NCBI GenBank assembly: GCA_012026685.1
Contig: VEOY01000117.1
Coordinates: 1 to 50,789 of the forward strand
Length of the DNA stretch: 50,789 nt
Direction of reading: 5' to 3'
DNA from: Nitrospirota bacterium
Lineage (GTDB): Bacteria > Nitrospirota > Thermodesulfovibrionia > Thermodesulfovibrionales > UBA6898
Part shown: positions 1 to 50,789 of the stretch, piece after piece
How the letters are laid out: every line of letters begins with the position of its first letter
Position numbering within the stretch: position 1 is the stretch's first letter
Made by a program: the position numbers and the translations under genes
Notes under the pieces: generated by a model
What the model saw: the letters and a program-made list of their open reading frames with translations, nothing else
Told to the model about the DNA's origin: nothing
The model's database searches: none

Positions 1-911
1 AGGACCGCAAGGCGCTTGAGGCGAAGCTGAAGGACCAGGAGGATAAGCTCAAGGCGGTCTCCACTCAGGCGGAGCATCAGAAGGACCGTGATAAGGAACT
101 GGCAGCACTTACTGCAAAGAATTACGAGCGGCCGCTTGTTCGTATCGCCGGCGAATCTTATTCTGTCGGCAGGTTCGTCAACGAATCCGCTGCTGCTGAT
201 AATGTTAAGCGAAAATTGAAGAAGGGCCCTGCGCCCTGGGACAGAAAGAACCCCTTGGACACGTTCATTCTTGAGGAGGTGCTTTTCCACATGGCCCAGA
301 AGGAGAACATGACAGCCAAGGGTAGCGACGTTGATACTCTTTCCCGTGAGCACGGACTGTCCAGGGAGGAAGCCCAATATCTGATGAAATATCTTGCCGT
401 CGACAATATGTACCAGCGTAAGGCTGCTGAAGTTGCTTTGCCTTCGGTCGATGCAAAAACATATTATGAAAAGAACAGGGACGAGTTCGTTTCCCGGCCT
501 GCAGGCAAGTCCGTACGTATTATGGCAATTCCTTATACGGCAAATGATGAACTTGAGAAGGGCATTCTTGCCCTCGAATTCCTGCAGGAAGCTTCCAAAG
601 GGAAATCCCTCGAGGACATTGCGAGGAAGAACCGCAGTAACGCAAGTTTGAGAGAAGTCCCCGTGGATTCTCTCAAAGGGTGGTTGCGTGAAAAGGTCGA
701 TCTTTTGCGTGATGGGGAGTTGAGCCCGGTCATCTCTTCCGGCAATGAATATGTGATCATGCAGACTCAAAAGGTAAAAATACAGTATCGGCCATATGAG
801 GAAGTTCGCAATGAAATACTAAAAAAACTTACTCCTGACAACAATGAGCAAAAACGTCTGATCGAACACTGGCTTGGCAAAATTTATGATCAGGCCGAAT
901 TCATAAGGTGA
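1..911 (+). CDS. SurA/PpiC-like peptidyl-prolyl isomerase (5' truncated)
   Basis: The frame is open from the left edge (first full codon at base 3), so the N-terminus lies outside the window. The visible part has 302 residues. The first ~35 are a charged, Lys/Glu/Gln-rich coiled-coil-like segment. A SurA_N-like helical region follows, with the Tyr-Tyr-x-x-Asn-x-x-x-Phe pattern typical of parvulin-type chaperones ahead of the isomerase domain (YYEKNRDEF, ~155-163). The C-terminal ~110 residues resemble a PpiC/rotamase domain that ends in a helix. Such proteins help fold or stabilise exported envelope proteins. I infer periplasmic location, because the signal or anchor is not visible. Seven bases separate it from the TPR gene, so the two are probably co-transcribed. 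A TTG at 216 is internal and not the start. The family is fairly sure; catalytic activity is not. Confidence 0.7.
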   Translation, partial: DRKALEAKLKDQEDKLKAVSTQAEHQKDRDKELAALTAKNYERPLVRIAGESYSVGRFVNESAAADNVKRKLKKGPAPWDRKNPLDTFILEEVLFHMAQKENMTAKGSDVDTLSREHGLSREEAQYLMKYLAVDNMYQRKAAEVALPSVDAKTYYEKNRDEFVSRPAGKSVRIMAIPYTANDELEKGILALEFLQEASKGKSLEDIARKNRSNASLREVPVDSLKGWLREKVDLLRDGELSPVISSGNEYVIMQTQKVKIQYRPYEEVRNEILKKLTPDNNEQKRLIEHWLGKIYDQAEFIR

Positions 912-918
912 TCAAATA

Positions 919-2064
919 ATGGACATCGACCGCGAGATAGAGCTGGCAAAACGGAAGCCCCTGACATCGGAAACGCTTAATTATATCGGTGATCTCTGCC
1001 TGAAAAAGGGCGACAAACAGCGGGCGGTCGCATACTACTTCGAAGCAGTGGATAAGCTCCATTTCGCTCAGAAGGAAAAAAAGATGGCCATCTGCAAAAA
1101 GATCATCAAGATCTCCCCCAATTCGGAAAGAGCGTATGAAGGGATCATCGAGGTCCTTTCAAAAATGGGTCTGGTCATTGAAGAAAAGAAATATCTGCAC
1201 ACGCTTGCAAGGATTTGCGAGGAAAAAGGTGATCGCGATAAAGCAGAAGAGCTTTATGCAAAGATCAAGGAACTGGACCCTCATGTAAGCCTGCCGGGAA
1301 CATTCTTTTATCGGTCTCAGGACGAGGTGCCGGCCAGGGAGCCATCAGCGGACCAGACCGCCTCGGATAAACTGCCAACGCGGCAGGGTGAAGAAGAACT
1401 GACGAGTGAAGATTCCGGAGGGGCAGCTGATCGTGCGGACAAACAAACGACGGATATCTTACCTGTTAACGAAGAGAAGCTCATTGAAGCCAGCCTCGAG
1501 GAGGTCTCGGAAGAAATTCCTTTTCTATCCAGGGGCCATGAACTCAAAAAATACGTCCCGAAAAAGCATATTTTCATTGCTGCATCGGCCTGCATTCTTG
1601 CCGTCGTTCTGATCTTTGTTGCGGTTCAGGGAAGACGCAGCGTAGATCCTTCCGTCAATCTCCCTTTTTCAGCTGCGTTTGACAATATCGAAGTGCATGC
1701 TGAGTTCGTCAAGGACATGAGCGAGATATCATCCATCGTGTCGTCAGATGCAGCCAGGGGTATGTCATTTATTGCCTTCTCTCTCAAATCTGTTGATGGC
1801 TGCATGCCTGATACATTTGCATCATTGTCCCCCGGCATGATATCGTTACTTGACCAAAGGGGGAGTGCGACGGAGATAAAGACTGTCGAGGGTCTGCAGA
1901 AACTTTCGAAAATCATTTATAAGTCCAATGTATGCGGAAAGGAAAACGGGGTTGTTTTTGTTCGCGTGATAATCCCCGTGCTGCGTAATACTTCGTATTC
2001 CGGCATTGCGCTGAGGATACCTGAAAAGAATGAGCCCATACTTCTGAAATGGAATGTGCAATGA
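919..2064 (+). CDS. TPR-containing single-pass membrane protein
   Basis: This 381-residue protein has TPR-like helical repeats in residues ~1-125 (for example GDLCLKKGDKQRAVAYYFEA and EEKGDRDKAEELYAKIKEL). An acidic, low-complexity linker spans ~130-210. One hydrophobic segment lies at about 218-237 (HIFIAASACILAVVLIFVAV), and a ~140-residue C-terminal domain that I do not recognise follows. The basic KKYVPKK before the helix suggests the TPR part is cytoplasmic and the C-terminal domain periplasmic. AGGTGAT lies just before the ATG. Its stop overlaps the next start as ATGA, so the two are translationally coupled. It could be an assembly factor for an envelope complex, but function is unknown. 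Confidence 0.75.
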   Translation: MDIDREIELAKRKPLTSETLNYIGDLCLKKGDKQRAVAYYFEAVDKLHFAQKEKKMAICKKIIKISPNSERAYEGIIEVLSKMGLVIEEKKYLHTLARICEEKGDRDKAEELYAKIKELDPHVSLPGTFFYRSQDEVPAREPSADQTASDKLPTRQGEEELTSEDSGGAADRADKQTTDILPVNEEKLIEASLEEVSEEIPFLSRGHELKKYVPKKHIFIAASACILAVVLIFVAVQGRRSVDPSVNLPFSAAFDNIEVHAEFVKDMSEISSIVSSDAARGMSFIAFSLKSVDGCMPDTFASLSPGMISLLDQRGSATEIKTVEGLQKLSKIIYKSNVCGKENGVVFVRVIIPVLRNTSYSGIALRIPEKNEPILLKWNVQ

Positions 2065-3512
2065 TCAGATATCCGGTCTGTATGATGGCAGTGCTTGTCC
2101 TTGCATTTCCTGTTGCCGCATCATCTGCGGCCGCCGAGATGGCAGCTCCCGGCCGTCAGGAAGCACGCTCAGGCAGCAGGATACTGACCCAAAAGCTCCG
2201 TAATAACATTTCGCTGAATGATCTGATTGTAGCATCAGGATATAGTATCAGTGATGAGGCCGTTGCGGGCTTTCTTGCCGATTTTATGGATCTCAACCCT
2301 TCAGTGAAAAGTATCAGCACCTTGAAGAAAGATACGCTGGTGAGAATTCCGCTCAGATATCTGAAAAAAGCGTCTGAGGGGAAGAGCGCAGTCACTGACA
2401 AGGCACCTGTCGTAAAGAAAAGGTTTGTCCGGAGGCAACCGAAGATCCAGATCGATAAGCCTCAGGTAACGGTCAGCAAGGCTGTGATCTTGAGCAGCAT
2501 AAAAGAGCTCCTTGCCGCGCTCGGCGAAAAGGTTACTGTCGATCAGGAAGGATTCAAGTTCTTTCAGATAAGCGAAAAAAGTAACCTGTCTTTTGACTCT
2601 GCACTGTTCCCCGTAATTGACCTGCACAAAGAGCGTCTTCTTGTCGTTGATTATACAGGCAGCTTTTCTGCCGACATGAAGAACCTTCTCGAAGTCGCAT
2701 GGCCTGAATATCGCGTCGTTATCCCATCGCGTTCATCTGATCTGAGAGCGCTTGTGCCGGCCGTGCTGCGGGAATCCGGATATGTTTTTCAGGAAGACGC
2801 CAGAATGATCTCGGGCGGAAACGCACAGATAGAATATCGTTCCGATTTTCTCGTCTACGGCACGACTGACGACAGGATGCAGGGTGATATTTCCCTTATC
2901 AGTATCCTCGGCAAAGACGAATTTCAAACACCCCCTGCGCTCGCATCCTGGTTCAATACCCGTAATATATCCCTCATAGAACTCTCCGAATACCAGAAAA
3001 CGGCATCCGCCGGGAAAAATGCTGAGATTTATCCTGTAAACAGTGCTGCCACGCACAGGGAATTCGCTGAAACCTGTATCAAGATCATGGGATATCCATT
3101 TGAACGCGACGCTGAAATCAGTCTTTCTAAAGGCAAAGGGATCCGCTATGCATTAATGGCGGATATCGCAATTGATTTGGGGTATCGAAAGAAAATCATT
3201 GAATTTTCTGATATTTCAGATATGGAACTGCACGCTGCCGGACAATTCGGCGCAGATGCTGCGAGAGTTGAGCCGCAGGAAAAAAGGACAGATGTCCTGA
3301 GAAAAATCCTGTCCCTGCTTTCCGTGGATTTCAAAAACCAGCAGAACAGCAATTCCGTCCATCTTACCCCTAAAGGGATGAGGTATCGCCTCATTATGCC
3401 CGGTTATCTGGTCCATGCGCTTAAAGGAACTTTTTTCATGACAGATGCTGAGTTCGACAGCGATATTCTCAGGAAGATCGTCTCGGACGACATAACCGTA
3501 GTGCAATTTTGA
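2061..3512 (+). CDS. Secreted protein with degenerate LysM-like N-terminal module
   Basis: I chose the ATG at 2061 because it gives the classic ATGA overlap with the upstream stop and a clean signal peptide (MIRYPVCMMAVLVLAFPVAA...). An upstream ATG at 2049 would add four residues. The mature protein is about 460 residues. Residues ~45-110 have the feel of a LysM-like module: a short helix, a Leu-Asn-Pro turn, then LKKDTLVRIPLRYL. A basic segment follows (KKRFVRRQPK). The remaining ~350 residues look like a mixed alpha/beta periplasmic domain without a motif I recognise. With the preceding isomerase and TPR genes and the following AMIN protein it probably forms an envelope module. The LysM reading is weak. 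Confidence 0.6.
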   Translation: MIRYPVCMMAVLVLAFPVAASSAAAEMAAPGRQEARSGSRILTQKLRNNISLNDLIVASGYSISDEAVAGFLADFMDLNPSVKSISTLKKDTLVRIPLRYLKKASEGKSAVTDKAPVVKKRFVRRQPKIQIDKPQVTVSKAVILSSIKELLAALGEKVTVDQEGFKFFQISEKSNLSFDSALFPVIDLHKERLLVVDYTGSFSADMKNLLEVAWPEYRVVIPSRSSDLRALVPAVLRESGYVFQEDARMISGGNAQIEYRSDFLVYGTTDDRMQGDISLISILGKDEFQTPPALASWFNTRNISLIELSEYQKTASAGKNAEIYPVNSAATHREFAETCIKIMGYPFERDAEISLSKGKGIRYALMADIAIDLGYRKKIIEFSDISDMELHAAGQFGADAARVEPQEKRTDVLRKILSLLSVDFKNQQNSNSVHLTPKGMRYRLIMPGYLVHALKGTFFMTDAEFDSDILRKIVSDDITVVQF

Positions 3513-3530
3513 TTTTTTTGTTATTTTTCT

Positions 3531-3559
3531 TTGACATAGGAACATTAAATATGATTTCA
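3531..3559 (+). promoter_or_regulatory. Possible promoter of the Ig-repeat/AMIN gene
   Basis: A perfect TTGACA (3531-3536) lies in an AT-rich 78-base gap. The best -10-like boxes are TATGAT at 3550-3555 (spacing only 13) and ATTTCA at 3554-3559 (spacing 17). The gene downstream has its own ribosome site (GGGAG before the ATG at 3591). Because neither -10 is ideal, this is tentative. Confidence 0.3.
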
Positions 3560-3590
3560 TATTACTCAATAACCAGATAGAGGGAGACGC

Positions 3591-5684
3591 ATGCTTCCAA
3601 AAAAAATACGGTTACGGACGAAATTCTTAATTTTTTCAGTACTTTTCATTGGATTGTCATTCAGCCTTGGACTTGCCGGAACTGTTGTCATAAAACCGGG
3701 TAAGTTCGACCACTTTACACTTCAGATGCCTGAACGTGCTGTAGCTGGAGAGAACTTCGTCGTGAAGGTGTCTGTATATGATGCCAATAAGAACCTGATC
3801 ACGAATTTTTCGGAATCGGGTAAAGAGTTCAAGGTCGATGTCAACGGAACGGCAACCGTCCAGCCGTCCGTACTCGGCGCATCGGCATTTTCCGGGGGCA
3901 TTGCAAATATTCTCGTCAGCAACAAGAAAGCGGAAAAGATATCGTTTTCCATTCGGGAATCAGGCGGCACTGTGCCTGTGATCTCGCGAGAAATTAGCAT
4001 TGTTCCGAACAAGCTGGATCATTTTACGCTACAGTCTCCCCAGACAGCGACAGCAGGCAATCCATTCGATGTGAAGGTTGTGGCTAAAGACATTTTCGAC
4101 AACACGGTAAGCGACCTGGACATCGGCAAGAACATCAAGATCACTTCAAGTGGTTCATCCTCAGTAAAGGCACTCGGAAGCGGAGTTCTGGACTTCAGGA
4201 CGGGCATGGCAACTGGAGCCTTTATATCTGAAAAAACCGGAGACCTCAGCATAGAAGTTCAGGATGTCGTCTCGGGCAGCATGGGAAAGACATTGCCCAT
4301 TCAGGTCAATCCCGGAGCGCTCGCATACTTCAAACTGGAGGCACCCAAAACTGCTATGGCAGGTGAGCCTTTCGAACTGTTGATTGCCGCATACGACGCA
4401 TTCGGCAATATAGTTTCTAATTATGCTGCTACCGGTAGCGGCGTAAAATTGACAACCACAGGAAGTTCCAAGATCGAGCCTGTTTCATTGACCCCGGCCG
4501 AATTTAAAAGTGGTCAGGCAATTACACGAATTCAGTATGAAAAGGCCGAAGATATACAGATTGTCGCAAAAGAATTTAATCGGGAGCAGTCCGGGAAAAC
4601 AGCTGAAATACAGATATTCAACGCCTATCCTGATCACTTTGTGGTCTTGACCCCTGACACCGCGGTTTCGGGGCAGAAGTTCAAGGTGAAGATCGAGGCA
4701 TATGACCGTTTTAACAATCTTGCGAAGGATTTCAATTTGACCGGCAATGAGGTCCTGCTCAGCACAACAGGAAGCGGCGTGCTGAGTCCTTCAAAGGTTT
4801 CTCCTCCTGATTTTGTGAACGGCATTGCAGTCGCTGATGTCATATATGATAAGGCTGAGTCTTTTCAGATCTCAGCACGTATGTCATCGGACAAGGTCCC
4901 CGGTAGGATGATAACGAGTGATCATCGGGATGTAAATAAAGAGATTTCCCGTCAGCAAGCTGCCGTTATACCAAAGAAGGAAATCAGAAGGCCTGCAGAT
5001 GAAAAAGCGGTAAAGAAGGAACAAAAGAAAGAAGTCAGAAAAGAAAAACCGACTAAACCCGAAGCGAAGAAAGACTCATTGAATGAGGCAGAGGCGACAA
5101 AGACACCAAAGGAATCTACAAAAAAAACTCCTCAAAAGAAGCAGGCAATAGCGAAAAAAGAGGTTCCGGCCACCCCGGTTCAGCAGAAAAAAAGTGTTCC
5201 TGAAGAAACCAAGAAGCCCGGAGGAGAAATAGCCAAGAAAGAGGCTCCTGCGGCAAAGGCTCCAGACAAAAAGGTTATTTCCGAGGAGCCAAGGAAACCT
5301 GCAGTAGAGGTAGCCAAAAAAGAGGAAACAAAACCTGCGACATCTCATTTGTACCATGTCAGTAATGTATCGATCATTGAAGCAAAAGAAAAAGTCATGC
5401 TTGTCATCAACGTCACGAACCCCAATGGCAACCTCGAATACGGAGATGAGATTGAATCAAAATATGGCAAGGATTGGCTTAAGGTGAAAATGAAGCCCGC
5501 AGTCAACAGTACCGAAAAAACGTTCAAGTTCAAGTCAGCCTACGTCGGGGAGGTCCTTATAGAGGAGGACAAGACCGGAGGACAGAACATGGTCAATATG
5601 TATATTGAACTGATTCCTGCCGGTCTTACCTATGACATAGCCCGCATAAAGAATACCCTCGTTATAACTTTTTCAAATCCCTAG
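3591..5684 (+). CDS. Ig-like repeat protein with Lys/Glu/Pro-rich linker and C-terminal AMIN-like domain
   Basis: This 697-residue exported protein starts with a basic stretch and a hydrophobic signal or anchor (~12-28). Four tandem ~105-residue repeats follow. Each opens like DHFTLQSP.TA.AG..F.VKV.A.D.F.N and lies at about 33-137, 137-242, 242-343 and 343-445. This resembles bacterial Ig-like or invasin/filamin-type modules. Residues ~460-585 are a low-complexity linker very rich in Lys, Glu, Pro and Ala (repeated KKEAPA or AKKE units). The last ~110 residues resemble an AMIN domain, the beta-sandwich found in PilQ secretins and murein amidases that binds peptidoglycan or the envelope. I infer a periplasm-spanning structural protein, with the basic linker perhaps crossing or contacting the peptidoglycan. 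A GGGAG ribosome site precedes the ATG. A shorter AMIN protein, the amidase, is 3.8 kb downstream. Confidence 0.65.
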   Translation: MLPKKIRLRTKFLIFSVLFIGLSFSLGLAGTVVIKPGKFDHFTLQMPERAVAGENFVVKVSVYDANKNLITNFSESGKEFKVDVNGTATVQPSVLGASAFSGGIANILVSNKKAEKISFSIRESGGTVPVISREISIVPNKLDHFTLQSPQTATAGNPFDVKVVAKDIFDNTVSDLDIGKNIKITSSGSSSVKALGSGVLDFRTGMATGAFISEKTGDLSIEVQDVVSGSMGKTLPIQVNPGALAYFKLEAPKTAMAGEPFELLIAAYDAFGNIVSNYAATGSGVKLTTTGSSKIEPVSLTPAEFKSGQAITRIQYEKAEDIQIVAKEFNREQSGKTAEIQIFNAYPDHFVVLTPDTAVSGQKFKVKIEAYDRFNNLAKDFNLTGNEVLLSTTGSGVLSPSKVSPPDFVNGIAVADVIYDKAESFQISARMSSDKVPGRMITSDHRDVNKEISRQQAAVIPKKEIRRPADEKAVKKEQKKEVRKEKPTKPEAKKDSLNEAEATKTPKESTKKTPQKKQAIAKKEVPATPVQQKKSVPEETKKPGGEIAKKEAPAAKAPDKKVISEEPRKPAVEVAKKEETKPATSHLYHVSNVSIIEAKEKVMLVINVTNPNGNLEYGDEIESKYGKDWLKVKMKPAVNSTEKTFKFKSAYVGEVLIEEDKTGGQNMVNMYIELIPAGLTYDIARIKNTLVITFSNP

Positions 5685-5813
5685 TATCCCTCTGTCCCAG
5701 ACTTCTTCAACATCCATCAGTTCTCATTTTTTCTGACATATTATGCATATATCACTTGCGCTTTGACGGAAGCTTTACTAACATGGAAATAGCAATATTT
5801 ATGGGAGGTTCAC

Positions 5814-6077
5814 ATGCCGGCAAAGAAAACTGTTGTATATGAATGTACTGTCTGCGGCACAGAAGTCACGGTGACCAGCGAGGGACTAAGCGACCTGGGG
5901 CCAGTATACTGCTGCGACATTGCCCTGGGCGCTAGCCAGAAAGGGGTTTCACCAAAACCTGCCGCAAAGATCACTTCAAAGAAGAAAACTACAGTCCATA
6001 CCGCAAAGGTAGTGACCAAAAAATCACTACCCCGGAAAGTCAAAAAGGCTGTCCCCAAAAAGTACTCCAAGATGTAG
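5814..6077 (+). CDS. Desulforedoxin/zinc-ribbon-like mini-protein with Lys-rich tail
   Basis: This 87-residue protein has an N-terminal metal-site pattern: Y-E-C-T-V-C-G at 9-15, then C-C about 18 residues later (VYCCD). This is close to the C-x2-C...C-C arrangement of desulforedoxin, where four cysteines hold iron; zinc is equally possible here. The second half is a Lys/Thr/Val-rich basic tail (about 18 Lys in the last ~45 residues), suggesting contact with nucleic acid or an acidic partner. A strong GGGAGG site precedes the ATG. A weak promoter could be TTGCGC (5756) - 17 bp - TAACAT (5779). It ends 9 bases before nrdJ, so a redox role with the reductase is possible but inferred. Confidence 0.65.
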   Translation: MPAKKTVVYECTVCGTEVTVTSEGLSDLGPVYCCDIALGASQKGVSPKPAAKITSKKKTTVHTAKVVTKKSLPRKVKKAVPKKYSKM

Positions 6078-6086
6078 GATGACGAT

Positions 6087-7799
6087 ATGAAGCTTACCGA
6101 TAACGCAGTTGCCGTTTTGAACAGGCGTTATCTGCTCAGGGACGAAGAAGGCAGCACAAGAGAGACTCCCGAGGGTCTCTTCAGGCGTGTTGCGTCGTTT
6201 GTGGCATCGAGTGAGCGGAATTTTGAAGGCGATGCTGCACTCTGGGAAGAAAAGTTCTACGCTCTCATGGATGACCTTCGGTTTCTGCCGAATTCTCCTA
6301 CAATGATGAATGCCGGAAAGCCAAATGGCCAGCTTGCGGCATGTTTTGTCCTGCCGGTAGAAGATTCCATGGGCAGCATTTTCGATACGCTCAAAAGTGC
6401 CGCATTGATCCTTCAAAGCGGAGGAGGAACAGGCTTTTCATTTTCCCATCTCCGACCTCGCTCAGATATCGTTCACTCAACGGGCGGCAATGCGAGCGGC
6501 CCTGTCTCATTTATGAAGGTGTTCAATACTGCCACTGAGGTAATCAAGCAGGGTGGTGCCCGTCGGGGTGCGAATATGGGAATACTCAGAGTGGATCATC
6601 CAGATATCCTCGATTTCATCAGGGTGAAAAGGGACATCGGAGCCCTTGAGAACTTTAATATCTCCGTTGCTGTTTCCGACATCTTCATGACGGCCCTGCG
6701 TCATGAAGATGAATATGAGCTGATCAACCCCCGGACAAAACGTGTAACGGGCACGCTGAAGGCCAGGACTGTCTTCGACGAGATGGTGGAGAGTGCGTGG
6801 GAGACGGGCGACCCCGGCATTATCTTTATCGACGTCATGAACCGTTCCAATCCGACGCCTCATCTCGGCCCGATCGAATCGACAAATCCTTGCGGAGAGC
6901 AGCCGCTCTTGCCTTATGAGGCATGCGTATTAGGATCGATGAACCTTGCAAGGTATGTACTGTTCAAGAACGATACTGCTCACTTTGATTATGACAGCCT
7001 TGCAGAGGATATTATGACTGCCGTGCGATTTCTTGATGACGCGATTGACGCCAATACCTATCCCCTGCCAGATATTGAGCTCATGCACAAGGGAAACCGC
7101 AAGATCGGTCTTGGCATAATGGGATGGGCTGATGTGCTTATCGCTTTAGGCCTGCCATACAACAGCAGGCGCTCATTCAGGCTGGCGGAACAGTTTATGA
7201 AGTTCTTTGGCGGCAGAGCAAGGGAATGTTCTGAGCAGCTTGCCCGGGAACGCGGCGTATTCCCCAATTTTCAGGGTTCGGTCTTCGATGCCGCCGGAAT
7301 GCCGCGGGTCAGGAATGCGACGACAACCACCATTGCGCCTACCGGAACGCTTTCCCTGATTGCGGGTTGTTCGAGCGGAATAGAGCCGATTTACTCTCTT
7401 GCGCATAAGAGGCTCGTTATGGATACAGAACTTGCCGAGGTCAATAACAGTTTTTTTGAAAAGGCTAAGACCATGGGCCTTGACTTGACAGAGCTGAGAA
7501 TGCGTATCGAAAAGACCGGAACACTTCGCGGTATTCGTGAAGTCCCCCCCAGGATTCGCCGGATCTACAGGACTGCACTTGAAATTCCCTATAGGGACCA
7601 TATAGAGATGCAGGCGGCATTTCAGAAGTATACGGACAATGCCGTTTCAAAGACGATCAATATGCCGCGAAACGCAAAAAAGGATGATGTCGCGCGTGCA
7701 TACCTGTACGCTTACGAACGGGGCTGCAAGGGTGTGACTGTTTTCAGATATGGCGCCCGCAAAAGGGGTGTGCTTGTCCGCTTCCAGGAAACCGACTGA
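6087..7799 (+). CDS. nrdJ: Adenosylcobalamin-dependent (class II) ribonucleoside-diphosphate reductase, short form
   Basis: This enzyme reduces ribonucleotides to deoxyribonucleotides using a B12-derived radical. Over 570 residues it shows the class II core: NSPTMMNAG (69-77), SGGGTGFSFS (111-120), the active-site loop NPCGEQ (267-272) with radical Cys269 and Glu271, and the late motif APTGTLSLIAG (417-427). Cys86 and Cys280 sit where the reducible cysteine pair of class II enzymes is expected. The protein ends soon after GCKGVTVFRYG (547-556). The cysteine-rich C-terminal redox/zinc tail of many bacterial NrdJ proteins is missing, and I find no frameshifted remainder downstream. The start has GGATGA as ribosome site. 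A B12 adenosyltransferase (cobO) at 40.0 kb could supply the cofactor. Confidence 0.93.
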   Translation: MKLTDNAVAVLNRRYLLRDEEGSTRETPEGLFRRVASFVASSERNFEGDAALWEEKFYALMDDLRFLPNSPTMMNAGKPNGQLAACFVLPVEDSMGSIFDTLKSAALILQSGGGTGFSFSHLRPRSDIVHSTGGNASGPVSFMKVFNTATEVIKQGGARRGANMGILRVDHPDILDFIRVKRDIGALENFNISVAVSDIFMTALRHEDEYELINPRTKRVTGTLKARTVFDEMVESAWETGDPGIIFIDVMNRSNPTPHLGPIESTNPCGEQPLLPYEACVLGSMNLARYVLFKNDTAHFDYDSLAEDIMTAVRFLDDAIDANTYPLPDIELMHKGNRKIGLGIMGWADVLIALGLPYNSRRSFRLAEQFMKFFGGRARECSEQLARERGVFPNFQGSVFDAAGMPRVRNATTTTIAPTGTLSLIAGCSSGIEPIYSLAHKRLVMDTELAEVNNSFFEKAKTMGLDLTELRMRIEKTGTLRGIREVPPRIRRIYRTALEIPYRDHIEMQAAFQKYTDNAVSKTINMPRNAKKDDVARAYLYAYERGCKGVTVFRYGARKRGVLVRFQETD

Positions 7800-7846
7800 C
7801 CCCCTAGAACGCTACAGATATTTGCATCTATTGGTTATTATAGACA

Positions 7847-9091
7847 ATGAATGTTCTGCTTCTAAACCCGAACCGGTTCCGTACACCGCCGGCTCCTCCC
7901 ATCGGACTGGAAGTTCTTGCCGGACACGTCGCACAGGACGGACATTCCGTCAGGGTACTTGATCTCTGTTTTTCCGATGATATGTATGCCGATATTGACA
8001 GGGCTGCTGAAACGTTCAGGCCCGACCTTGCCGGCATCACGATCAGGAATATCGACAGTGTTCTTTATGAGAACAATGAATTTTATCTTGAAGAAATCGG
8101 GCAGCTCGTTATGCACTTCAGGAATAAGTACGGGATACCGGTGATCGTTGGCGGAGCGGCATTATCTGCCGACCCTGCCGGCATTCTCGAATATCTTGGT
8201 GCGGACCATGCAATTGCGGGACCGGCAGAAGGTGTGATCACCGAAGTGCTCTCCTCTTTACAGAAAGGACAGAGCGTTCCTCGTCTCATACGTGGTTTTT
8301 ACAAGCCATATTCCCGTTCCTTAAGATGCACAGCAGGAATCGATTACCCGGTATATACTCGGGAAGGCGGCATACCGGGATTCGAGACACATAAAGGGTG
8401 CAGTTCATCCTGCGTTTATTGCCTCGAGGCGGACGCGCCCGTAGCCTTCAAAAATCCTGAAGATATTGTACGGGAGATCACGTGGTTCACGAAAAAGGGT
8501 TACAATCATTTCCACCTCTGCGACCCGGAATTCAATGAGGACCTTGATCATGCGCTCTCCTTCTGCACAGCACTTAAACAGTCGGGGATGAATATCCTGT
8601 GGACCCTGTATATGAAGCCGGGAAATTATAATCAGAAGCTCTTCAGGCTCATGAGAGAAACGGGGGTATATCTCATAACGCTCACGGTCGATTCCTTCAA
8701 GAAATGCCCCCTGTATTGGGATGATATAGAAAAGATCATCTTCAATGCAAAGACCAACGGCATCAAAATATCTGTAGATTTTCTTACTGGCTTCCCTTAC
8801 GAGGATGAGGAGCTTCTGAAGTGGTGCCTCGATTTCTTCAGACGTCTCCAGCCTGACAGGGTGAACATAAATACCTATATCCGGCTATATAAAGCCCTGA
8901 CAATTACCAGGATCATAAGCAAGGACCCCTCTCTTGCCAGCTGCCTTAAAGGGAACACTGATGACGATGCCTTGATCCACCCGGTTTTCTTTAACCGCAT
9001 AGATAACGACAAGCTCAGGCAATATATCGGTGATGATCCGATTTTCAGGATCGATGGTGCAGAAAAGGGAGTAAATTACACGAGAAGTTAG
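7847..9091 (+). CDS. B12-binding-domain-like radical SAM protein
   Basis: This 414-residue protein has an N-terminal cobalamin-binding-like Rossmann region (~1-140), opening with NVLLLNPNRFRTPPAPPIGL and followed by PVIVGGAALSADP. A radical SAM core begins with the CxxxCxxC cluster motif at Cys185, Cys189 and Cys192 (GCSSSCVYC), with the substrate and SAM TIM-barrel behind it. Members of this broad class do methylations, ring rearrangements or other radical chemistry. I see no DxHxxG motif, so base-off B12 binding is not assured. There is no Shine-Dalgarno sequence. TATTAT (7836-7841) lies five bases before the ATG, but no good -35 is seen. The gap to nrdJ is 47 bases. Substrate unknown. Confidence 0.75.
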   Translation: MNVLLLNPNRFRTPPAPPIGLEVLAGHVAQDGHSVRVLDLCFSDDMYADIDRAAETFRPDLAGITIRNIDSVLYENNEFYLEEIGQLVMHFRNKYGIPVIVGGAALSADPAGILEYLGADHAIAGPAEGVITEVLSSLQKGQSVPRLIRGFYKPYSRSLRCTAGIDYPVYTREGGIPGFETHKGCSSSCVYCLEADAPVAFKNPEDIVREITWFTKKGYNHFHLCDPEFNEDLDHALSFCTALKQSGMNILWTLYMKPGNYNQKLFRLMRETGVYLITLTVDSFKKCPLYWDDIEKIIFNAKTNGIKISVDFLTGFPYEDEELLKWCLDFFRRLQPDRVNINTYIRLYKALTITRIISKDPSLASCLKGNTDDDALIHPVFFNRIDNDKLRQYIGDDPIFRIDGAEKGVNYTRS

Positions 9092-9179
9092 TCTTGTCCC
9101 TGGGTCAAGAAAGTTGCCCGCATAACCTAAAATTATCCCATGATTGCAGAAGGAAAGGTCGATATACATAAGAAAATAC

Positions 9180-9208
9180 TTGAATATTTTATCTCACTCG
9201 ACTACTAT
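9180..9208 (+). promoter_or_regulatory. Predicted sigma70-type promoter for the nfu gene
   Basis: TTGAAT (9180-9185) and TACTAT (9203-9208) are separated by 17 bases. They lie in the gap between the radical SAM gene and the Nfu-type gene. A good ribosome site AAGGAG follows before the ATG at 9231, so this transcript would have a normal short leader. Confidence 0.5.
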
Positions 9209-9230
9209 TTAATAAGTTAAGGAGTTAGAA

Positions 9231-9452
9231 ATGCTTCGTGAAGATATTGAAAAAGTGCTTGATCGGGTCAGGATAAGTCTCAAATCTGAAGGCGGAGATA
9301 TTGAGCTGCTTGATGTACGGGACGGGGTCGTTTATGTCAAGCTGACAGGGGCATGTGGGACCTGTCCAATGTCGAAGCTCACAATGAAAAACCTTGTTGA
9401 ATCAAGCATAAAGAAGGAGATTCCGGATATTAAGGCGGTTCAGGCAGTTTAA
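9231..9452 (+). CDS. NifU C-terminal-domain (Nfu-type) Fe-S scaffold/carrier
   Basis: This 73-residue protein corresponds to a stand-alone NifU C-terminal domain. It contains IEKVLDRVRISLKSEGGDIE and the cluster-binding CxxC (GACGTCPMSKLTMKN, with Cys44 and Cys47). Such proteins carry a 4Fe-4S cluster, shared between subunits, to apo-enzymes in the cytoplasm. The length is normal for the minimal form. AAGGAG precedes the ATG and a plausible promoter lies at 9180-9208. The amidase gene follows after about 10 bases. Nearby clients could include the radical SAM protein, but that is only positional inference. Confidence 0.9.
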   Translation: MLREDIEKVLDRVRISLKSEGGDIELLDVRDGVVYVKLTGACGTCPMSKLTMKNLVESSIKKEIPDIKAVQAV

Positions 9453-9462
9453 TGCTGTGCTC

Positions 9463-10638
9463 ATGAAACATCTGCATGTACATAGGGCAAACATTTTCTT
9501 CTTTCCAGTAACGTTCATATTGTTTGCCCTCGTGTCCCTGATCTTACCGTCTCCTGTCGCGGCTGTGGAAAAGATCGAAGTTTCAGATATCCGTTTTTGG
9601 TCATATCCTGATTACACCCGCGTCGTTATCAATCTTTCGGATAATGTCGACTACGCACAGAACCGCCTTGCTCAGCCTGACAGGCTCTACTTTGACCTGA
9701 AGAACAGCGTGCTGAAGAAAGAACTCCGAAAGATCATCTCGGTCGAAAATGGCATGCTCAGGACCGTACGGGCAGGGCAATTCTCTGAAAATATTGTTCG
9801 CGTTGTTCTGGATCTCGACAAAATGACATCCTACAAAGTCCTCTCCATGGAAGATCCCAAGAGGCTCGTTATCGATATCTATGGCCAGAAACAGGCCGTA
9901 TCGCTCAGGAAGAAGATCGTTCTCGACCCAGGTCATGGCGGCCATGATCCGGGGGCGGTCGGCCCCAATAATCTGTATGAAAAAGATGTTGTCCTTGATA
10001 TTGCGCTCAAACTGAAAAAGATACTTGCTCAGGATCAGAATATCGAGGTCTTCCTCACCAGGGAGACGGATATCTTTATTCCCCTCGAACAGAGGACCGC
10101 GATAGCGAACAGCAAGAACGCGGATCTTTTCATGTCCATCCACGCCAATGCAAGCCCGCGAAGAGATGCCAAGGGTATTGAGACATACCTCCTGAACTGG
10201 ACGAACGATGAGGAAGCGATGAAGGTCGCAGCACGGGAAAACGCGATCTCCCTCAAAAAAATGAAGAAGATGAATGAAGGCCGTGATGTTCTCGATATGA
10301 TGCTCAGCGATCTGAGGCGCGACAACAAGCGTGATGAGTCACTGAAACTTGCGAACTATGTTCAGCATAATATGATCACCGGTCTCAACAAGAATTACAG
10401 TCACATCGTTGACCATGGAGTCAAACAGGCGCTTTTTTACGTCCTGTTCGGAGCTCAGATGCCGTCCGTGCTCGTGGAGGTCTCCTTTATCAGCAACCCG
10501 GCGGAGGAAAAACTTTTGGCAAAGGACAGTTACAGGGTTGAGCTTGCCCGGTCTCTTGCATCAGGCGTCAACCAGTACATGTCTGCGCTGCCGGAGGGAC
10601 AGACCGTTGCACGCAACGGCAGGAATATTGTCCGCTGA
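9463..10638 (+). CDS. amiC: N-acetylmuramoyl-L-alanine amidase (AMIN + Amidase_3)
   Basis: This enzyme cuts the amide bond between muramic acid and the stem peptide in the periplasm. The ~391-residue protein has a signal sequence (~9-35), an AMIN domain (~36-140) that targets the envelope, and a zinc Amidase_3 domain (~150-375). Predicted zinc ligands and catalytic residues, numbered from ATG 9463, are His158 (LDPGHGGHDPG), Glu173 (NLYEKD), His227 (SIHANA) and Glu339 (VEVSFISN). A GTG at 9457 would add two residues, and neither start has a clear ribosome site. The symbol marks the AmiC/AmiB-like architecture, not proven orthology. The 3' end overlaps the EcfT-like gene. Confidence 0.9.
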   Translation: MKHLHVHRANIFFFPVTFILFALVSLILPSPVAAVEKIEVSDIRFWSYPDYTRVVINLSDNVDYAQNRLAQPDRLYFDLKNSVLKKELRKIISVENGMLRTVRAGQFSENIVRVVLDLDKMTSYKVLSMEDPKRLVIDIYGQKQAVSLRKKIVLDPGHGGHDPGAVGPNNLYEKDVVLDIALKLKKILAQDQNIEVFLTRETDIFIPLEQRTAIANSKNADLFMSIHANASPRRDAKGIETYLLNWTNDEEAMKVAARENAISLKKMKKMNEGRDVLDMMLSDLRRDNKRDESLKLANYVQHNMITGLNKNYSHIVDHGVKQALFYVLFGAQMPSVLVEVSFISNPAEEKLLAKDSYRVELARSLASGVNQYMSALPEGQTVARNGRNIVR

Positions 10639-11245
10639 ACTGAGGATACTCTCGTATCTTGTTGTTGTCCTGTCCCTCTTCTTTTTCCCGTATCCACTCT
10701 ACTTTTTTGTGCTTCTCGTCCTGCTATCTCTTTGTCTCCTGCGTTTGCCGTTTGCTCTGATAAAGGCAGGATGGATACCCATCAGCATGTTCCTTCTGTT
10801 CACGTTCGTCAGCAATGCATTCAATCAGCATGGCAGGATCATTTGCAGCGCCGGTCCTGTGCTGATCACCCGTGAAGGTCTTTTCCTGGCCTGCATGAGG
10901 TCGGCCAGAATATTTCTCATGATCGGCAGCGTCAAATTCCTGATGGCAACTACCGCACCTGACGCCCTTATTCATGCCATGGCAAGACTTCTTGGGCCTT
11001 TTGAACGGGTGGGGGTCCCGATTAAGGATTTTTTTCATACGATGGGCCTGACGCTGAAGTGTTTTCCGATCCTGCAGGACGAGATAACCGCACAGTACCG
11101 GAAAACTGTTGCGGGAGCCGGCAACGGAGCCCTTTGGAACAAGGCAAGGGCACTTGCGATATTTCTCCTCCCCCTGTTCGTAGAGAGCATCCGTTCGCCC
11201 GATCTATTCTTCAGGGAAAGTGGAACACGTGAAGAACCACATTGA
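10607..11245 (+). CDS. EcfT/CbiQ-like transmembrane protein (orphan)
   Basis: This ~212-residue polytopic membrane protein has long hydrophobic runs at residues ~14-50, ~58-72 and ~90-115, then a cytoplasmic-type helix region (DFFHTMGLTLKCFPILQDEI) and a final hydrophobic segment. This matches the T-component of energy-coupling-factor transporters, which links a substrate-binding S protein to the ATPases. I chose the TTG at 10607 because GGAGG (10593-10597) lies nine bases upstream; TTG 10628 is an alternative. The gene overlaps the amidase by 32 bases and the D-aminoacylase by 26. No EcfA ATPase or S component is nearby, so the partner must be elsewhere or the function differs. Confidence 0.65.
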   Translation: MHATAGILSAELRILSYLVVVLSLFFFPYPLYFFVLLVLLSLCLLRLPFALIKAGWIPISMFLLFTFVSNAFNQHGRIICSAGPVLITREGLFLACMRSARIFLMIGSVKFLMATTAPDALIHAMARLLGPFERVGVPIKDFFHTMGLTLKCFPILQDEITAQYRKTVAGAGNGALWNKARALAIFLLPLFVESIRSPDLFFRESGTREEPH

Positions 11246-12815
11246 TATTCTTATTAGGGACGGTCTTGTTCTGGATGGTTCCGGGTCTGATCCTATTCAG
11301 GCGGATGTCGCAGTTTCCGGAGACAAAATATTGGCAATAGGCTCGTTCGCTGATGCCAATGCTGATACCATACTTCAGGCACGAGGTCTCGTTGTCTCTC
11401 CGGGGTTCATCGATGCGCATGCCCATTCCGACTTCACCCTTCTAGCGGATCCGCGGGCCGAAGGAAAGATCCTGCAGGGTGTGACCACGGAAATCAATGG
11501 CAACTGTGGCATGTCCGCAGCGCCTCTTTACGGAAAGGCCTCTGAACGCAGGGAGGACGACCTCAGGGAACTCGGTATTTCTGAACGCTGGAACACCGTT
11601 CGTGAGTATCGCATGCTCATAGAGGGCAGGGGAATTGCGCTCAACTCTGCGATGCTCGCAGGCCATGGAAATATCAGGGGATCTGTTGTCGGATACGAAA
11701 ACAGAAGACCTTCGTGCGAAGAATATGAAGAGATGAAACAACTCCTCGAAGAGGCAGTAAAGGACGGCTGCATAGGCCTTTCCACCGGGTTGATCTATCC
11801 GCCGGGCATCTATTCTCAGACAGATGAGTTGACAGACCTATGCAGCGTGCTGAAGCACCATAATCTGCCGTATACCAGTCACATGAGAAGCGAGGGGAAC
11901 TCACTTGTGGAATCGGTCAGAGAAGTCATTGACATCGGACGGAATGCGGGAATTAAGGCGCACATTTCACACATCAAGACGGCTGGCAGGCAGAATTGGC
12001 ATAAAGCCGACGCTGTCATATCAGAGATTGAAGCTGCACGTCAACAGGGAATTCAGCTGACCTGCGACCGCTATCCCTATATTGCTTCAAGTACTGACCT
12101 GGACTCGATACTGCCTGCGTGGGCTTTTGAGGGTGGCAATGAAGAGGAACTCGGGAGGATATCCCATCAGGACACGCGCAGCCAGCTGCGATCTGAGCTG
12201 CTTGCAATGGCTGGGGACCGTACATACTGGGAACGGGTCATAATATCGTCTGTATCTTCGGAAACGAACGCCTGGATGGAGGGCAAGACCATCGCCGAGA
12301 TCAGTTCAGCGCTGGCATGTGATGAGCCGGACGCGATCTTCAGGATTCTAGCTGAAGAACGTCTTAGGGTTGGTGCGATCTTCCTCTCCATGAGCGACGG
12401 AAATCTTAGAAAATTCCTTTCTCTTCCATACTGTGCGATCGGCTCAGACAGTTCGGCCCGCTGTTTCAACGGGCCGACAAGGACGGGTAAGCCGCATCCG
12501 AGGACCTTCGGAACATTTCCGCGGTTCCTGGGCAGGTATGCAAGAGAGGAGAAACTCATGTCACTTTCCATGGCAGTTTATAAATCGAGTATGCTACCCG
12601 CTTCGATATTTGGACTGAGAAGAAGGGGACAACTGAAGGACGGCATGTTTGCCGACATAACGATATTTGACCCCTCGGCAATAATGGATATATCAACCTT
12701 TGCATCACCCTTTGAGCGGCCGGAGGGCATACCTTATGTCCTTGTAAACGGTGTGCCGGTAGTATGGGAGGGAAGAGTCACCCGTGCCCGGCCCGGCAGA
12801 ATGCTCGTACCTTAG
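11220..12815 (+). CDS. N-acyl-D-amino-acid deacylase (D-aminoacylase family amidohydrolase)
   Basis: This cytoplasmic zinc amidohydrolase removes acyl groups from N-acyl-D-amino acids or related compounds. The 531-residue protein keeps the family residues in order: His67 and His69 (DAHAHSDF), Cys96 (NGNCGMS), His221 (TSHMRSE), His251 (ISHIKTAG) and Asp410 (IGSDSSAR), followed by HPRTFGTFPRFLG. These line up closely with the metal and catalytic positions reported for the Alcaligenes enzyme. The start is GTG 11220; GTG 11229 is possible. It overlaps the EcfT-like gene by 26 bases and sits with a murein amidase and peptide transporter genes, so D-amino-acid-containing murein fragments are a sensible substrate guess. 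Dipeptidase or hydantoinase-like activity cannot be excluded. Confidence 0.85.
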   Translation: MEHVKNHIDILIRDGLVLDGSGSDPIQADVAVSGDKILAIGSFADANADTILQARGLVVSPGFIDAHAHSDFTLLADPRAEGKILQGVTTEINGNCGMSAAPLYGKASERREDDLRELGISERWNTVREYRMLIEGRGIALNSAMLAGHGNIRGSVVGYENRRPSCEEYEEMKQLLEEAVKDGCIGLSTGLIYPPGIYSQTDELTDLCSVLKHHNLPYTSHMRSEGNSLVESVREVIDIGRNAGIKAHISHIKTAGRQNWHKADAVISEIEAARQQGIQLTCDRYPYIASSTDLDSILPAWAFEGGNEEELGRISHQDTRSQLRSELLAMAGDRTYWERVIISSVSSETNAWMEGKTIAEISSALACDEPDAIFRILAEERLRVGAIFLSMSDGNLRKFLSLPYCAIGSDSSARCFNGPTRTGKPHPRTFGTFPRFLGRYAREEKLMSLSMAVYKSSMLPASIFGLRRRGQLKDGMFADITIFDPSAIMDISTFASPFERPEGIPYVLVNGVPVVWEGRVTRARPGRMLVP

Positions 12816-12817
12816 CC

Positions 12818-13480
12818 GTGCATACACCCCCACTCATAGGCGTCACCACGGGAAACAGGGATAATTTCCCGAATCACCCTGAACAGTATATGATTGCGGT
12901 AAAAAATGCCGGCGGCATTGCTGAGTTCGTCTATCCCGGCGCAGGCAAAAAGGGGTTGGCAGATCATTACGACGGGTTTCTTATTCCCGGCGGCAAAGAT
13001 ATGAGCCCCATGCTGTATAATGAAAAACAACAGTGTGAGATCAGACCCGAAGAGGAAAGAAGGACAGCGTTCGAGCTGTTTCTGCTCAGAGAAGCCGTGG
13101 CCAGGAAAAAGCCGGTCCTCGGCATCTGCTACGGCGCACAGGTGATGAATGTTTTCTTTGGAGGATCTTTATATCAGGACATACTATCTCAACATCAGCG
13201 GGCTTATGACCACAGGCAGGGCTTTCATTTCGTTGAAATCAGACAGAATCCCCATCTTGCATGCGGGACCTATGCGGTGAACAGCAGCCATCATCAGGCA
13301 GTGAAGAGGACGGGAAAGGGATTGGTTCCCTTCGCCTTCTCCCCTGACGGTACAGTTGAGGCAATATATCTGGAAAATTTCCCTTTCATGATGGGAGTAC
13401 AATGGCATCCGGAACGAACAGATACGGAACTGTCGAGCTCTGTGTTCAGGGCGCTAGTTGGGGCATGCAATGTACGTTAA
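12818..13480 (+). CDS. Class C26 gamma-glutamyl hydrolase-like protein (PuuD type)
   Basis: This ~220-residue class I glutamine-amidotransferase-fold hydrolase has a nucleophile elbow GICYGAQVMN with Cys104 and the His197/Glu199 pair in QWHPER, a complete triad. PuuD-type enzymes hydrolyse gamma-glutamyl amides. I chose the GTG at 12818, two bases after the D-aminoacylase stop, because PLIGVTTGNRDN then falls at the N-terminus as in the family. An in-frame ATG at 12764 would add 18 residues that only mirror the upstream gene. No clear ribosome site is visible, suggesting coupling by termination-reinitiation. In this neighbourhood it may cleave gamma-D-glutamyl bonds of stem peptides (inferred). 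Confidence 0.83.
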   Translation: MHTPPLIGVTTGNRDNFPNHPEQYMIAVKNAGGIAEFVYPGAGKKGLADHYDGFLIPGGKDMSPMLYNEKQQCEIRPEEERRTAFELFLLREAVARKKPVLGICYGAQVMNVFFGGSLYQDILSQHQRAYDHRQGFHFVEIRQNPHLACGTYAVNSSHHQAVKRTGKGLVPFAFSPDGTVEAIYLENFPFMMGVQWHPERTDTELSSSVFRALVGACNVR

Positions 13481-14537
13481 CAGATTTTCTTCTCCGATGA
13501 TCCTGTTCCTGACCGCTCTTTTCGGATTTCTTGCCTATCGGATAATGAGCCCTTTTTTCACTGCTGTGGCATGGGCCATGGTCTTCAGTATAATTTTCTA
13601 TCCGATCTATGCCTTTATCTTCCGATATGTCAGGATACGGGAAGTGGCCTCGGTAATTACCATTGCTATCATACTGGTCATTCTCATCGGTCCTATAGCC
13701 TATCTCTCAAATATCCTTATCACGGAGATGCGCGCGTTCCTGGAAAGAATGACCCCGGAGCGGATTGAGGATATAAAACGGTATTTCGAAGATCTGCGCT
13801 CGTCGCTTTTCTTCGAAAGAATCGCACCCTATGTCGGAGGAGAGGGCGGTCCATCCGAAGATATGATTATGGAAGGGGTAAGAAAGGCAGGAAGGTCACT
13901 GATTGAGCACCTGACGATCACCAACGTTTTATCTCTTTTCGCTGATTTCCTCTTTATGATCTTTACGATCTTTTTTCTGCTGCGTGACGGACCAATGTTT
14001 CTCTCTAAAGCACGCGATCTCATGCCGTTCAGCGAGCGCGAAAAGGATAGGCTTGCGACACAGGTAAAGGATATGATCGTTTCCACTGTCTACGGAGGTA
14101 CAGTCGTTGCGATCATTCAGGGACTGCTTGGCGGCGTGGCATATTACTTTCTGGGCATCAACTCCCCCGTCATGTGGGGAGTTGTTATATCAGTCATGTC
14201 GTTTGTTCCTCTTGTCGGTACCTTCTCTGTATGGGGCCCTGCATCGGTTTTTCTCATCCTGACAGGCAATGTAATGAAAGGATTCGCCCTTTTGCTCTAT
14301 GGTGTACTTATCATAAGCATGGTCGATAATATTCTGAGGCCTTTGATCATCGGATCGAGGACAAAGATGCCTACCATACTGATCCTCTTCAGCGTGCTCG
14401 GAGGGATCAAACTCTTCGGAATGATCGGGTTCATCATGGGACCTCTCATCATGGCAGTATTCCTGTCGGTGCTTGATATATTCCGGCATATCGAAGATGT
14501 CGAAGGAGGGCAGCCTGGTCCCGACAATCAGGTCTGA
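13470..14537 (+). CDS. AI-2E family (PerM-like) transporter
   Basis: This 355-residue inner-membrane protein has the family layout: two N-terminal transmembrane helices, a third at ~50-70, a soluble insertion (~75-140), then further helices. These include LFADFLFMIFTIFFLLRDGP and a C-terminal cluster with the PLIIGSRTKMPT region. The family exports or exchanges small molecules or ions; autoinducer-2 is only one reported case. ATG 13470 is preferred over the in-frame TTG at 13458, with GGGG about six bases upstream. It overlaps the hydrolase gene by 11 bases and is followed one base later by the binding-protein gene. Confidence 0.85.
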   Translation: MYVNRFSSPMILFLTALFGFLAYRIMSPFFTAVAWAMVFSIIFYPIYAFIFRYVRIREVASVITIAIILVILIGPIAYLSNILITEMRAFLERMTPERIEDIKRYFEDLRSSLFFERIAPYVGGEGGPSEDMIMEGVRKAGRSLIEHLTITNVLSLFADFLFMIFTIFFLLRDGPMFLSKARDLMPFSEREKDRLATQVKDMIVSTVYGGTVVAIIQGLLGGVAYYFLGINSPVMWGVVISVMSFVPLVGTFSVWGPASVFLILTGNVMKGFALLLYGVLIISMVDNILRPLIIGSRTKMPTILILFSVLGGIKLFGMIGFIMGPLIMAVFLSVLDIFRHIEDVEGGQPGPDNQV

Positions 14538-14538
14538 A

Positions 14539-16092
14539 GTGAGATATGTCAGGATCGTTACTGCGACTGTGCTCCTCGTTCTGTCGGTTTCGTGCAGTTC
14601 TCGGGACCGTGTCGACGGTTTCATCCACTACCGTCTGAACCACAACCCTACCACGCTCGACCCGGCGATGATCGTCGATGTGACGGGTGGTGCCATTGCG
14701 GCCAAACTTTTCAATGGGCTTGTCCGGCTTGATGATCAATATAGGGTCATTCCTGACATTGCGGAGCGGTGGGAGATTAGCGCTGACGGTAGAATATACA
14801 CATTTCACCTGAAACGAAACGTTTTTTTTTATAATACTCACCTAGTTACATCTCTTGACTTCAAGTATAGCTTTAAGCGCATTCTGACGCCTGGCGGAAG
14901 GTCGCCCAACGGCTGGGTTCTTGATAAGATAGCGGGGGCGCGAGACTTTATGGATGGCAGGGCCGAGGATATTGCAGGGCTATCAGCGCCCGATCGGTAC
15001 ACGCTGCGTATTGAACTCGAAGAACCATTTTCCCCATTTCTCTATCTCCTTACTATGACCGCCGCTTATGTCGTTTCAAAAGAGGCGGTGGAGCAGGCTG
15101 GCTCCGATTTTTCGGTGAATCCGGTGGGAACCGGACCGTTTCAACTCAAGGAGTGGAGACACAACGACAGGGTCATTCTCAAACGGAACGATACCTATTT
15201 TGGGGGTTTGCCAACTCTCGCAGGCATCGTATACCGTATCATCCCGGAAGACCTTACGGCAGTTACGCAATTCGAACTGGGAAACCTGGATGTCCTGTCA
15301 GTGCCTGCATCGGACTACCGGCGCTTCCTGAATTCGGCCGAGTGGAAAGATCTTATCGTTTCAGTGCCGGGTATCAATACGTATTACCTCGGTTTCAACT
15401 GTTCACGGCCGCCATTTGATGATCCGCTTGTTCGCCGTGCCATATCCCAGGCCCTTGATCGCAAGAAGATACTCGAAACCTATTACGAAAAGAGAGGCGT
15501 ACTTGCACGGGGGCCCGTACCGGATGTGCTCAGGGCGTGGTCCCTCCATGCTACGACTGCGTACGATCCTGCAGCGGCAGCTGAGACGATTCGGAAAACC
15601 GGTCTCAGGGATCACACCATTAATTTCTATATTACCTCCGACCAGGAGGTTACGGACATTGCGGAAATCATCCAGTACTTTCTCCGCCTTGTGGGACTGA
15701 ACGTTTCAATCAAACAACTGGAATGGAGTTCCTATAAAGCAGCGCTTAATAAGGGTGAAGCGGATATGTTCTGGATAAGCTGGTGGGCTGATTACCCGGA
15801 TCCTGAAAATTTTCTTTTCCCGCTTTTTCATTCTTCCAACCATGGCGCCAGCGGCAACCGAACCTGGTACACGAACCCCAAAGTGGATGCATTGGTTGAA
15901 AAGGGGCAAAAGTCTCAGGACAGGGCTGAACAGAACCTGGCTTATGGAGAGGCTGAAGAGCTCATCGTCCATGACGCTCCCTGGGTGCCTTTCTGGCACA
16001 AGTCAGATGTCACGGTCCGGCAGTCCACGATCAAGAACTTTCGGGCCTATCCTATTTACAGTATGGACAAAGGGTTGGAGGTCTCCTTTTGA
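14539..16092 (+). CDS. Peptide ABC transporter substrate-binding lipoprotein (SBP family 5)
   Basis: This ~517-residue extracytoplasmic binding protein is of the Dpp/Opp class. From GTG 14539 the N-terminus is a short basic start, a hydrophobic core and VLSVSC with Cys19 as probable lipidation site; the -3 residue Ser is not ideal for a lipobox. Family landmarks are NHNPTTLDPAMI near the start, the WEISADGRIYTFHLK block, NPVGTGPFQLKEW, and RRAISQALDR. It probably captures oligopeptides and hands them to the two permeases that follow, and overlaps the first by four bases. In the context of amidase, D-aminoacylase and C26 hydrolase, murein peptides are a reasonable ligand guess. Confidence 0.88.
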   Translation: MRYVRIVTATVLLVLSVSCSSRDRVDGFIHYRLNHNPTTLDPAMIVDVTGGAIAAKLFNGLVRLDDQYRVIPDIAERWEISADGRIYTFHLKRNVFFYNTHLVTSLDFKYSFKRILTPGGRSPNGWVLDKIAGARDFMDGRAEDIAGLSAPDRYTLRIELEEPFSPFLYLLTMTAAYVVSKEAVEQAGSDFSVNPVGTGPFQLKEWRHNDRVILKRNDTYFGGLPTLAGIVYRIIPEDLTAVTQFELGNLDVLSVPASDYRRFLNSAEWKDLIVSVPGINTYYLGFNCSRPPFDDPLVRRAISQALDRKKILETYYEKRGVLARGPVPDVLRAWSLHATTAYDPAAAAETIRKTGLRDHTINFYITSDQEVTDIAEIIQYFLRLVGLNVSIKQLEWSSYKAALNKGEADMFWISWWADYPDPENFLFPLFHSSNHGASGNRTWYTNPKVDALVEKGQKSQDRAEQNLAYGEAEELIVHDAPWVPFWHKSDVTVRQSTIKNFRAYPIYSMDKGLEVSF

Positions 16093-17021
16093 AGATATTC
16101 ATACTGAGACGCTTCGTGCTGCTGCTTCCCCTTCTGCTCGGCATCACTTTCATGACGTTCTCCCTCACCAAGGCGTTGCCGGGCGACCCTGTCTACAACA
16201 TTGTGGGTGAGCGAAGTACACCTGAGGTGATCGAGAAGATCAGGAGGGAGGTCGGTGCAGATAAAAGTATCCTTCGCCAGTATGCCGGCTATCTCGCTCT
16301 CCTTTTGCAGGGTGAATTTGGAAGATCGCTCTTTACGAACCGGAAGGTTGCAGATGACATCCTGATGAAATTCCCGAACACCATGCGCCTCGCTTTTGCC
16401 GCAATGCTTCTTGCAGCGCCGATCGGCGTTTTTTTTGGCTTCATTTCCGCCAAAAATAGAGGGCGGCTGACCGACAAGACCATTACGATGATTTCCGTCT
16501 CTGCCATAAGCCTGCCGGTCTTCTGGAGCGGCCTCCTGTTAATGCTTCTTTTCAGTCTCAGGCTGCGTCTGCTGCCTCCATCGGGCACCGGCGGCATTCC
16601 GTATCTCATTCTGCCGGCGCTCACCCTTTCCCTTCCTGCAATTGCAACTCTCGTGCGCGTAACCCGGGTGACCGTGATCGATATCATGGATATGCCCTTT
16701 ATCCGGACTGCACGGGCAAAGGGAATTACCGGGACCAGCGTCAATTTAGTCCATATATTCAAGAATGCTTTGATACCGGTCATCACGGTTATCGGGCTTG
16801 AATTTGGGAGCTACCTTAACGGAGCTGTACTTACAGAGACCATCTTCGGCTGGGACGGAATTGGACGGTACGCCATGGAAGGCATTGTGAAACGTGACTA
16901 TCCCGTTATCATGGGCAGCATTCTTATCGGTACACTTGTCTTTGTATTGATGAATCTTATCGTCGATATCATATATCACTATGCGGATCCGCGCGTGAGG
17001 CTACATGGGACTGACCGGTAA
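16089..17021 (+). CDS. Peptide ABC transporter permease, DppB-like
   Basis: This 310-residue inner-membrane permease begins with KIFILRRFVLLLPLLLGITF. It has about six hydrophobic segments and the cytoplasmic EAA-type loop near RTARAKGITGTSVNLVHIFK (~205-225) that contacts the ATPase. The TTG start at 16089 overlaps the upstream stop (TTGA) and has an ideal GGAGG at 16077-16081. It pairs with the DppC-like gene. The start codon is unusual but well supported. Confidence 0.9.
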   Translation: MKIFILRRFVLLLPLLLGITFMTFSLTKALPGDPVYNIVGERSTPEVIEKIRREVGADKSILRQYAGYLALLLQGEFGRSLFTNRKVADDILMKFPNTMRLAFAAMLLAAPIGVFFGFISAKNRGRLTDKTITMISVSAISLPVFWSGLLLMLLFSLRLRLLPPSGTGGIPYLILPALTLSLPAIATLVRVTRVTVIDIMDMPFIRTARAKGITGTSVNLVHIFKNALIPVITVIGLEFGSYLNGAVLTETIFGWDGIGRYAMEGIVKRDYPVIMGSILIGTLVFVLMNLIVDIIYHYADPRVRLHGTDR

Positions 17022-17814
17022 GATATCCTTCGGTATTCTCATTCTCATCCTTATGCTTTCTGCAGCATCTCCGCTGATCGTCCCTTTTGATCCCGACGAG
17101 ATAGATCTCGACAGCATCGGACAATCGCCGGGCGCAAAACATCCGCTTGGTACTGATAATAAGGGGAGGGATATCCTTGCCCGCATACTTCACGGCGGCA
17201 AAATCTCCATCGGCATAAGCCTGCTTGCAGCGGTCGTCAGTATGACCATTGGTCTTGTTATGGGTCTTGTCTCCGGTTATGCCGGAGGGAAGGTCGACAC
17301 CGCACTTATGGCGTTGGTTGATCTCTTCCTGTCATTTCCGTCCTTCCTGCTTGCCATAGGCATCTCGATCCTTCTGCCTTCCGGCATCTATACCGTTATG
17401 ATCGCGCTGTCAGCGGTGGGTTGGGCATCTTTTGCGCGACTGATCCGCGGCCATGTGCTCTCGCTGAAAGAGAGCGTATTCGTCGAGGCAGCACGGGCGC
17501 TCGGATGCGATGGCACCCGCATTGTCGTGGTCCATCTGCTGCCGCAATGCATTCCGCTTGCGCTGGTGATGGCTGGACTAAAGGCAGGGGGATACGTGCT
17601 GACCGAAGCCGGCCTCAGTTTCCTGGGGCTTGGCGCCCAGCCGCCGACGGCTACATGGGGGGCGATGATCAGCGCGAGCAGGGTCTATATAAATTCATCG
17701 CCCTGGATGGTGCTCTTCCCGGGCATCATGATAGCCATGACCGCGATCTGCTTCAATCTTCTCGGAGATGCGTTAAAGGAAAAATACGATGTTAAAGCTG
17801 GAGCGGACCTCTGA
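17005..17814 (+). CDS. Peptide ABC transporter permease, DppC-like
   Basis: This 269-residue permease is the partner of the preceding one. It has an N-terminal helix, then the typical HPLGTDNKGRDILARILHGG motif (~47-66), several transmembrane segments, the EAA loop (FVEAARALGCDG, ~160-171) and LSFLGLGAQPPTATWG (~207-222), a hallmark of the C subunit. ATG 17005 follows GAGG and overlaps dppB by 17 bases. No DppD/DppF ATPase genes follow. The next gene is on the opposite strand after 116 bases, so the transporter must use an ATPase encoded elsewhere. Confidence 0.9.
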   Translation: MGLTGKISFGILILILMLSAASPLIVPFDPDEIDLDSIGQSPGAKHPLGTDNKGRDILARILHGGKISIGISLLAAVVSMTIGLVMGLVSGYAGGKVDTALMALVDLFLSFPSFLLAIGISILLPSGIYTVMIALSAVGWASFARLIRGHVLSLKESVFVEAARALGCDGTRIVVVHLLPQCIPLALVMAGLKAGGYVLTEAGLSFLGLGAQPPTATWGAMISASRVYINSSPWMVLFPGIMIAMTAICFNLLGDALKEKYDVKAGADL

Positions 17815-17830
17815 TATCCGCAGGTCGCTC
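17801..17830 (+). other. Hairpin overlapping the dppC stop codon
   Basis: GAGCGGACCT (17801-17810) and AGGTCGCTC (17822-17830) can pair with one bulged G. An inner alternative pairs GCGGA (17803) with TCCGC (17817). The dppC stop lies in the loop. A-rich sequence follows instead of a T run, so it is not a standard intrinsic terminator on the plus strand. It may protect the mRNA 3' end. Confidence 0.35.
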
Positions 17831-17930
17831 GAGAAAAAAGGAAAGACAAGGATCAGTGCTATTGCGATACCAGTAATTCTTCTTTTAAGCATGAAATCAT
17901 GAAATGAAGATACCTGAACCGGGCGTTAAG

Positions 17931-18785
17931 TTAAAGCTCTTCTTCATCTGCCAAATCGGATGGAATATCAGGCAGATCAGTCCCTTCTTCAAGCTCGAAT
18001 ACTTCGTCCCCTTGTATCTCGGTCGACTCACCCCTTTCCTTTAGTTCGGAAAAGATATACGGCCGCGCGGAAGACGATATGCTCTCATCACTATAGAGTT
18101 CCCGGAGGTCGATCGTTTTCATGTCGGGTATGAAACGGATAATATGGGCCATGGGTGTATGATAATTCCTGATGAGGGCATACTTGATATTGTAGCGGAG
18201 CGACCACAGGGGATGTTCGCATACCCCGAGGACCACGGCAGGCCGTACCGCAGACTGGTTGATGAGCGTCCAGAGATGCGCTTCGGTGACCATATGGCTG
18301 TCAAGGCAGACCCTGATGACCTGACGGTCGCTGCGGTTCATTAGCGCCAGAACGATATTTGTGCTCGAACGCTTGGCAAGAGCCGACCTGATGCCTGCAG
18401 GAAGAGCCGGTATCTTTTCCTGGATCATAAGTTCGATCTTCTGGCGAACGGTCACAGGGACATTCTGGTCACGGGTAAGGTCACCCAGTTCAAAGACACG
18501 CAGGAACTTTAATAACGAAAATATGATGCGTTGCGGGGTCTTCGGATTCCGGCAGAGGGCAAGCTTCAGTTTCTGGCTGTCTTTGAATCGGGCGTCTCCT
18601 GCGAGAAAACCAAGTGCCTCCGCAGGTGCGTTACGTTTTTTGGCAATGACAAGGGCCATTTCTTCGGTGAGGTTCCTGTTCATCGTTGCGTTCAGTATCA
18701 CCTGAGGATGAGCGTCACGAATCATGCTCCACAGTTCATCTCCCTGGACCGTATGGGCACGCCGTATACGCTCCTCAATATTCAT
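17931..18785 (-). CDS. Helical repeat protein of unknown function (leucine-rich-variant/HEAT-like)
   Basis: This 284-residue, mostly helical, soluble protein has no signal or membrane segment. Blocks of ~24-35 residues recur with the feel of LRV/HEAT-type repeats: NATMNRNLTEEMALVIAKKR, LALCRNPKTPQRIIFSLLKF, LALMNRSDRQVIRVCLDSHM and RNYHTPMAHIIRFIPDM. The tail is very acidic (last ~30 residues: LEEGTDLPDIPSDLADEEEL). It lies 17 bases downstream of the DtxR-like gene on the same strand, so it is probably co-transcribed. Likely a protein-protein interaction scaffold; no catalytic motif is seen. Confidence 0.65.
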   Translation of the reverse strand: MNIEERIRRAHTVQGDELWSMIRDAHPQVILNATMNRNLTEEMALVIAKKRNAPAEALGFLAGDARFKDSQKLKLALCRNPKTPQRIIFSLLKFLRVFELGDLTRDQNVPVTVRQKIELMIQEKIPALPAGIRSALAKRSSTNIVLALMNRSDRQVIRVCLDSHMVTEAHLWTLINQSAVRPAVVLGVCEHPLWSLRYNIKYALIRNYHTPMAHIIRFIPDMKTIDLRELYSDESISSSARPYIFSELKERGESTEIQGDEVFELEEGTDLPDIPSDLADEEEL

Positions 18786-18802
18786 GAAATGCGCTGCAGC
18801 AA

Positions 18803-19468
18803 TCAGGGAATGATTTTGCGAATGTATATTTCTTTGGCGATCTCGGGATCAAGAGCTACCGTGGTTTCGTCGATCTGAAACACAAACGACGGCGTCTTCT
18901 GGACAAGCTTGATGACACTGCCCGCAGCAATACCCAGAGAGTTCAGCTTGCTGATCCTGTAAGGATCTGACGGCACAATGAACGTTATCTTTCCCGTGGC
19001 GCCTACTTCAAATTCCGACAGCCGTGTGACAACCGGGGTAACCTCGACCTTGAATTTCTTGCAGCATTCGCCGCGTGGTATGGGCTTGTCATGAGGACAG
19101 GTAGGCGGATGCCCCAAAAAGGTGCATACGCTTTCGGTGAGCTCCTCGCTCAGAATATGTTCCATCTTGCAGGCATCGTTCACAACGGTATCATCAGGCA
19201 TCTCGAAAACGTCCGTGAAAAGCCTTTCCGCAAGACGCTGCCGCCGGATCAGGCCCCGAGCCGCCTTGTGACCCTTTTCCGTAAGACGGATCTCCTCACT
19301 CTGGATCGTTGCCAGGTCCTCATGAAGAAGGGTTTCAATCAAGGCCTCCGTGTCAGCGTCATCGGAGTTCTTCCTGAAGTGGTCGATATCAGGCTGTTGG
19401 TCTTCGTTGAGCACCCAGAGAAGTTCGAGCGCTTCGTCGATCCGTTCTCTGTCAGTGATTAACGCCAT
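18803..19468 (-). CDS. DtxR-family-like metal-dependent regulator with FeoA-like domain
   Basis: This 221-residue protein has an N-terminal winged-helix-like part (~1-75), a DtxR metal-binding and dimerisation helix region (~76-125: RQRLAERLFTDVFEMP, then ACKMEHILSEEL) and a C-terminal FeoA/SH3-like domain (~150-221). Primary-site ligands Cys100, Glu103 and His104 are present. At the DtxR ancillary site the positions of His79 and His98 hold Gln77 and Asn98, and a cysteine group follows (CTFLGHPPTCPHDKPIPRGECC). The N-terminal helix-turn-helix is divergent, so DNA binding is not certain. ATG 19468 is chosen because a full promoter ends just before it; TTG 19486 is an in-frame alternative. Confidence 0.75.
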   Translation of the reverse strand: MALITDRERIDEALELLWVLNEDQQPDIDHFRKNSDDADTEALIETLLHEDLATIQSEEIRLTEKGHKAARGLIRRQRLAERLFTDVFEMPDDTVVNDACKMEHILSEELTESVCTFLGHPPTCPHDKPIPRGECCKKFKVEVTPVVTRLSEFEVGATGKITFIVPSDPYRISKLNSLGIAAGSVIKLVQKTPSFVFQIDETTVALDPEIAKEIYIRKIIP

Positions 19469-19474
19469 GACGTA

Positions 19475-19504
19475 ATTATAGGACAAGAAACCATTTCATG
19501 ACAA
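19475..19504 (-). promoter_or_regulatory. Sigma70-type promoter giving a leaderless DtxR-like mRNA
   Basis: On the minus strand, TTGTCA (19504-19499) and a perfect TATAAT (19480-19475) are separated by 18 bases. The ATG at 19468 begins six bases after the -10 box, exactly where transcription should start. No Shine-Dalgarno sequence is present. The -35 lies inside the last codons of rnhB, so the regulator can be expressed apart from the upstream operon. Confidence 0.65.
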
Positions 19505-20116
19505 CGAAAAAGGGAGCTCCGTGGTCATGACCTGCCTGAAGGACCTCCGGTGAATGGGGCAGGGGCCATGCAACGCAATGCTGTCCATATGGGCACGCGT
19601 ACAGTATCCCTTATGCCGCTTGAAATTGTATTGAGGGTACATCACGTCAAAATGAAGCATCATCATATCCCTGACGTATTTTGCAATGATCGAAGCTGCC
19701 GCAACTGCCGCGCTGTGAGCATCTGCTTTTATGAGGGGAAACTGCCTGATGGTAATGCCAGGAATTGTAACGGCATCTATGATAAGCGCGTCGGGAATGG
19801 ATCTAAGGTCTTCAGCAGCAAGTTTCATCGCGATTTTTGTTGCCTGAAGGATATTAATCCGGTCTATTTCCTGATTGTCGACAATGCCAACACCTATATC
19901 GGTCGCAGTGGTCAGAACTTCCCAGAAGAGTGTCGCGCGTTCCTTTTCAGGCACTTTTTTCGAATCACGAAGACCGTCGATTCTGACCGCGGGTGGAAGG
20001 ATCACTGCTGCGGCAACTACGGGGCCCGCGATAGGGCCCCTGCCAGCTTCATCTATACCTGCTATGACCGGGAATCCCTTGTTCCTGAAGGAATCGTCAT
20101 GCCGGTAGATGCTCAT
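19496..20116 (-). CDS. rnhB: Ribonuclease HII
   Basis: Cleaves the RNA strand of RNA-DNA hybrids and removes single ribonucleotides from DNA. The 206-residue length is normal. The active-site block GIDEAGRGPIAGPVVAAAVI (~19-38) carries the first Asp and Glu, and DSKKVPEKER follows. Later acidic residues lie in LIIDAVTIPG and VRDMMMLHFDVMYP. HKGYCTRAHMD near the C-terminus is typical. It follows rplS after nine bases in a conserved bacterial order (rpsP-rimM-trmD-rplS-rnhB). Confidence 0.95.
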   Translation of the reverse strand: MSIYRHDDSFRNKGFPVIAGIDEAGRGPIAGPVVAAAVILPPAVRIDGLRDSKKVPEKERATLFWEVLTTATDIGVGIVDNQEIDRINILQATKIAMKLAAEDLRSIPDALIIDAVTIPGITIRQFPLIKADAHSAAVAAASIIAKYVRDMMMLHFDVMYPQYNFKRHKGYCTRAHMDSIALHGPCPIHRRSFRQVMTTELPFSLS

Positions 20117-20125
20117 AACGGTAAA

Positions 20126-20476
20126 TTACTGCGCTGAGAATTCTTTCTCTTTTATTTTTGCAGCCTTCCCCTTCTTGCTTCTCAGGTAGTAAAGCTTCGC
20201 CCTTCTAACTTTTCCCGCTTTGATCAGTTCCACCCGGTCGACGTTGGGAGAACAGACAGGGAATACCCGCTCTACACCGACGCCAAAGGATATCTTCCTG
20301 ACGGTAAAGCTTTCACGGGTACCTCCGCCTTTCCTGCCGATTACGACGCCCTGGAACGGCTGGATCCTCTCTTTATCCCCTTCAACAACCTTGACATAGA
20401 CCTTGACAGTATCACCTACATTGAAAGAGCCAATGTCCTTTTTGAACCCTTCCTCGATAGCATTGATCATGTTCAT
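20126..20476 (-). CDS. rplS: 50S ribosomal protein L19
   Basis: This 116-residue protein lies at the 30S-50S subunit interface. Diagnostic segments are [40 protein letters not shown] and [20 protein letters not shown]. An excellent AAGGAGGAAC site precedes the ATG, which overlaps the trmD stop as ATGA. A second in-frame ATG two codons later is possible. Confidence 0.97.
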
Positions 20477-21225
20477 AACTGTTCCTCCTTTATCTGTTCA
20501 ATAAGTATCTTCTCTTCATCAGAGAGCGTATATATCTTCAGCAGTTCGGGCCTCGTCCGCAACGTCGACTTGAGGGACTGCTGTTTTCTCCATTTGCGTA
20601 TCTCTTCGTGGTTGCCCGACAGCAGCACCCTGGGGACATGCATTCCCCGGAACTCTTCCGGCCTCGTGAAATGCGGATAATCCAGCAATCCCTTGCTGAA
20701 GGATTCATCCTCTGCCGACTGGTCGTCACCCAGCACATCAGGAATCAACCGCGAAACGGCATCTATTATAACCAATGCCGGCAATTCTCCGCCAGTCAAA
20801 ACATAATCGCCGATAGAAATTTCATCGTCAACAAGATGATCTCTTACCCTTTCATCGATAGCTTCATATCTCCCGCACAGAAATACCGGAACTCTCATGT
20901 CCTCGACGATTTCCCGCGCAACATCCTGGGAAAATACTCTTCCACGGGGAGAAAGCATAATGATCCGACGGGATTCTCGTGCAGGCCACAGGTCTTCTAC
21001 TGCGCGATAGAACGGTTCGGGTTTCATGACCATGCCTGGCCCGCCACCGTAGGGATAGTCATCAACGGTCTTATGTTTGTCAGTGGCATAGTCGCGGAGG
21101 TTGTGGACTTCAACCGAGATAATGCCCTTTTCGATCGCCCGTTTCAGTATGCTGCAGCCAAGATAGCTTTTGACCATATCGGGGAATATCGTAATTATGC
21201 CGAACTTTTTCTGCATTGTGATCAT
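20473..21225 (-). CDS. trmD: tRNA (guanine-N1)-methyltransferase
   Basis: Methylates G37 of a subset of tRNAs with SAM, preventing +1 frameshifting. The 250-residue protein has the SPOUT knot motifs: [10 protein letters not shown] at the N-terminus, [14 protein letters not shown] (~56-69), [12 protein letters not shown] (~117-128), and [23 protein letters not shown] (~134-156). The C-terminal domain includes [19 protein letters not shown]. Start ATG 21225 or, four codons in, ATG 21216. It lies 12 bases after rimM and is coupled to rplS by a four-base overlap. Confidence 0.96.
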
Positions 21226-21237
21226 CGTATAAATAGC

Positions 21238-21780
21238 TCAGTCCAGGAGACCTTCCATAGGTGTAATGAGAATGGTACCGGAACAGGGGTCTATCTTCGA
21301 AATGACGTCTTTTATCGCCGGGATAAGATATTCTCTGCTCCGCCCCTTTACTATATAGACATCATTGCTCCCCGTTTCCATGATCCCGGTGACCCTTCCA
21401 ACTTCTCTCCCTTCAGGCGTTACCACCAGAAGTCCAATTATCTGGCGATGATAGTATTCGTTCTCCGCCAGCTGCGGAAGCGCTTTTTCATCAATCTCGA
21501 TCAGTGCATTACGCAGTAAGGCTGCATCTTCCCTTCGGTCAAGCCCGTCGAAGGATATGAACAAAGCATGGTTGTCATCACGAACGGATCGAACGACACG
21601 AATTTCGCGTCTGCCTGACGGATAGAGGATATGGACTTCCGCGTTGACTGAAATCATCCTGGCTGCTGCGGAAAGAGGAAGGGCTTTGACTTCGCCCTTG
21701 ATCCCCTGTTCTTTGATGATATGAGCTATTCCGACGAGTTCTAAGGAAGGATCTCCTCTATTCGAGGATTTCGAGAACAC
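21238..21780 (-). CDS. rimM: Ribosome maturation factor RimM
   Basis: Assists maturation of the 30S head and binds S19. About 180 residues long, it has an N-terminal RimM domain ([22 protein letters not shown]) and a C-terminal PRC-barrel ([25 protein letters not shown], then DVYIVKG, EYLIPAI and TPMEGLLD). The only reasonable in-frame start is GTG 21780, which overlaps the KH gene by 23 bases. GAGGAG inside the frame at about 21744 has no ATG/GTG/TTG after it. It stands in the standard order between the KH gene and trmD. Confidence 0.93.
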
Positions 21781-21988
21781 AGCGTTTGCCGAGCTTGGTA
21801 CCTGAAGCGCTCAGAATCGTTCTCATGGCACGAGCGGTTTTACCCTGTTTACCAATGACCTTTCCGAGGTCTCCGGCAGCAACTCTCAGTTCATATACCG
21901 TAGTCTTTTCACCATCGATTTCGTTTACTGAAACGTCCTCAGGTCTGTCAACAAGAGCTCTTGCCATAACCTCAACCAATTCCTTCAT
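21758..21988 (-). CDS. khpA: KH-domain RNA-binding protein (YlqC/KhpA type)
   Basis: A small 76-residue single-KH protein that binds RNA and, in Gram-positives, works with KhpB. The GxxG loop is GKQG in [18 protein letters not shown] (~46-63). The N-terminal [19 protein letters not shown] is typical. Its position between rpsP and rimM is the usual one in many bacteria. The symbol is given by family and position, not by tested function. Confidence 0.9.
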
Positions 21989-22021
21989 CGTTGGCTACCT
22001 CCAGGTCAAAAGAGAATGATG

Positions 22022-22258
22022 TTACAGACCGGCCTTCTGCATCAGCCTTTTTGCGGTATCTGAGGGTTGCGCTCCCTTTCCCAGCCAGAATTTTGCCCGT
22101 TCCGTGTCTATCTTGATATCGGATGGCTCCTTGAGTGGATCATACGTGCCCAGTATCTCGATAAACGGTCCGTTCCTCCGTGTCTTTGAGTCGGTCACGA
22201 TCATCCGGTAGAACGGTTTTTTATGTGACCCAAGTCTTGTCAGTCGAATCTTTACCAA
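22022..22258 (-). CDS. rpsP: 30S ribosomal protein S16 (TTG start)
   Basis: This 78-residue ribosomal protein opens with VKIRLTRLGSHKKPFYRM and contains DSKTRRNGPFIEILGTYDP and KFWLGKGAQPSDTAKRLM. The reading begins with TTG at 22258, preceded by a strong GAGGAGG about six bases upstream; no ATG is available at the right place. A TTG start on a core ribosomal protein gene is notable. It follows ffh by 60 bases. Confidence 0.95.
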   Translation of the reverse strand: MVKIRLTRLGSHKKPFYRMIVTDSKTRRNGPFIEILGTYDPLKEPSDIKIDTERAKFWLGKGAQPSDTAKRLMQKAGL

Positions 22259-22318
22259 AAAACACCTCCTCGTGAAAGTTATAAATTTTAATATAAGTTC
22301 TTGTTGAATGTAAAGGGA

Positions 22319-23638
22319 TCAGAAGGGTAAAGACCGCGGGAGTTTGAGGTTCTTCTTGCCTTTGAACATCTTGAGCATCTTCTTGAGTTCCACGTACTGC
22401 TTAATGACACGGTTGACATCGGTCACGGTAGTTCCGCTTCCCTGGGCTATACGCTTTCTCCTGCTTCCGTTCAGAATATTATGGTTAGCGCGTTCCTTTT
22501 TCGTCATCGAACTGATGATCGCCTCGATCTTGACAAATTCCCGCTCATCGACCTGCATGTTCTTGACCTTGCTCATTCCGGGTATCATGCCGAGAATACT
22601 TTCAAGCGGCCCCATGTTCCTGATCTTCTTGAGCTGTTCCTTCAGGTCGTCGAACGTGAATGAGTCTTCGATAATCCTCTTTTGAAGGTTTTCTGCCTCT
22701 TTCTGGTCAAAGGATTTCTGGGCCTGTTCGATAAGGCTGAGGATATCACCCATACCGAGAATACGTGATGCAATACGGTCAGGATGGAACGGTTCAAGCA
22801 TGTCTATCTTTTCACCCACGCCGATGTACTTGATCGGCTTTTGGGTTATCTCGCGGATGGAAAGAGCTGCTCCGCCCCGTGCATCACCATCCATCTTTGT
22901 GAGCACAATACCATCAATGCCGATCTGCTCATTGAACTGGCGGGCGATGTTCACTGCATCCTGTCCGGTCATGGCATCGGCAACAAAAAGGGTCTCCTTC
23001 GGGCCGATATTATCTCTGATCCCTTTAAGCTCAGCCATAAGGGAATCATCGACATGAAGTCTGCCGGCGGTGTCGACAATCATGATGTCGTGAGCTTCTG
23101 TCCTCGCCTTTTTCAATGCCTCCGATGTGACAACCACCGGGTCTTTCGTTTCACGTGACGAATAGACCGGAACACCGATCTGAGCTCCGAGCGTTACAAG
23201 CTGATCAATGGCAGCAGGCCTTTGAAGATCACATGCCACAAGAAGTGGACGTCTCCCTTCTTTTTTAAACATACGGGCAATCTTGGCAGATGTCGTTGTT
23301 TTACCCGAACCGTGAAGTCCGACCATCATGATAACCGTAGGAGGGTTAGGCGAAAGCAATATCCTCGCATTGGCACTTCCGAGGAGAGAGCAGAGTTCCT
23401 CATGAACGGTCTTAACGACCTGTTGGCCGGGGGTAAGGCTCTCCAGCACTTCCCTGCCGATGGCCTTTTCCCTGATTCGCCCGATAAATTCCTTGACAAC
23501 CTTGAAATTGACGTCAGCTTCAAGGAGGGCCAGCCTGACCTCTTTCAGAGCTGCATCGATATCTGCTTCTCCAATGAGGCCTTTACCCTTCAGCTTTTTG
23601 AAAATCGATTCGAGTTTTTCGCTGATACTTTCGAACAT
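22319..23638 (-). CDS. ffh: Signal recognition particle protein Ffh (SRP54)
   Basis: GTPase of the signal recognition particle; binds signal peptides of nascent membrane proteins and the SRP RNA. The 439-residue protein has an N domain (~1-90), a G domain with P-loop GLHGSGKTTTSAKIA (~108-122), VDTAGRL (~188-194) and TKMDGDARGGAAL (~247-259), and a methionine-rich M domain (~320-439) with MGPLESILGMIPGMSK. Its ATG shares one base with the stop of the upstream TlpA-like gene (TAATG). No SRP RNA gene was recognised in the window. Confidence 0.97.
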   Translation of the reverse strand: MFESISEKLESIFKKLKGKGLIGEADIDAALKEVRLALLEADVNFKVVKEFIGRIREKAIGREVLESLTPGQQVVKTVHEELCSLLGSANARILLSPNPPTVIMMVGLHGSGKTTTSAKIARMFKKEGRRPLLVACDLQRPAAIDQLVTLGAQIGVPVYSSRETKDPVVVTSEALKKARTEAHDIMIVDTAGRLHVDDSLMAELKGIRDNIGPKETLFVADAMTGQDAVNIARQFNEQIGIDGIVLTKMDGDARGGAALSIREITQKPIKYIGVGEKIDMLEPFHPDRIASRILGMGDILSLIEQAQKSFDQKEAENLQKRIIEDSFTFDDLKEQLKKIRNMGPLESILGMIPGMSKVKNMQVDEREFVKIEAIISSMTKKERANHNILNGSRRKRIAQGSGTTVTDVNRVIKQYVELKKMLKMFKGKKNLKLPRSLPF

Positions 23639-24162
23639 TAGAGATGCTTTTCGATATCGGCAGAGACCTTTTTGCTGTAGCCGTCGAAATATCCGACATA
23701 TGAAGCGATGACCGTACCATCCCTGCTGATCAGAAAACTGGTCGGTATGCTCATGACCTGATAAGCGGCAGGGACACTGTCGTCAGCTATCAGCAGCGGA
23801 TAGACAATGCGGTTGTCAGAGGAGAAACGGGCAACCTTTGCCGCTGCATCTGGATCGGTGTCAAGGGACACCCCTATGACCGTAAATCCTCTTTCATGAT
23901 ATTTTTTTTGAAGTTCCAGCATTTCCGGTATCGATGCTTTGCACGGAGGACACCAGGTAGCCCAGAACTCAAGAAGCACTACCTTTCCCCTGAAGGAAGA
24001 AAGGGCAGTATCCTTGCCCTCAATGTCCTTGAGCGCAAAGTCCGGAGCAGCGCTGCCGATCTGCACGGACGATTCTACCGCAGATTTGCCGTCCTTTTTG
24101 CCGCATGAAGAGATGCCGAGGCACAACGAGACAATCAGGAAAGTGAAAAGTGCTTTTTTCAT
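23638..24162 (-). CDS. TlpA/ResA-like thioredoxin-fold lipoprotein
   Basis: This 174-residue exported thioredoxin-like protein has signal MKKALFTFLIVSLCLGISSC with an ISSC lipobox (Cys20). The redox site WCPPC (Cys71, Cys74) and SIPTSFLISRDG with the cis-proline follow. TlpA/ResA relatives reduce disulfides outside the cytoplasm, often in cytochrome c maturation. It lies between trxA (27-base gap) and ffh. A second, diverged copy of this family lies at 33215-33757. Substrates unknown. Confidence 0.9.
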   Translation of the reverse strand: MKKALFTFLIVSLCLGISSCGKKDGKSAVESSVQIGSAAPDFALKDIEGKDTALSSFRGKVVLLEFWATWCPPCKASIPEMLELQKKYHERGFTVIGVSLDTDPDAAAKVARFSSDNRIVYPLLIADDSVPAAYQVMSIPTSFLISRDGTVIASYVGYFDGYSKKVSADIEKHL

Positions 24163-24189
24163 TCTGTGTCCAGGGAAATAAAGACGTTC

Positions 24190-24519
24190 TCAGCCGATAA
24201 GGGCATCTATCTTCGACTTTAACTGCGGTTTAGGAACCGCTCCGACAATACGGTCGGCCTCCTGTCCATTTTTGAAAAATATTATGGTAGGTATCCCCAT
24301 GATCTTGTATTTGCTCGCAACATCGGGGTTTTCATCCGTGTTAAGCTTCATAACTTTCAGTTTCCCTGTATATTCTTTCGCAAGTTCCTCGACTGTCGGC
24401 GCAATCATTCTGCAGGGACCGCACCAAACAGCCCAGAAATCGATCATTACAACACCATCGTGCCCGATCACTTCTTTATCCCATACGGCAGATGTTGCTT
24501 CTGAAACATATTCGGACAT
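24190..24519 (-). CDS. trxA: Thioredoxin
   Basis: Cytoplasmic disulfide reductase of 109 residues with active site WCGPC (Cys33, Cys36), FWAVWCGPCRMIAPTVEELA, and the GIPTIIFFKNG cis-proline loop. AGGAGG precedes the ATG. A near-perfect promoter (TTGACA-18-TATAAT) lies upstream, so it is probably the first gene of a long minus-strand unit that includes ffh-rpsP-trmD-rplS. Confidence 0.96.
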   Translation of the reverse strand: MSEYVSEATSAVWDKEVIGHDGVVMIDFWAVWCGPCRMIAPTVEELAKEYTGKLKVMKLNTDENPDVASKYKIMGIPTIIFFKNGQEADRIVGAVPKPQLKSKIDALIG

Positions 24520-24545
24520 AGTAAGACCTCCTAGGAAATTTCTTG

Positions 24546-24575
24546 ATTATATTTCGTATATTCGCCTTTTGTCAA
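24546..24575 (-). promoter_or_regulatory. Strong consensus promoter upstream of trxA
   Basis: On the minus strand, TTGACA (24575-24570) and TATAAT (24551-24546), both perfect, are separated by 18 bases. The predicted start near 24539 gives a ~20-base leader containing AGGAGG. It is probably the main promoter for the trxA-ffh-ribosomal operon. Confidence 0.75.
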
Positions 24576-24629
24576 TGCAAGACGATCCCGGAAATACCCG
24601 TAATTCTGTTTGTTTCAGCTGCTATTTCA

Positions 24630-24659
24630 TTGACAGTATAGAACTCTATTTGTTATTTT
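24630..24659 (+). promoter_or_regulatory. Promoter giving a leaderless beta-barrel mRNA
   Basis: A perfect TTGACA (24630-24635), an 18-base spacer and TATTTT (24654-24659) with an upstream TG (extended -10, TGTTATTTT). The ATG at 24666 begins six bases after the -10. There is no purine-rich ribosome site. It diverges from the trxA promoter 55 bases away. Confidence 0.6.
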
Positions 24660-24665
24660 TCTACG

Positions 24666-25454
24666 ATGAAAAGGAAATGTTTTTTTTCTTTTTTTCTCGC
24701 GTTCCTGCTTTTTGGCTCATCACATGCCTTCGATATTGCCGGCCTCCAACCCCTCGCCCCTGACGGCGTTTTTTCAACGTTCAGCACCGAAAGCCTCCCT
24801 AAGAACAAGCTTTCCGCAGAAATTACGCTGGAACGGTCTCGAGAAGCAGATTTTTACAGGTCCACGGTCAAAGGAGCATACGGCATAAGCGATAATCTTG
24901 AGTTCATGATAGCTGTGCCATACGTGCTCCAGTTTGAGAACTCTGTTGACGGATTCGAGGATATTGCCATTGGATTCAAACACCGATTCTATGATGAGGG
25001 GAAATACGGCCCCTCGCTTGCATATGTGGTCACAGCGTCCATACCTGTCGGACGCGATGAATTCTCAACGGATGGCAGGGCAGGGATAGGACTTATCCTC
25101 AGCAAGAGGCTCGGCCCGTTTCAGGGGAGTTTCAATCTTTTCTATATGAAGCCCGGAAAGGGGGAACTTCAGGACGAAGTATCGTTTTCTTCGGGGATCG
25201 AATTTTCTGCAACCCACAATTCCGTGATCCTCGCAGAATTTCTCGCAAAGAAAAGCCACTTCACCAGCGAGTACGATCAACTGGAAACACGATTGGGATA
25301 TCGGTTGAGAACGACAGATTCGTTGTTCACGACCATCGGCGCCGGGGTCGATCTCAAGAACCGCAACCCTGAATACCGCCTGCTTCTGACAATTACCTTT
25401 ACAAATGCAAAACAGAAGAAGAAGATCAAAAAAATCTTTGAAGAAGAGGAATAA
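24666..25454 (+). CDS. Outer-membrane beta-barrel protein (MetA-pathway/transporter-like)
   Basis: This 262-residue protein has signal peptide MKRKCFFSFFLAFLLFGSSHA. Alternating hydrophobic/polar strands suggest a ~12-strand barrel (LSAEITLERSREADFYRSTV, LEFMIAVPYVLQF, IAIGFKHRFYD, LAYVVTASIPVG). It resembles proteins annotated as transporters of the 'MetA-pathway of phenol degradation' group, a name that says little about function. The end is unusually charged (KQKKKIKKIFEEEE) after a last strand LLLTITFTN, unlike a typical porin terminus. It sits directly before tatB and tatC. Function unknown. Confidence 0.65.
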   Translation: MKRKCFFSFFLAFLLFGSSHAFDIAGLQPLAPDGVFSTFSTESLPKNKLSAEITLERSREADFYRSTVKGAYGISDNLEFMIAVPYVLQFENSVDGFEDIAIGFKHRFYDEGKYGPSLAYVVTASIPVGRDEFSTDGRAGIGLILSKRLGPFQGSFNLFYMKPGKGELQDEVSFSSGIEFSATHNSVILAEFLAKKSHFTSEYDQLETRLGYRLRTTDSLFTTIGAGVDLKNRNPEYRLLLTITFTNAKQKKKIKKIFEEEE

Positions 25455-25462
25455 GTAGGCGT

Positions 25463-25723
25463 ATGTTCGATATCGGTTTTCAGGAGCTTATCATCATCTT
25501 CATCGTGGCTCTCCTTGTTTTTGGTCCGAAGAAACTGCCGGAGCTGGCCAGGACGATGGGCAAATGGATAGCGGAAATCAAGCGGGGAGTATATATAGCC
25601 AAAGGCCAGATCGAACAGGAGCTTAATGTGGATTACAAGATCCCGGATGAGGATCTCATCAGGAATCTCCCCAAAGACTCCGATACTGCGGAAAGCCCGA
25701 ATAAGCCAGAGGAAAAGGAATAA
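25463..25723 (+). CDS. tatB: Twin-arginine translocase subunit TatB-like
   Basis: This 86-residue protein has one N-terminal membrane helix and an amphipathic helix: MFDIGFQELIIIFIVALLVF, then GPKKLPELARTMGKW. The MFDIGF-x-EL opening with Glu8 is characteristic of TatB; a TatA role or dual role is possible since no separate tatA is seen here. It forms the receptor with TatC for folded twin-arginine substrates. It ends one base before the preferred TTG start of tatC and begins eight bases after the barrel gene. Confidence 0.9.
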   Translation: MFDIGFQELIIIFIVALLVFGPKKLPELARTMGKWIAEIKRGVYIAKGQIEQELNVDYKIPDEDLIRNLPKDSDTAESPNKPEEKE

Positions 25724-25724
25724 T

Positions 25725-26495
25725 TTGGAAGACTCGCGCATGCCTCTGACAGATCATCTTTCCGAACTTCGCAAGCGAATATTCATTTCCCTGGGCTCGG
25801 TCGGAATACTTTTTTTGGTCTGTTTCAATTATTCAGAACAGCTTTTCGCTATTCTTATCTTTCCGCTGAGAGCGGAGGTCAGGGTGGTATTCACCAGCCC
25901 ATTTTTCCAGATCACGGAGAAACCTGCCGCCTCCCTGGTATTTCTTGCTCCGGCCGAGGCATTCTGGATGCACCTGAAGGTCGCATTCATCGCGTCCCTG
26001 GTCGTTTCGCTTCCCGTCATATTCGCGCAGTTCTGGAAATTTATCGCGCCCGGATTGATGCCCAAGGAGAAAAAATATTTTTTGCCTTTTCTTTTTTCGG
26101 CAACGTTGTTGTTCACTGTTGGAGCCGCATTCTGTTTCATCATCGTTCTCCCGTTTGCCATGACATTTCTTCTGGGATATAAAACAGGGCACCTGACACC
26201 CATGCTCTCGGTGGGAAGTTATGTGGATTTCTGCCTGAAATTCATACTCGCCTTCGGAGCGATCTTCGAGTTGCCGCTGATCATCATTTTTCTGACGCGT
26301 TTCGGGATCGTCACACCATCCACACTCGCGCGCCACAGAAAATACGCCGTCCTTGTTGCGTTTATTCTTGCTGCCGCCCTTACGCCGACGCCCGATGCAT
26401 TTAATCAGATCCTCATGGCGATACCCATCATCGTCCTCTACGAGATCGGAATCCTCTTTTCACGGATCATGCGTCCGAAAGAGTACCATGGGTAA
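25725..26495 (+). CDS. tatC: Sec-independent translocase subunit TatC
   Basis: This ~256-residue six-helix membrane protein of the Tat system has N-terminal MPLTDHLSELRKRIF, the signature LTDHLSELR-type contact site. FAQFWKFIAPGLMPKEKKY and the acidic AFGAIFELPLIIIFLTR with a conserved Glu follow. TTG 25725 is favoured because AAGGAA lies just upstream and it adds the usual short N-terminus; ATG 25740 is the alternative. It overlaps the next small gene by eight bases. Confidence 0.95.
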   Translation: MEDSRMPLTDHLSELRKRIFISLGSVGILFLVCFNYSEQLFAILIFPLRAEVRVVFTSPFFQITEKPAASLVFLAPAEAFWMHLKVAFIASLVVSLPVIFAQFWKFIAPGLMPKEKKYFLPFLFSATLLFTVGAAFCFIIVLPFAMTFLLGYKTGHLTPMLSVGSYVDFCLKFILAFGAIFELPLIIIFLTRFGIVTPSTLARHRKYAVLVAFILAAALTPTPDAFNQILMAIPIIVLYEIGILFSRIMRPKEYHG

Positions 26496-26766
26496 TGTCA
26501 GGGGGAAGAGCACCAAGGCTCTCACGGTAGATGTCGCTGAAGGATATGTGGCCGTCAATCCGCTCTTTCTTAAGTCCTTTGATCCTGATTCGCTCAAGGA
26601 CTTTTATCATCAGCTTGATAAAACACAGAAGGAGCTGCGCGCGGAAAGATTCCCTACAAATGACGCCCAGGCGATACGGATGCGCAACCTTAAATTGCAG
26701 AGACTGTATTCGGCCCAGATGATCATTCGAAACTTTGCACGCGAGCGCAGGGTGCCGCTCATTTAG
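26488..26766 (+). CDS. Small conserved-looking protein of unknown function, coupled to tatC
   Basis: This 92-residue, charged, predominantly helical protein (LKDFYHQLDKTQKELRAERF, MRNLKLQRLYSAQMIIRNFA) has no signal or membrane segment. ATG 26488 overlaps the tatC 3' end by eight bases, arguing for translational coupling. An upstream in-frame ATG at 26353 lies wholly within tatC and is unlikely. I do not recognise the family. Confidence 0.6.
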   Translation: MGNVRGKSTKALTVDVAEGYVAVNPLFLKSFDPDSLKDFYHQLDKTQKELRAERFPTNDAQAIRMRNLKLQRLYSAQMIIRNFARERRVPLI

Positions 26767-26772
26767 ATGATA

Positions 26773-26801
26773 TTGACACTGGCATGCACCTGTGATAGTT
26801 T
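26773..26801 (+). promoter_or_regulatory. Promoter probably giving a leaderless HEAT-protein mRNA
   Basis: A perfect TTGACA (26773-26778), 17 bases, then TAGTTT (26796-26801); an overlapping GATAGT with an upstream TG (26791-26799) is an alternative -10. The ATG at 26808 lies six to eight bases downstream and no ribosome site is visible. Confidence 0.5.
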
Positions 26802-26807
26802 TTGACC

Positions 26808-28457
26808 ATGGAAATCAATGAAGATCTGAAAGCCGCAAAGGAGATTGTTCAGTCCATCCTGAGAGCAAAGAAAATCATCAGGATGTATCCCGCGAACAAT
26901 CCTATTTATGTAAAGACCATCGAAGACTGCTTTGCGCGCTTCAGCGACTACTTCAATTACCGCGAAGATCTCGTCCTCAAGATCAGGCAGAATGAGATCA
27001 GTTGGGAGTCCGAGCAGGTATACGCGTCTGTTGAAAAGGAGGAGAACCTCGCTCTTTTCTTTTTCAAGGACGGTCTTCGGGAAGTGACATTCAAACGGGG
27101 GCTTTCCTCTGGAGAAATGGAAGACTTCCTGAAGATCATTGCGATGGATTTTGAACGGGATATCGTGGACGATGATATTGTAACGCTGCTCTGGGAACGT
27201 GATTTTCAGAACATACAATATATTGCTGACGATGCGATGCTGGCTGATGAAGACACCTATCAGGACCGCACCCTGGAAGAAATCGAGGAGCGCTCCAATG
27301 ATCCGGACAATATCATGAAGGCCTACCAGGATGCTTTTTCCGAACAGGATATCTCATCCGAGGCAAGCATCGCCCCGCTGAGCGACGCTGACCTTCAGCA
27401 GTTAATGCAGATGCTCGATCATGAGGGTAGCGGCAAGACGGAGAAACTTGTTGATTTGCTTTTTGAGCTCCCCTATCTTTCTGAAACACGGGCTGACTTC
27501 GAGGAGCTGACGGTTTTTTTTACAAGTGCTTCCGAATTTGTCATGCAAAGCGGCGATCTTGTGATAATGAACAGCATCCTCTCGCGTCTGAGCGGACTGA
27601 TCGGCGAGCCACATATCGATGATGAAATCAAGAAATATTTCAGGCGGGTCATATCGTACGCGGGCGGCAGCACCATCATCAAGCTTCTCGGGGAGATTCT
27701 TGACAGCGGTCAGGAAATCGAGGACAAAGTAGTAGAAGAATATGTCAGATATCTCGATAAGAGTGCCATACCTCCTCTCATGAATGTCCTTGGGGAACTG
27801 GAGAGCATTCATGCACGCAAGATTGTCATAGATGCGCTCATCTTCCTCGGTCCCAAGGATATAACGAGCCTTGCGAAGGGTCTTAATGACGCGCGCTGGT
27901 TTGTCGTAAGAAACATCATTTATATCTTCAGAAAGATAGCTGACAAGCGCGCGGTAGAATTTCTGCTGAAAACGGTTCGTCATACCGATATCAGAGTGAG
28001 AAAAGAAGTAATTCGCGCTCTCGGGGAACTGGGAGGAGGAGGAGTCTTCCAGACGCTGAGGGAGTGCCTGGAAGACCAGGAGCCGCAGATACGCTCCGCA
28101 GCGCTCAGGGCACTTGGCACGGTCGCATCTGAAGCTGCGAAAAGGATCATTTTGGACAAGATCAGCGACAAGGCATTCAAAGACGTCGATTTCGACGAAA
28201 AAAAAGAATACTTCGAGGTGTTGTCAAAATGGAAGGACAAGGATGTCTTTGCATTCCTTGTTGAGCTTCTCAAGAAGAAACCCTTCCTTTTCGGCAGCGC
28301 CAAGATGGAAGAAATTCGGGCATGTTCGGCGTATTCTCTCGGACTGCTCGGGAACAAGGATGCCATGCCGATTCTCACCAAATTCAAAGGAGACGCCAGC
28401 AAACTCGTAAGAGAATTTTCCTATACCGCGATCAAGAGGCTTGAGCATGGACAGTAA
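26808..28457 (+). CDS. HEAT-repeat protein with an N-terminal module shared with the next gene
   Basis: This 549-residue soluble protein has an N-terminal module (~1-118) that includes LVLKIRQNEISWE and VTFKRGLSSGEMEDFLKII and recurs in the HD-GYP protein downstream. A linker rich in Asp and Glu follows. Residues ~290-549 carry HEAT/PBS-type repeats (VEFLLKTVRHTDIRVRKEVI, ALGELGGGG, LEDQEPQIRSAALRALGT, and CSAYSLGLLGNKDAMPILTK). HEAT arrays usually scaffold protein contacts. The ATG at 26808 directly follows a promoter; TTG 26802 is in frame too. It overlaps the next gene by 11 bases, so the pair is co-expressed and likely functions together. Confidence 0.8.
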   Translation: MEINEDLKAAKEIVQSILRAKKIIRMYPANNPIYVKTIEDCFARFSDYFNYREDLVLKIRQNEISWESEQVYASVEKEENLALFFFKDGLREVTFKRGLSSGEMEDFLKIIAMDFERDIVDDDIVTLLWERDFQNIQYIADDAMLADEDTYQDRTLEEIEERSNDPDNIMKAYQDAFSEQDISSEASIAPLSDADLQQLMQMLDHEGSGKTEKLVDLLFELPYLSETRADFEELTVFFTSASEFVMQSGDLVIMNSILSRLSGLIGEPHIDDEIKKYFRRVISYAGGSTIIKLLGEILDSGQEIEDKVVEEYVRYLDKSAIPPLMNVLGELESIHARKIVIDALIFLGPKDITSLAKGLNDARWFVVRNIIYIFRKIADKRAVEFLLKTVRHTDIRVRKEVIRALGELGGGGVFQTLRECLEDQEPQIRSAALRALGTVASEAAKRIILDKISDKAFKDVDFDEKKEYFEVLSKWKDKDVFAFLVELLKKKPFLFGSAKMEEIRACSAYSLGLLGNKDAMPILTKFKGDASKLVREFSYTAIKRLEHGQ

Positions 28458-29850
28458 ACAGGAGCGCGAACTTCATAAAAATGCCAAGGAACTGATCAAC
28501 CAGATATCCGTTGTGCTTCGGACATCGCAAATCCATGACGCAAACAATGTCGCGCTGGCCTCGTCTATAAACCGGCTTGTAGCCATGATCAATGCCATGG
28601 TTTCACAGGAGAATATCCTTGTCCTTGAACTCAGGGGGGAATTCTTCTATATCAATGAGTACCGGATACGATATTCTCTTGAATATCTCCTGAACTTTGA
28701 TTTCATGGTCCGTGAGTTCAAGAAACGGGAACTCGGAAATGTCACGTTCAAGGGTCAGATCCGGGCAGATGATATTAAAGCATTTATCAAGGCGTTTAAT
28801 GATGCCTCGTTTTCGCAGGAACCCTTCAATACGATCCATGACGAAATGACCAATGTCCGGAACATTGATGTCGGTATTCTGAAAAAGGTTGTTGAAGACG
28901 ACGCCCTCGATGTGCGAAAGATGGTCAAAAAGACGTACTTCAATGCTGTTTCATTTACGCAGGGTGTCATCAACAAAATCAAATCCGGTGAAAAGGTAAA
29001 CATCAAGAAAGCCAAGAGAGTCGTCGAATCCATGGTCGATCAGATCCTCGAAGAAGAACAAATGCTCCTGGGCATGACCGCCATCAAAGATTATGATGAG
29101 TACACCTATCACCATTCGGTGAATGTCAGCATCCTTGCCATCGCCCTTGGCCAGAGACTCGGCATGAGCAGGCGCATGCTTACCGAACTTGGCATGGTGT
29201 CGCTCTTCCACGATATCGGCAAAATGGATATACCCAATGACATATTGAACAAACCCTCAAACTTTAATGATGACGAATGGAACATCATACGGAAGCATCC
29301 TGTGTGGGGTCTGAGGGCCATCCTGAAACTCAAGCGTTTTGACGACCTGACGATAAAATCAGCGATAGTCGCCTTTGAACATCATATGAACTTCGACCTG
29401 TCCGGCTATCCCAAGATAAGAAGAGGGATCAAGCTCGATTTGCTGAGCCGCATCGTGAGTCTGGCAGACCAGTATGATGCAATGACCTCAGCACGTGTTT
29501 ATTCGAGAATACCTCTTTCGCCCGATAAAGCATTAAGCATCATGATGGAAAGGGCTGGTACGCAGCTGGATCCTCTGCTGTTCAAGTTCTTCACCAATAT
29601 GGTCGGCGTCTATCCTATCGGCACCCTGGTAATGCTTGATTCGCGGGAACTCGGTCTTGTCTGCGAAAGCAATCAGCTTTTTCCGAATCGACCCCGGGTG
29701 ATGATCATTGTAAATGATGCAGGAACCCGAACCAAGGGGACTGTTATAGATCTCACGGAAAAAAATGATAAGGATCTGTATATCAGGTCCATCAGAAAGA
29801 CCCTTGACCCGAATAAATATAACATCAATCTTGCCGAATACCTTCTGTGA
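28447..29850 (+). CDS. HD-GYP domain protein (putative c-di-GMP phosphodiesterase)
   Basis: This 467-residue protein starts with the module it shares with the HEAT protein (~1-118), then a helical linker and an HD-GYP domain (~205-390). Metal and catalytic motifs are YHHSVNVSILA, FHDIGKMDIP (His255-Asp256), RKHPVWG, and FEHHMNFDLSGYP (GYP at 320-322), then ADQYDAMTS. These match the features of c-di-GMP-degrading enzymes, although the loop before GYP differs slightly from the common HHE+xDGxGYP form. ATG 28447 has AGAGG seven bases upstream. The C-terminal ~75 residues after the HD-GYP domain are beta-rich and unassigned. A GGDEF cyclase lies at 47.1 kb. Confidence 0.85.
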   Translation: MDSKQERELHKNAKELINQISVVLRTSQIHDANNVALASSINRLVAMINAMVSQENILVLELRGEFFYINEYRIRYSLEYLLNFDFMVREFKKRELGNVTFKGQIRADDIKAFIKAFNDASFSQEPFNTIHDEMTNVRNIDVGILKKVVEDDALDVRKMVKKTYFNAVSFTQGVINKIKSGEKVNIKKAKRVVESMVDQILEEEQMLLGMTAIKDYDEYTYHHSVNVSILAIALGQRLGMSRRMLTELGMVSLFHDIGKMDIPNDILNKPSNFNDDEWNIIRKHPVWGLRAILKLKRFDDLTIKSAIVAFEHHMNFDLSGYPKIRRGIKLDLLSRIVSLADQYDAMTSARVYSRIPLSPDKALSIMMERAGTQLDPLLFKFFTNMVGVYPIGTLVMLDSRELGLVCESNQLFPNRPRVMIIVNDAGTRTKGTVIDLTEKNDKDLYIRSIRKTLDPNKYNINLAEYLL

Positions 29851-29878
29851 TCCAACCCTTCAGTTTCCTGCTGCAGCT

Positions 29879-29908
29879 TATGCCAATATGTTGACATTTT
29901 TTGGCATA
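29879..29908. promoter_or_regulatory. Inverted repeat flanking the rplU -35 box
   Basis: TATGCCAA (29879-29886) and TTGGCATA (29901-29908) form a perfect 8-base dyad with a 14-base spacer. The spacer contains the TTGACA of the rplU promoter. A T-rich run follows. It could be an operator or a weak terminator after the HD-GYP gene. Confidence 0.4.
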
Positions 29909-29920
29909 TTGTTTTTAATA
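29891..29920 (+). promoter_or_regulatory. Predicted rplU-rpmA promoter
   Basis: A perfect TTGACA (29891-29896) is followed by TTTAAT (29914, spacing 17) or TTAATA (29915-29920, spacing 18). GGAGG precedes the rplU ATG at 29942, so this transcript has a conventional leader. Confidence 0.55.
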
Positions 29921-29941
29921 AGAGACTGGAGGTAAAACGAA

Positions 29942-30259
29942 ATGTATGCAATAATTGACACTGAAGGGTTTCAGCACAAAGTTGCTCCGGGCGACACCGT
30001 CCGGGTTCAGAAGATACAGGGTGCTGTCGGGACTGCGGTTACGTTCGAAAAGGTACTTCTTGTCTCCGGTGACGATAAGACCCTGATTGGCAGCCCCTAT
30101 GTAAAAAACGCTGCGGTCAAAGGGGAACTTCTGGCTGAAGAAAAGGGTAGGAAGGTCATTATTTTCAAAAAGAAGCCGAGAAAAGGACACCAGAAAACGA
30201 TAGGTCATCGTCAGCAGTATTCACTCGTTTCAATCAAAGACATCGTAGTCGGAGGTTAG
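29942..30259 (+). CDS. rplU: 50S ribosomal protein L21
   Basis: This 105-residue protein shows [37 protein letters not shown] and the C-terminal [20 protein letters not shown], all diagnostic of L21, a 23S rRNA-binding protein. GGAGG precedes the ATG. It is followed one base later by rpmA, the usual pair. Confidence 0.97.
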
Positions 30260-30260
30260 C

Positions 30261-30524
30261 ATGGCACACAAAAAAGGTGTTGGAAGTTCGAGGAATGGTC
30301 GCGACAGTCAGTCACAACGACTTGGTATAAAGCGTTTCGGCGGACAGCTCGTTAAAGCTGGCAATATCCTTGTCAGACAGAGGGGCACCAAGTTTCACCC
30401 CGGCACGAATGTGCAGAAGGGGTCTGATGATACCCTTTTTTCGCTTGTTGACGGTATTGTCAAATTTGAAAGAAAAGATAAGACCAGAATGAAGGTAAGC
30501 GTATACCCGCCAGCTCAGCAGTAA
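30261..30524 (+). CDS. rpmA: 50S ribosomal protein L27
   Basis: This 87-residue protein starts [20 protein letters not shown], followed by GVKRFGG-like [20 protein letters not shown] and [20 protein letters not shown]27 reaches the peptidyl transferase centre with its N-terminus. No N-terminal cleavage extension of the Firmicutes type is seen. An intrinsic terminator follows 22 bases after the stop. Confidence 0.97.
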
Positions 30525-30545
30525 TATCGACCCTGAGAACAGACC

Positions 30546-30580
30546 AAAAAGGCAGATATCGATCTGCCTTTTTTATTTTT
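30546..30580 (+). terminator. Intrinsic terminator after rplU-rpmA
   Basis: GGCAGAT (30551-30557) pairs with ATCTGCC (30562-30568) around a four-base loop. Flanking A5 (30546-30550) can pair with the T run, extending the stem, and a T-rich tract to 30580 follows. The T tract ends only two bases before the obg ATG at 30583. Confidence 0.85.
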
Positions 30581-30582
30581 AT

Positions 30583-31605
30583 ATGCAATTCATAGATTAT
30601 GCAGAAATCATGGTAACAGCCGGCAACGGCGGTCGCGGTTGCGTCAGCTTCCGCCGGGAAAAGTACGTCCCGAAGGGAGGACCCGACGGAGGGGACGGCG
30701 GGAGGGGCGGTCACGTTATATTCAGGGCAACCCGGGAACTGAACACCCTTCTGGATTTCCGGTATAAAAGGGAATATACGGCGCAAAAAGGACAACACGG
30801 AATGGGGCAGAGAATGCACGGAAAGGATGGTGCCGATCTCGTCATCCCCGTTCCTGTCGGCACGCTCATCCGTGATGCGGAGAGCGGCCGGATAGCCGAT
30901 GATCTTGTCAGCGAAGGACAGAAGTTTATAGCGGCCCGAGGTGGACGGGGAGGGCAGGGCAACCAGCATTTTGCGACGGCGACCCGGCAGGTCCCCCGTT
31001 TTGCGCAGCCGGGAGAAGAAGGAGAGGTCAGGAGATTCAGCCTCGAACTGAAATTGCTTGCTGATGTCGGTCTTGTTGGGCTCCCCAATGCGGGCAAGTC
31101 AACTCTGATATCGGTAATTTCCTCTGCCCGCCCGAAAATAGCTGATTATCCTTTCACTACCATTGTCCCCAATCTTGGCGTTGTAAAGTTCGGTGACTAT
31201 GCCAGTTTTGTTGTTGCAGACATCCCGGGACTGATCGAGGGTGCCCATCAGGGAGTGGGGCTGGGATTTCAGTTTCTCCGGCATATTGAACGCACCAGGA
31301 TATTTCTGCATCTTGTCGATGTATCCGACGCAGCGGATGAGGATCCTGTCGCGCAATACAGGATAATAACCCGGGAACTTGAAATATACGGCAAAGAGAT
31401 AACGGCAAAGCATCATGCAGTCGTTGCAACGAAAATTGACGCTGCTACGGACAAGAAGAAACTTGACTTGCTCATGAAATATTGCAAAACTAATCATATC
31501 GATTTTCATGCGATCTCTGCGGCTACGAACTCAGGTATCAAGGAATTGATCCGTTATCTCGCAGAGATCCTCAGCAAGGTGCGCAGTGAAGCGGATAGTC
31601 ATTAA
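30583..31605 (+). CDS. obg: Obg family GTPase (CgtA)
   Basis: Essential GTPase in 50S assembly and stress signalling. The 340-residue protein has the glycine-rich Obg fold (~1-158: AGNGGRGCVSFRREKYVPKG, GPDGGDGGRGG) and a G domain (~160-335) with P-loop GLPNAGKST, switch DYPFTTIVPNLG, and DIPGLIEGAH. The C-terminal OCT domain is absent. MQFIDYAEI is the natural start, so ATG 30583 is right. There is no Shine-Dalgarno: a terminator T tract abuts the ATG. It overlaps proB by 20 bases; the order L21-L27-Obg-ProB is widespread. Confidence 0.96.
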   Translation: MQFIDYAEIMVTAGNGGRGCVSFRREKYVPKGGPDGGDGGRGGHVIFRATRELNTLLDFRYKREYTAQKGQHGMGQRMHGKDGADLVIPVPVGTLIRDAESGRIADDLVSEGQKFIAARGGRGGQGNQHFATATRQVPRFAQPGEEGEVRRFSLELKLLADVGLVGLPNAGKSTLISVISSARPKIADYPFTTIVPNLGVVKFGDYASFVVADIPGLIEGAHQGVGLGFQFLRHIERTRIFLHLVDVSDAADEDPVAQYRIITRELEIYGKEITAKHHAVVATKIDAATDKKKLDLLMKYCKTNHIDFHAISAATNSGIKELIRYLAEILSKVRSEADSH

Positions 31606-32686
31606 GATTGGCAGCAATATCATTGCCGGATCAGAAGAGGGTCTGGACATGTCTGTTATCAGCAGAATTGCCGAAGACATTTCACAGATTACTTCTGAAG
31701 GCAACGAAGTCGCTGTCGTATCATCAGGTGCGGTTGCTGCAGGCATGAAAAAGCTGGGATTGAAAACCCGTCCTACCGAGATCCGCCTCAAACAGGCGGC
31801 CGCAGCTGCAGGTCAAAGTAATCTCATGTGGGCCTATGAGCGTTCCTTTTCTTCGTTTGGCAGGAAGGTAGCGCAGGTGCTGCTTACCCGAGAGGATTTC
31901 GCTGACCGGAAGAGATATATCAACGCCAAGAACACCATGATGACGCTGCTTTCATACGGCATCATCCCGGTAATCAATGAAAATGACACCGTGGCAATAG
32001 ATGAGATCAGGTTTGGTGACAATGACAGTCTGGCCTCTCTTGTCGCAATCAGCATAGAGGCGGATAATCTTTTCATCCTTTCTGACGTAGACGGTCTGTA
32101 CGCGGATGATCCGAAAAAAAGTCAGCATGCTGAGCTTATATCGTATGTGGAATCCATTACCCCTGAGATCGAACAGCTGGCAGGGGCTACGGGAAGCATA
32201 GTCGGCACCGGGGGCATGTACTCCAAGGTGAAGGCTGCAAAAAAGGCCGCCTCACATGGCATCGGAGTATATATCATCAATGGGAGAAAAGCAGGACAGC
32301 TCATCCCCGCTGTTACGGGGCAGCACTGCGGCGGCACCTTTTTTAAGCCCCGCAAAAACAGGATACCCCAGCGAAAAGGGTGGATTGCTTACAGCAGCAG
32401 GGCAAAAGGTTCTCTGGTCATCGATGACGGCGCAGTAAAAGCGCTTAGGGAGAGCGGAAAGAGTCTGCTGCCTTCAGGAATCGTTTCGGTGGACGGTTCG
32501 TTTGAGACCGGCGATTCGGTATACTGCGTGACAGTACATGGCAAACGAATTGCAAAAGGATTGGCGAATTATGCCTCAGAAGATCTGCGGAAAATACAGG
32601 GGAAAAAGACAATCGAGATAGAAAAGATACTCGGGTACAAATACTCCGATGAAGTGATCCACAGGGATAATCTTGTGATCATCTAA
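31586..32686 (+). CDS. proB: Glutamate 5-kinase
   Basis: Phosphorylates glutamate, first step of proline synthesis. The 366-residue protein has an amino-acid-kinase domain (KRIVIKIGSNII at the start, VSSGAVAAGMKKLG, IPVINENDTVA, FGDNDSLASLVA and GTGGMYSKVKAAK) and a C-terminal PUA domain (~280-366). The GTG at 31586 lies inside obg. Only the kinase is here: no proA follows, since the next gene is convergent. Its stop overlaps the DUF4416 gene tail-to-tail by eight bases. Confidence 0.95.
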   Translation: MKRIVIKIGSNIIAGSEEGLDMSVISRIAEDISQITSEGNEVAVVSSGAVAAGMKKLGLKTRPTEIRLKQAAAAAGQSNLMWAYERSFSSFGRKVAQVLLTREDFADRKRYINAKNTMMTLLSYGIIPVINENDTVAIDEIRFGDNDSLASLVAISIEADNLFILSDVDGLYADDPKKSQHAELISYVESITPEIEQLAGATGSIVGTGGMYSKVKAAKKAASHGIGVYIINGRKAGQLIPAVTGQHCGGTFFKPRKNRIPQRKGWIAYSSRAKGSLVIDDGAVKALRESGKSLLPSGIVSVDGSFETGDSVYCVTVHGKRIAKGLANYASEDLRKIQGKKTIEIEKILGYKYSDEVIHRDNLVII

Positions 32687-33215
32687 TGTCCTGTTTACCC
32701 TCTTTGCGCCTCAGTTCTTTTCGCACCATCTTGAACAGGTCAAGGCATCGCAGATCCCGGTAATCATAATACGTGTAGGGAAGGGGATTATATTGATTCC
32801 CCTGATAATACAGCTCAACTTCTCCGTAGATACCCTTTCCAAGATAGATCCTGTGAGAGTAATCCTTGGCAGAGGCCAGAACTACTCGGGAACGCATGAT
32901 ATAGCCGGGATCAATATTGACCCTCCGTTTGCCCTCCAAGGCGAATGAAGCTTCCAATCGGTTCGTTTCAAGCTTAATGTCCGGCAGAGCGAGAGGATCA
33001 AACGGTTCTCCAAAAAAGAGGAGCTTCCGGTACACCGGCGTTCCAAGCTCCCCATCATAATAATGTGTATGGTTCCAGCTGAACTCATCACTTTCCAGCA
33101 GAACATTGCCAAATCGACTGACAAGAAGCGGCATGACTGAAGAGTACATATCACGACGCGAAAACAACAGGGAAATGAACAACAAAGATGCTTCAGGCGG
33201 ATGGGGAGTGCCCAT
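32679..33215 (-). CDS. DUF4416 family protein
   Basis: This 178-residue protein matches what I recall of the DUF4416 family: SRFGNVLLESDEFSWNHTHYY, PDIKLETNRLEASF, VNIDPGYIMRSRVVLASAKD, HRIYLGKGIYGEVELYY and PYTYYDYRD. The family is common in Nitrospirota and Deltaproteobacteria and has no established function. It shares one base with the upstream TlpA-like stop and is the last gene of the clpC unit. Confidence 0.85.
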   Translation of the reverse strand: MGTPHPPEASLLFISLLFSRRDMYSSVMPLLVSRFGNVLLESDEFSWNHTHYYDGELGTPVYRKLLFFGEPFDPLALPDIKLETNRLEASFALEGKRRVNIDPGYIMRSRVVLASAKDYSHRIYLGKGIYGEVELYYQGNQYNPLPYTYYDYRDLRCLDLFKMVRKELRRKEGKQDIR

Positions 33216-33757
33216 TATTCAAGAAGAAGCGTATTGACGAATGCCCGTGTCTCGGCAGCATTCCAGTCGAGCGATCCGATGACCCGCTTTCTGAGAACGC
33301 CTTTCTTGTCTATTAGATAGGTTTCCGGTACTCCGGTCACCCTGAACCGTTCAGCAGTAGTGCCATTCTGATCCGTGAAAACAGGAAAAGAATAGCCATT
33401 GCCCTTCATGTAGTCATAGGCAGATTTTGGATTGTCCTTGTAAAGAATAGTGACCATGGCAAACCGTCTGTCGGAAAAAAGCTCCCGGTGAAGCGTCTCA
33501 ATGGACGGGACTTCCTCACGGCATGGAGCGCACCACGTGGCCCAGAAATTGACAAATAATACCCGGCCTTCATAGTCTCTGAATTTTACCTTCTGGCCTG
33601 TCACGGGGTCCTGAATGTCAAGATGAGGGGCCCGGATGCCCTCCGCGACTTCCTTTGGGGGACCCTGACAGGAAATCAGGAAAAGAGCAATCGCCGCGAC
33701 GCACATAAAGGCTCCCGCATAGTGCATGCGTCCACGGGTCGACCTATCAGATATCAT
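33215..33757 (-). CDS. TlpA-like thioredoxin-fold lipoprotein
   Basis: This 180-residue (or 170 if ATG 33727 is used) exported thioredoxin-like protein has hydrophobic signal AGAFMCVAAIALFLISC ending in a LISC lipobox. WCAPC redox site in FVNFWATWCAPCREEVPSIE and GVPETYLIDKKGVL cis-proline loop follow. It is likely a periplasmic thiol reductase, possibly for cytochrome c maturation. It starts two bases after the clpC stop. The second start is supported by the signal peptide shape and GGA just upstream. Confidence 0.88.
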   Translation of the reverse strand: MISDRSTRGRMHYAGAFMCVAAIALFLISCQGPPKEVAEGIRAPHLDIQDPVTGQKVKFRDYEGRVLFVNFWATWCAPCREEVPSIETLHRELFSDRRFAMVTILYKDNPKSAYDYMKGNGYSFPVFTDQNGTTAERFRVTGVPETYLIDKKGVLRKRVIGSLDWNAAETRAFVNTLLLE

Positions 33758-33759
33758 GC

Positions 33760-36201
33760 CTAGTTGATTCCCAAAAGCGCGGGTGATTCATCAGCAACAA
33801 CAAAGACCGGTGTATTAGCCTCAAGCAGCACCTTAATCTTATGGGACCCCCTGAAATTACCCTTAAGGATTTCCTCTGACAAGGGGTCTTCTATCTCTTT
33901 CTGTATGGCCCGCCTCATGGGTCGAGCACCATATGCGGGTTTGTAGTAATGATCAAGTAGCCATTCTTTTACATCCTGGGACAGTTCTACGATCAGTTCC
34001 TGATCAATGAGTTCCTTGTTCATCTCTTCAACAAGGAGGTCAATAATCGCCATGAGATGGTTTTTCTCAAGAGGGTGAAAGACCACCACTTCATCAACAC
34101 GATTGAGAAATTCGGGATTGAATGTCTTCCTCAGTTCGTTGAGAACGTTATCCTTGATATTTTCATAGATCTCTCCCGCCTCACTTCTCTGGAAACCAAG
34201 AGGAGTGGCCTTTTCGATGAATCGGGCGCCGAGATTAGAGGTCATGATGATGACCGCGTTCCTGAAATCCACTTTCCTGCCGAAGTTGTCCGTCAGAACT
34301 CCTTCATCAAGGACCTGAAGCAGAAGATTGAAAACATCCGGATGGGCCTTTTCAATCTCATCGAACAGAATGACAGAATACGGTTTCTTTCTGACCTTTT
34401 CCGTGAGCATTCCGCCCTCTTCATATCCCACATATCCTGGAGGAGCGCCGGTCAGTTTTGAGACATTGAACCGTTCCATATATTCTGACATGTCAATCTT
34501 GACCAATGCGTTTTCGTCATTGAACAAAAACTCAGCAAGGGCTTTCGCGAGCTCTGTTTTTCCGACGCCCGTCGGCCCGAGGAAAAAGAACGACCCGATG
34601 GGTCTCTTGGAGCTTTTCAGGCCTGCACGTGAACGGCGTATCGCACGGGATACAGCCCTGATCGCTTCCTCCTGGGCGATGATCCTCAGATGAAGTTCAT
34701 CCTCCATCCTGATAAGTTTTTCGGACTCCTTCTCTTCTATCTTGAAAATGGGAATGCCTGTCATCTTCGAAACAGTATACGCAACATCATCTTCGTTCAT
34801 GACCGGTATTTCCCGATTGAGACTTTCTTTCCAGGACCTTTGAGTCTGATCAAGGATACCCCGTAATTTCTCCTCTTCCATCCTCACAGAGGAAGCTTTT
34901 TCGAGGTCGTGGAGCTTGATATACAGGTTCTTTTCCTTGGCAATCCTCTGGAGCCTGGATTCCAGGTCCTTGAGCTCGGATGGAGGCGTCAGTCTCTTGA
35001 GTTTGATTCTCGATCCCGTTTCGTCAAGGACATCGATAGCCTTGTCAGGCAGGAACCTGTCCTGAATATACCGGTCAGAAAGCTTTGCCGAGGCGGTCAG
35101 CGCCTCCGGTGCTATTTTGACCTTGTGATGCGATTCGTACCGTGATTTCAGGCCCGTCAGGATCTCTATTGATGTAGTTATGTCCGGCGGCTGCACATGG
35201 ATAGGCTGGAACCGGCGCTCCAGAGCGCGATCCTTCTGAATATACTTGCGGTATTCATCGGGCGTTGTCGCTCCGATACACTGAATCTCACCCCTCGAAA
35301 GTGCCGGCTTCAGCATACTGGAAGCATCGATAGAGCCCTCCGCAGCTCCTGCACCGATAAGTGTATGGAGTTCGTCAATGAAAAGGATCACGTTGTCCGT
35401 CTGGGCTATCTCTTTCATTACGATCTTTAAGCGCTCTTCGAACTGTCCGCGGTACTTTGTCCCGGCGATGAGCGCTCCGAGATCAAGGGAAATGATCCTT
35501 TTGCCTATCAGGGTTTCCGGAATATCCCCCATGATGATACGCTGGCATAAGCCTTCAACAATGGCCGTCTTTCCGACCCCGGGTTCGCCGATAACTACAG
35601 GATTGTTCTTGACCCTTCGCCCCAGAACCTGCAACACCCTTTCGATCTCGTCCTCCCTGCCGATCACCGGATCAAGCTTGTTCTCCTTGGCCAGCATGGT
35701 AAGATCTCGGCCAAACTCATCAAGGGCAGGGGTGCTGCTCTTCTTTTCCCGGGCCTGTACATATGACTTCATCGAGAGGTTGATCGTGAGCTGTCGCGCG
35801 CCAAGGAGATTTGCACCAAGGTTTCTGAGTATCTTCCCGGCAATTCCTTCATCCTCCCGAATCAGGCCAAGAAGGAGATGCTCGCTGCCGATATAGTTAT
35901 GTCCAAGGAGCCGTGCTTCCTCAACTGCGAGTTCGAGGACCTTCTTTGCCCGGGGGGTGAACGGAATGTCACCGAAGGTTAAAAGATTCATGCCGGCAGG
36001 GAGATTGCGCTCAATTTCCATCCTCAGCTCTTCGATAGTCAGTCCCATCTTCTTCAAAATCGCAACGGGCAGTCCATCTTCCTCCCGGAGAATTGCGAGA
36101 AGCAGATGCTCCGTGCCCAGATAGTCATTCTGCCGTTTTTCCGCCTCTTCCTTGGCAAAAATGATAACTTTTCTTCCGCGTTCCGTAAATTTTTCGAACA
36201 T
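33760..36201 (-). CDS. clpC: ATP-dependent Clp protease ATP-binding subunit ClpC
   Basis: This 813-residue AAA+ unfoldase feeds substrates to ClpP. It has two N-terminal Clp repeats (~5-145: NDYLGTEHLLLAILREEDG, HNYIGSEHLLLGLIREDEG), AAA-1 with GEPGVGKT, a short middle coiled-coil with UVR-like features (~415-465) marking ClpC rather than ClpB, and AAA-2 with GPTGVGKTELAKALAE, VDEVVVFHPL and YGARPMRRAIQ. A good AAGGAG precedes the ATG. A strong promoter lies upstream. ClpP is not in the window. Confidence 0.95.
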   Translation of the reverse strand: MFEKFTERGRKVIIFAKEEAEKRQNDYLGTEHLLLAILREEDGLPVAILKKMGLTIEELRMEIERNLPAGMNLLTFGDIPFTPRAKKVLELAVEEARLLGHNYIGSEHLLLGLIREDEGIAGKILRNLGANLLGARQLTINLSMKSYVQAREKKSSTPALDEFGRDLTMLAKENKLDPVIGREDEIERVLQVLGRRVKNNPVVIGEPGVGKTAIVEGLCQRIIMGDIPETLIGKRIISLDLGALIAGTKYRGQFEERLKIVMKEIAQTDNVILFIDELHTLIGAGAAEGSIDASSMLKPALSRGEIQCIGATTPDEYRKYIQKDRALERRFQPIHVQPPDITTSIEILTGLKSRYESHHKVKIAPEALTASAKLSDRYIQDRFLPDKAIDVLDETGSRIKLKRLTPPSELKDLESRLQRIAKEKNLYIKLHDLEKASSVRMEEEKLRGILDQTQRSWKESLNREIPVMNEDDVAYTVSKMTGIPIFKIEEKESEKLIRMEDELHLRIIAQEEAIRAVSRAIRRSRAGLKSSKRPIGSFFFLGPTGVGKTELAKALAEFLFNDENALVKIDMSEYMERFNVSKLTGAPPGYVGYEEGGMLTEKVRKKPYSVILFDEIEKAHPDVFNLLLQVLDEGVLTDNFGRKVDFRNAVIIMTSNLGARFIEKATPLGFQRSEAGEIYENIKDNVLNELRKTFNPEFLNRVDEVVVFHPLEKNHLMAIIDLLVEEMNKELIDQELIVELSQDVKEWLLDHYYKPAYGARPMRRAIQKEIEDPLSEEILKGNFRGSHKIKVLLEANTPVFVVADESPALLGIN

Positions 36202-36237
36202 TAGTAACTCCTTATACGAGCGATTACTCTTTATTTA

Positions 36238-36267
36238 ATATTACTGCGTTCTTCGGAGAATTGTCAA
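36238..36267 (-). promoter_or_regulatory. Predicted clpC promoter
   Basis: On the minus strand, perfect TTGACA (36267-36262), 18 bases, then TAATAT (36243-36238). The start near 36231 gives a ~30-base leader with AAGGAG before the ATG at 36201. The spacer carries TTCTCCGAAGAA, an imperfect dyad that might bind a stress regulator (speculative). Confidence 0.65.
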
Positions 36268-36401
36268 TAAATGCTTTTTTTGCAATGGGTTAGAGATCGA
36301 TCTAATGAACAGGTGCAAAGCGACCGAGTGCGCGATACGGATTCCCATGTTATCGCAGCGAACACGGGCTGAAGTGAAGTGCCAAGACCGTTATTCGGCC
36401 G

Positions 36402-37139
36402 TCACTCCTTCTCGGTATTCATAAGGTACTTGGCGGCAACGGACCCAAGGGAGCCCACGGTCTCTGATCCTTTTTCCAGTGAACGGAGCGTATCGATATC
36501 GGTCTTCCACGCAATATCGCCGGGAGCAAGAAGACACATGCTTTCAGGCTCATGCCTGAGAAGCAGTGAACCATCCTTGAAATAATAATGAGCCTGATTT
36601 ATCTCCGTCGGGTAGGCACGCATAAAGGGAGGAATGTCAGTCGGCGCAAACCACAACTTGATCTCTCGCTCGGCGTCCTCATTCGTGGCAGATGCGTGGA
36701 TAAGATTGTCCATACGCTCTCCAATAATGTTACCCGCCGCGTCCTTCAGCGGTACGAGAGTTCCGAGAGCGCGTATGCATCCCGGATTCTTCTCACGGGC
36801 TATATGAGGGTTAGTCGGACCGCAAATATTCCGGATCTTCTTGACCGCATCGACCCCCTGATACACAAGAGCTATGACCCGTCTCTTCCAAGGCTCATCA
36901 GGGTAATGGAGCTGTCCCATGATATATTCCAGTAATGACGGGAAAAAAACTTTTCCCCGATGTTCCGCATAATGCTCTTCGGCAAGCATCTGGCCCACGT
37001 AAACTATCTTGGAACCGGCAAAGCGCAACCCCGTGTGAAACTCGGAAAGCTGCGAGAGTACATACCCCGTCAGTGAATTTTTCAGTGCGTCCGGCTTTAT
37101 CAGTACAAGTGTCTGTTCGAACTCTTTTCTGTGCGGCAT
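36402..37139 (-). CDS. Nucleoside diphosphate kinase-like protein with C-terminal extension
   Basis: This 245-residue protein aligns by eye with NDK across its first ~170 residues: TLVLIKPDALKNSLTGYVLS, AEHRGKVFFPSLLEYIMG, ICGPTNPHIAREKNPGCIRA, and NLIHASATNEDAEREIKLWF with the phospho-accepting His. Common NDKs are ~140-150 residues. This one has insertions before VIALVYQG and after GTLVP, and a ~70-residue C-terminal extension. GGAGG five bases before ATG 37139 fixes the start; ATG 37151 overlaps that site. It is expected to transfer phosphate between NTPs and NDPs. The extension's role is unknown. Confidence 0.85.
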   Translation of the reverse strand: MPHRKEFEQTLVLIKPDALKNSLTGYVLSQLSEFHTGLRFAGSKIVYVGQMLAEEHYAEHRGKVFFPSLLEYIMGQLHYPDEPWKRRVIALVYQGVDAVKKIRNICGPTNPHIAREKNPGCIRALGTLVPLKDAAGNIIGERMDNLIHASATNEDAEREIKLWFAPTDIPPFMRAYPTEINQAHYYFKDGSLLLRHEPESMCLLAPGDIAWKTDIDTLRSLEKGSETVGSLGSVAAKYLMNTEKE

Positions 37140-37264
37140 ATAATCCTCCATTCGTAGCTTCCAAGATTTACTATTATGCGTTCCCTGTTGCAGATGGAAT
37201 TGCCGAGATACCCCGTATTGCCCACGCAGCTGGGGCATCGGTAATGCGGCGGGTACTCGACCCG

Positions 37265-38194
37265 TTACGGCAGCTTGAGCGTGTCGACCATAGCCCTGAC
37301 AGCAGACGCCGATCTGTCGAACATTGCCCTTTCTTCTGTGGTAAGTTCAAGATCAACGATCTTTTCTACTCCGTTCCCTCCGAGGACGACCGGCACGCCG
37401 ACGAACATACCGGCAGTGCCGTATTCACCATCAAGATACGCCGAACATGGCAACAATCTCTTTTCATCGAAAAGAATCGCTTTTGCCATCTGAACAGAGG
37501 AAGCAGCTGGCGCATAAAATGCACTGCCCGTCTTCAGAAGGCCCACGATTTCTGCGCCTCCATTCCGCGTGCGTTCTATAATGTGGTTGATGGTGTCGTC
37601 GTTGAGCAGTTCCGTTATGGGTATGCCTTTTACCGTCGTGAACCGCGGCATCGGGACCATCTGGTCTCCATGACCCCCAAGGACCAAGGCTTCGACATCC
37701 TGAGGAGAAACTCCCATCTCCATGGAGACAAATGTCCGAAACCTGGCGGAATCGAGGACTCCGCCCATCCCGACAACCCTTTTCCGTTCAAAGCGGGAGA
37801 CCCGAAGGGCCGCATATGCCATAACATCCATAGGATTTGTCACCACGATGATAATGGCGTCAGGAGAATACTGTACCGTCCCCGCGGTAACTTCCTTGAT
37901 CACATCTGCATTGGCATGAAGCAGGTCGTCCCTGCTCATTCCCGGTTTTCTCGGAAAACCAGCTGTGATAATGATTATATCTGAGCCTGCCGTATCCTCG
38001 AAATATGCTGTTCCTCTGACGGTAGCGGGAGAGCTCCAGAGGGGACATGCCTCGGAAATATCAAGCGCCTTTCCCCTGGCAATTCCCTCATGGACATCGA
38101 AAAGCACGACATCTGCGAAACCATCCCGCACGATAAGCTCAGCGGTCGTTGCCCCCACATTTCCTGCGCCGATAACCGATATTTTCTCTTTCAT
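37265..38194 (-). CDS. mdh: Malate dehydrogenase (LDH-like type)
   Basis: This 309-residue NAD-dependent enzyme interconverts malate and oxaloacetate. N-terminal Rossmann motif GAGNVGATTAE, the substrate loop FPRKPGMSRDDLL whose Arg favours malate over lactate, VVTNPMDVMAY, and catalytic GGHGDQMVP are present. ATG 38194 gives the usual length and places the start next to a strong promoter; a longer reading frame to 38269 is unlikely. There is no Shine-Dalgarno sequence. It diverges from ino1. Confidence 0.95.
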   Translation of the reverse strand: MKEKISVIGAGNVGATTAELIVRDGFADVVLFDVHEGIARGKALDISEACPLWSSPATVRGTAYFEDTAGSDIIIITAGFPRKPGMSRDDLLHANADVIKEVTAGTVQYSPDAIIIVVTNPMDVMAYAALRVSRFERKRVVGMGGVLDSARFRTFVSMEMGVSPQDVEALVLGGHGDQMVPMPRFTTVKGIPITELLNDDTINHIIERTRNGGAEIVGLLKTGSAFYAPAASSVQMAKAILFDEKRLLPCSAYLDGEYGTAGMFVGVPVVLGGNGVEKIVDLELTTEERAMFDRSASAVRAMVDTLKLP

Positions 38195-38203
38195 AGAAGA
38201 CGT

Positions 38204-38232
38204 ATTATAGATGATGAAATGATGAATGGCAA
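38204..38232 (-). promoter_or_regulatory. Promoter of mdh, near-leaderless
   Basis: On the minus strand, TTGCCA (38232-38227), 17 bases, then perfect TATAAT (38209-38204). The ATG at 38194 begins nine bases after the -10 box, so the predicted mRNA has a leader of zero to three bases and no ribosome site. Confidence 0.7.
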
Positions 38233-38254
38233 GAAAAAACACGGATAAATAACC

Positions 38255-38284
38255 TTGACTTAGCAACAAAGTTTGATATATAAA
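38255..38284 (+). promoter_or_regulatory. Predicted ino1 promoter
   Basis: TTGACT (38255-38260) with TATATA (38277-38282, spacing 16) or TATAAA (38279-38284, spacing 18). A ~40-base leader follows with GAGGAG before the ATG at 38331. It is back-to-back with the mdh promoter, about 22 bases between the -35 boxes. Confidence 0.6.
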
Positions 38285-38330
38285 ACGTTGCTATCGCTAA
38301 CCACATCCGCACAGAGGAGTTTGAAAAAGC

Positions 38331-39434
38331 ATGAGAGAAATTCGCATCGCTATTGCCGGGGTAGGGAACTGCGCAAGTTCGCTGATACAGGGACTGGAAT
38401 TTTACAGGAAACTGCGCTCACCTAAACAGGCTCATGCACCGGGACTCATGCACTATCAGCTTGGTGGTTACCGGCCCGGAGACATCAGGGTTGTTGCAGC
38501 GTTCGATATCGATAAGAGAAAGGTCGGCAAGCAGCTACATCAGGCCATCTTCAGTAAACCTAACTGCACGAAAATCTTTCATCCAGTGTCGAAAGCCTTC
38601 TCCGTGCCTGTCAGAATGGGAAGGGTGCTCGACGGCGTGTCTCAACACATGGAGCGGTACCCCGAAGATAAACGATTTCTGGTCTCTGACACAAAACCCT
38701 GTGACGTGGTCAAGGTTCTCAGGGAGTCAGGAGCCGAAATCCTGCTGAATTATCTGCCGGTTGGTTCTGAAAAGGCTGTGGCTTTCTATGCAGACGCCTG
38801 CCTGAAGGCCGGTGTGAGCCTGGTCAATTGCGTTCCGGTATTTATCGCATCGAACACATCCTGGGCAAAAAAATTCGAGCGTCGCGGCATTCCTCTTGTC
38901 GGCGACGATATTAAAAGCCAGCTTGGTGCTACGATCATTCATCGTTGTCTGACAAAGCTTTTTGAGGACAGGGGAGTGACGATAGACAACACCTACCAGC
39001 TGAATGTCGGCGGAAACACCGATTTTCTCAATATGCTCAACAGAACCCGACTCACTATGAAAAAGATATCCAAAACTGAAGCCGTTCAGTCACAAATGAA
39101 TAATCCGCTTTCTGAAGAAAATATACACATCGGCCCTTCAGATTATATACCGTGGCTGCATGACAACAAGGTCTGCTTCCTCAGGATAGAAGGCAAGGGT
39201 TTTGCGAATGTCCCCTTGCACGTCGAGATGAGGCTTTCGGTTGAAGATTCGCCGAACAGTGCCGGGGTCGTTATTGACGCGATCAGATGCTGCAAGATCG
39301 CTCGAGACAGAAATATCGGTGGACCGTTGATTTCCCCGTCCTCATACTTCATGAAACATCCGCCTCAACAATTTCCCGACGAGACTGCACGGGAAATGGT
39401 CGAAGAATTCATCTCAGCGAAAAGAGCCCGTTAG
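38331..39434 (+). CDS. ino1: myo-Inositol-1-phosphate synthase
   Basis: Converts glucose-6-phosphate to inositol-1-phosphate using NAD. The 367-residue length equals the actinobacterial/archaeal type. N-terminal NAD motif IAGVGNCASSLIQGLEFY, LVNCVPVFIASNTSWAKKF, GDDIKSQLGATIIHR, and QLNVGGNTDFLNML are all characteristic, as are VCFLRIEGKGF and DSPNSAGVVIDAIRC. GAGGAG precedes the ATG. The CDP-alcohol phosphotransferase begins nine bases after its stop region, which suggests the product goes into phosphatidylinositol-type lipids. Confidence 0.95.
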   Translation: MREIRIAIAGVGNCASSLIQGLEFYRKLRSPKQAHAPGLMHYQLGGYRPGDIRVVAAFDIDKRKVGKQLHQAIFSKPNCTKIFHPVSKAFSVPVRMGRVLDGVSQHMERYPEDKRFLVSDTKPCDVVKVLRESGAEILLNYLPVGSEKAVAFYADACLKAGVSLVNCVPVFIASNTSWAKKFERRGIPLVGDDIKSQLGATIIHRCLTKLFEDRGVTIDNTYQLNVGGNTDFLNMLNRTRLTMKKISKTEAVQSQMNNPLSEENIHIGPSDYIPWLHDNKVCFLRIEGKGFANVPLHVEMRLSVEDSPNSAGVVIDAIRCCKIARDRNIGGPLISPSSYFMKHPPQQFPDETAREMVEEFISAKRAR

Positions 39435-39442
39435 CGTCCGGC

Positions 39443-40018
39443 ATGCTGGGAAAGAATATCGGCCGACGTCTTGAGCGCCCGCTGACCCGCTTCGCTCTTT
39501 TCATTCCCTTTTCACCAAACACCGTAACTGTCATCGGATTCGTGTTCATGATATTCGCATCTTCTCTGCTTGCAGTGGATCTTAGGACAGGTGGAATACT
39601 GGTGCTTGTCGCAGGTTTCCTCGACGTGCTGGACGGCGCAATAGCCCGCGCAAAGGGGATGGTTACTTCCTTCGGAGCCTATCTTGATTCTGTCCTCGAC
39701 AGATATGCGGATGCGGCAGCCATGCTCGCTATAGCCTGGTATATGTACATGCACGGCAACGGTGTAGGCATTCTGCTGTCACTTGTGTCTTTCGTCGGAT
39801 CTTTTCTTGTCAGTTATGCCCGGGCGAGGGCCGAAGGGCTCGGCGCATCATGCACCCACGGGCTGATGGAAAGACCGGAGAGAATCATTCTTCTGGCAGC
39901 AGGAGCGATAAGCGGATACATCATCCCCGCACTCTGGATAATGGCCGTTCTGACACATTTCACGGTCATCCAGAGAATCATCCATACGAAAAAACAGTTG
40001 AGCAGGAGAAAAGATTAG
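39443..40018 (+). CDS. CDP-alcohol phosphatidyltransferase, probable phosphatidylinositol-phosphate synthase
   Basis: This 191-residue integral membrane enzyme displaces CMP from a CDP-lipid with an alcohol. The full family motif D-x2-DG-x2-AR-x8-G-x3-D-x3-D is present (DVLDGAIARAKG ... FGAYLDSVLD, ~55-80). About six transmembrane helices surround it. ATG 39443 gives the family length; an upstream in-frame ATG at 39287 lies inside ino1. Tight linkage to ino1 suggests inositol-1-phosphate as acceptor, making phosphatidylinositol phosphate, but glycerol-phosphate or archaeal-like acceptors are possible. Its stop overlaps cobO tail-to-tail by four bases. Confidence 0.85.
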   Translation: MLGKNIGRRLERPLTRFALFIPFSPNTVTVIGFVFMIFASSLLAVDLRTGGILVLVAGFLDVLDGAIARAKGMVTSFGAYLDSVLDRYADAAAMLAIAWYMYMHGNGVGILLSLVSFVGSFLVSYARARAEGLGASCTHGLMERPERIILLAAGAISGYIIPALWIMAVLTHFTVIQRIIHTKKQLSRRKD

Positions 40019-40542
40019 ACCTCTATCCCTTTTCGCGCGGGTATGCCCCTGTCAAAGGGGTGCTTAATGTTCTGCATATTGGTAACATAATCAGCAAGCC
40101 TGATGATCCCATCTGTCGCGCCTCTCCCCGTGAGAACAACCTCGATTTTGGCGGGTTTGTCCGTAATGAACGACATAGCCTCCTGCTCGGAGAGGACATT
40201 CTCAGATACCAGACAGATGAACTCATCCAGGATCACGAGGTCCGGCAGCTGCTCAGAACATAAATGTCTTATGAGTTCCAGAGCTTTTATGGTTTCTGTC
40301 CTCAGGTAATCCCTGCTGATTGTAGGATAAAAAAAAGGCGATTTGATCGTGTCAAAAACAACGGTATTGATTCCCATCTGTTCAAGAAGAGGAATCTCGC
40401 TCAGTGAATCCCTTTCTTTAAAGAAATGAGCAAGAAGCACTCTCTTCCCGCGGCTTCTTGCCCTGACAGCAAGCCCAATAGCCGACGTCGTCTTTCCCTT
40501 TCCTTCACCGGTATAGATGTGTACTAAACCTTTATCGGGCAT
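40015..40542 (-). CDS. cobO: Cob(I)alamin adenosyltransferase (CobO/BtuR type)
   Basis: Adds the adenosyl group to cobalamin, making the cofactor that NrdJ needs. The 175-residue protein has P-loop GEGKGKTTSAIGLAVRA (~13-29), VVFDTIKSPFFYP, LVILDEFICLVSENVLS and VVLTGRGATDGIIRLAD. ATG 40542 is used; a longer frame would run through the tRNA. No ribosome site is obvious. It lies 38 bases downstream of tRNA-Gly on the same strand. Confidence 0.93.
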   Translation of the reverse strand: MPDKGLVHIYTGEGKGKTTSAIGLAVRARSRGKRVLLAHFFKERDSLSEIPLLEQMGINTVVFDTIKSPFFYPTISRDYLRTETIKALELIRHLCSEQLPDLVILDEFICLVSENVLSEQEAMSFITDKPAKIEVVLTGRGATDGIIRLADYVTNMQNIKHPFDRGIPARKGIEV

Positions 40543-40579
40543 AATGGTTGCGAAATCGTTTTCCTGGTATGAGATTAAA

Positions 40580-40654
40580 TGGAGCGGGCGATGGGATTCG
40601 AACCCACGACCTTCAGCTTGGGAAGCTAACACTCTACCACTGAGTTACGCCCGC
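40580..40654 (-). tRNA. tRNA-Gly (anticodon CCC)
   Basis: The minus strand folds into a standard cloverleaf. The acceptor stem is GCGGGCG (40654-40648) with CGCCCGC (40590-40584). The D arm includes CTCAGTGGTAGAG, the anticodon loop reads TTCCCAA (anticodon CCC, reading GGG), and the T arm is GTGGGTTCGAATCCCAT. Discriminator T and an encoded CCA (40582-40580) complete it. Confidence 0.95.
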
Positions 40655-40663
40655 GAATAGACA

Positions 40664-40693
40664 TTTATAAATCAGATTATTCTCAAATGTCAA
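40664..40693 (-). promoter_or_regulatory. Predicted tRNA-Gly promoter
   Basis: On the minus strand, TTGACA (40693-40688), 18 bases, then TATAAA (40669-40664), or TTATAA with 17 bases. The predicted start is only a few bases before the tRNA 5' end. Confidence 0.65.
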
Positions 40694-41196
40694 GAATATA
40701 CCTGAGATGCCCGCTGTTTAGTCCACCATAAATGCAGCCGGAATCAGATACATCAATAAAAATTATCGCAGAGTGACACCTCATGATGTGAATGATAGGG
40801 CAGTGATCACTATAGCTCCTCTGCCGTTCGGTGAATCGCCGACAAGCGCGTTCGCCGGGTCGTTCCATAGTTCACAGGAGGAGCCATCGTGAAGAGCCTG
40901 ATATAATGAATCTTGAGCTACTATTGCCGCCTGATGGGAATTCTAACGAATTATGGGTCACAAACCACAGAATAAAGAATTACTTTAGGTACTATCTAAA
41001 TAAAATCTCCAAGGGTTCAAATATATGATATTTTATTCATTATCCTGCTATATTGGATTTGTAATATTATCTATCTACAATGATTAGTTATCTGATATAT
41101 ATGAAGCATAACTTTACAATTATTCGATTAATATGAAATATCTTTAACACTACTACTTTAAGAGTGAAATTCGATGTAGGACGGTTATATAAATAG

Positions 41197-41224
41197 GGCA
41201 GCCATTTACTGCCAGCAGTGGCAG
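41197..41224 (+). other. Alternating hairpin arms
   Basis: GGCAG (41197-41201), CTGCC (41209-41213) and GGCAG (41220-41224) allow two mutually exclusive hairpins, one with a seven-base loop and one with a six-base loop. This resembles a small attenuator or structured RNA, but nothing downstream on the plus strand is a convincing gene. Confidence 0.35.
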
Positions 41225-41264
41225 CCAGCGGTCTTTGGGATCTCTATCGAATACTTGCACGTTA

Positions 41265-41692
41265 ACATAATATATAACAAGCAAGAAGCATCTACAGGCC
41301 AGTCTAAACAAAAAGAAAGCACCTGCAAGCAGCAGGAACAGCCACCGGAAGTTCGCGTATCAACGGCGAGACTCAAACTTGTTCCGCTTCTCGCCGCCTA
41401 CCGTACCACCAGAACAAACGTGGTCGAGGCCCTCATAAAGCCTTTCAGCCTAGGACAGCTGCAGCCGATCAGGGACGGCGTACGAGGGAGGGAAGGCACG
41501 AAGGAACAGCCGGAGAATCGCCCCGATCCAGTTGGACCCACGGCCCAGAACCTCCAGACGTTCCCTGAAAGATGCATGATTGAATCTCACAAGAGGGTTT
41601 CCATCCTCGTAAAGGTCGTAAATGCCCTCAGAACGCTTTATAATCGCGTACCTGGCCTTAGACATGGACAGACCTTACTTTACATAATATAT
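41265..41692. repeat. 11-base direct repeats bounding a GC-richer segment
   Basis: ACATAATATAT occurs at 41265-41275 and 41682-41692, identical over 11 bases. The ~406 bases between them have higher GC than the left flank and include the small minus-strand reading frame 41450-41665. They could be a target-site duplication, or AT-rich coincidence. Confidence 0.35.
41450..41665 (-). CDS. Small hypothetical protein or gene remnant
   Basis: This 71-residue frame starts at an ATG with AAGG seven bases upstream and a TATATT-like box further up. The first ~45 residues (SKARYAIIKRSEGIYDLYED, NPLVRFNHASFRERLEVLGRG) look like a genuine small globular protein; the rest is Pro/Arg/Leu-rich and may be out of frame. 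I do not recognise it. The flanks have no coding support. It may be a truncated relic within a bounded insertion. The opposite-strand frame 41255-41707 is less convincing. Confidence 0.35.
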   Translation of the reverse strand: MSKARYAIIKRSEGIYDLYEDGNPLVRFNHASFRERLEVLGRGSNWIGAILRLFLRAFPPSYAVPDRLQLS

Positions 41693-41841
41693 CTTATCAG
41701 ACGTTAGCTATGCACACAATCTGTTCATATATTGTTGGTATCTCAGTTAAGAATATTGCCCTTTCTCATGTATTTCGGCTAATGACAGTATTGATCATGA
41801 ATTGGGCAGGCATTTTTCCATTGTATTTCAAATGGTTGCGG

Positions 41842-43104
41842 CTATGCTACAACAAACCCGGTGAGTGTGCTTCCTTCGATGCCCGTGAGCCTAGCAAATA
41901 TAAGGGTTCCCCGCTGCACAGCTTCGCTTGATGCCCGTATCTTCAAGTAATTGCTTGCTGTTCCGAGGGTATGGCCGTGCTCATCATTCTCTTCCGCAAT
42001 AACATCAAGCGTCCTATTCAGGTGACACTTGGCATACAACTCTCTTTTTTCGATGCTTAGACGTTTCAATGCTGCTACACGTTCTGAAACTGCTGAATTC
42101 GGCACGGTCCTCCGCATTTTTGCTGCAGCCGTCCCTCCTCGGGGTGAAAAAGGGAATATATGAAGATAGGCAAACGGCAGTTCTCTGACCATCCTGTACG
42201 TATCATCAAAGTCTTCCTTCTTCTCGCCAGGGAATCCAACGATCACATCAGACCCTATGGCGATATCTCTGAATATGTCAGTAATGGCAGTCATTTTCTT
42301 TCTGAAATGATCTACCGAATAATTTCTGTTCATCAGTCTGAGCACGTCATTGCTCCCGCTTTGCAACGGCAGATGAAGATGCCGGCAAACTCTCTCATCA
42401 TACAACACCTCAAGCAGCTCATCATCCACCTCGTTGATCTCAAGGGAACTAAGCCTGATTCTCCTTATACCGGTCCGCTTGATAATCTCCTTGATGAGTT
42501 TCGCAAGAGAGGACTGCTCCGGCAGATCCCTGCCGTAACTGCCAAGATGGATACCCGTAAGGACGACCTCATGATATCCTTCGGCGCCTATTCTGTTTGC
42601 CCGCTCAACGGCGGTTTCAGGGGGCACACTCCGGGACCTGCCTCTGGCCATCGGAACAGCACAATATGAACAGGAAAAGTTGCAGCCATCCTGTATTTTC
42701 AGATAGGGACGCGCACGATTATGAAATTGATAGAGTGTTTCCGTCGCCTGTCCAAGAATAATGCTGACAATCTCTTCCTTGTTCTCGATCGGTACAACGT
42801 GGACAACGCCATCCATGCGTAGTACTTCATCCCGATTGAGCTGCGAGTAACATCCGGTAACAATGACCTGCGAACCTTCCCTCGCGGCCCTGCGTATAAG
42901 CTGCCGGGAGTTTGCATCGCTCCTTCCCGTTACCGTACAGGTATTGATGATGCAAAAGCCGGGTTTCTCCTCAATGGGGACTACAGCAATACCGTGATGT
43001 CTAAGAGTGCCTTCAATTACTGAACTTTCCGCCTGGTTTACCCTGCATCCAAGGGTCACGACTGCCGCTGTTACCTGCGATTTCCGCATAATCAACCGTC
43101 TCAT
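41842..43104 (-). CDS. mtaB: tRNA t6A37 methylthiotransferase MtaB
   Basis: Radical SAM enzyme converting t6A37 to ms2t6A37. The 420-residue protein has an N-terminal MTTase domain with cysteines (VVTLGCRVNQAESS, NTCTVTGRSD, VTGCYSQ), a radical SAM domain with CxxxCxxC (GCNFSCSYCAVPMARG), and a C-terminal TRAM-like stretch ending GIEGSTLTGFVVA. LPLQSGSNDVLRLMNR and DVIVGFPGE are typical. ATG 43104 overlaps the miaB stop as ATGA; ATG 43089 is possible. 'TLGCRVN' separates it from MiaB. Confidence 0.93.
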   Translation of the reverse strand: MRRLIMRKSQVTAAVVTLGCRVNQAESSVIEGTLRHHGIAVVPIEEKPGFCIINTCTVTGRSDANSRQLIRRAAREGSQVIVTGCYSQLNRDEVLRMDGVVHVVPIENKEEIVSIILGQATETLYQFHNRARPYLKIQDGCNFSCSYCAVPMARGRSRSVPPETAVERANRIGAEGYHEVVLTGIHLGSYGRDLPEQSSLAKLIKEIIKRTGIRRIRLSSLEINEVDDELLEVLYDERVCRHLHLPLQSGSNDVLRLMNRNYSVDHFRKKMTAITDIFRDIAIGSDVIVGFPGEKKEDFDDTYRMVRELPFAYLHIFPFSPRGGTAAAKMRRTVPNSAVSERVAALKRLSIEKRELYAKCHLNRTLDVIAEENDEHGHTLGTASNYLKIRASSEAVQRGTLIFARLTGIEGSTLTGFVVA

Positions 43105-44396
43105 TTCCTGCCGTCAAGGGAATGATGCCTTGCCCTATGGATCTTAACGGAAAGCATCGCTCCTTCCTGCTCACCGTCATTGCGAATGGTTACAATCTTG
43201 TTCGTCCTGCTCCTGCCCATCAGCATGTCATGATCGGTCTCTGACGGTCCCTCTATCAGGATCTCCTGTACCGAGCCTTCCAGGGACCTATTTCTCCGCA
43301 ATGTAATGTCCTCCTGGATTCTTAATAGCCTGTTCAGCCGCGTTGCCTTGATATCTTCGGGAATCTGATCTTCCATGCCAAAGGCCTTCGTGCCTTTTCT
43401 CTTTGAGTATTTAAATCCGAACATGCCATCAAACCCGATTTCTTCAATAGCATCAACGGTAGCCTCGTAATCCCGGTCGCGTTCGCCCGGGAAACCAACG
43501 ATGATGTCCGTTGTGATCGCAACCCCTGGAATGCGCTCCCTGATCATCAGGACTTTTTCACGATATGACGCATAGGTATATTTTCTGTTCATGCGCTCAA
43601 GTACCCTGTCGGAGCCCGACTGCAGCGGCAAATGGAGGTGTTCGCAAACAGATGATATGTCTGCCATGGTCTGTATAAGCGACGGAGACAGGTCCCTCGG
43701 ATGAGATGTTACGAAACGGACCCTGTCCAGCCCGATCCTGCCTACCTCATACAGGAGCTGGACAAAATCCACGTCGCTGCGATATGAATTCACATTCTGT
43801 CCCAAGAGCGTGACTTCGCGGTATCCCCTTTCCCTGAGATCCCTGATTTCGGAGAGGATACTGCTGCTGGGACGGGAAATCTCCCTTCCCCTGGTGTACG
43901 GTACAATGCAGTAGCTGCAGAAGTTATTGCACCCGTACATGATGGACACCCATGCACGAGAAGATGATTGCCGCCGCATCTCATATTCCTGTGTTGAGAT
44001 ACCAGGGTTCTCTCCTACCAGCGTCTGTTTCGGTACATGAAACAGATTCTTCACATGATGGATATTCTGCGGGCCGAGCACAAAATCAACATAAGGCGCT
44101 CTTTTCCTGATCTCGTCCTTCGATTCCTGCGCAACGCACCCGGCCACCGCAATCTTTATTTGAGGATTTTTTCTTTTCAGAAACTTTGTTCTGCCGAGCT
44201 GACTGAAAAATTTCTGCTCGGCCTTTGCGCGAATAGCGCACGTATTAAAGATAATAAGATCAGCGCTGTCAGGTGATTCTGCCGCCGCATATCCCGCCTC
44301 TTCCAGAGTTCCCAGCATCTTCTCGGAATCATGGACGTTCATCTGGCATCCGTAGGTATAGATATAAAAGGTCTTTTCCACTATTGAATTTACCAC
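43101..44396 (-). CDS. miaB: tRNA-2-methylthio-N6-dimethylallyladenosine synthase MiaB
   Basis: Radical SAM methylthiotransferase acting on i6A37 of tRNAs. The 431-residue protein has [33 protein letters not shown] and VAGCVAQE for one cluster, and [20 protein letters not shown] for the radical SAM cluster. [20 protein letters not shown] and a C-terminal TRAM domain ([13 protein letters not shown]) follow. The GTG at 44396 has GGA five bases upstream; a second GTG five codons in is possible. It is coupled to mtaB, giving a tandem pair of tRNA-37 methylthiotransferases. Confidence 0.95.
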
Positions 44397-44453
44397 GGCA
44401 GTCCATTTTTCATCAAATTTCCTTGATTTTCAATGATTTACTTAATGCCTTCC

Positions 44454-44483
44454 TTGAAATAAAACGCTGCATTCATTTAATAT
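44454..44483 (+). promoter_or_regulatory. Promoter giving a leaderless secA mRNA
   Basis: TTGAAA (44454-44459), then TTAATA (44477-44482, spacing 17) or TAATAT (44478-44483, spacing 18). The ATG at 44489 begins five to six bases after the -10. No Shine-Dalgarno sequence is present. Confidence 0.6.
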
Positions 44484-44488
44484 GTACT

Positions 44489-47104
44489 ATGTTAAACATA
44501 CTGAAAAAGATCATAGGAACAAAGAACGAACGAGAGATAAACAGGATATCTTCAACCGTTGAGAAGATCAATGCTCTGGAGCCGGTGATATCTGCACTGA
44601 CGGATATGGACCTCAAGGCTAAGACTGATGAGTTCAGGACCCGCATCTCCGAAGGAGAGACCCTTGATGACCTTCTCTCCGAGGCCTTCGCCGTATGCAG
44701 AGAGGCTTCAAAACGCGTTTTGAAGATGCGCCACTTTGATGTTCAACTGCTCGGCGGTATAGTCCTGCACGAAGGAAGAATAGCTGAAATGAAAACGGGT
44801 GAGGGTAAGACCCTCGTGGCCACCCTGCCCGTCTATCTGAACGCGCTTGACGGAAGGGGCGTCCATGTTGTCACCGTCAACGATTACCTGGCGCGACGGG
44901 ATGCTCAATGGATGAGCCCTCTGTATCAGTTCCTCGGCCTGAGTGTCGGGATCATCGTCCATGGTCTCACCGATGAGCAGAGACAGGTGTCGTATAATGC
45001 CGACATTACCTACGGCACCAACAACGAATTCGGTTTCGATTACCTCAGGGACAACATGAAGTACGACAGCTCACAGTTTGCCCAGAGAGAACTTAACTAC
45101 GCGATCGTTGACGAGGTTGACAGCATCCTGATCGACGAAGCACGGACCCCGCTCATCATATCCGGGCCATCGGAAGAGTCAACGGACAAGTATTACAAAA
45201 TTGACAAGATCATCCCAAAGCTCAAACCCGGTGAAGATTTTACCGTTGACGAGAAGGCCAGGACGGTCATTCTTACGGAGGACGGCAACATCAAGGCTGA
45301 AAAGCTGCTCGGCGCGGGAAACCTCTATGATCCTTCCAATATAGACCTTGTTCATCACATTCTGCAGGGGCTCAAGGCCTATAGTCTTTTCAAGCGCGAT
45401 GTCGACTATGTGGTAAAGGACGGGGAAGTCATCATTGTCGATGAATTTACGGGTCGGCTCATGCCGGGCCGGCGCTGGTCCGACGGTCTGCATCAGGCCG
45501 TAGAGGCAAAGGAAGGCGTGAAGATCGAAAACGAGAACCAGACGCTCGCTACCATAACGTTCCAGAACTACTTCAGGATGTACAACAAGCTTTCCGGCAT
45601 GACGGGAACGGCAGAGACCGAGGCAGAGGAGTTCGCAAAGATCTACAATCTCGATGTCATCGTCATCCCCACGAACAGGCCCATGGTCAGACAGGACCAT
45701 TCCGATCTGATCTATAAGACGGAAAAGGGCAAGTTTGATTCCGTCATTCTTGATATAGAAGATTGCTACAAGAGAGGACAGCCGGTCCTTGTCGGAACTA
45801 TTTCCATTGAAAAATCGGAGCATCTGAGCAGCCTGCTGAAAAAGAACGGAATACGGCACTCTGTCCTGAACGCGAAATATCATGACAAGGAAGCGGAGAT
45901 AATCGCACAGGCCGGCAGGAGCCAAGCGGTAACCATCGCCACGAACATGGCAGGGAGAGGAACGGACATTATTCTCGGCGGCAATCCTTCAGGCCTTGCG
46001 CGGGAAATGCTGAGCGACAAGCCTGATGTTGCAGATGAAGACTGGAACAGGGCGCTTGCAGAAGCAGAAAAGAAATGCGAAGAGGACAGGAAGATCGTAC
46101 TGCAGGCCGGGGGCCTGCATATCCTCGGGACTGAGCGTCATGAGGCGCGAAGGATTGACAACCAGCTCAGGGGTCGCTCCGGAAGGCAGGGCGATCCGGG
46201 GTCTTCCCGTTTTTATCTGTCCCTGGAAGATGATCTCATGAGAATATTTTATTCCGACCGCGTTTCCGGCCTGATGGGCAAGCTCGGCATGGACGACAGT
46301 ATTCCGATCGAGAACAAGATGGTCTCCAAAGCCATCGAGAATGCGCAGAAACGCGTTGAATCACAGAACTTCGATATCAGGAAGCATCTGCTTGAATATG
46401 ACGACGTCATGAACAAGCAAAGAACGGAGATCTACGCATTCAGACGCGAACTTCTGCAGGGCGCTGACGTGAGAGACAGGATCTTCGGCATGATCGATGA
46501 CTCTATCGATGAACTCATGGCGGTGCACTGTCCTGAGGACAAGCATAAGGAAGACTGGGACATCAAAGCCCTCAGGGATTCCGTTTACGGGATGTTTGAC
46601 ATTTCGCTGGGTGATGTGCCGGATACAGCTGATGGGCTTCGGGATATGCTGTCCTTGGAAGCGCGGAACCGCTATAAGGAAAAAGAAGAGGATATCGGCG
46701 AGGACCTGATGCGGCAGATGGAAAAATGGATGCTGCTTCAGATCGTCGACTCGCAGTGGAAAGACCACCTCCTGGCCATGGACCATCTCAAGGAAGGCAT
46801 CGGCCTCCGGGGATATGCGCAGCGGGACCCCCTTGTGGAGTATAAGAAAGAAGCCTTTGATATCTTCGCAGAGCTGTCCGGCAGGATCACCACTGAAGTC
46901 GTCATGCGACTGTTCAAAATACAGGTGCAGAAAAACCAGGAAGAACGGATAAAGACCCAGCAACAGAAAGTATCGCTGAACTATAACCGCGGAGAGACCG
47001 CATCTCAGCAGACGGTCGCCAAGGGTAAGAAGGTCGGGAGAAACGATCCCTGCCCTTGCGGAAGCGGCAAAAAATACAAGAAATGCTGCGGAGTGAATGA
47101 TTAA
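44489..47104 (+). CDS. secA: Preprotein translocase ATPase SecA
   Basis: Motor of Sec protein export. About 871 residues. From ATG 44489 the protein starts [33 protein letters not shown] (Walker A), [78 protein letters not shown], and a helical scaffold/wing follow in order. It ends with the zinc-binding SEC-C motif [14 protein letters not shown]. The frame continues upstream to 44273 only through unlikely sequence. It overlaps the GGDEF gene by eight bases. Confidence 0.97.
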
Positions 47105-48497
47105 GATTTTCCTTATAGGCTCCGCCGGATTTACCCGGGAGATCGAAGATAACCTTATGGGAAAAGGCGCGAGCACGCAACGCTTCCGCTCGGTCAACTC
47201 AATCAAGCACCGGCAGGAGGATGCTCCTGATCTCCTCATCATTGAACGTTCCCAAAGCAGGGAACCGTCCTTCAGAGAGTTTCTCAACAGGTATAGAGAG
47301 ACACCCAAGATTGTCATAACTGACGGCCCTGCCCTTGCCGGAATGGCTCCCTGGATGAAGACGGACCTCATGCATCCTCTGCTGACGCGTTCACCGAGAG
47401 AGCTCGAATTCGCCATGAAGCGGATACTTCACGAAAAACACCTTGCTGCGGAAAACCGCATTCTCAAGACCGGACTTGCGGGGATGAAAAAGGAACTCGA
47501 TTTTTTTGAGGAAGTGAACAGGACTCTTACCTCGTCCCTTGAACTCGGCGCTGTTCTCCGTACGATCATGAAAAAAACAAAAACCCTGGTACAGGCAGAG
47601 GCCTGCTCGATCCTGCTTATTGATGAAGAGACCGGGGACCTGGTATTCGAAAAAACAACTGGAAAGAAAGAAACCAAAAAGAAGATCCGACGGGAACGCC
47701 TGAAGATCGGAGAAGGAATAGCAGGCTGGGTTGCACGGGAGCATGTGCCGGTCATCGTTCCCGACGTTTCTAAGGATCCGCGTTTCAACCCGCGGATAGA
47801 CATGGAAACGGATTTCAAGACGAAGTCCATTATGTGCGTCCCTATCCAGAATAAGGGCAATATCCTCGGCGTTCTTGAGATTGTGAACAAAACCAACAAC
47901 GAACCCTTTACCAAAGATGACCTGGCACTGATCCTTCGCATCGTCGATCATGCTGCCATAGCCATAGAGAGGTCTTCCCTCTATCAGAAGATGGCCGAAA
48001 TGTCCGTCACCGATGACCTCACAAAACTTTTCAATACCCGTTATCTTAATCGGACGCTCGAGATAGAGCTTACCAGGGCGACCAGACATCACACGTCTCT
48101 TTCCCTGATATTCATGGACGTAGACCATTTCAAGAACATCAATGATAATTACGGACACCTTGTGGGAAGCAAACTTCTTGTGGAGATGGGCCAGCTGCTT
48201 CTTAAGAGCTTGCGCACGGTCGATATCGTTGCCCGTTATGGCGGGGACGAGTTTGTCATGGTCCTTCCTCAGACGAGCCCGAAAAATGCTCTTCAGATAG
48301 CGGAAAGGATCAGGAGGTCCATTGAGCACAATGTATTCATGAAAAAGGACGGCTATTCTTTCAAGGTCACCGCAAGCTTCGGGGTCGCTTCCTATCCTGA
48401 AAGTGCAAAGTCGAAGGATGAGCTTATGAAGCTCGCTGATGAGGCAATGTACCGCGTCAAGAACCAGACAAGAAACGGTGTTTATGCTATAGTATAG
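47097..48497 (+). CDS. GAF-GGDEF diguanylate cyclase
   Basis: Predicted to make c-di-GMP from two GTP. The 466-residue protein has three parts. Residues ~1-110 are receiver-like ([21 protein letters not shown]) but I see no phosphorylatable aspartate pocket. A GAF domain follows at ~140-295 ([60 protein letters not shown]). A GGDEF domain lies at ~305-466 with [31 protein letters not shown] and [11 protein letters not shown]. An RxxD inhibitory site (RTVD) sits five residues before it. The start overlaps the secA stop, and GGAG lies just upstream. It precedes the GTPase gene by two bases. Confidence 0.92.
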
Positions 48498-48499
48498 CA

Positions 48500-49930
48500 A
48501 TGGCACTGTTCAATTATGCTACCAAGGAAATTACGCTCAAAATAGTTTATTACGGTCCCGGTCTCAGCGGAAAAACCACTAACCTGCAGCACCTTCATAC
48601 AGTCCTTAACCCGGAGACAAAAGGCAAACTCCTGTCCCTGTCGACGGAATCCGACAGGACGCTTTTCTTCGATTTTCTGCCGGTCGAACTCGGCAAGATC
48701 AGAGACTTCTCGATCCGTTTTCAGCTTTACACCGTCCCCGGCCAGGTCAGATATAATGCAACGCGCAAAGTCGTCCTCAAGGGCGCCGACGCGGTCGTCT
48801 TTGTCGCAGACTCGCAGGAGGACATGAGGGATCAGAACATCGAAAGCTTTGAGAATATGCGGGAAAACCTCATCTCCAACAATATCAACCCCGACACCAT
48901 ACCGGTGATACTTCAGTACAACAAACGGGATCTCGACAATATTCTGAGTGTTGAGGCCCTCAACCAGGACCTTAATCAGGATGACTCGCGCGAAGTGCTG
49001 GAAGCCGTGGCTGTGCAGGGCAAAGGTGTTGAGGAAACATTCAAGAAAATCACCAAGCTTCTCCTGAAGGATATCTCGCGAAAACATAAAATAGAGATCC
49101 AGACATCCGAGGACAAGAGGGAAGCGGCGGTACCCATAAAACCTGCTCCGGAACCTCGCCCGCTGCCTTCGAGGCAAGATATCTTCCCCGAGACGCCCCT
49201 TGATGAGATACGGATCCCGGAGCCCAAAACATTGCCGGCTGCAGCATTTGAAATACCGACTCCGGTATTAGCCATGGAGGACGCCGGCGCTGAACCTGAA
49301 TATGAGATCGAAGAGGCAGAACTCATCGAAACGGAACCGCTAACAGCAGCACCCGCAGATGTTGATTCTGAAGATATATTGTCGATACCTGAACCTGTTG
49401 ATGTCGGGACGTCCCCAGAATATGAGATCGAAGAAGCTGAATTGGCTGAGGAGGCTGAGCCTCTGGAAACATTTGCGATCCCTGAACCCTCCACCGAGAC
49501 TACAGAGGTCATTCCGGAATTTACAGAAAAAGGCATCACCAACGAACCACGAAATATTGTTGAGCAGCCTGGGACGGTCCTCGTGCCTGAATTGGCCGAT
49601 ACGGTACGGAATGTGACAGCTCAACCTTTTCTTGGGGATGAGATCGGCGATATGTCTGTCAGGATAAGCGAGTTGTCCTTACAGGTAAGCGGGATATCTG
49701 AAGCTGTCGACGTTCTCCGGCAGACGTTAGCCGACCTGAAGGGCGAAGTCAGGGGTCTCAGGGAGCATGTGGCTACAGCTCATGGTCAGGGGGAGCAGGA
49801 GCCTGCATTCAAAGACTCAAAGGAATTCAAGGAGCTGAAACGAAATCAGAAAGAGATATCAGACCTTCTGAGAGACGTCGTTGAGATGCTTAATTCCCTG
49901 AAAGAAAAAAGAAGCTGGTTCAGGCTTTAG
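48500..49930 (+). CDS. MglA-like small GTPase with long acidic C-terminal extension
   Basis: Ras-like GTPases of the MglA type set cell polarity and motility in Myxococcus. The first ~195 residues show the fold: KIVYYGPGLSGKTTNLQHLH (G1), FQLYTVPGQVRYNATR (G3 area), DAVVFVADSQ and LQYNKRDLDN (G4-like NKRD). The protein then runs to 476 residues. Residues ~205-380 are Pro/Glu-rich and low in hydrophobics, with two copies of PEYEIEEAEL; a coiled-coil-like helix (~385-470: MSVRISELSLQVSGISEAVD) ends in RSWFRL. Stand-alone MglA proteins are ~195 residues, so the tail is unusual. No MglB-like activator was seen nearby. It lies two bases after the diguanylate cyclase. Confidence 0.85.
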   Translation: MALFNYATKEITLKIVYYGPGLSGKTTNLQHLHTVLNPETKGKLLSLSTESDRTLFFDFLPVELGKIRDFSIRFQLYTVPGQVRYNATRKVVLKGADAVVFVADSQEDMRDQNIESFENMRENLISNNINPDTIPVILQYNKRDLDNILSVEALNQDLNQDDSREVLEAVAVQGKGVEETFKKITKLLLKDISRKHKIEIQTSEDKREAAVPIKPAPEPRPLPSRQDIFPETPLDEIRIPEPKTLPAAAFEIPTPVLAMEDAGAEPEYEIEEAELIETEPLTAAPADVDSEDILSIPEPVDVGTSPEYEIEEAELAEEAEPLETFAIPEPSTETTEVIPEFTEKGITNEPRNIVEQPGTVLVPELADTVRNVTAQPFLGDEIGDMSVRISELSLQVSGISEAVDVLRQTLADLKGEVRGLREHVATAHGQGEQEPAFKDSKEFKELKRNQKEISDLLRDVVEMLNSLKEKRSWFRL

Positions 49931-49989
49931 TACCTGCCCGTCAGAGTACGATCGGTCTTCCCTGATCAATCGAAGCAGCGCAGCACCTA

Positions 49990-50577
49990 TCAGGTGTATT
50001 GTCTCTTCTTCCGGAATATTGCTATGGCAGTGCCGGCATCTCGTTTCAGCCAGAAAAAACAGATAAGGGCCGACGCAAACGCAAAGAGCGAGAGAATTCT
50101 TTCTCCCCTGGCGAACATCATAATACCGCCAACCAGAAGGAACAACAGAAAACCTGCCGGGCTCACGAGTCGGGAAAATATCTCTCTTTTGGGAGACAGT
50201 CTTTCAAAACATTCCTTTGCCTTTTCGCACTCGCCGAGCTTCTCATGGAGCATTCCCTTATTAAGCAGTGCCATGCTGAAATTGCGGTCCATTTCGAGAA
50301 CACGGCCATAGTAGGCAAGCGCCCGCTCCGGGTCTGATTCCTGGAGTTGCAGGGCCAGACGGAACCACATATTAAACAGACTTCCCGCCTTTGCGTAGCA
50401 CTTGACGGCGACATCTTCCTTGCCGGTTTCTTCAAGGATGACGCCTTTAAGGAACCAGCCACGGTGAAATTGAGGATTCCCCTCAAGTAACGCATCGACA
50501 AACTTCTCCGCCTGGGCGTACTCCTTTTTTTCGTATGATGCAAGTGCATCTTCAAGTAATTGTCCGGTTGATTCCAA
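49990..50577 (-). CDS. TPR-repeat protein with C-terminal membrane helices
   Basis: This 195-residue protein has TPR-like repeats in residues ~1-130: LASYEKKEYAQAEKFVDALL, GVILEETGKEDVAVKCYAKA, ALAYYGRVLEMDRNFSMALL and GMLHEKLGECEKAKECFERL. Two hydrophobic segments at ~139-155 and ~160-175 follow. The TTG at 50577 is supported by AAGGAG upstream. It is likely an inner-membrane scaffold with a cytoplasmic TPR face. It is convergent with the GTPase gene, with a 59-base gap. Function unknown. Confidence 0.75.
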   Translation of the reverse strand: MESTGQLLEDALASYEKKEYAQAEKFVDALLEGNPQFHRGWFLKGVILEETGKEDVAVKCYAKAGSLFNMWFRLALQLQESDPERALAYYGRVLEMDRNFSMALLNKGMLHEKLGECEKAKECFERLSPKREIFSRLVSPAGFLLFLLVGGIMMFARGERILSLFAFASALICFFWLKRDAGTAIAIFRKKRQYT

Positions 50578-50640
50578 CGCTCAGCTCCTTTGTTCTCCCA
50601 AGAATTTCTGTTTCAGTCGGTGAAGCACCTTCTGATGCGT

Positions 50641-50676
50641 AAAGATTGGCAGGGGATATATCCCCTGCCAATCTTT
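50641..50676 (-). terminator. Perfect 36-base palindrome after acs
   Basis: The 18-base arms are perfectly complementary, AAAGATTGGCAGGGGATA and its reverse complement. It lies 13 bases after the acs stop. The arm ends in TTT on either strand but no long T run follows, so termination would be moderate; it may also block 3' decay. Confidence 0.65.
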
Positions 50677-50689
50677 AAGTCACTCTATC

Positions 50690-50789
50690 CTACAGTCTTT
50701 CCTTCACGAGGTTATCGACCACCGAAGGATCTGCGAGGGTGGAGGTATCGCCCAGTTCATCGACCTGGTTATGGGCGATCTTCCTGAGG
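50690..50789 (-). CDS. acs: 3' end of acetyl-CoA synthetase (partial)
   Basis: The last 32 residues and stop of a gene that enters from the right edge. They read [20 protein letters not shown], followed by [12 protein letters not shown]. This matches the conserved C-terminus of AMP-forming acetyl-CoA synthetase, where the acetylation-site lysine region and GDTSTLADP occur. The enzyme makes acetyl-CoA from acetate, ATP and CoA. The rest is outside the window. Confidence 0.85.

Follow-up and report, generated by a model that had tools for sequence, protein, structure and literature searches.

The window analysed here, a stretch of 50,789 nucleotides from a Nitrospirota bacterium (GenBank assembly GCA_012026685.1, contig VEOY01000117.1), contains two overlapping genes encoding a HEAT-repeat protein (H1) and an HD-GYP protein (D1), preceded by tatC and a small reading frame (Table 1). 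The HEAT_2 repeats are recognized by the curated model PF13646 (116.1 bits against a cut-off of 27.7), and the HD domain by PF13487 (76.3 bits against 27.2). For the C-terminal part of D1 the Pfam scan gave nothing over cut-off; the proteins of the related HD-GYP families D2 and D3 are shorter, and their matches stop ahead of this part. Among the 80 family loci examined (the best 80 of 93 relatives found), tatC and the 92-aa frame each have a match in 60. In the window, the pair is accompanied by rplU-rpmA-obg; a general linkage to these genes was ruled out, as only 4 of the 68 testable loci have rplU after D1.

Table 1. Features of the HEAT/HD-GYP locus in the window
Feature	Coordinates	Strand	Basis and details
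tatC	25740..26495	+	PF00902 E 7.7e-69
Small frame, 92 aa, between tatC and HEAT gene	26488..26766	+	no Pfam match
HEAT-repeat protein gene (H1)	26808..28457	+	ATG 26808, stop 28457, 549 aa; Pfam HEAT_2 PF13646 E 9e-34, 5 stretches
HEAT protein, shared N-terminal domain, residues 1-145	26808..27242	+	BLASTP, profile match to HD-GYP protein; own-genome profile search; model
HEAT-repeat part, residues ~300-549 (limits approximate)	27705..28454	+	best Pfam stretch 354-437
AAGAGG, possible ribosome-binding site	28434-28439	+	sequence
Overlap of both genes, 11 bases (ATG of HD-GYP to TAA of HEAT)	28447..28457	+	sequence
HD-GYP protein gene (D1)	28447..29850	+	ATG 28447, stop 29850, 467 aa; Pfam HD_5 PF13487 E 3.2e-21
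HD-GYP protein, shared N-terminal domain, residues 1-148	28447..28890	+	BLASTP, profile match to HEAT protein; own-genome profile search; model
HD-GYP catalytic domain, residues 212-376	29080..29574	+	Pfam, alignment; HDIGK at 255-259, GYP at 320-322
HD-GYP protein C-terminal part, residues 385-467	29599..29847	+	beyond end of D2/D3 matches

Judged by sequence comparison, the HEAT and HD-GYP proteins are homologous over their N-terminal ~120-145 residues. The first-pass annotation had reported a common N-terminal pattern, and the motifs it quoted are present in both proteins and align with each other in a single BLASTP comparison (E 2e-4, with 25% of 105 aligned columns identical). The profile-profile comparison it proposed gives a significant match (Prob 92.9%, E 3.8e-7, score 48.5) between an alignment of HEAT N-domains (A4, 64 rows, drawn from the window and 63 of the 71 eligible H1 loci) and one of HD-GYP N-domains (A3, 63 rows, drawn from the window and 62 of the 71 eligible D1 loci), and the pattern is beyond chance, the reversed control scoring 14.6 and the highest of 200 column shuffles 26.3. 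A third related pair type, H3/D3, bridges the two families in profile-profile comparisons of their N-domains (95.8% for H1n-D3n and 95.9% for D1n-D3n), with 98.5% for H3n-D3n (E 2e-15). Smaller alignments give 72% for H1n-D1n (E 3.3e-5), and weaker pairs are H1n-D2n (44%), D1n-H2n (30%) and H2n-D2n (2.6%); by these profiles, some families are directly linked only weakly, and the connection becomes clear by way of others. From the family-wise comparison, 28 of the 70 HEAT frames, being shorter than 540 aa, were dropped beforehand, one of them the broken gene of locus L073 and the others presumably clipped by the 1,500-base flank of the D1 loci. What did not stand is the description of the domain as “split” between the two proteins: each has a complete copy of its own, and in a tree of 217 representatives of 331 domain copies, those of HEAT and HD-GYP proteins form largely separate branches.

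The AlphaFold models of both N-domains are confident (mean pLDDT 85.2 for the HEAT protein N-domain and 83.5 for residues 1-178 of the HD-GYP protein), and their predicted elements follow in identical order, in agreement with the structural likeness that the annotation had anticipated. Scans of both window proteins found no name for the N-domain in Pfam or NCBIfam, and when 39 domain members were compared with these libraries at E 0.1, no family was hit by two or more of them (best E 0.0046 per library), so a known curated family, such as GAF or another sensory domain, was rejected in both libraries. Among solved structures, neither N-domain has a clear match by Foldseek (best rows E 0.1, to PelD with prob 0.21, and 0.5) or by VIA-align (best Z 4.5 and 5.1), and the rows to ribosomal proteins, Wzc and FliS score at a level the tool describes as common. 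A profile search of PDB sequences returned five scattered rows, the best to the designed protein Octarellin (E 5e-4, 42 positions), which were taken as chance.

By its recurrence across genomes, the HEAT/HD-GYP pair is real and old. The HEAT gene is located directly upstream of the HD-GYP gene in 73 of 77 testable loci, and the 11-base overlap of the window is the commonest arrangement (35 of the 73 pair loci, with starts estimated from the alignment). The genome of the window has six copies of the domain, arranged as three adjacent pairs, as found in a search with the alignment A2, in which the HEAT and HD-GYP N-domains scored E 2.5e-51 and 4.4e-36, respectively; both are themselves rows of A2, which includes five of the six own-genome copies. 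The domain is present in 105 of 148 Nitrospirota genomes, 90 of these 105 with an even count. In 28 hand-picked genomes, including 11 of the 15 odd-count Nitrospirota genomes, a same-strand partner lies at a distance of 1.2-2.7 kb for 62 of 72 domain matches. Among 32 wider pairs, the scripted check puts HEAT first in 31, and the one exception comes from a frame called too long; in 26 loci of the two other pair types, all H2 sit with D2 (10) and all H3 with D3 (16), and in one genome (G058) the two paired genes are damaged together.

Several observations on occurrence were counted against a two-protein module: the 43 of 148 Nitrospirota genomes without the domain, second copies of D1 without a HEAT gene (L140, L149, L152, L157), and the situation in a second phylum, where many copies are unpaired (33 of 80 genomes odd) and fusions and lone N-HEAT frames occur. 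The ten unpaired matches in the hand-picked genomes include three at or near contig ends (G086, G093:C30, G137:C67), two next to an HD-GYP gene whose domain copy is absent or below threshold (G070, G078), one in a HEAT protein that also has an AAA domain (G098), one in a PAS-histidine kinase (G065:C118) and three further matches (G139, G083:C139, G099:C120). Among the other four odd-count genomes, G046 has one D1 gene apparently divided between two contigs, G039 and G050 have an extra D1 without a HEAT neighbour, and G074 has a single copy in a 788-aa frame. Overall, 522 domain matches were detected in 185 genomes (311 in Nitrospirota and 211 in the second phylum, tandem copies counted twice). 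In the second phylum the domain also occurs in fusions with GGDEF, PilZ or kinase parts. Some HEAT proteins combine it with GGDEF, others with PilZ and cNMP-binding domains, and it stands at the head of two PAS-histidine kinases (L200, L231). The GGDEF and PilZ fusions suggest a link of the N-domain to c-di-GMP.

In the HD-GYP part, the metal ligands H223, H255, D256, H284, H312, H313 and D341 are invariant in 45 of 45 D1 rows; D217 and K259, the equivalents of D183 and K225 of PmGH, are likewise kept in all 45. With D1 mapped onto PmGH and the ligand roles taken from PMC4159591, the seven ligands are those common to both HD-GYP subfamilies. The D1 motif HHMNFDLSGYP has 6 of the 8 fixed letters of the consensus HHExxDGxGYP and retains GYP (P in 44 of 45 rows, G and Y in all). 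Y219 and T220 are present in all 45 rows, the next residue being Y in 43 rows and F in the other two, and because the Y-T-Y cluster defines the Y/F subfamily (PMC4159591), sequence places D1 in this subfamily, predicted to be binuclear. At the position of the catalytic D183 of PmGH, 12 of 16 D3 proteins have Ser and 5 of 10 D2 proteins have Glu, so some pairs may not be active enzymes. The PDB matches of D1 (P0002) are led by 5z7c, a 3'3'-cGAMP phosphodiesterase (E 4.3e-26), practically tied with 4mcw, the c-di-GMP enzyme PmGH (E 6.4e-26). The HD-GYP protein is likely an enzyme that destroys c-di-GMP.

A mirror-tree analysis of 53 of the 80 related loci (best 80 of 93 relatives), in which the distances are not independent, gave the HD-GYP N-domain and the HEAT part of its partner a partial correlation of 0.67 given TatC, the highest of ten values computed. 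Co-variation of the two N-domains with each other (0.49, below 0.67) was dropped as proof of contact, not being the strongest.

A common domain on two proteins whose genes travel as a pair through many bacteria points to a two-part signalling unit, and the two-protein module put forward in the first-pass annotation thus gains support from both the N-domain homology and the conserved pairing, once the “split” is set aside. We consider it probable that the pair is a c-di-GMP module consisting of a predicted phosphodiesterase and a HEAT scaffold, with complex, substrate and regulation presumed. Both genes would be co-translated. As the output, the HD-GYP protein would lower the presumed substrate c-di-GMP through metal-dependent phosphodiesterase activity of the Y/F (Y-T-Y) type, and the HEAT protein, itself not an enzyme, would serve as a scaffold or adaptor and may hold a target or a receptor with its solenoid. 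The ~145-residue alpha/beta domain on each protein, derived from a single ancestor, would most likely mediate mutual recognition in a putative complex, and the HEAT protein could thereby place or switch the phosphodiesterase. More tentatively, and on balance doubtfully, the N-domain might be an unrecognised connector of c-di-GMP networks, mostly used in twos (HEAT + HD-GYP, or in tandem in a GGDEF-ATPase-HEAT protein), that uses HEAT scaffolds to bring together the components which make, break and read c-di-GMP; on this reading, the co-variation signal suggests that the N-domain copy of the HD-GYP protein docks on the HEAT solenoid of the partner.

Alternatively, the N-domain could be a sensory input, with the HEAT protein and the phosphodiesterase reading one signal in parallel, without contact, and the operon merely matching their amounts. 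Its place at the head of the two histidine kinases, the usual one for input domains, would fit this, as would the weak Foldseek rows to PelD, which contains a GAF domain, and to further domains of the GAF type (none better than E 0.1). However, these rows are far below significance, the HEAT/HD-GYP order is retained in nearly all testable loci, and a HEAT solenoid presumably produces no output itself, which would make any sensor carried by it dependent on a partner; we regard parallel sensing as unlikely.

We give still less credence to a module that acts on another cyclic dinucleotide, such as 3'3'-cGAMP, or that is non-catalytic and only binds nucleotides. The top PDB match is indeed a 3'3'-cGAMP phosphodiesterase, though tied with PmGH, and the GGDEF and PilZ fusions argue for c-di-GMP; the deviating D1 motif and the Ser of most D3 proteins might also fit such a module, but the seven ligands and both catalytic equivalents are present in every D1 row. 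It is very improbable that the N-terminal likeness arose by chance or convergence, as the mere 25% pairwise identity and the lower values from smaller alignments and for H2n-D2n might suggest, given that no shuffle approached the observed score, that the H3/D3 families bridge the two sides, and that the predicted elements follow in identical order. The c-di-GMP module of phosphodiesterase and HEAT scaffold is the reading we prefer. A phosphodiesterase usually encoded with a domain-sharing HEAT partner would offer a fixed partner for probing local c-di-GMP control in Nitrospirota and the second phylum, and naming the N-domain would annotate many proteins now described in Pfam by their HEAT or HD parts only.

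A literature search with coverage of few subscription journals and preprints found no published description of the HEAT/HD-GYP pair; the papers pairing HD-GYP with HEAT repeats concern Xanthomonas genomes and jumbo phages and, by title and start of abstract, none deals with such a pair. PBS-lyase type HEAT proteins (NblB, CpcE/CpcF) have HEAT_2/HEAT_PBS repeats in common with H1, whose matches lie within the repeat part and whose seven NCBIfam scores are all far below the cut-offs (NblB 46.9 against 300). HD-GYP proteins are mostly known in single-chain form, with inputs of the REC, GAF or PAS type. In RpfG-type REC-HD-GYP response regulators, the output is fed by an N-terminal regulatory domain, a position resembling that in D1, but the receiver domain is absent from the window pair by Pfam scan, and the second gene encodes a HEAT protein rather than a sensor kinase. 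PmGH of Persephonella marina (PDB 4mcw), whose HD-GYP domain and metal ligands align with D1 residues 212-384, has a GAF domain in front, whereas D1 has the unnamed N-domain and a HEAT partner. The site of PmGH is of the trinuclear E/D-T-G type (E185), according to PMC4159591, compared with Y219-T-Y in D1. The HD-GYP domain of Bd1817 from Bdellovibrio (PDB 3tm8) matches D1 residues 192-367 (E 6.2e-12), the match stopping short of its N-terminal part; Bd1817 is described in PMC3774798 as inactive, with non-consensus metal residues, whereas those of D1 are kept.

The window's HEAT-repeat and HD-GYP genes, both on the plus strand, overlap by 11 bases, and their products represent two protein families, here called H1 and D1. 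A Pfam scan returned no family for the N-terminus of either protein, and the NCBIfam rows for both were confined to the known parts and all fell below the cut-off. The first-pass annotation had claimed that these neighbors share an N-terminal module of about 118 residues, and sequence comparison bears this out: judged in this way, the two N-termini are homologous. BLASTP of the window's own N-termini gave 25% identity over 105 columns (E 2e-4, a single comparison), and the profile-profile match with relatives added was significant (Prob 92.9, E 3.8e-7, 116 columns), scoring 48.5 against 14.6 for the reversed profile and 26.3 for the best of 200 column-shuffled profiles. Relatives contain two more families of adjacent HEAT/HD-GYP genes (H2/D2 and H3/D3), whose N-terminal profiles, marked n, bridge the HEAT and HD-GYP sides (H1n-D3n 95.8%, D1n-D3n 95.9%; H3n-D3n 98.5%, E 2e-15); weaker links were H2n-D2n at 2.6% and, with smaller alignments, H1n-D1n at 72%. 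Comparison of 39 members of the domain with Pfam and NCBIfam yielded no family in common.

Genes and frames of the window discussed here
Feature	Coordinates	Strand	Length	Pfam match	Location
HEAT-repeat protein	26808-28457	+	549 aa	HEAT_2, E 9e-34	
HD-GYP protein	28447-29850	+	467 aa	HD_5, E 3.2e-21	
Short frame	26488-26766		92 aa	none	between tatC and HEAT gene
Upstream protein	24666-25454		262 aa	PF13557, weak	upstream of tatC

The predicted folds of the two domains agree in outline. AlphaFold2 models (mean pLDDT 83.5 on the HD-GYP side and 85.2 on the HEAT side) have the same order of elements, namely two long helices, a beta hairpin, a helix, a strand, two helices and a strand, with one additional short strand on the HEAT side. 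The motif LVL(K/E)(I/L)R, pointed out earlier, forms the first strand of the models, and VTFK the strand following the middle helix. Neither structure comparison of the models nor a profile search of PDB sequences gave a clear match to a solved structure.

Pairing of the HEAT and HD-GYP genes is conserved. A scan of a genome-contig collection with the D1 N-terminal profile was reduced to the best 80 of 93 relatives, mostly from records titled Nitrospirota; an H1 gene lies immediately upstream of D1 in 73 of the 77 loci where this could be tested (L107, L159 and L179 begin too near D1), with the 11-base overlap in 35 of the 73. The four D1 genes without an upstream HEAT gene (L140, L149, L152 and L157) are located among other genes, and for three of them a paired copy exists in the same record series (L145, L139 and L133). 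The neighboring genes of these four copies are similar throughout. In genome G058 (L073 217-2201, +) the pair has decayed: the HEAT frame is shortened to 497 aa, and D1 is reduced to stretches resembling residues 74-160 and 384-467, the N-terminal part and catalytic domain being gone, so that a single locus shows damage to both partners. Elsewhere, a HEAT gene in two frames, through either a sequencing error or decay, stands beside an intact D1 (L125 3348-5008, +; G011:C39). By script, HEAT precedes HD-GYP in 31 of 32 wider loci with both genes; in the remaining one (L229) the frame is over-long, with the domain starting at its residue 476, and the HD-GYP gene again follows the HEAT gene. Matches to tatC and to the 92-aa frame, which is possibly part of the HEAT/HD-GYP transcript, were each found in 60 of the 80 family loci, in contrast to rplU, downstream of D1 in only 4 of 68. 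The 262-aa protein has a match in 55 of the 80.

The domain mostly occurs in twos. The window's genome carries six copies (E up to 1; the query alignment A2 includes five of them as rows), which form three adjacent pairs on contigs C205, C65 and C195, the two other HD-GYP partners being of the D3 type (L207 12177-13280, -; L208 2858-3943, +). Among 148 Nitrospirota genomes (E 0.001), 105 contain the domain and 43 do not, and its count is even in 90 of the 105. In 28 hand-picked genomes, which include 11 of the 15 with odd counts, 62 of 72 matches have a same-strand partner 1.2-2.7 kb away; the other four odd counts are in part explained by a gene split across contigs and by second D1 copies. 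Across the 26 H2 and H3 loci that were fetched, H2 always stands with D2 and H3 with D3, and a quick tree of 217 copies (212 labeled H or D rows), with many unresolved forks, requires only 4 label changes between the two sides. Taken together, the divergence of the HEAT and HD-GYP sides looks old, and it appears that each pair was copied as one unit.

A second phylum was covered by 197 genomes around that of L178 (titled Desulfobacteraceae), with none of the genomes from the first phylum search among those listed. The domain is present in 80 of them (E 1e-4), in even number in 47 and odd in 33, and HEAT/HD-GYP pairs occur here as well (e.g., L227, L228, L234-L236), as do lone frames with the domain and HEAT repeats (L230, L232, L233). 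Seven frames of 1,335-1,447 aa (L217-L222) have a tandem double domain before the HEAT repeats; the only one scanned with Pfam (L217 53-4393) starts with GGDEF and an AAA ATPase, as does a shorter one-copy relative (L226). Two tandem-copy genes lie close together in L217 (53-9176, -). A 1,680-aa protein (L224 2014-7053, +) combines the shared domain and a repeated middle part with three known kinds of domain (HEAT, cyclic-nucleotide-binding and PilZ), and the shared domain also precedes PAS-HisKA-HATPase kinases in both phyla (L231 1287-3656, -, second phylum; L200 1799-3733, -, Nitrospirota). These fusions tie the domain to c-di-GMP signaling more broadly.

Proteins that work together in one complex would be expected to have overlapping genes in a constant order, to be copied as pairs and to share a domain, as these do. 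The HEAT protein would serve as scaffold, to which the predicted phosphodiesterase would bind via the N-terminal domains, the HD-GYP copy perhaps resting on the HEAT solenoid. In a mirror-tree test on 53 loci, with correlations given TatC distances, the strongest link (0.67) was between the HD-GYP N-terminal domain and the HEAT part of the partner. Among 400 half-samples, 92-100% ranked it above each of the remaining three values between the two proteins, one of which is the 0.49 between the two N-terminal domains; because the loci are related, this is a hint only. The first-pass annotation knew of no account of such a pair, and within the open-access literature searched we likewise found none, so that the shared domain and recurrent pair appear undescribed there; the HD-GYP output domain and HEAT repeats are of already known kinds.

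The seven metal ligands common to both HD-GYP subfamilies (H223, H255, D256, H284, H312, H313, D341) do not vary across 45 D1 rows, and all 45 retain D217 and K259, the equivalents of D183 and K225 in the Persephonella marina phosphodiesterase PmGH (PDB 4mcw), whose loss abolished its activity according to PMC4159591. The D183 position is Ser in 12 of 16 D3 proteins and Glu in 5 of 10 D2 proteins, so by sequence these pairs may differ in activity from D1. A 3'3'-cGAMP phosphodiesterase, the top PDB match of the HD-GYP protein, is tied with PmGH, so the putative phosphodiesterase may act on c-di-GMP or on another cyclic dinucleotide such as 3'3'-cGAMP. The eighth ligand, E185 in PmGH, is Tyr in D1, giving Y219-T220-Y221, a Y-T-Y cluster that PMC4159591 places in the Y/F HD-GYP subfamily.
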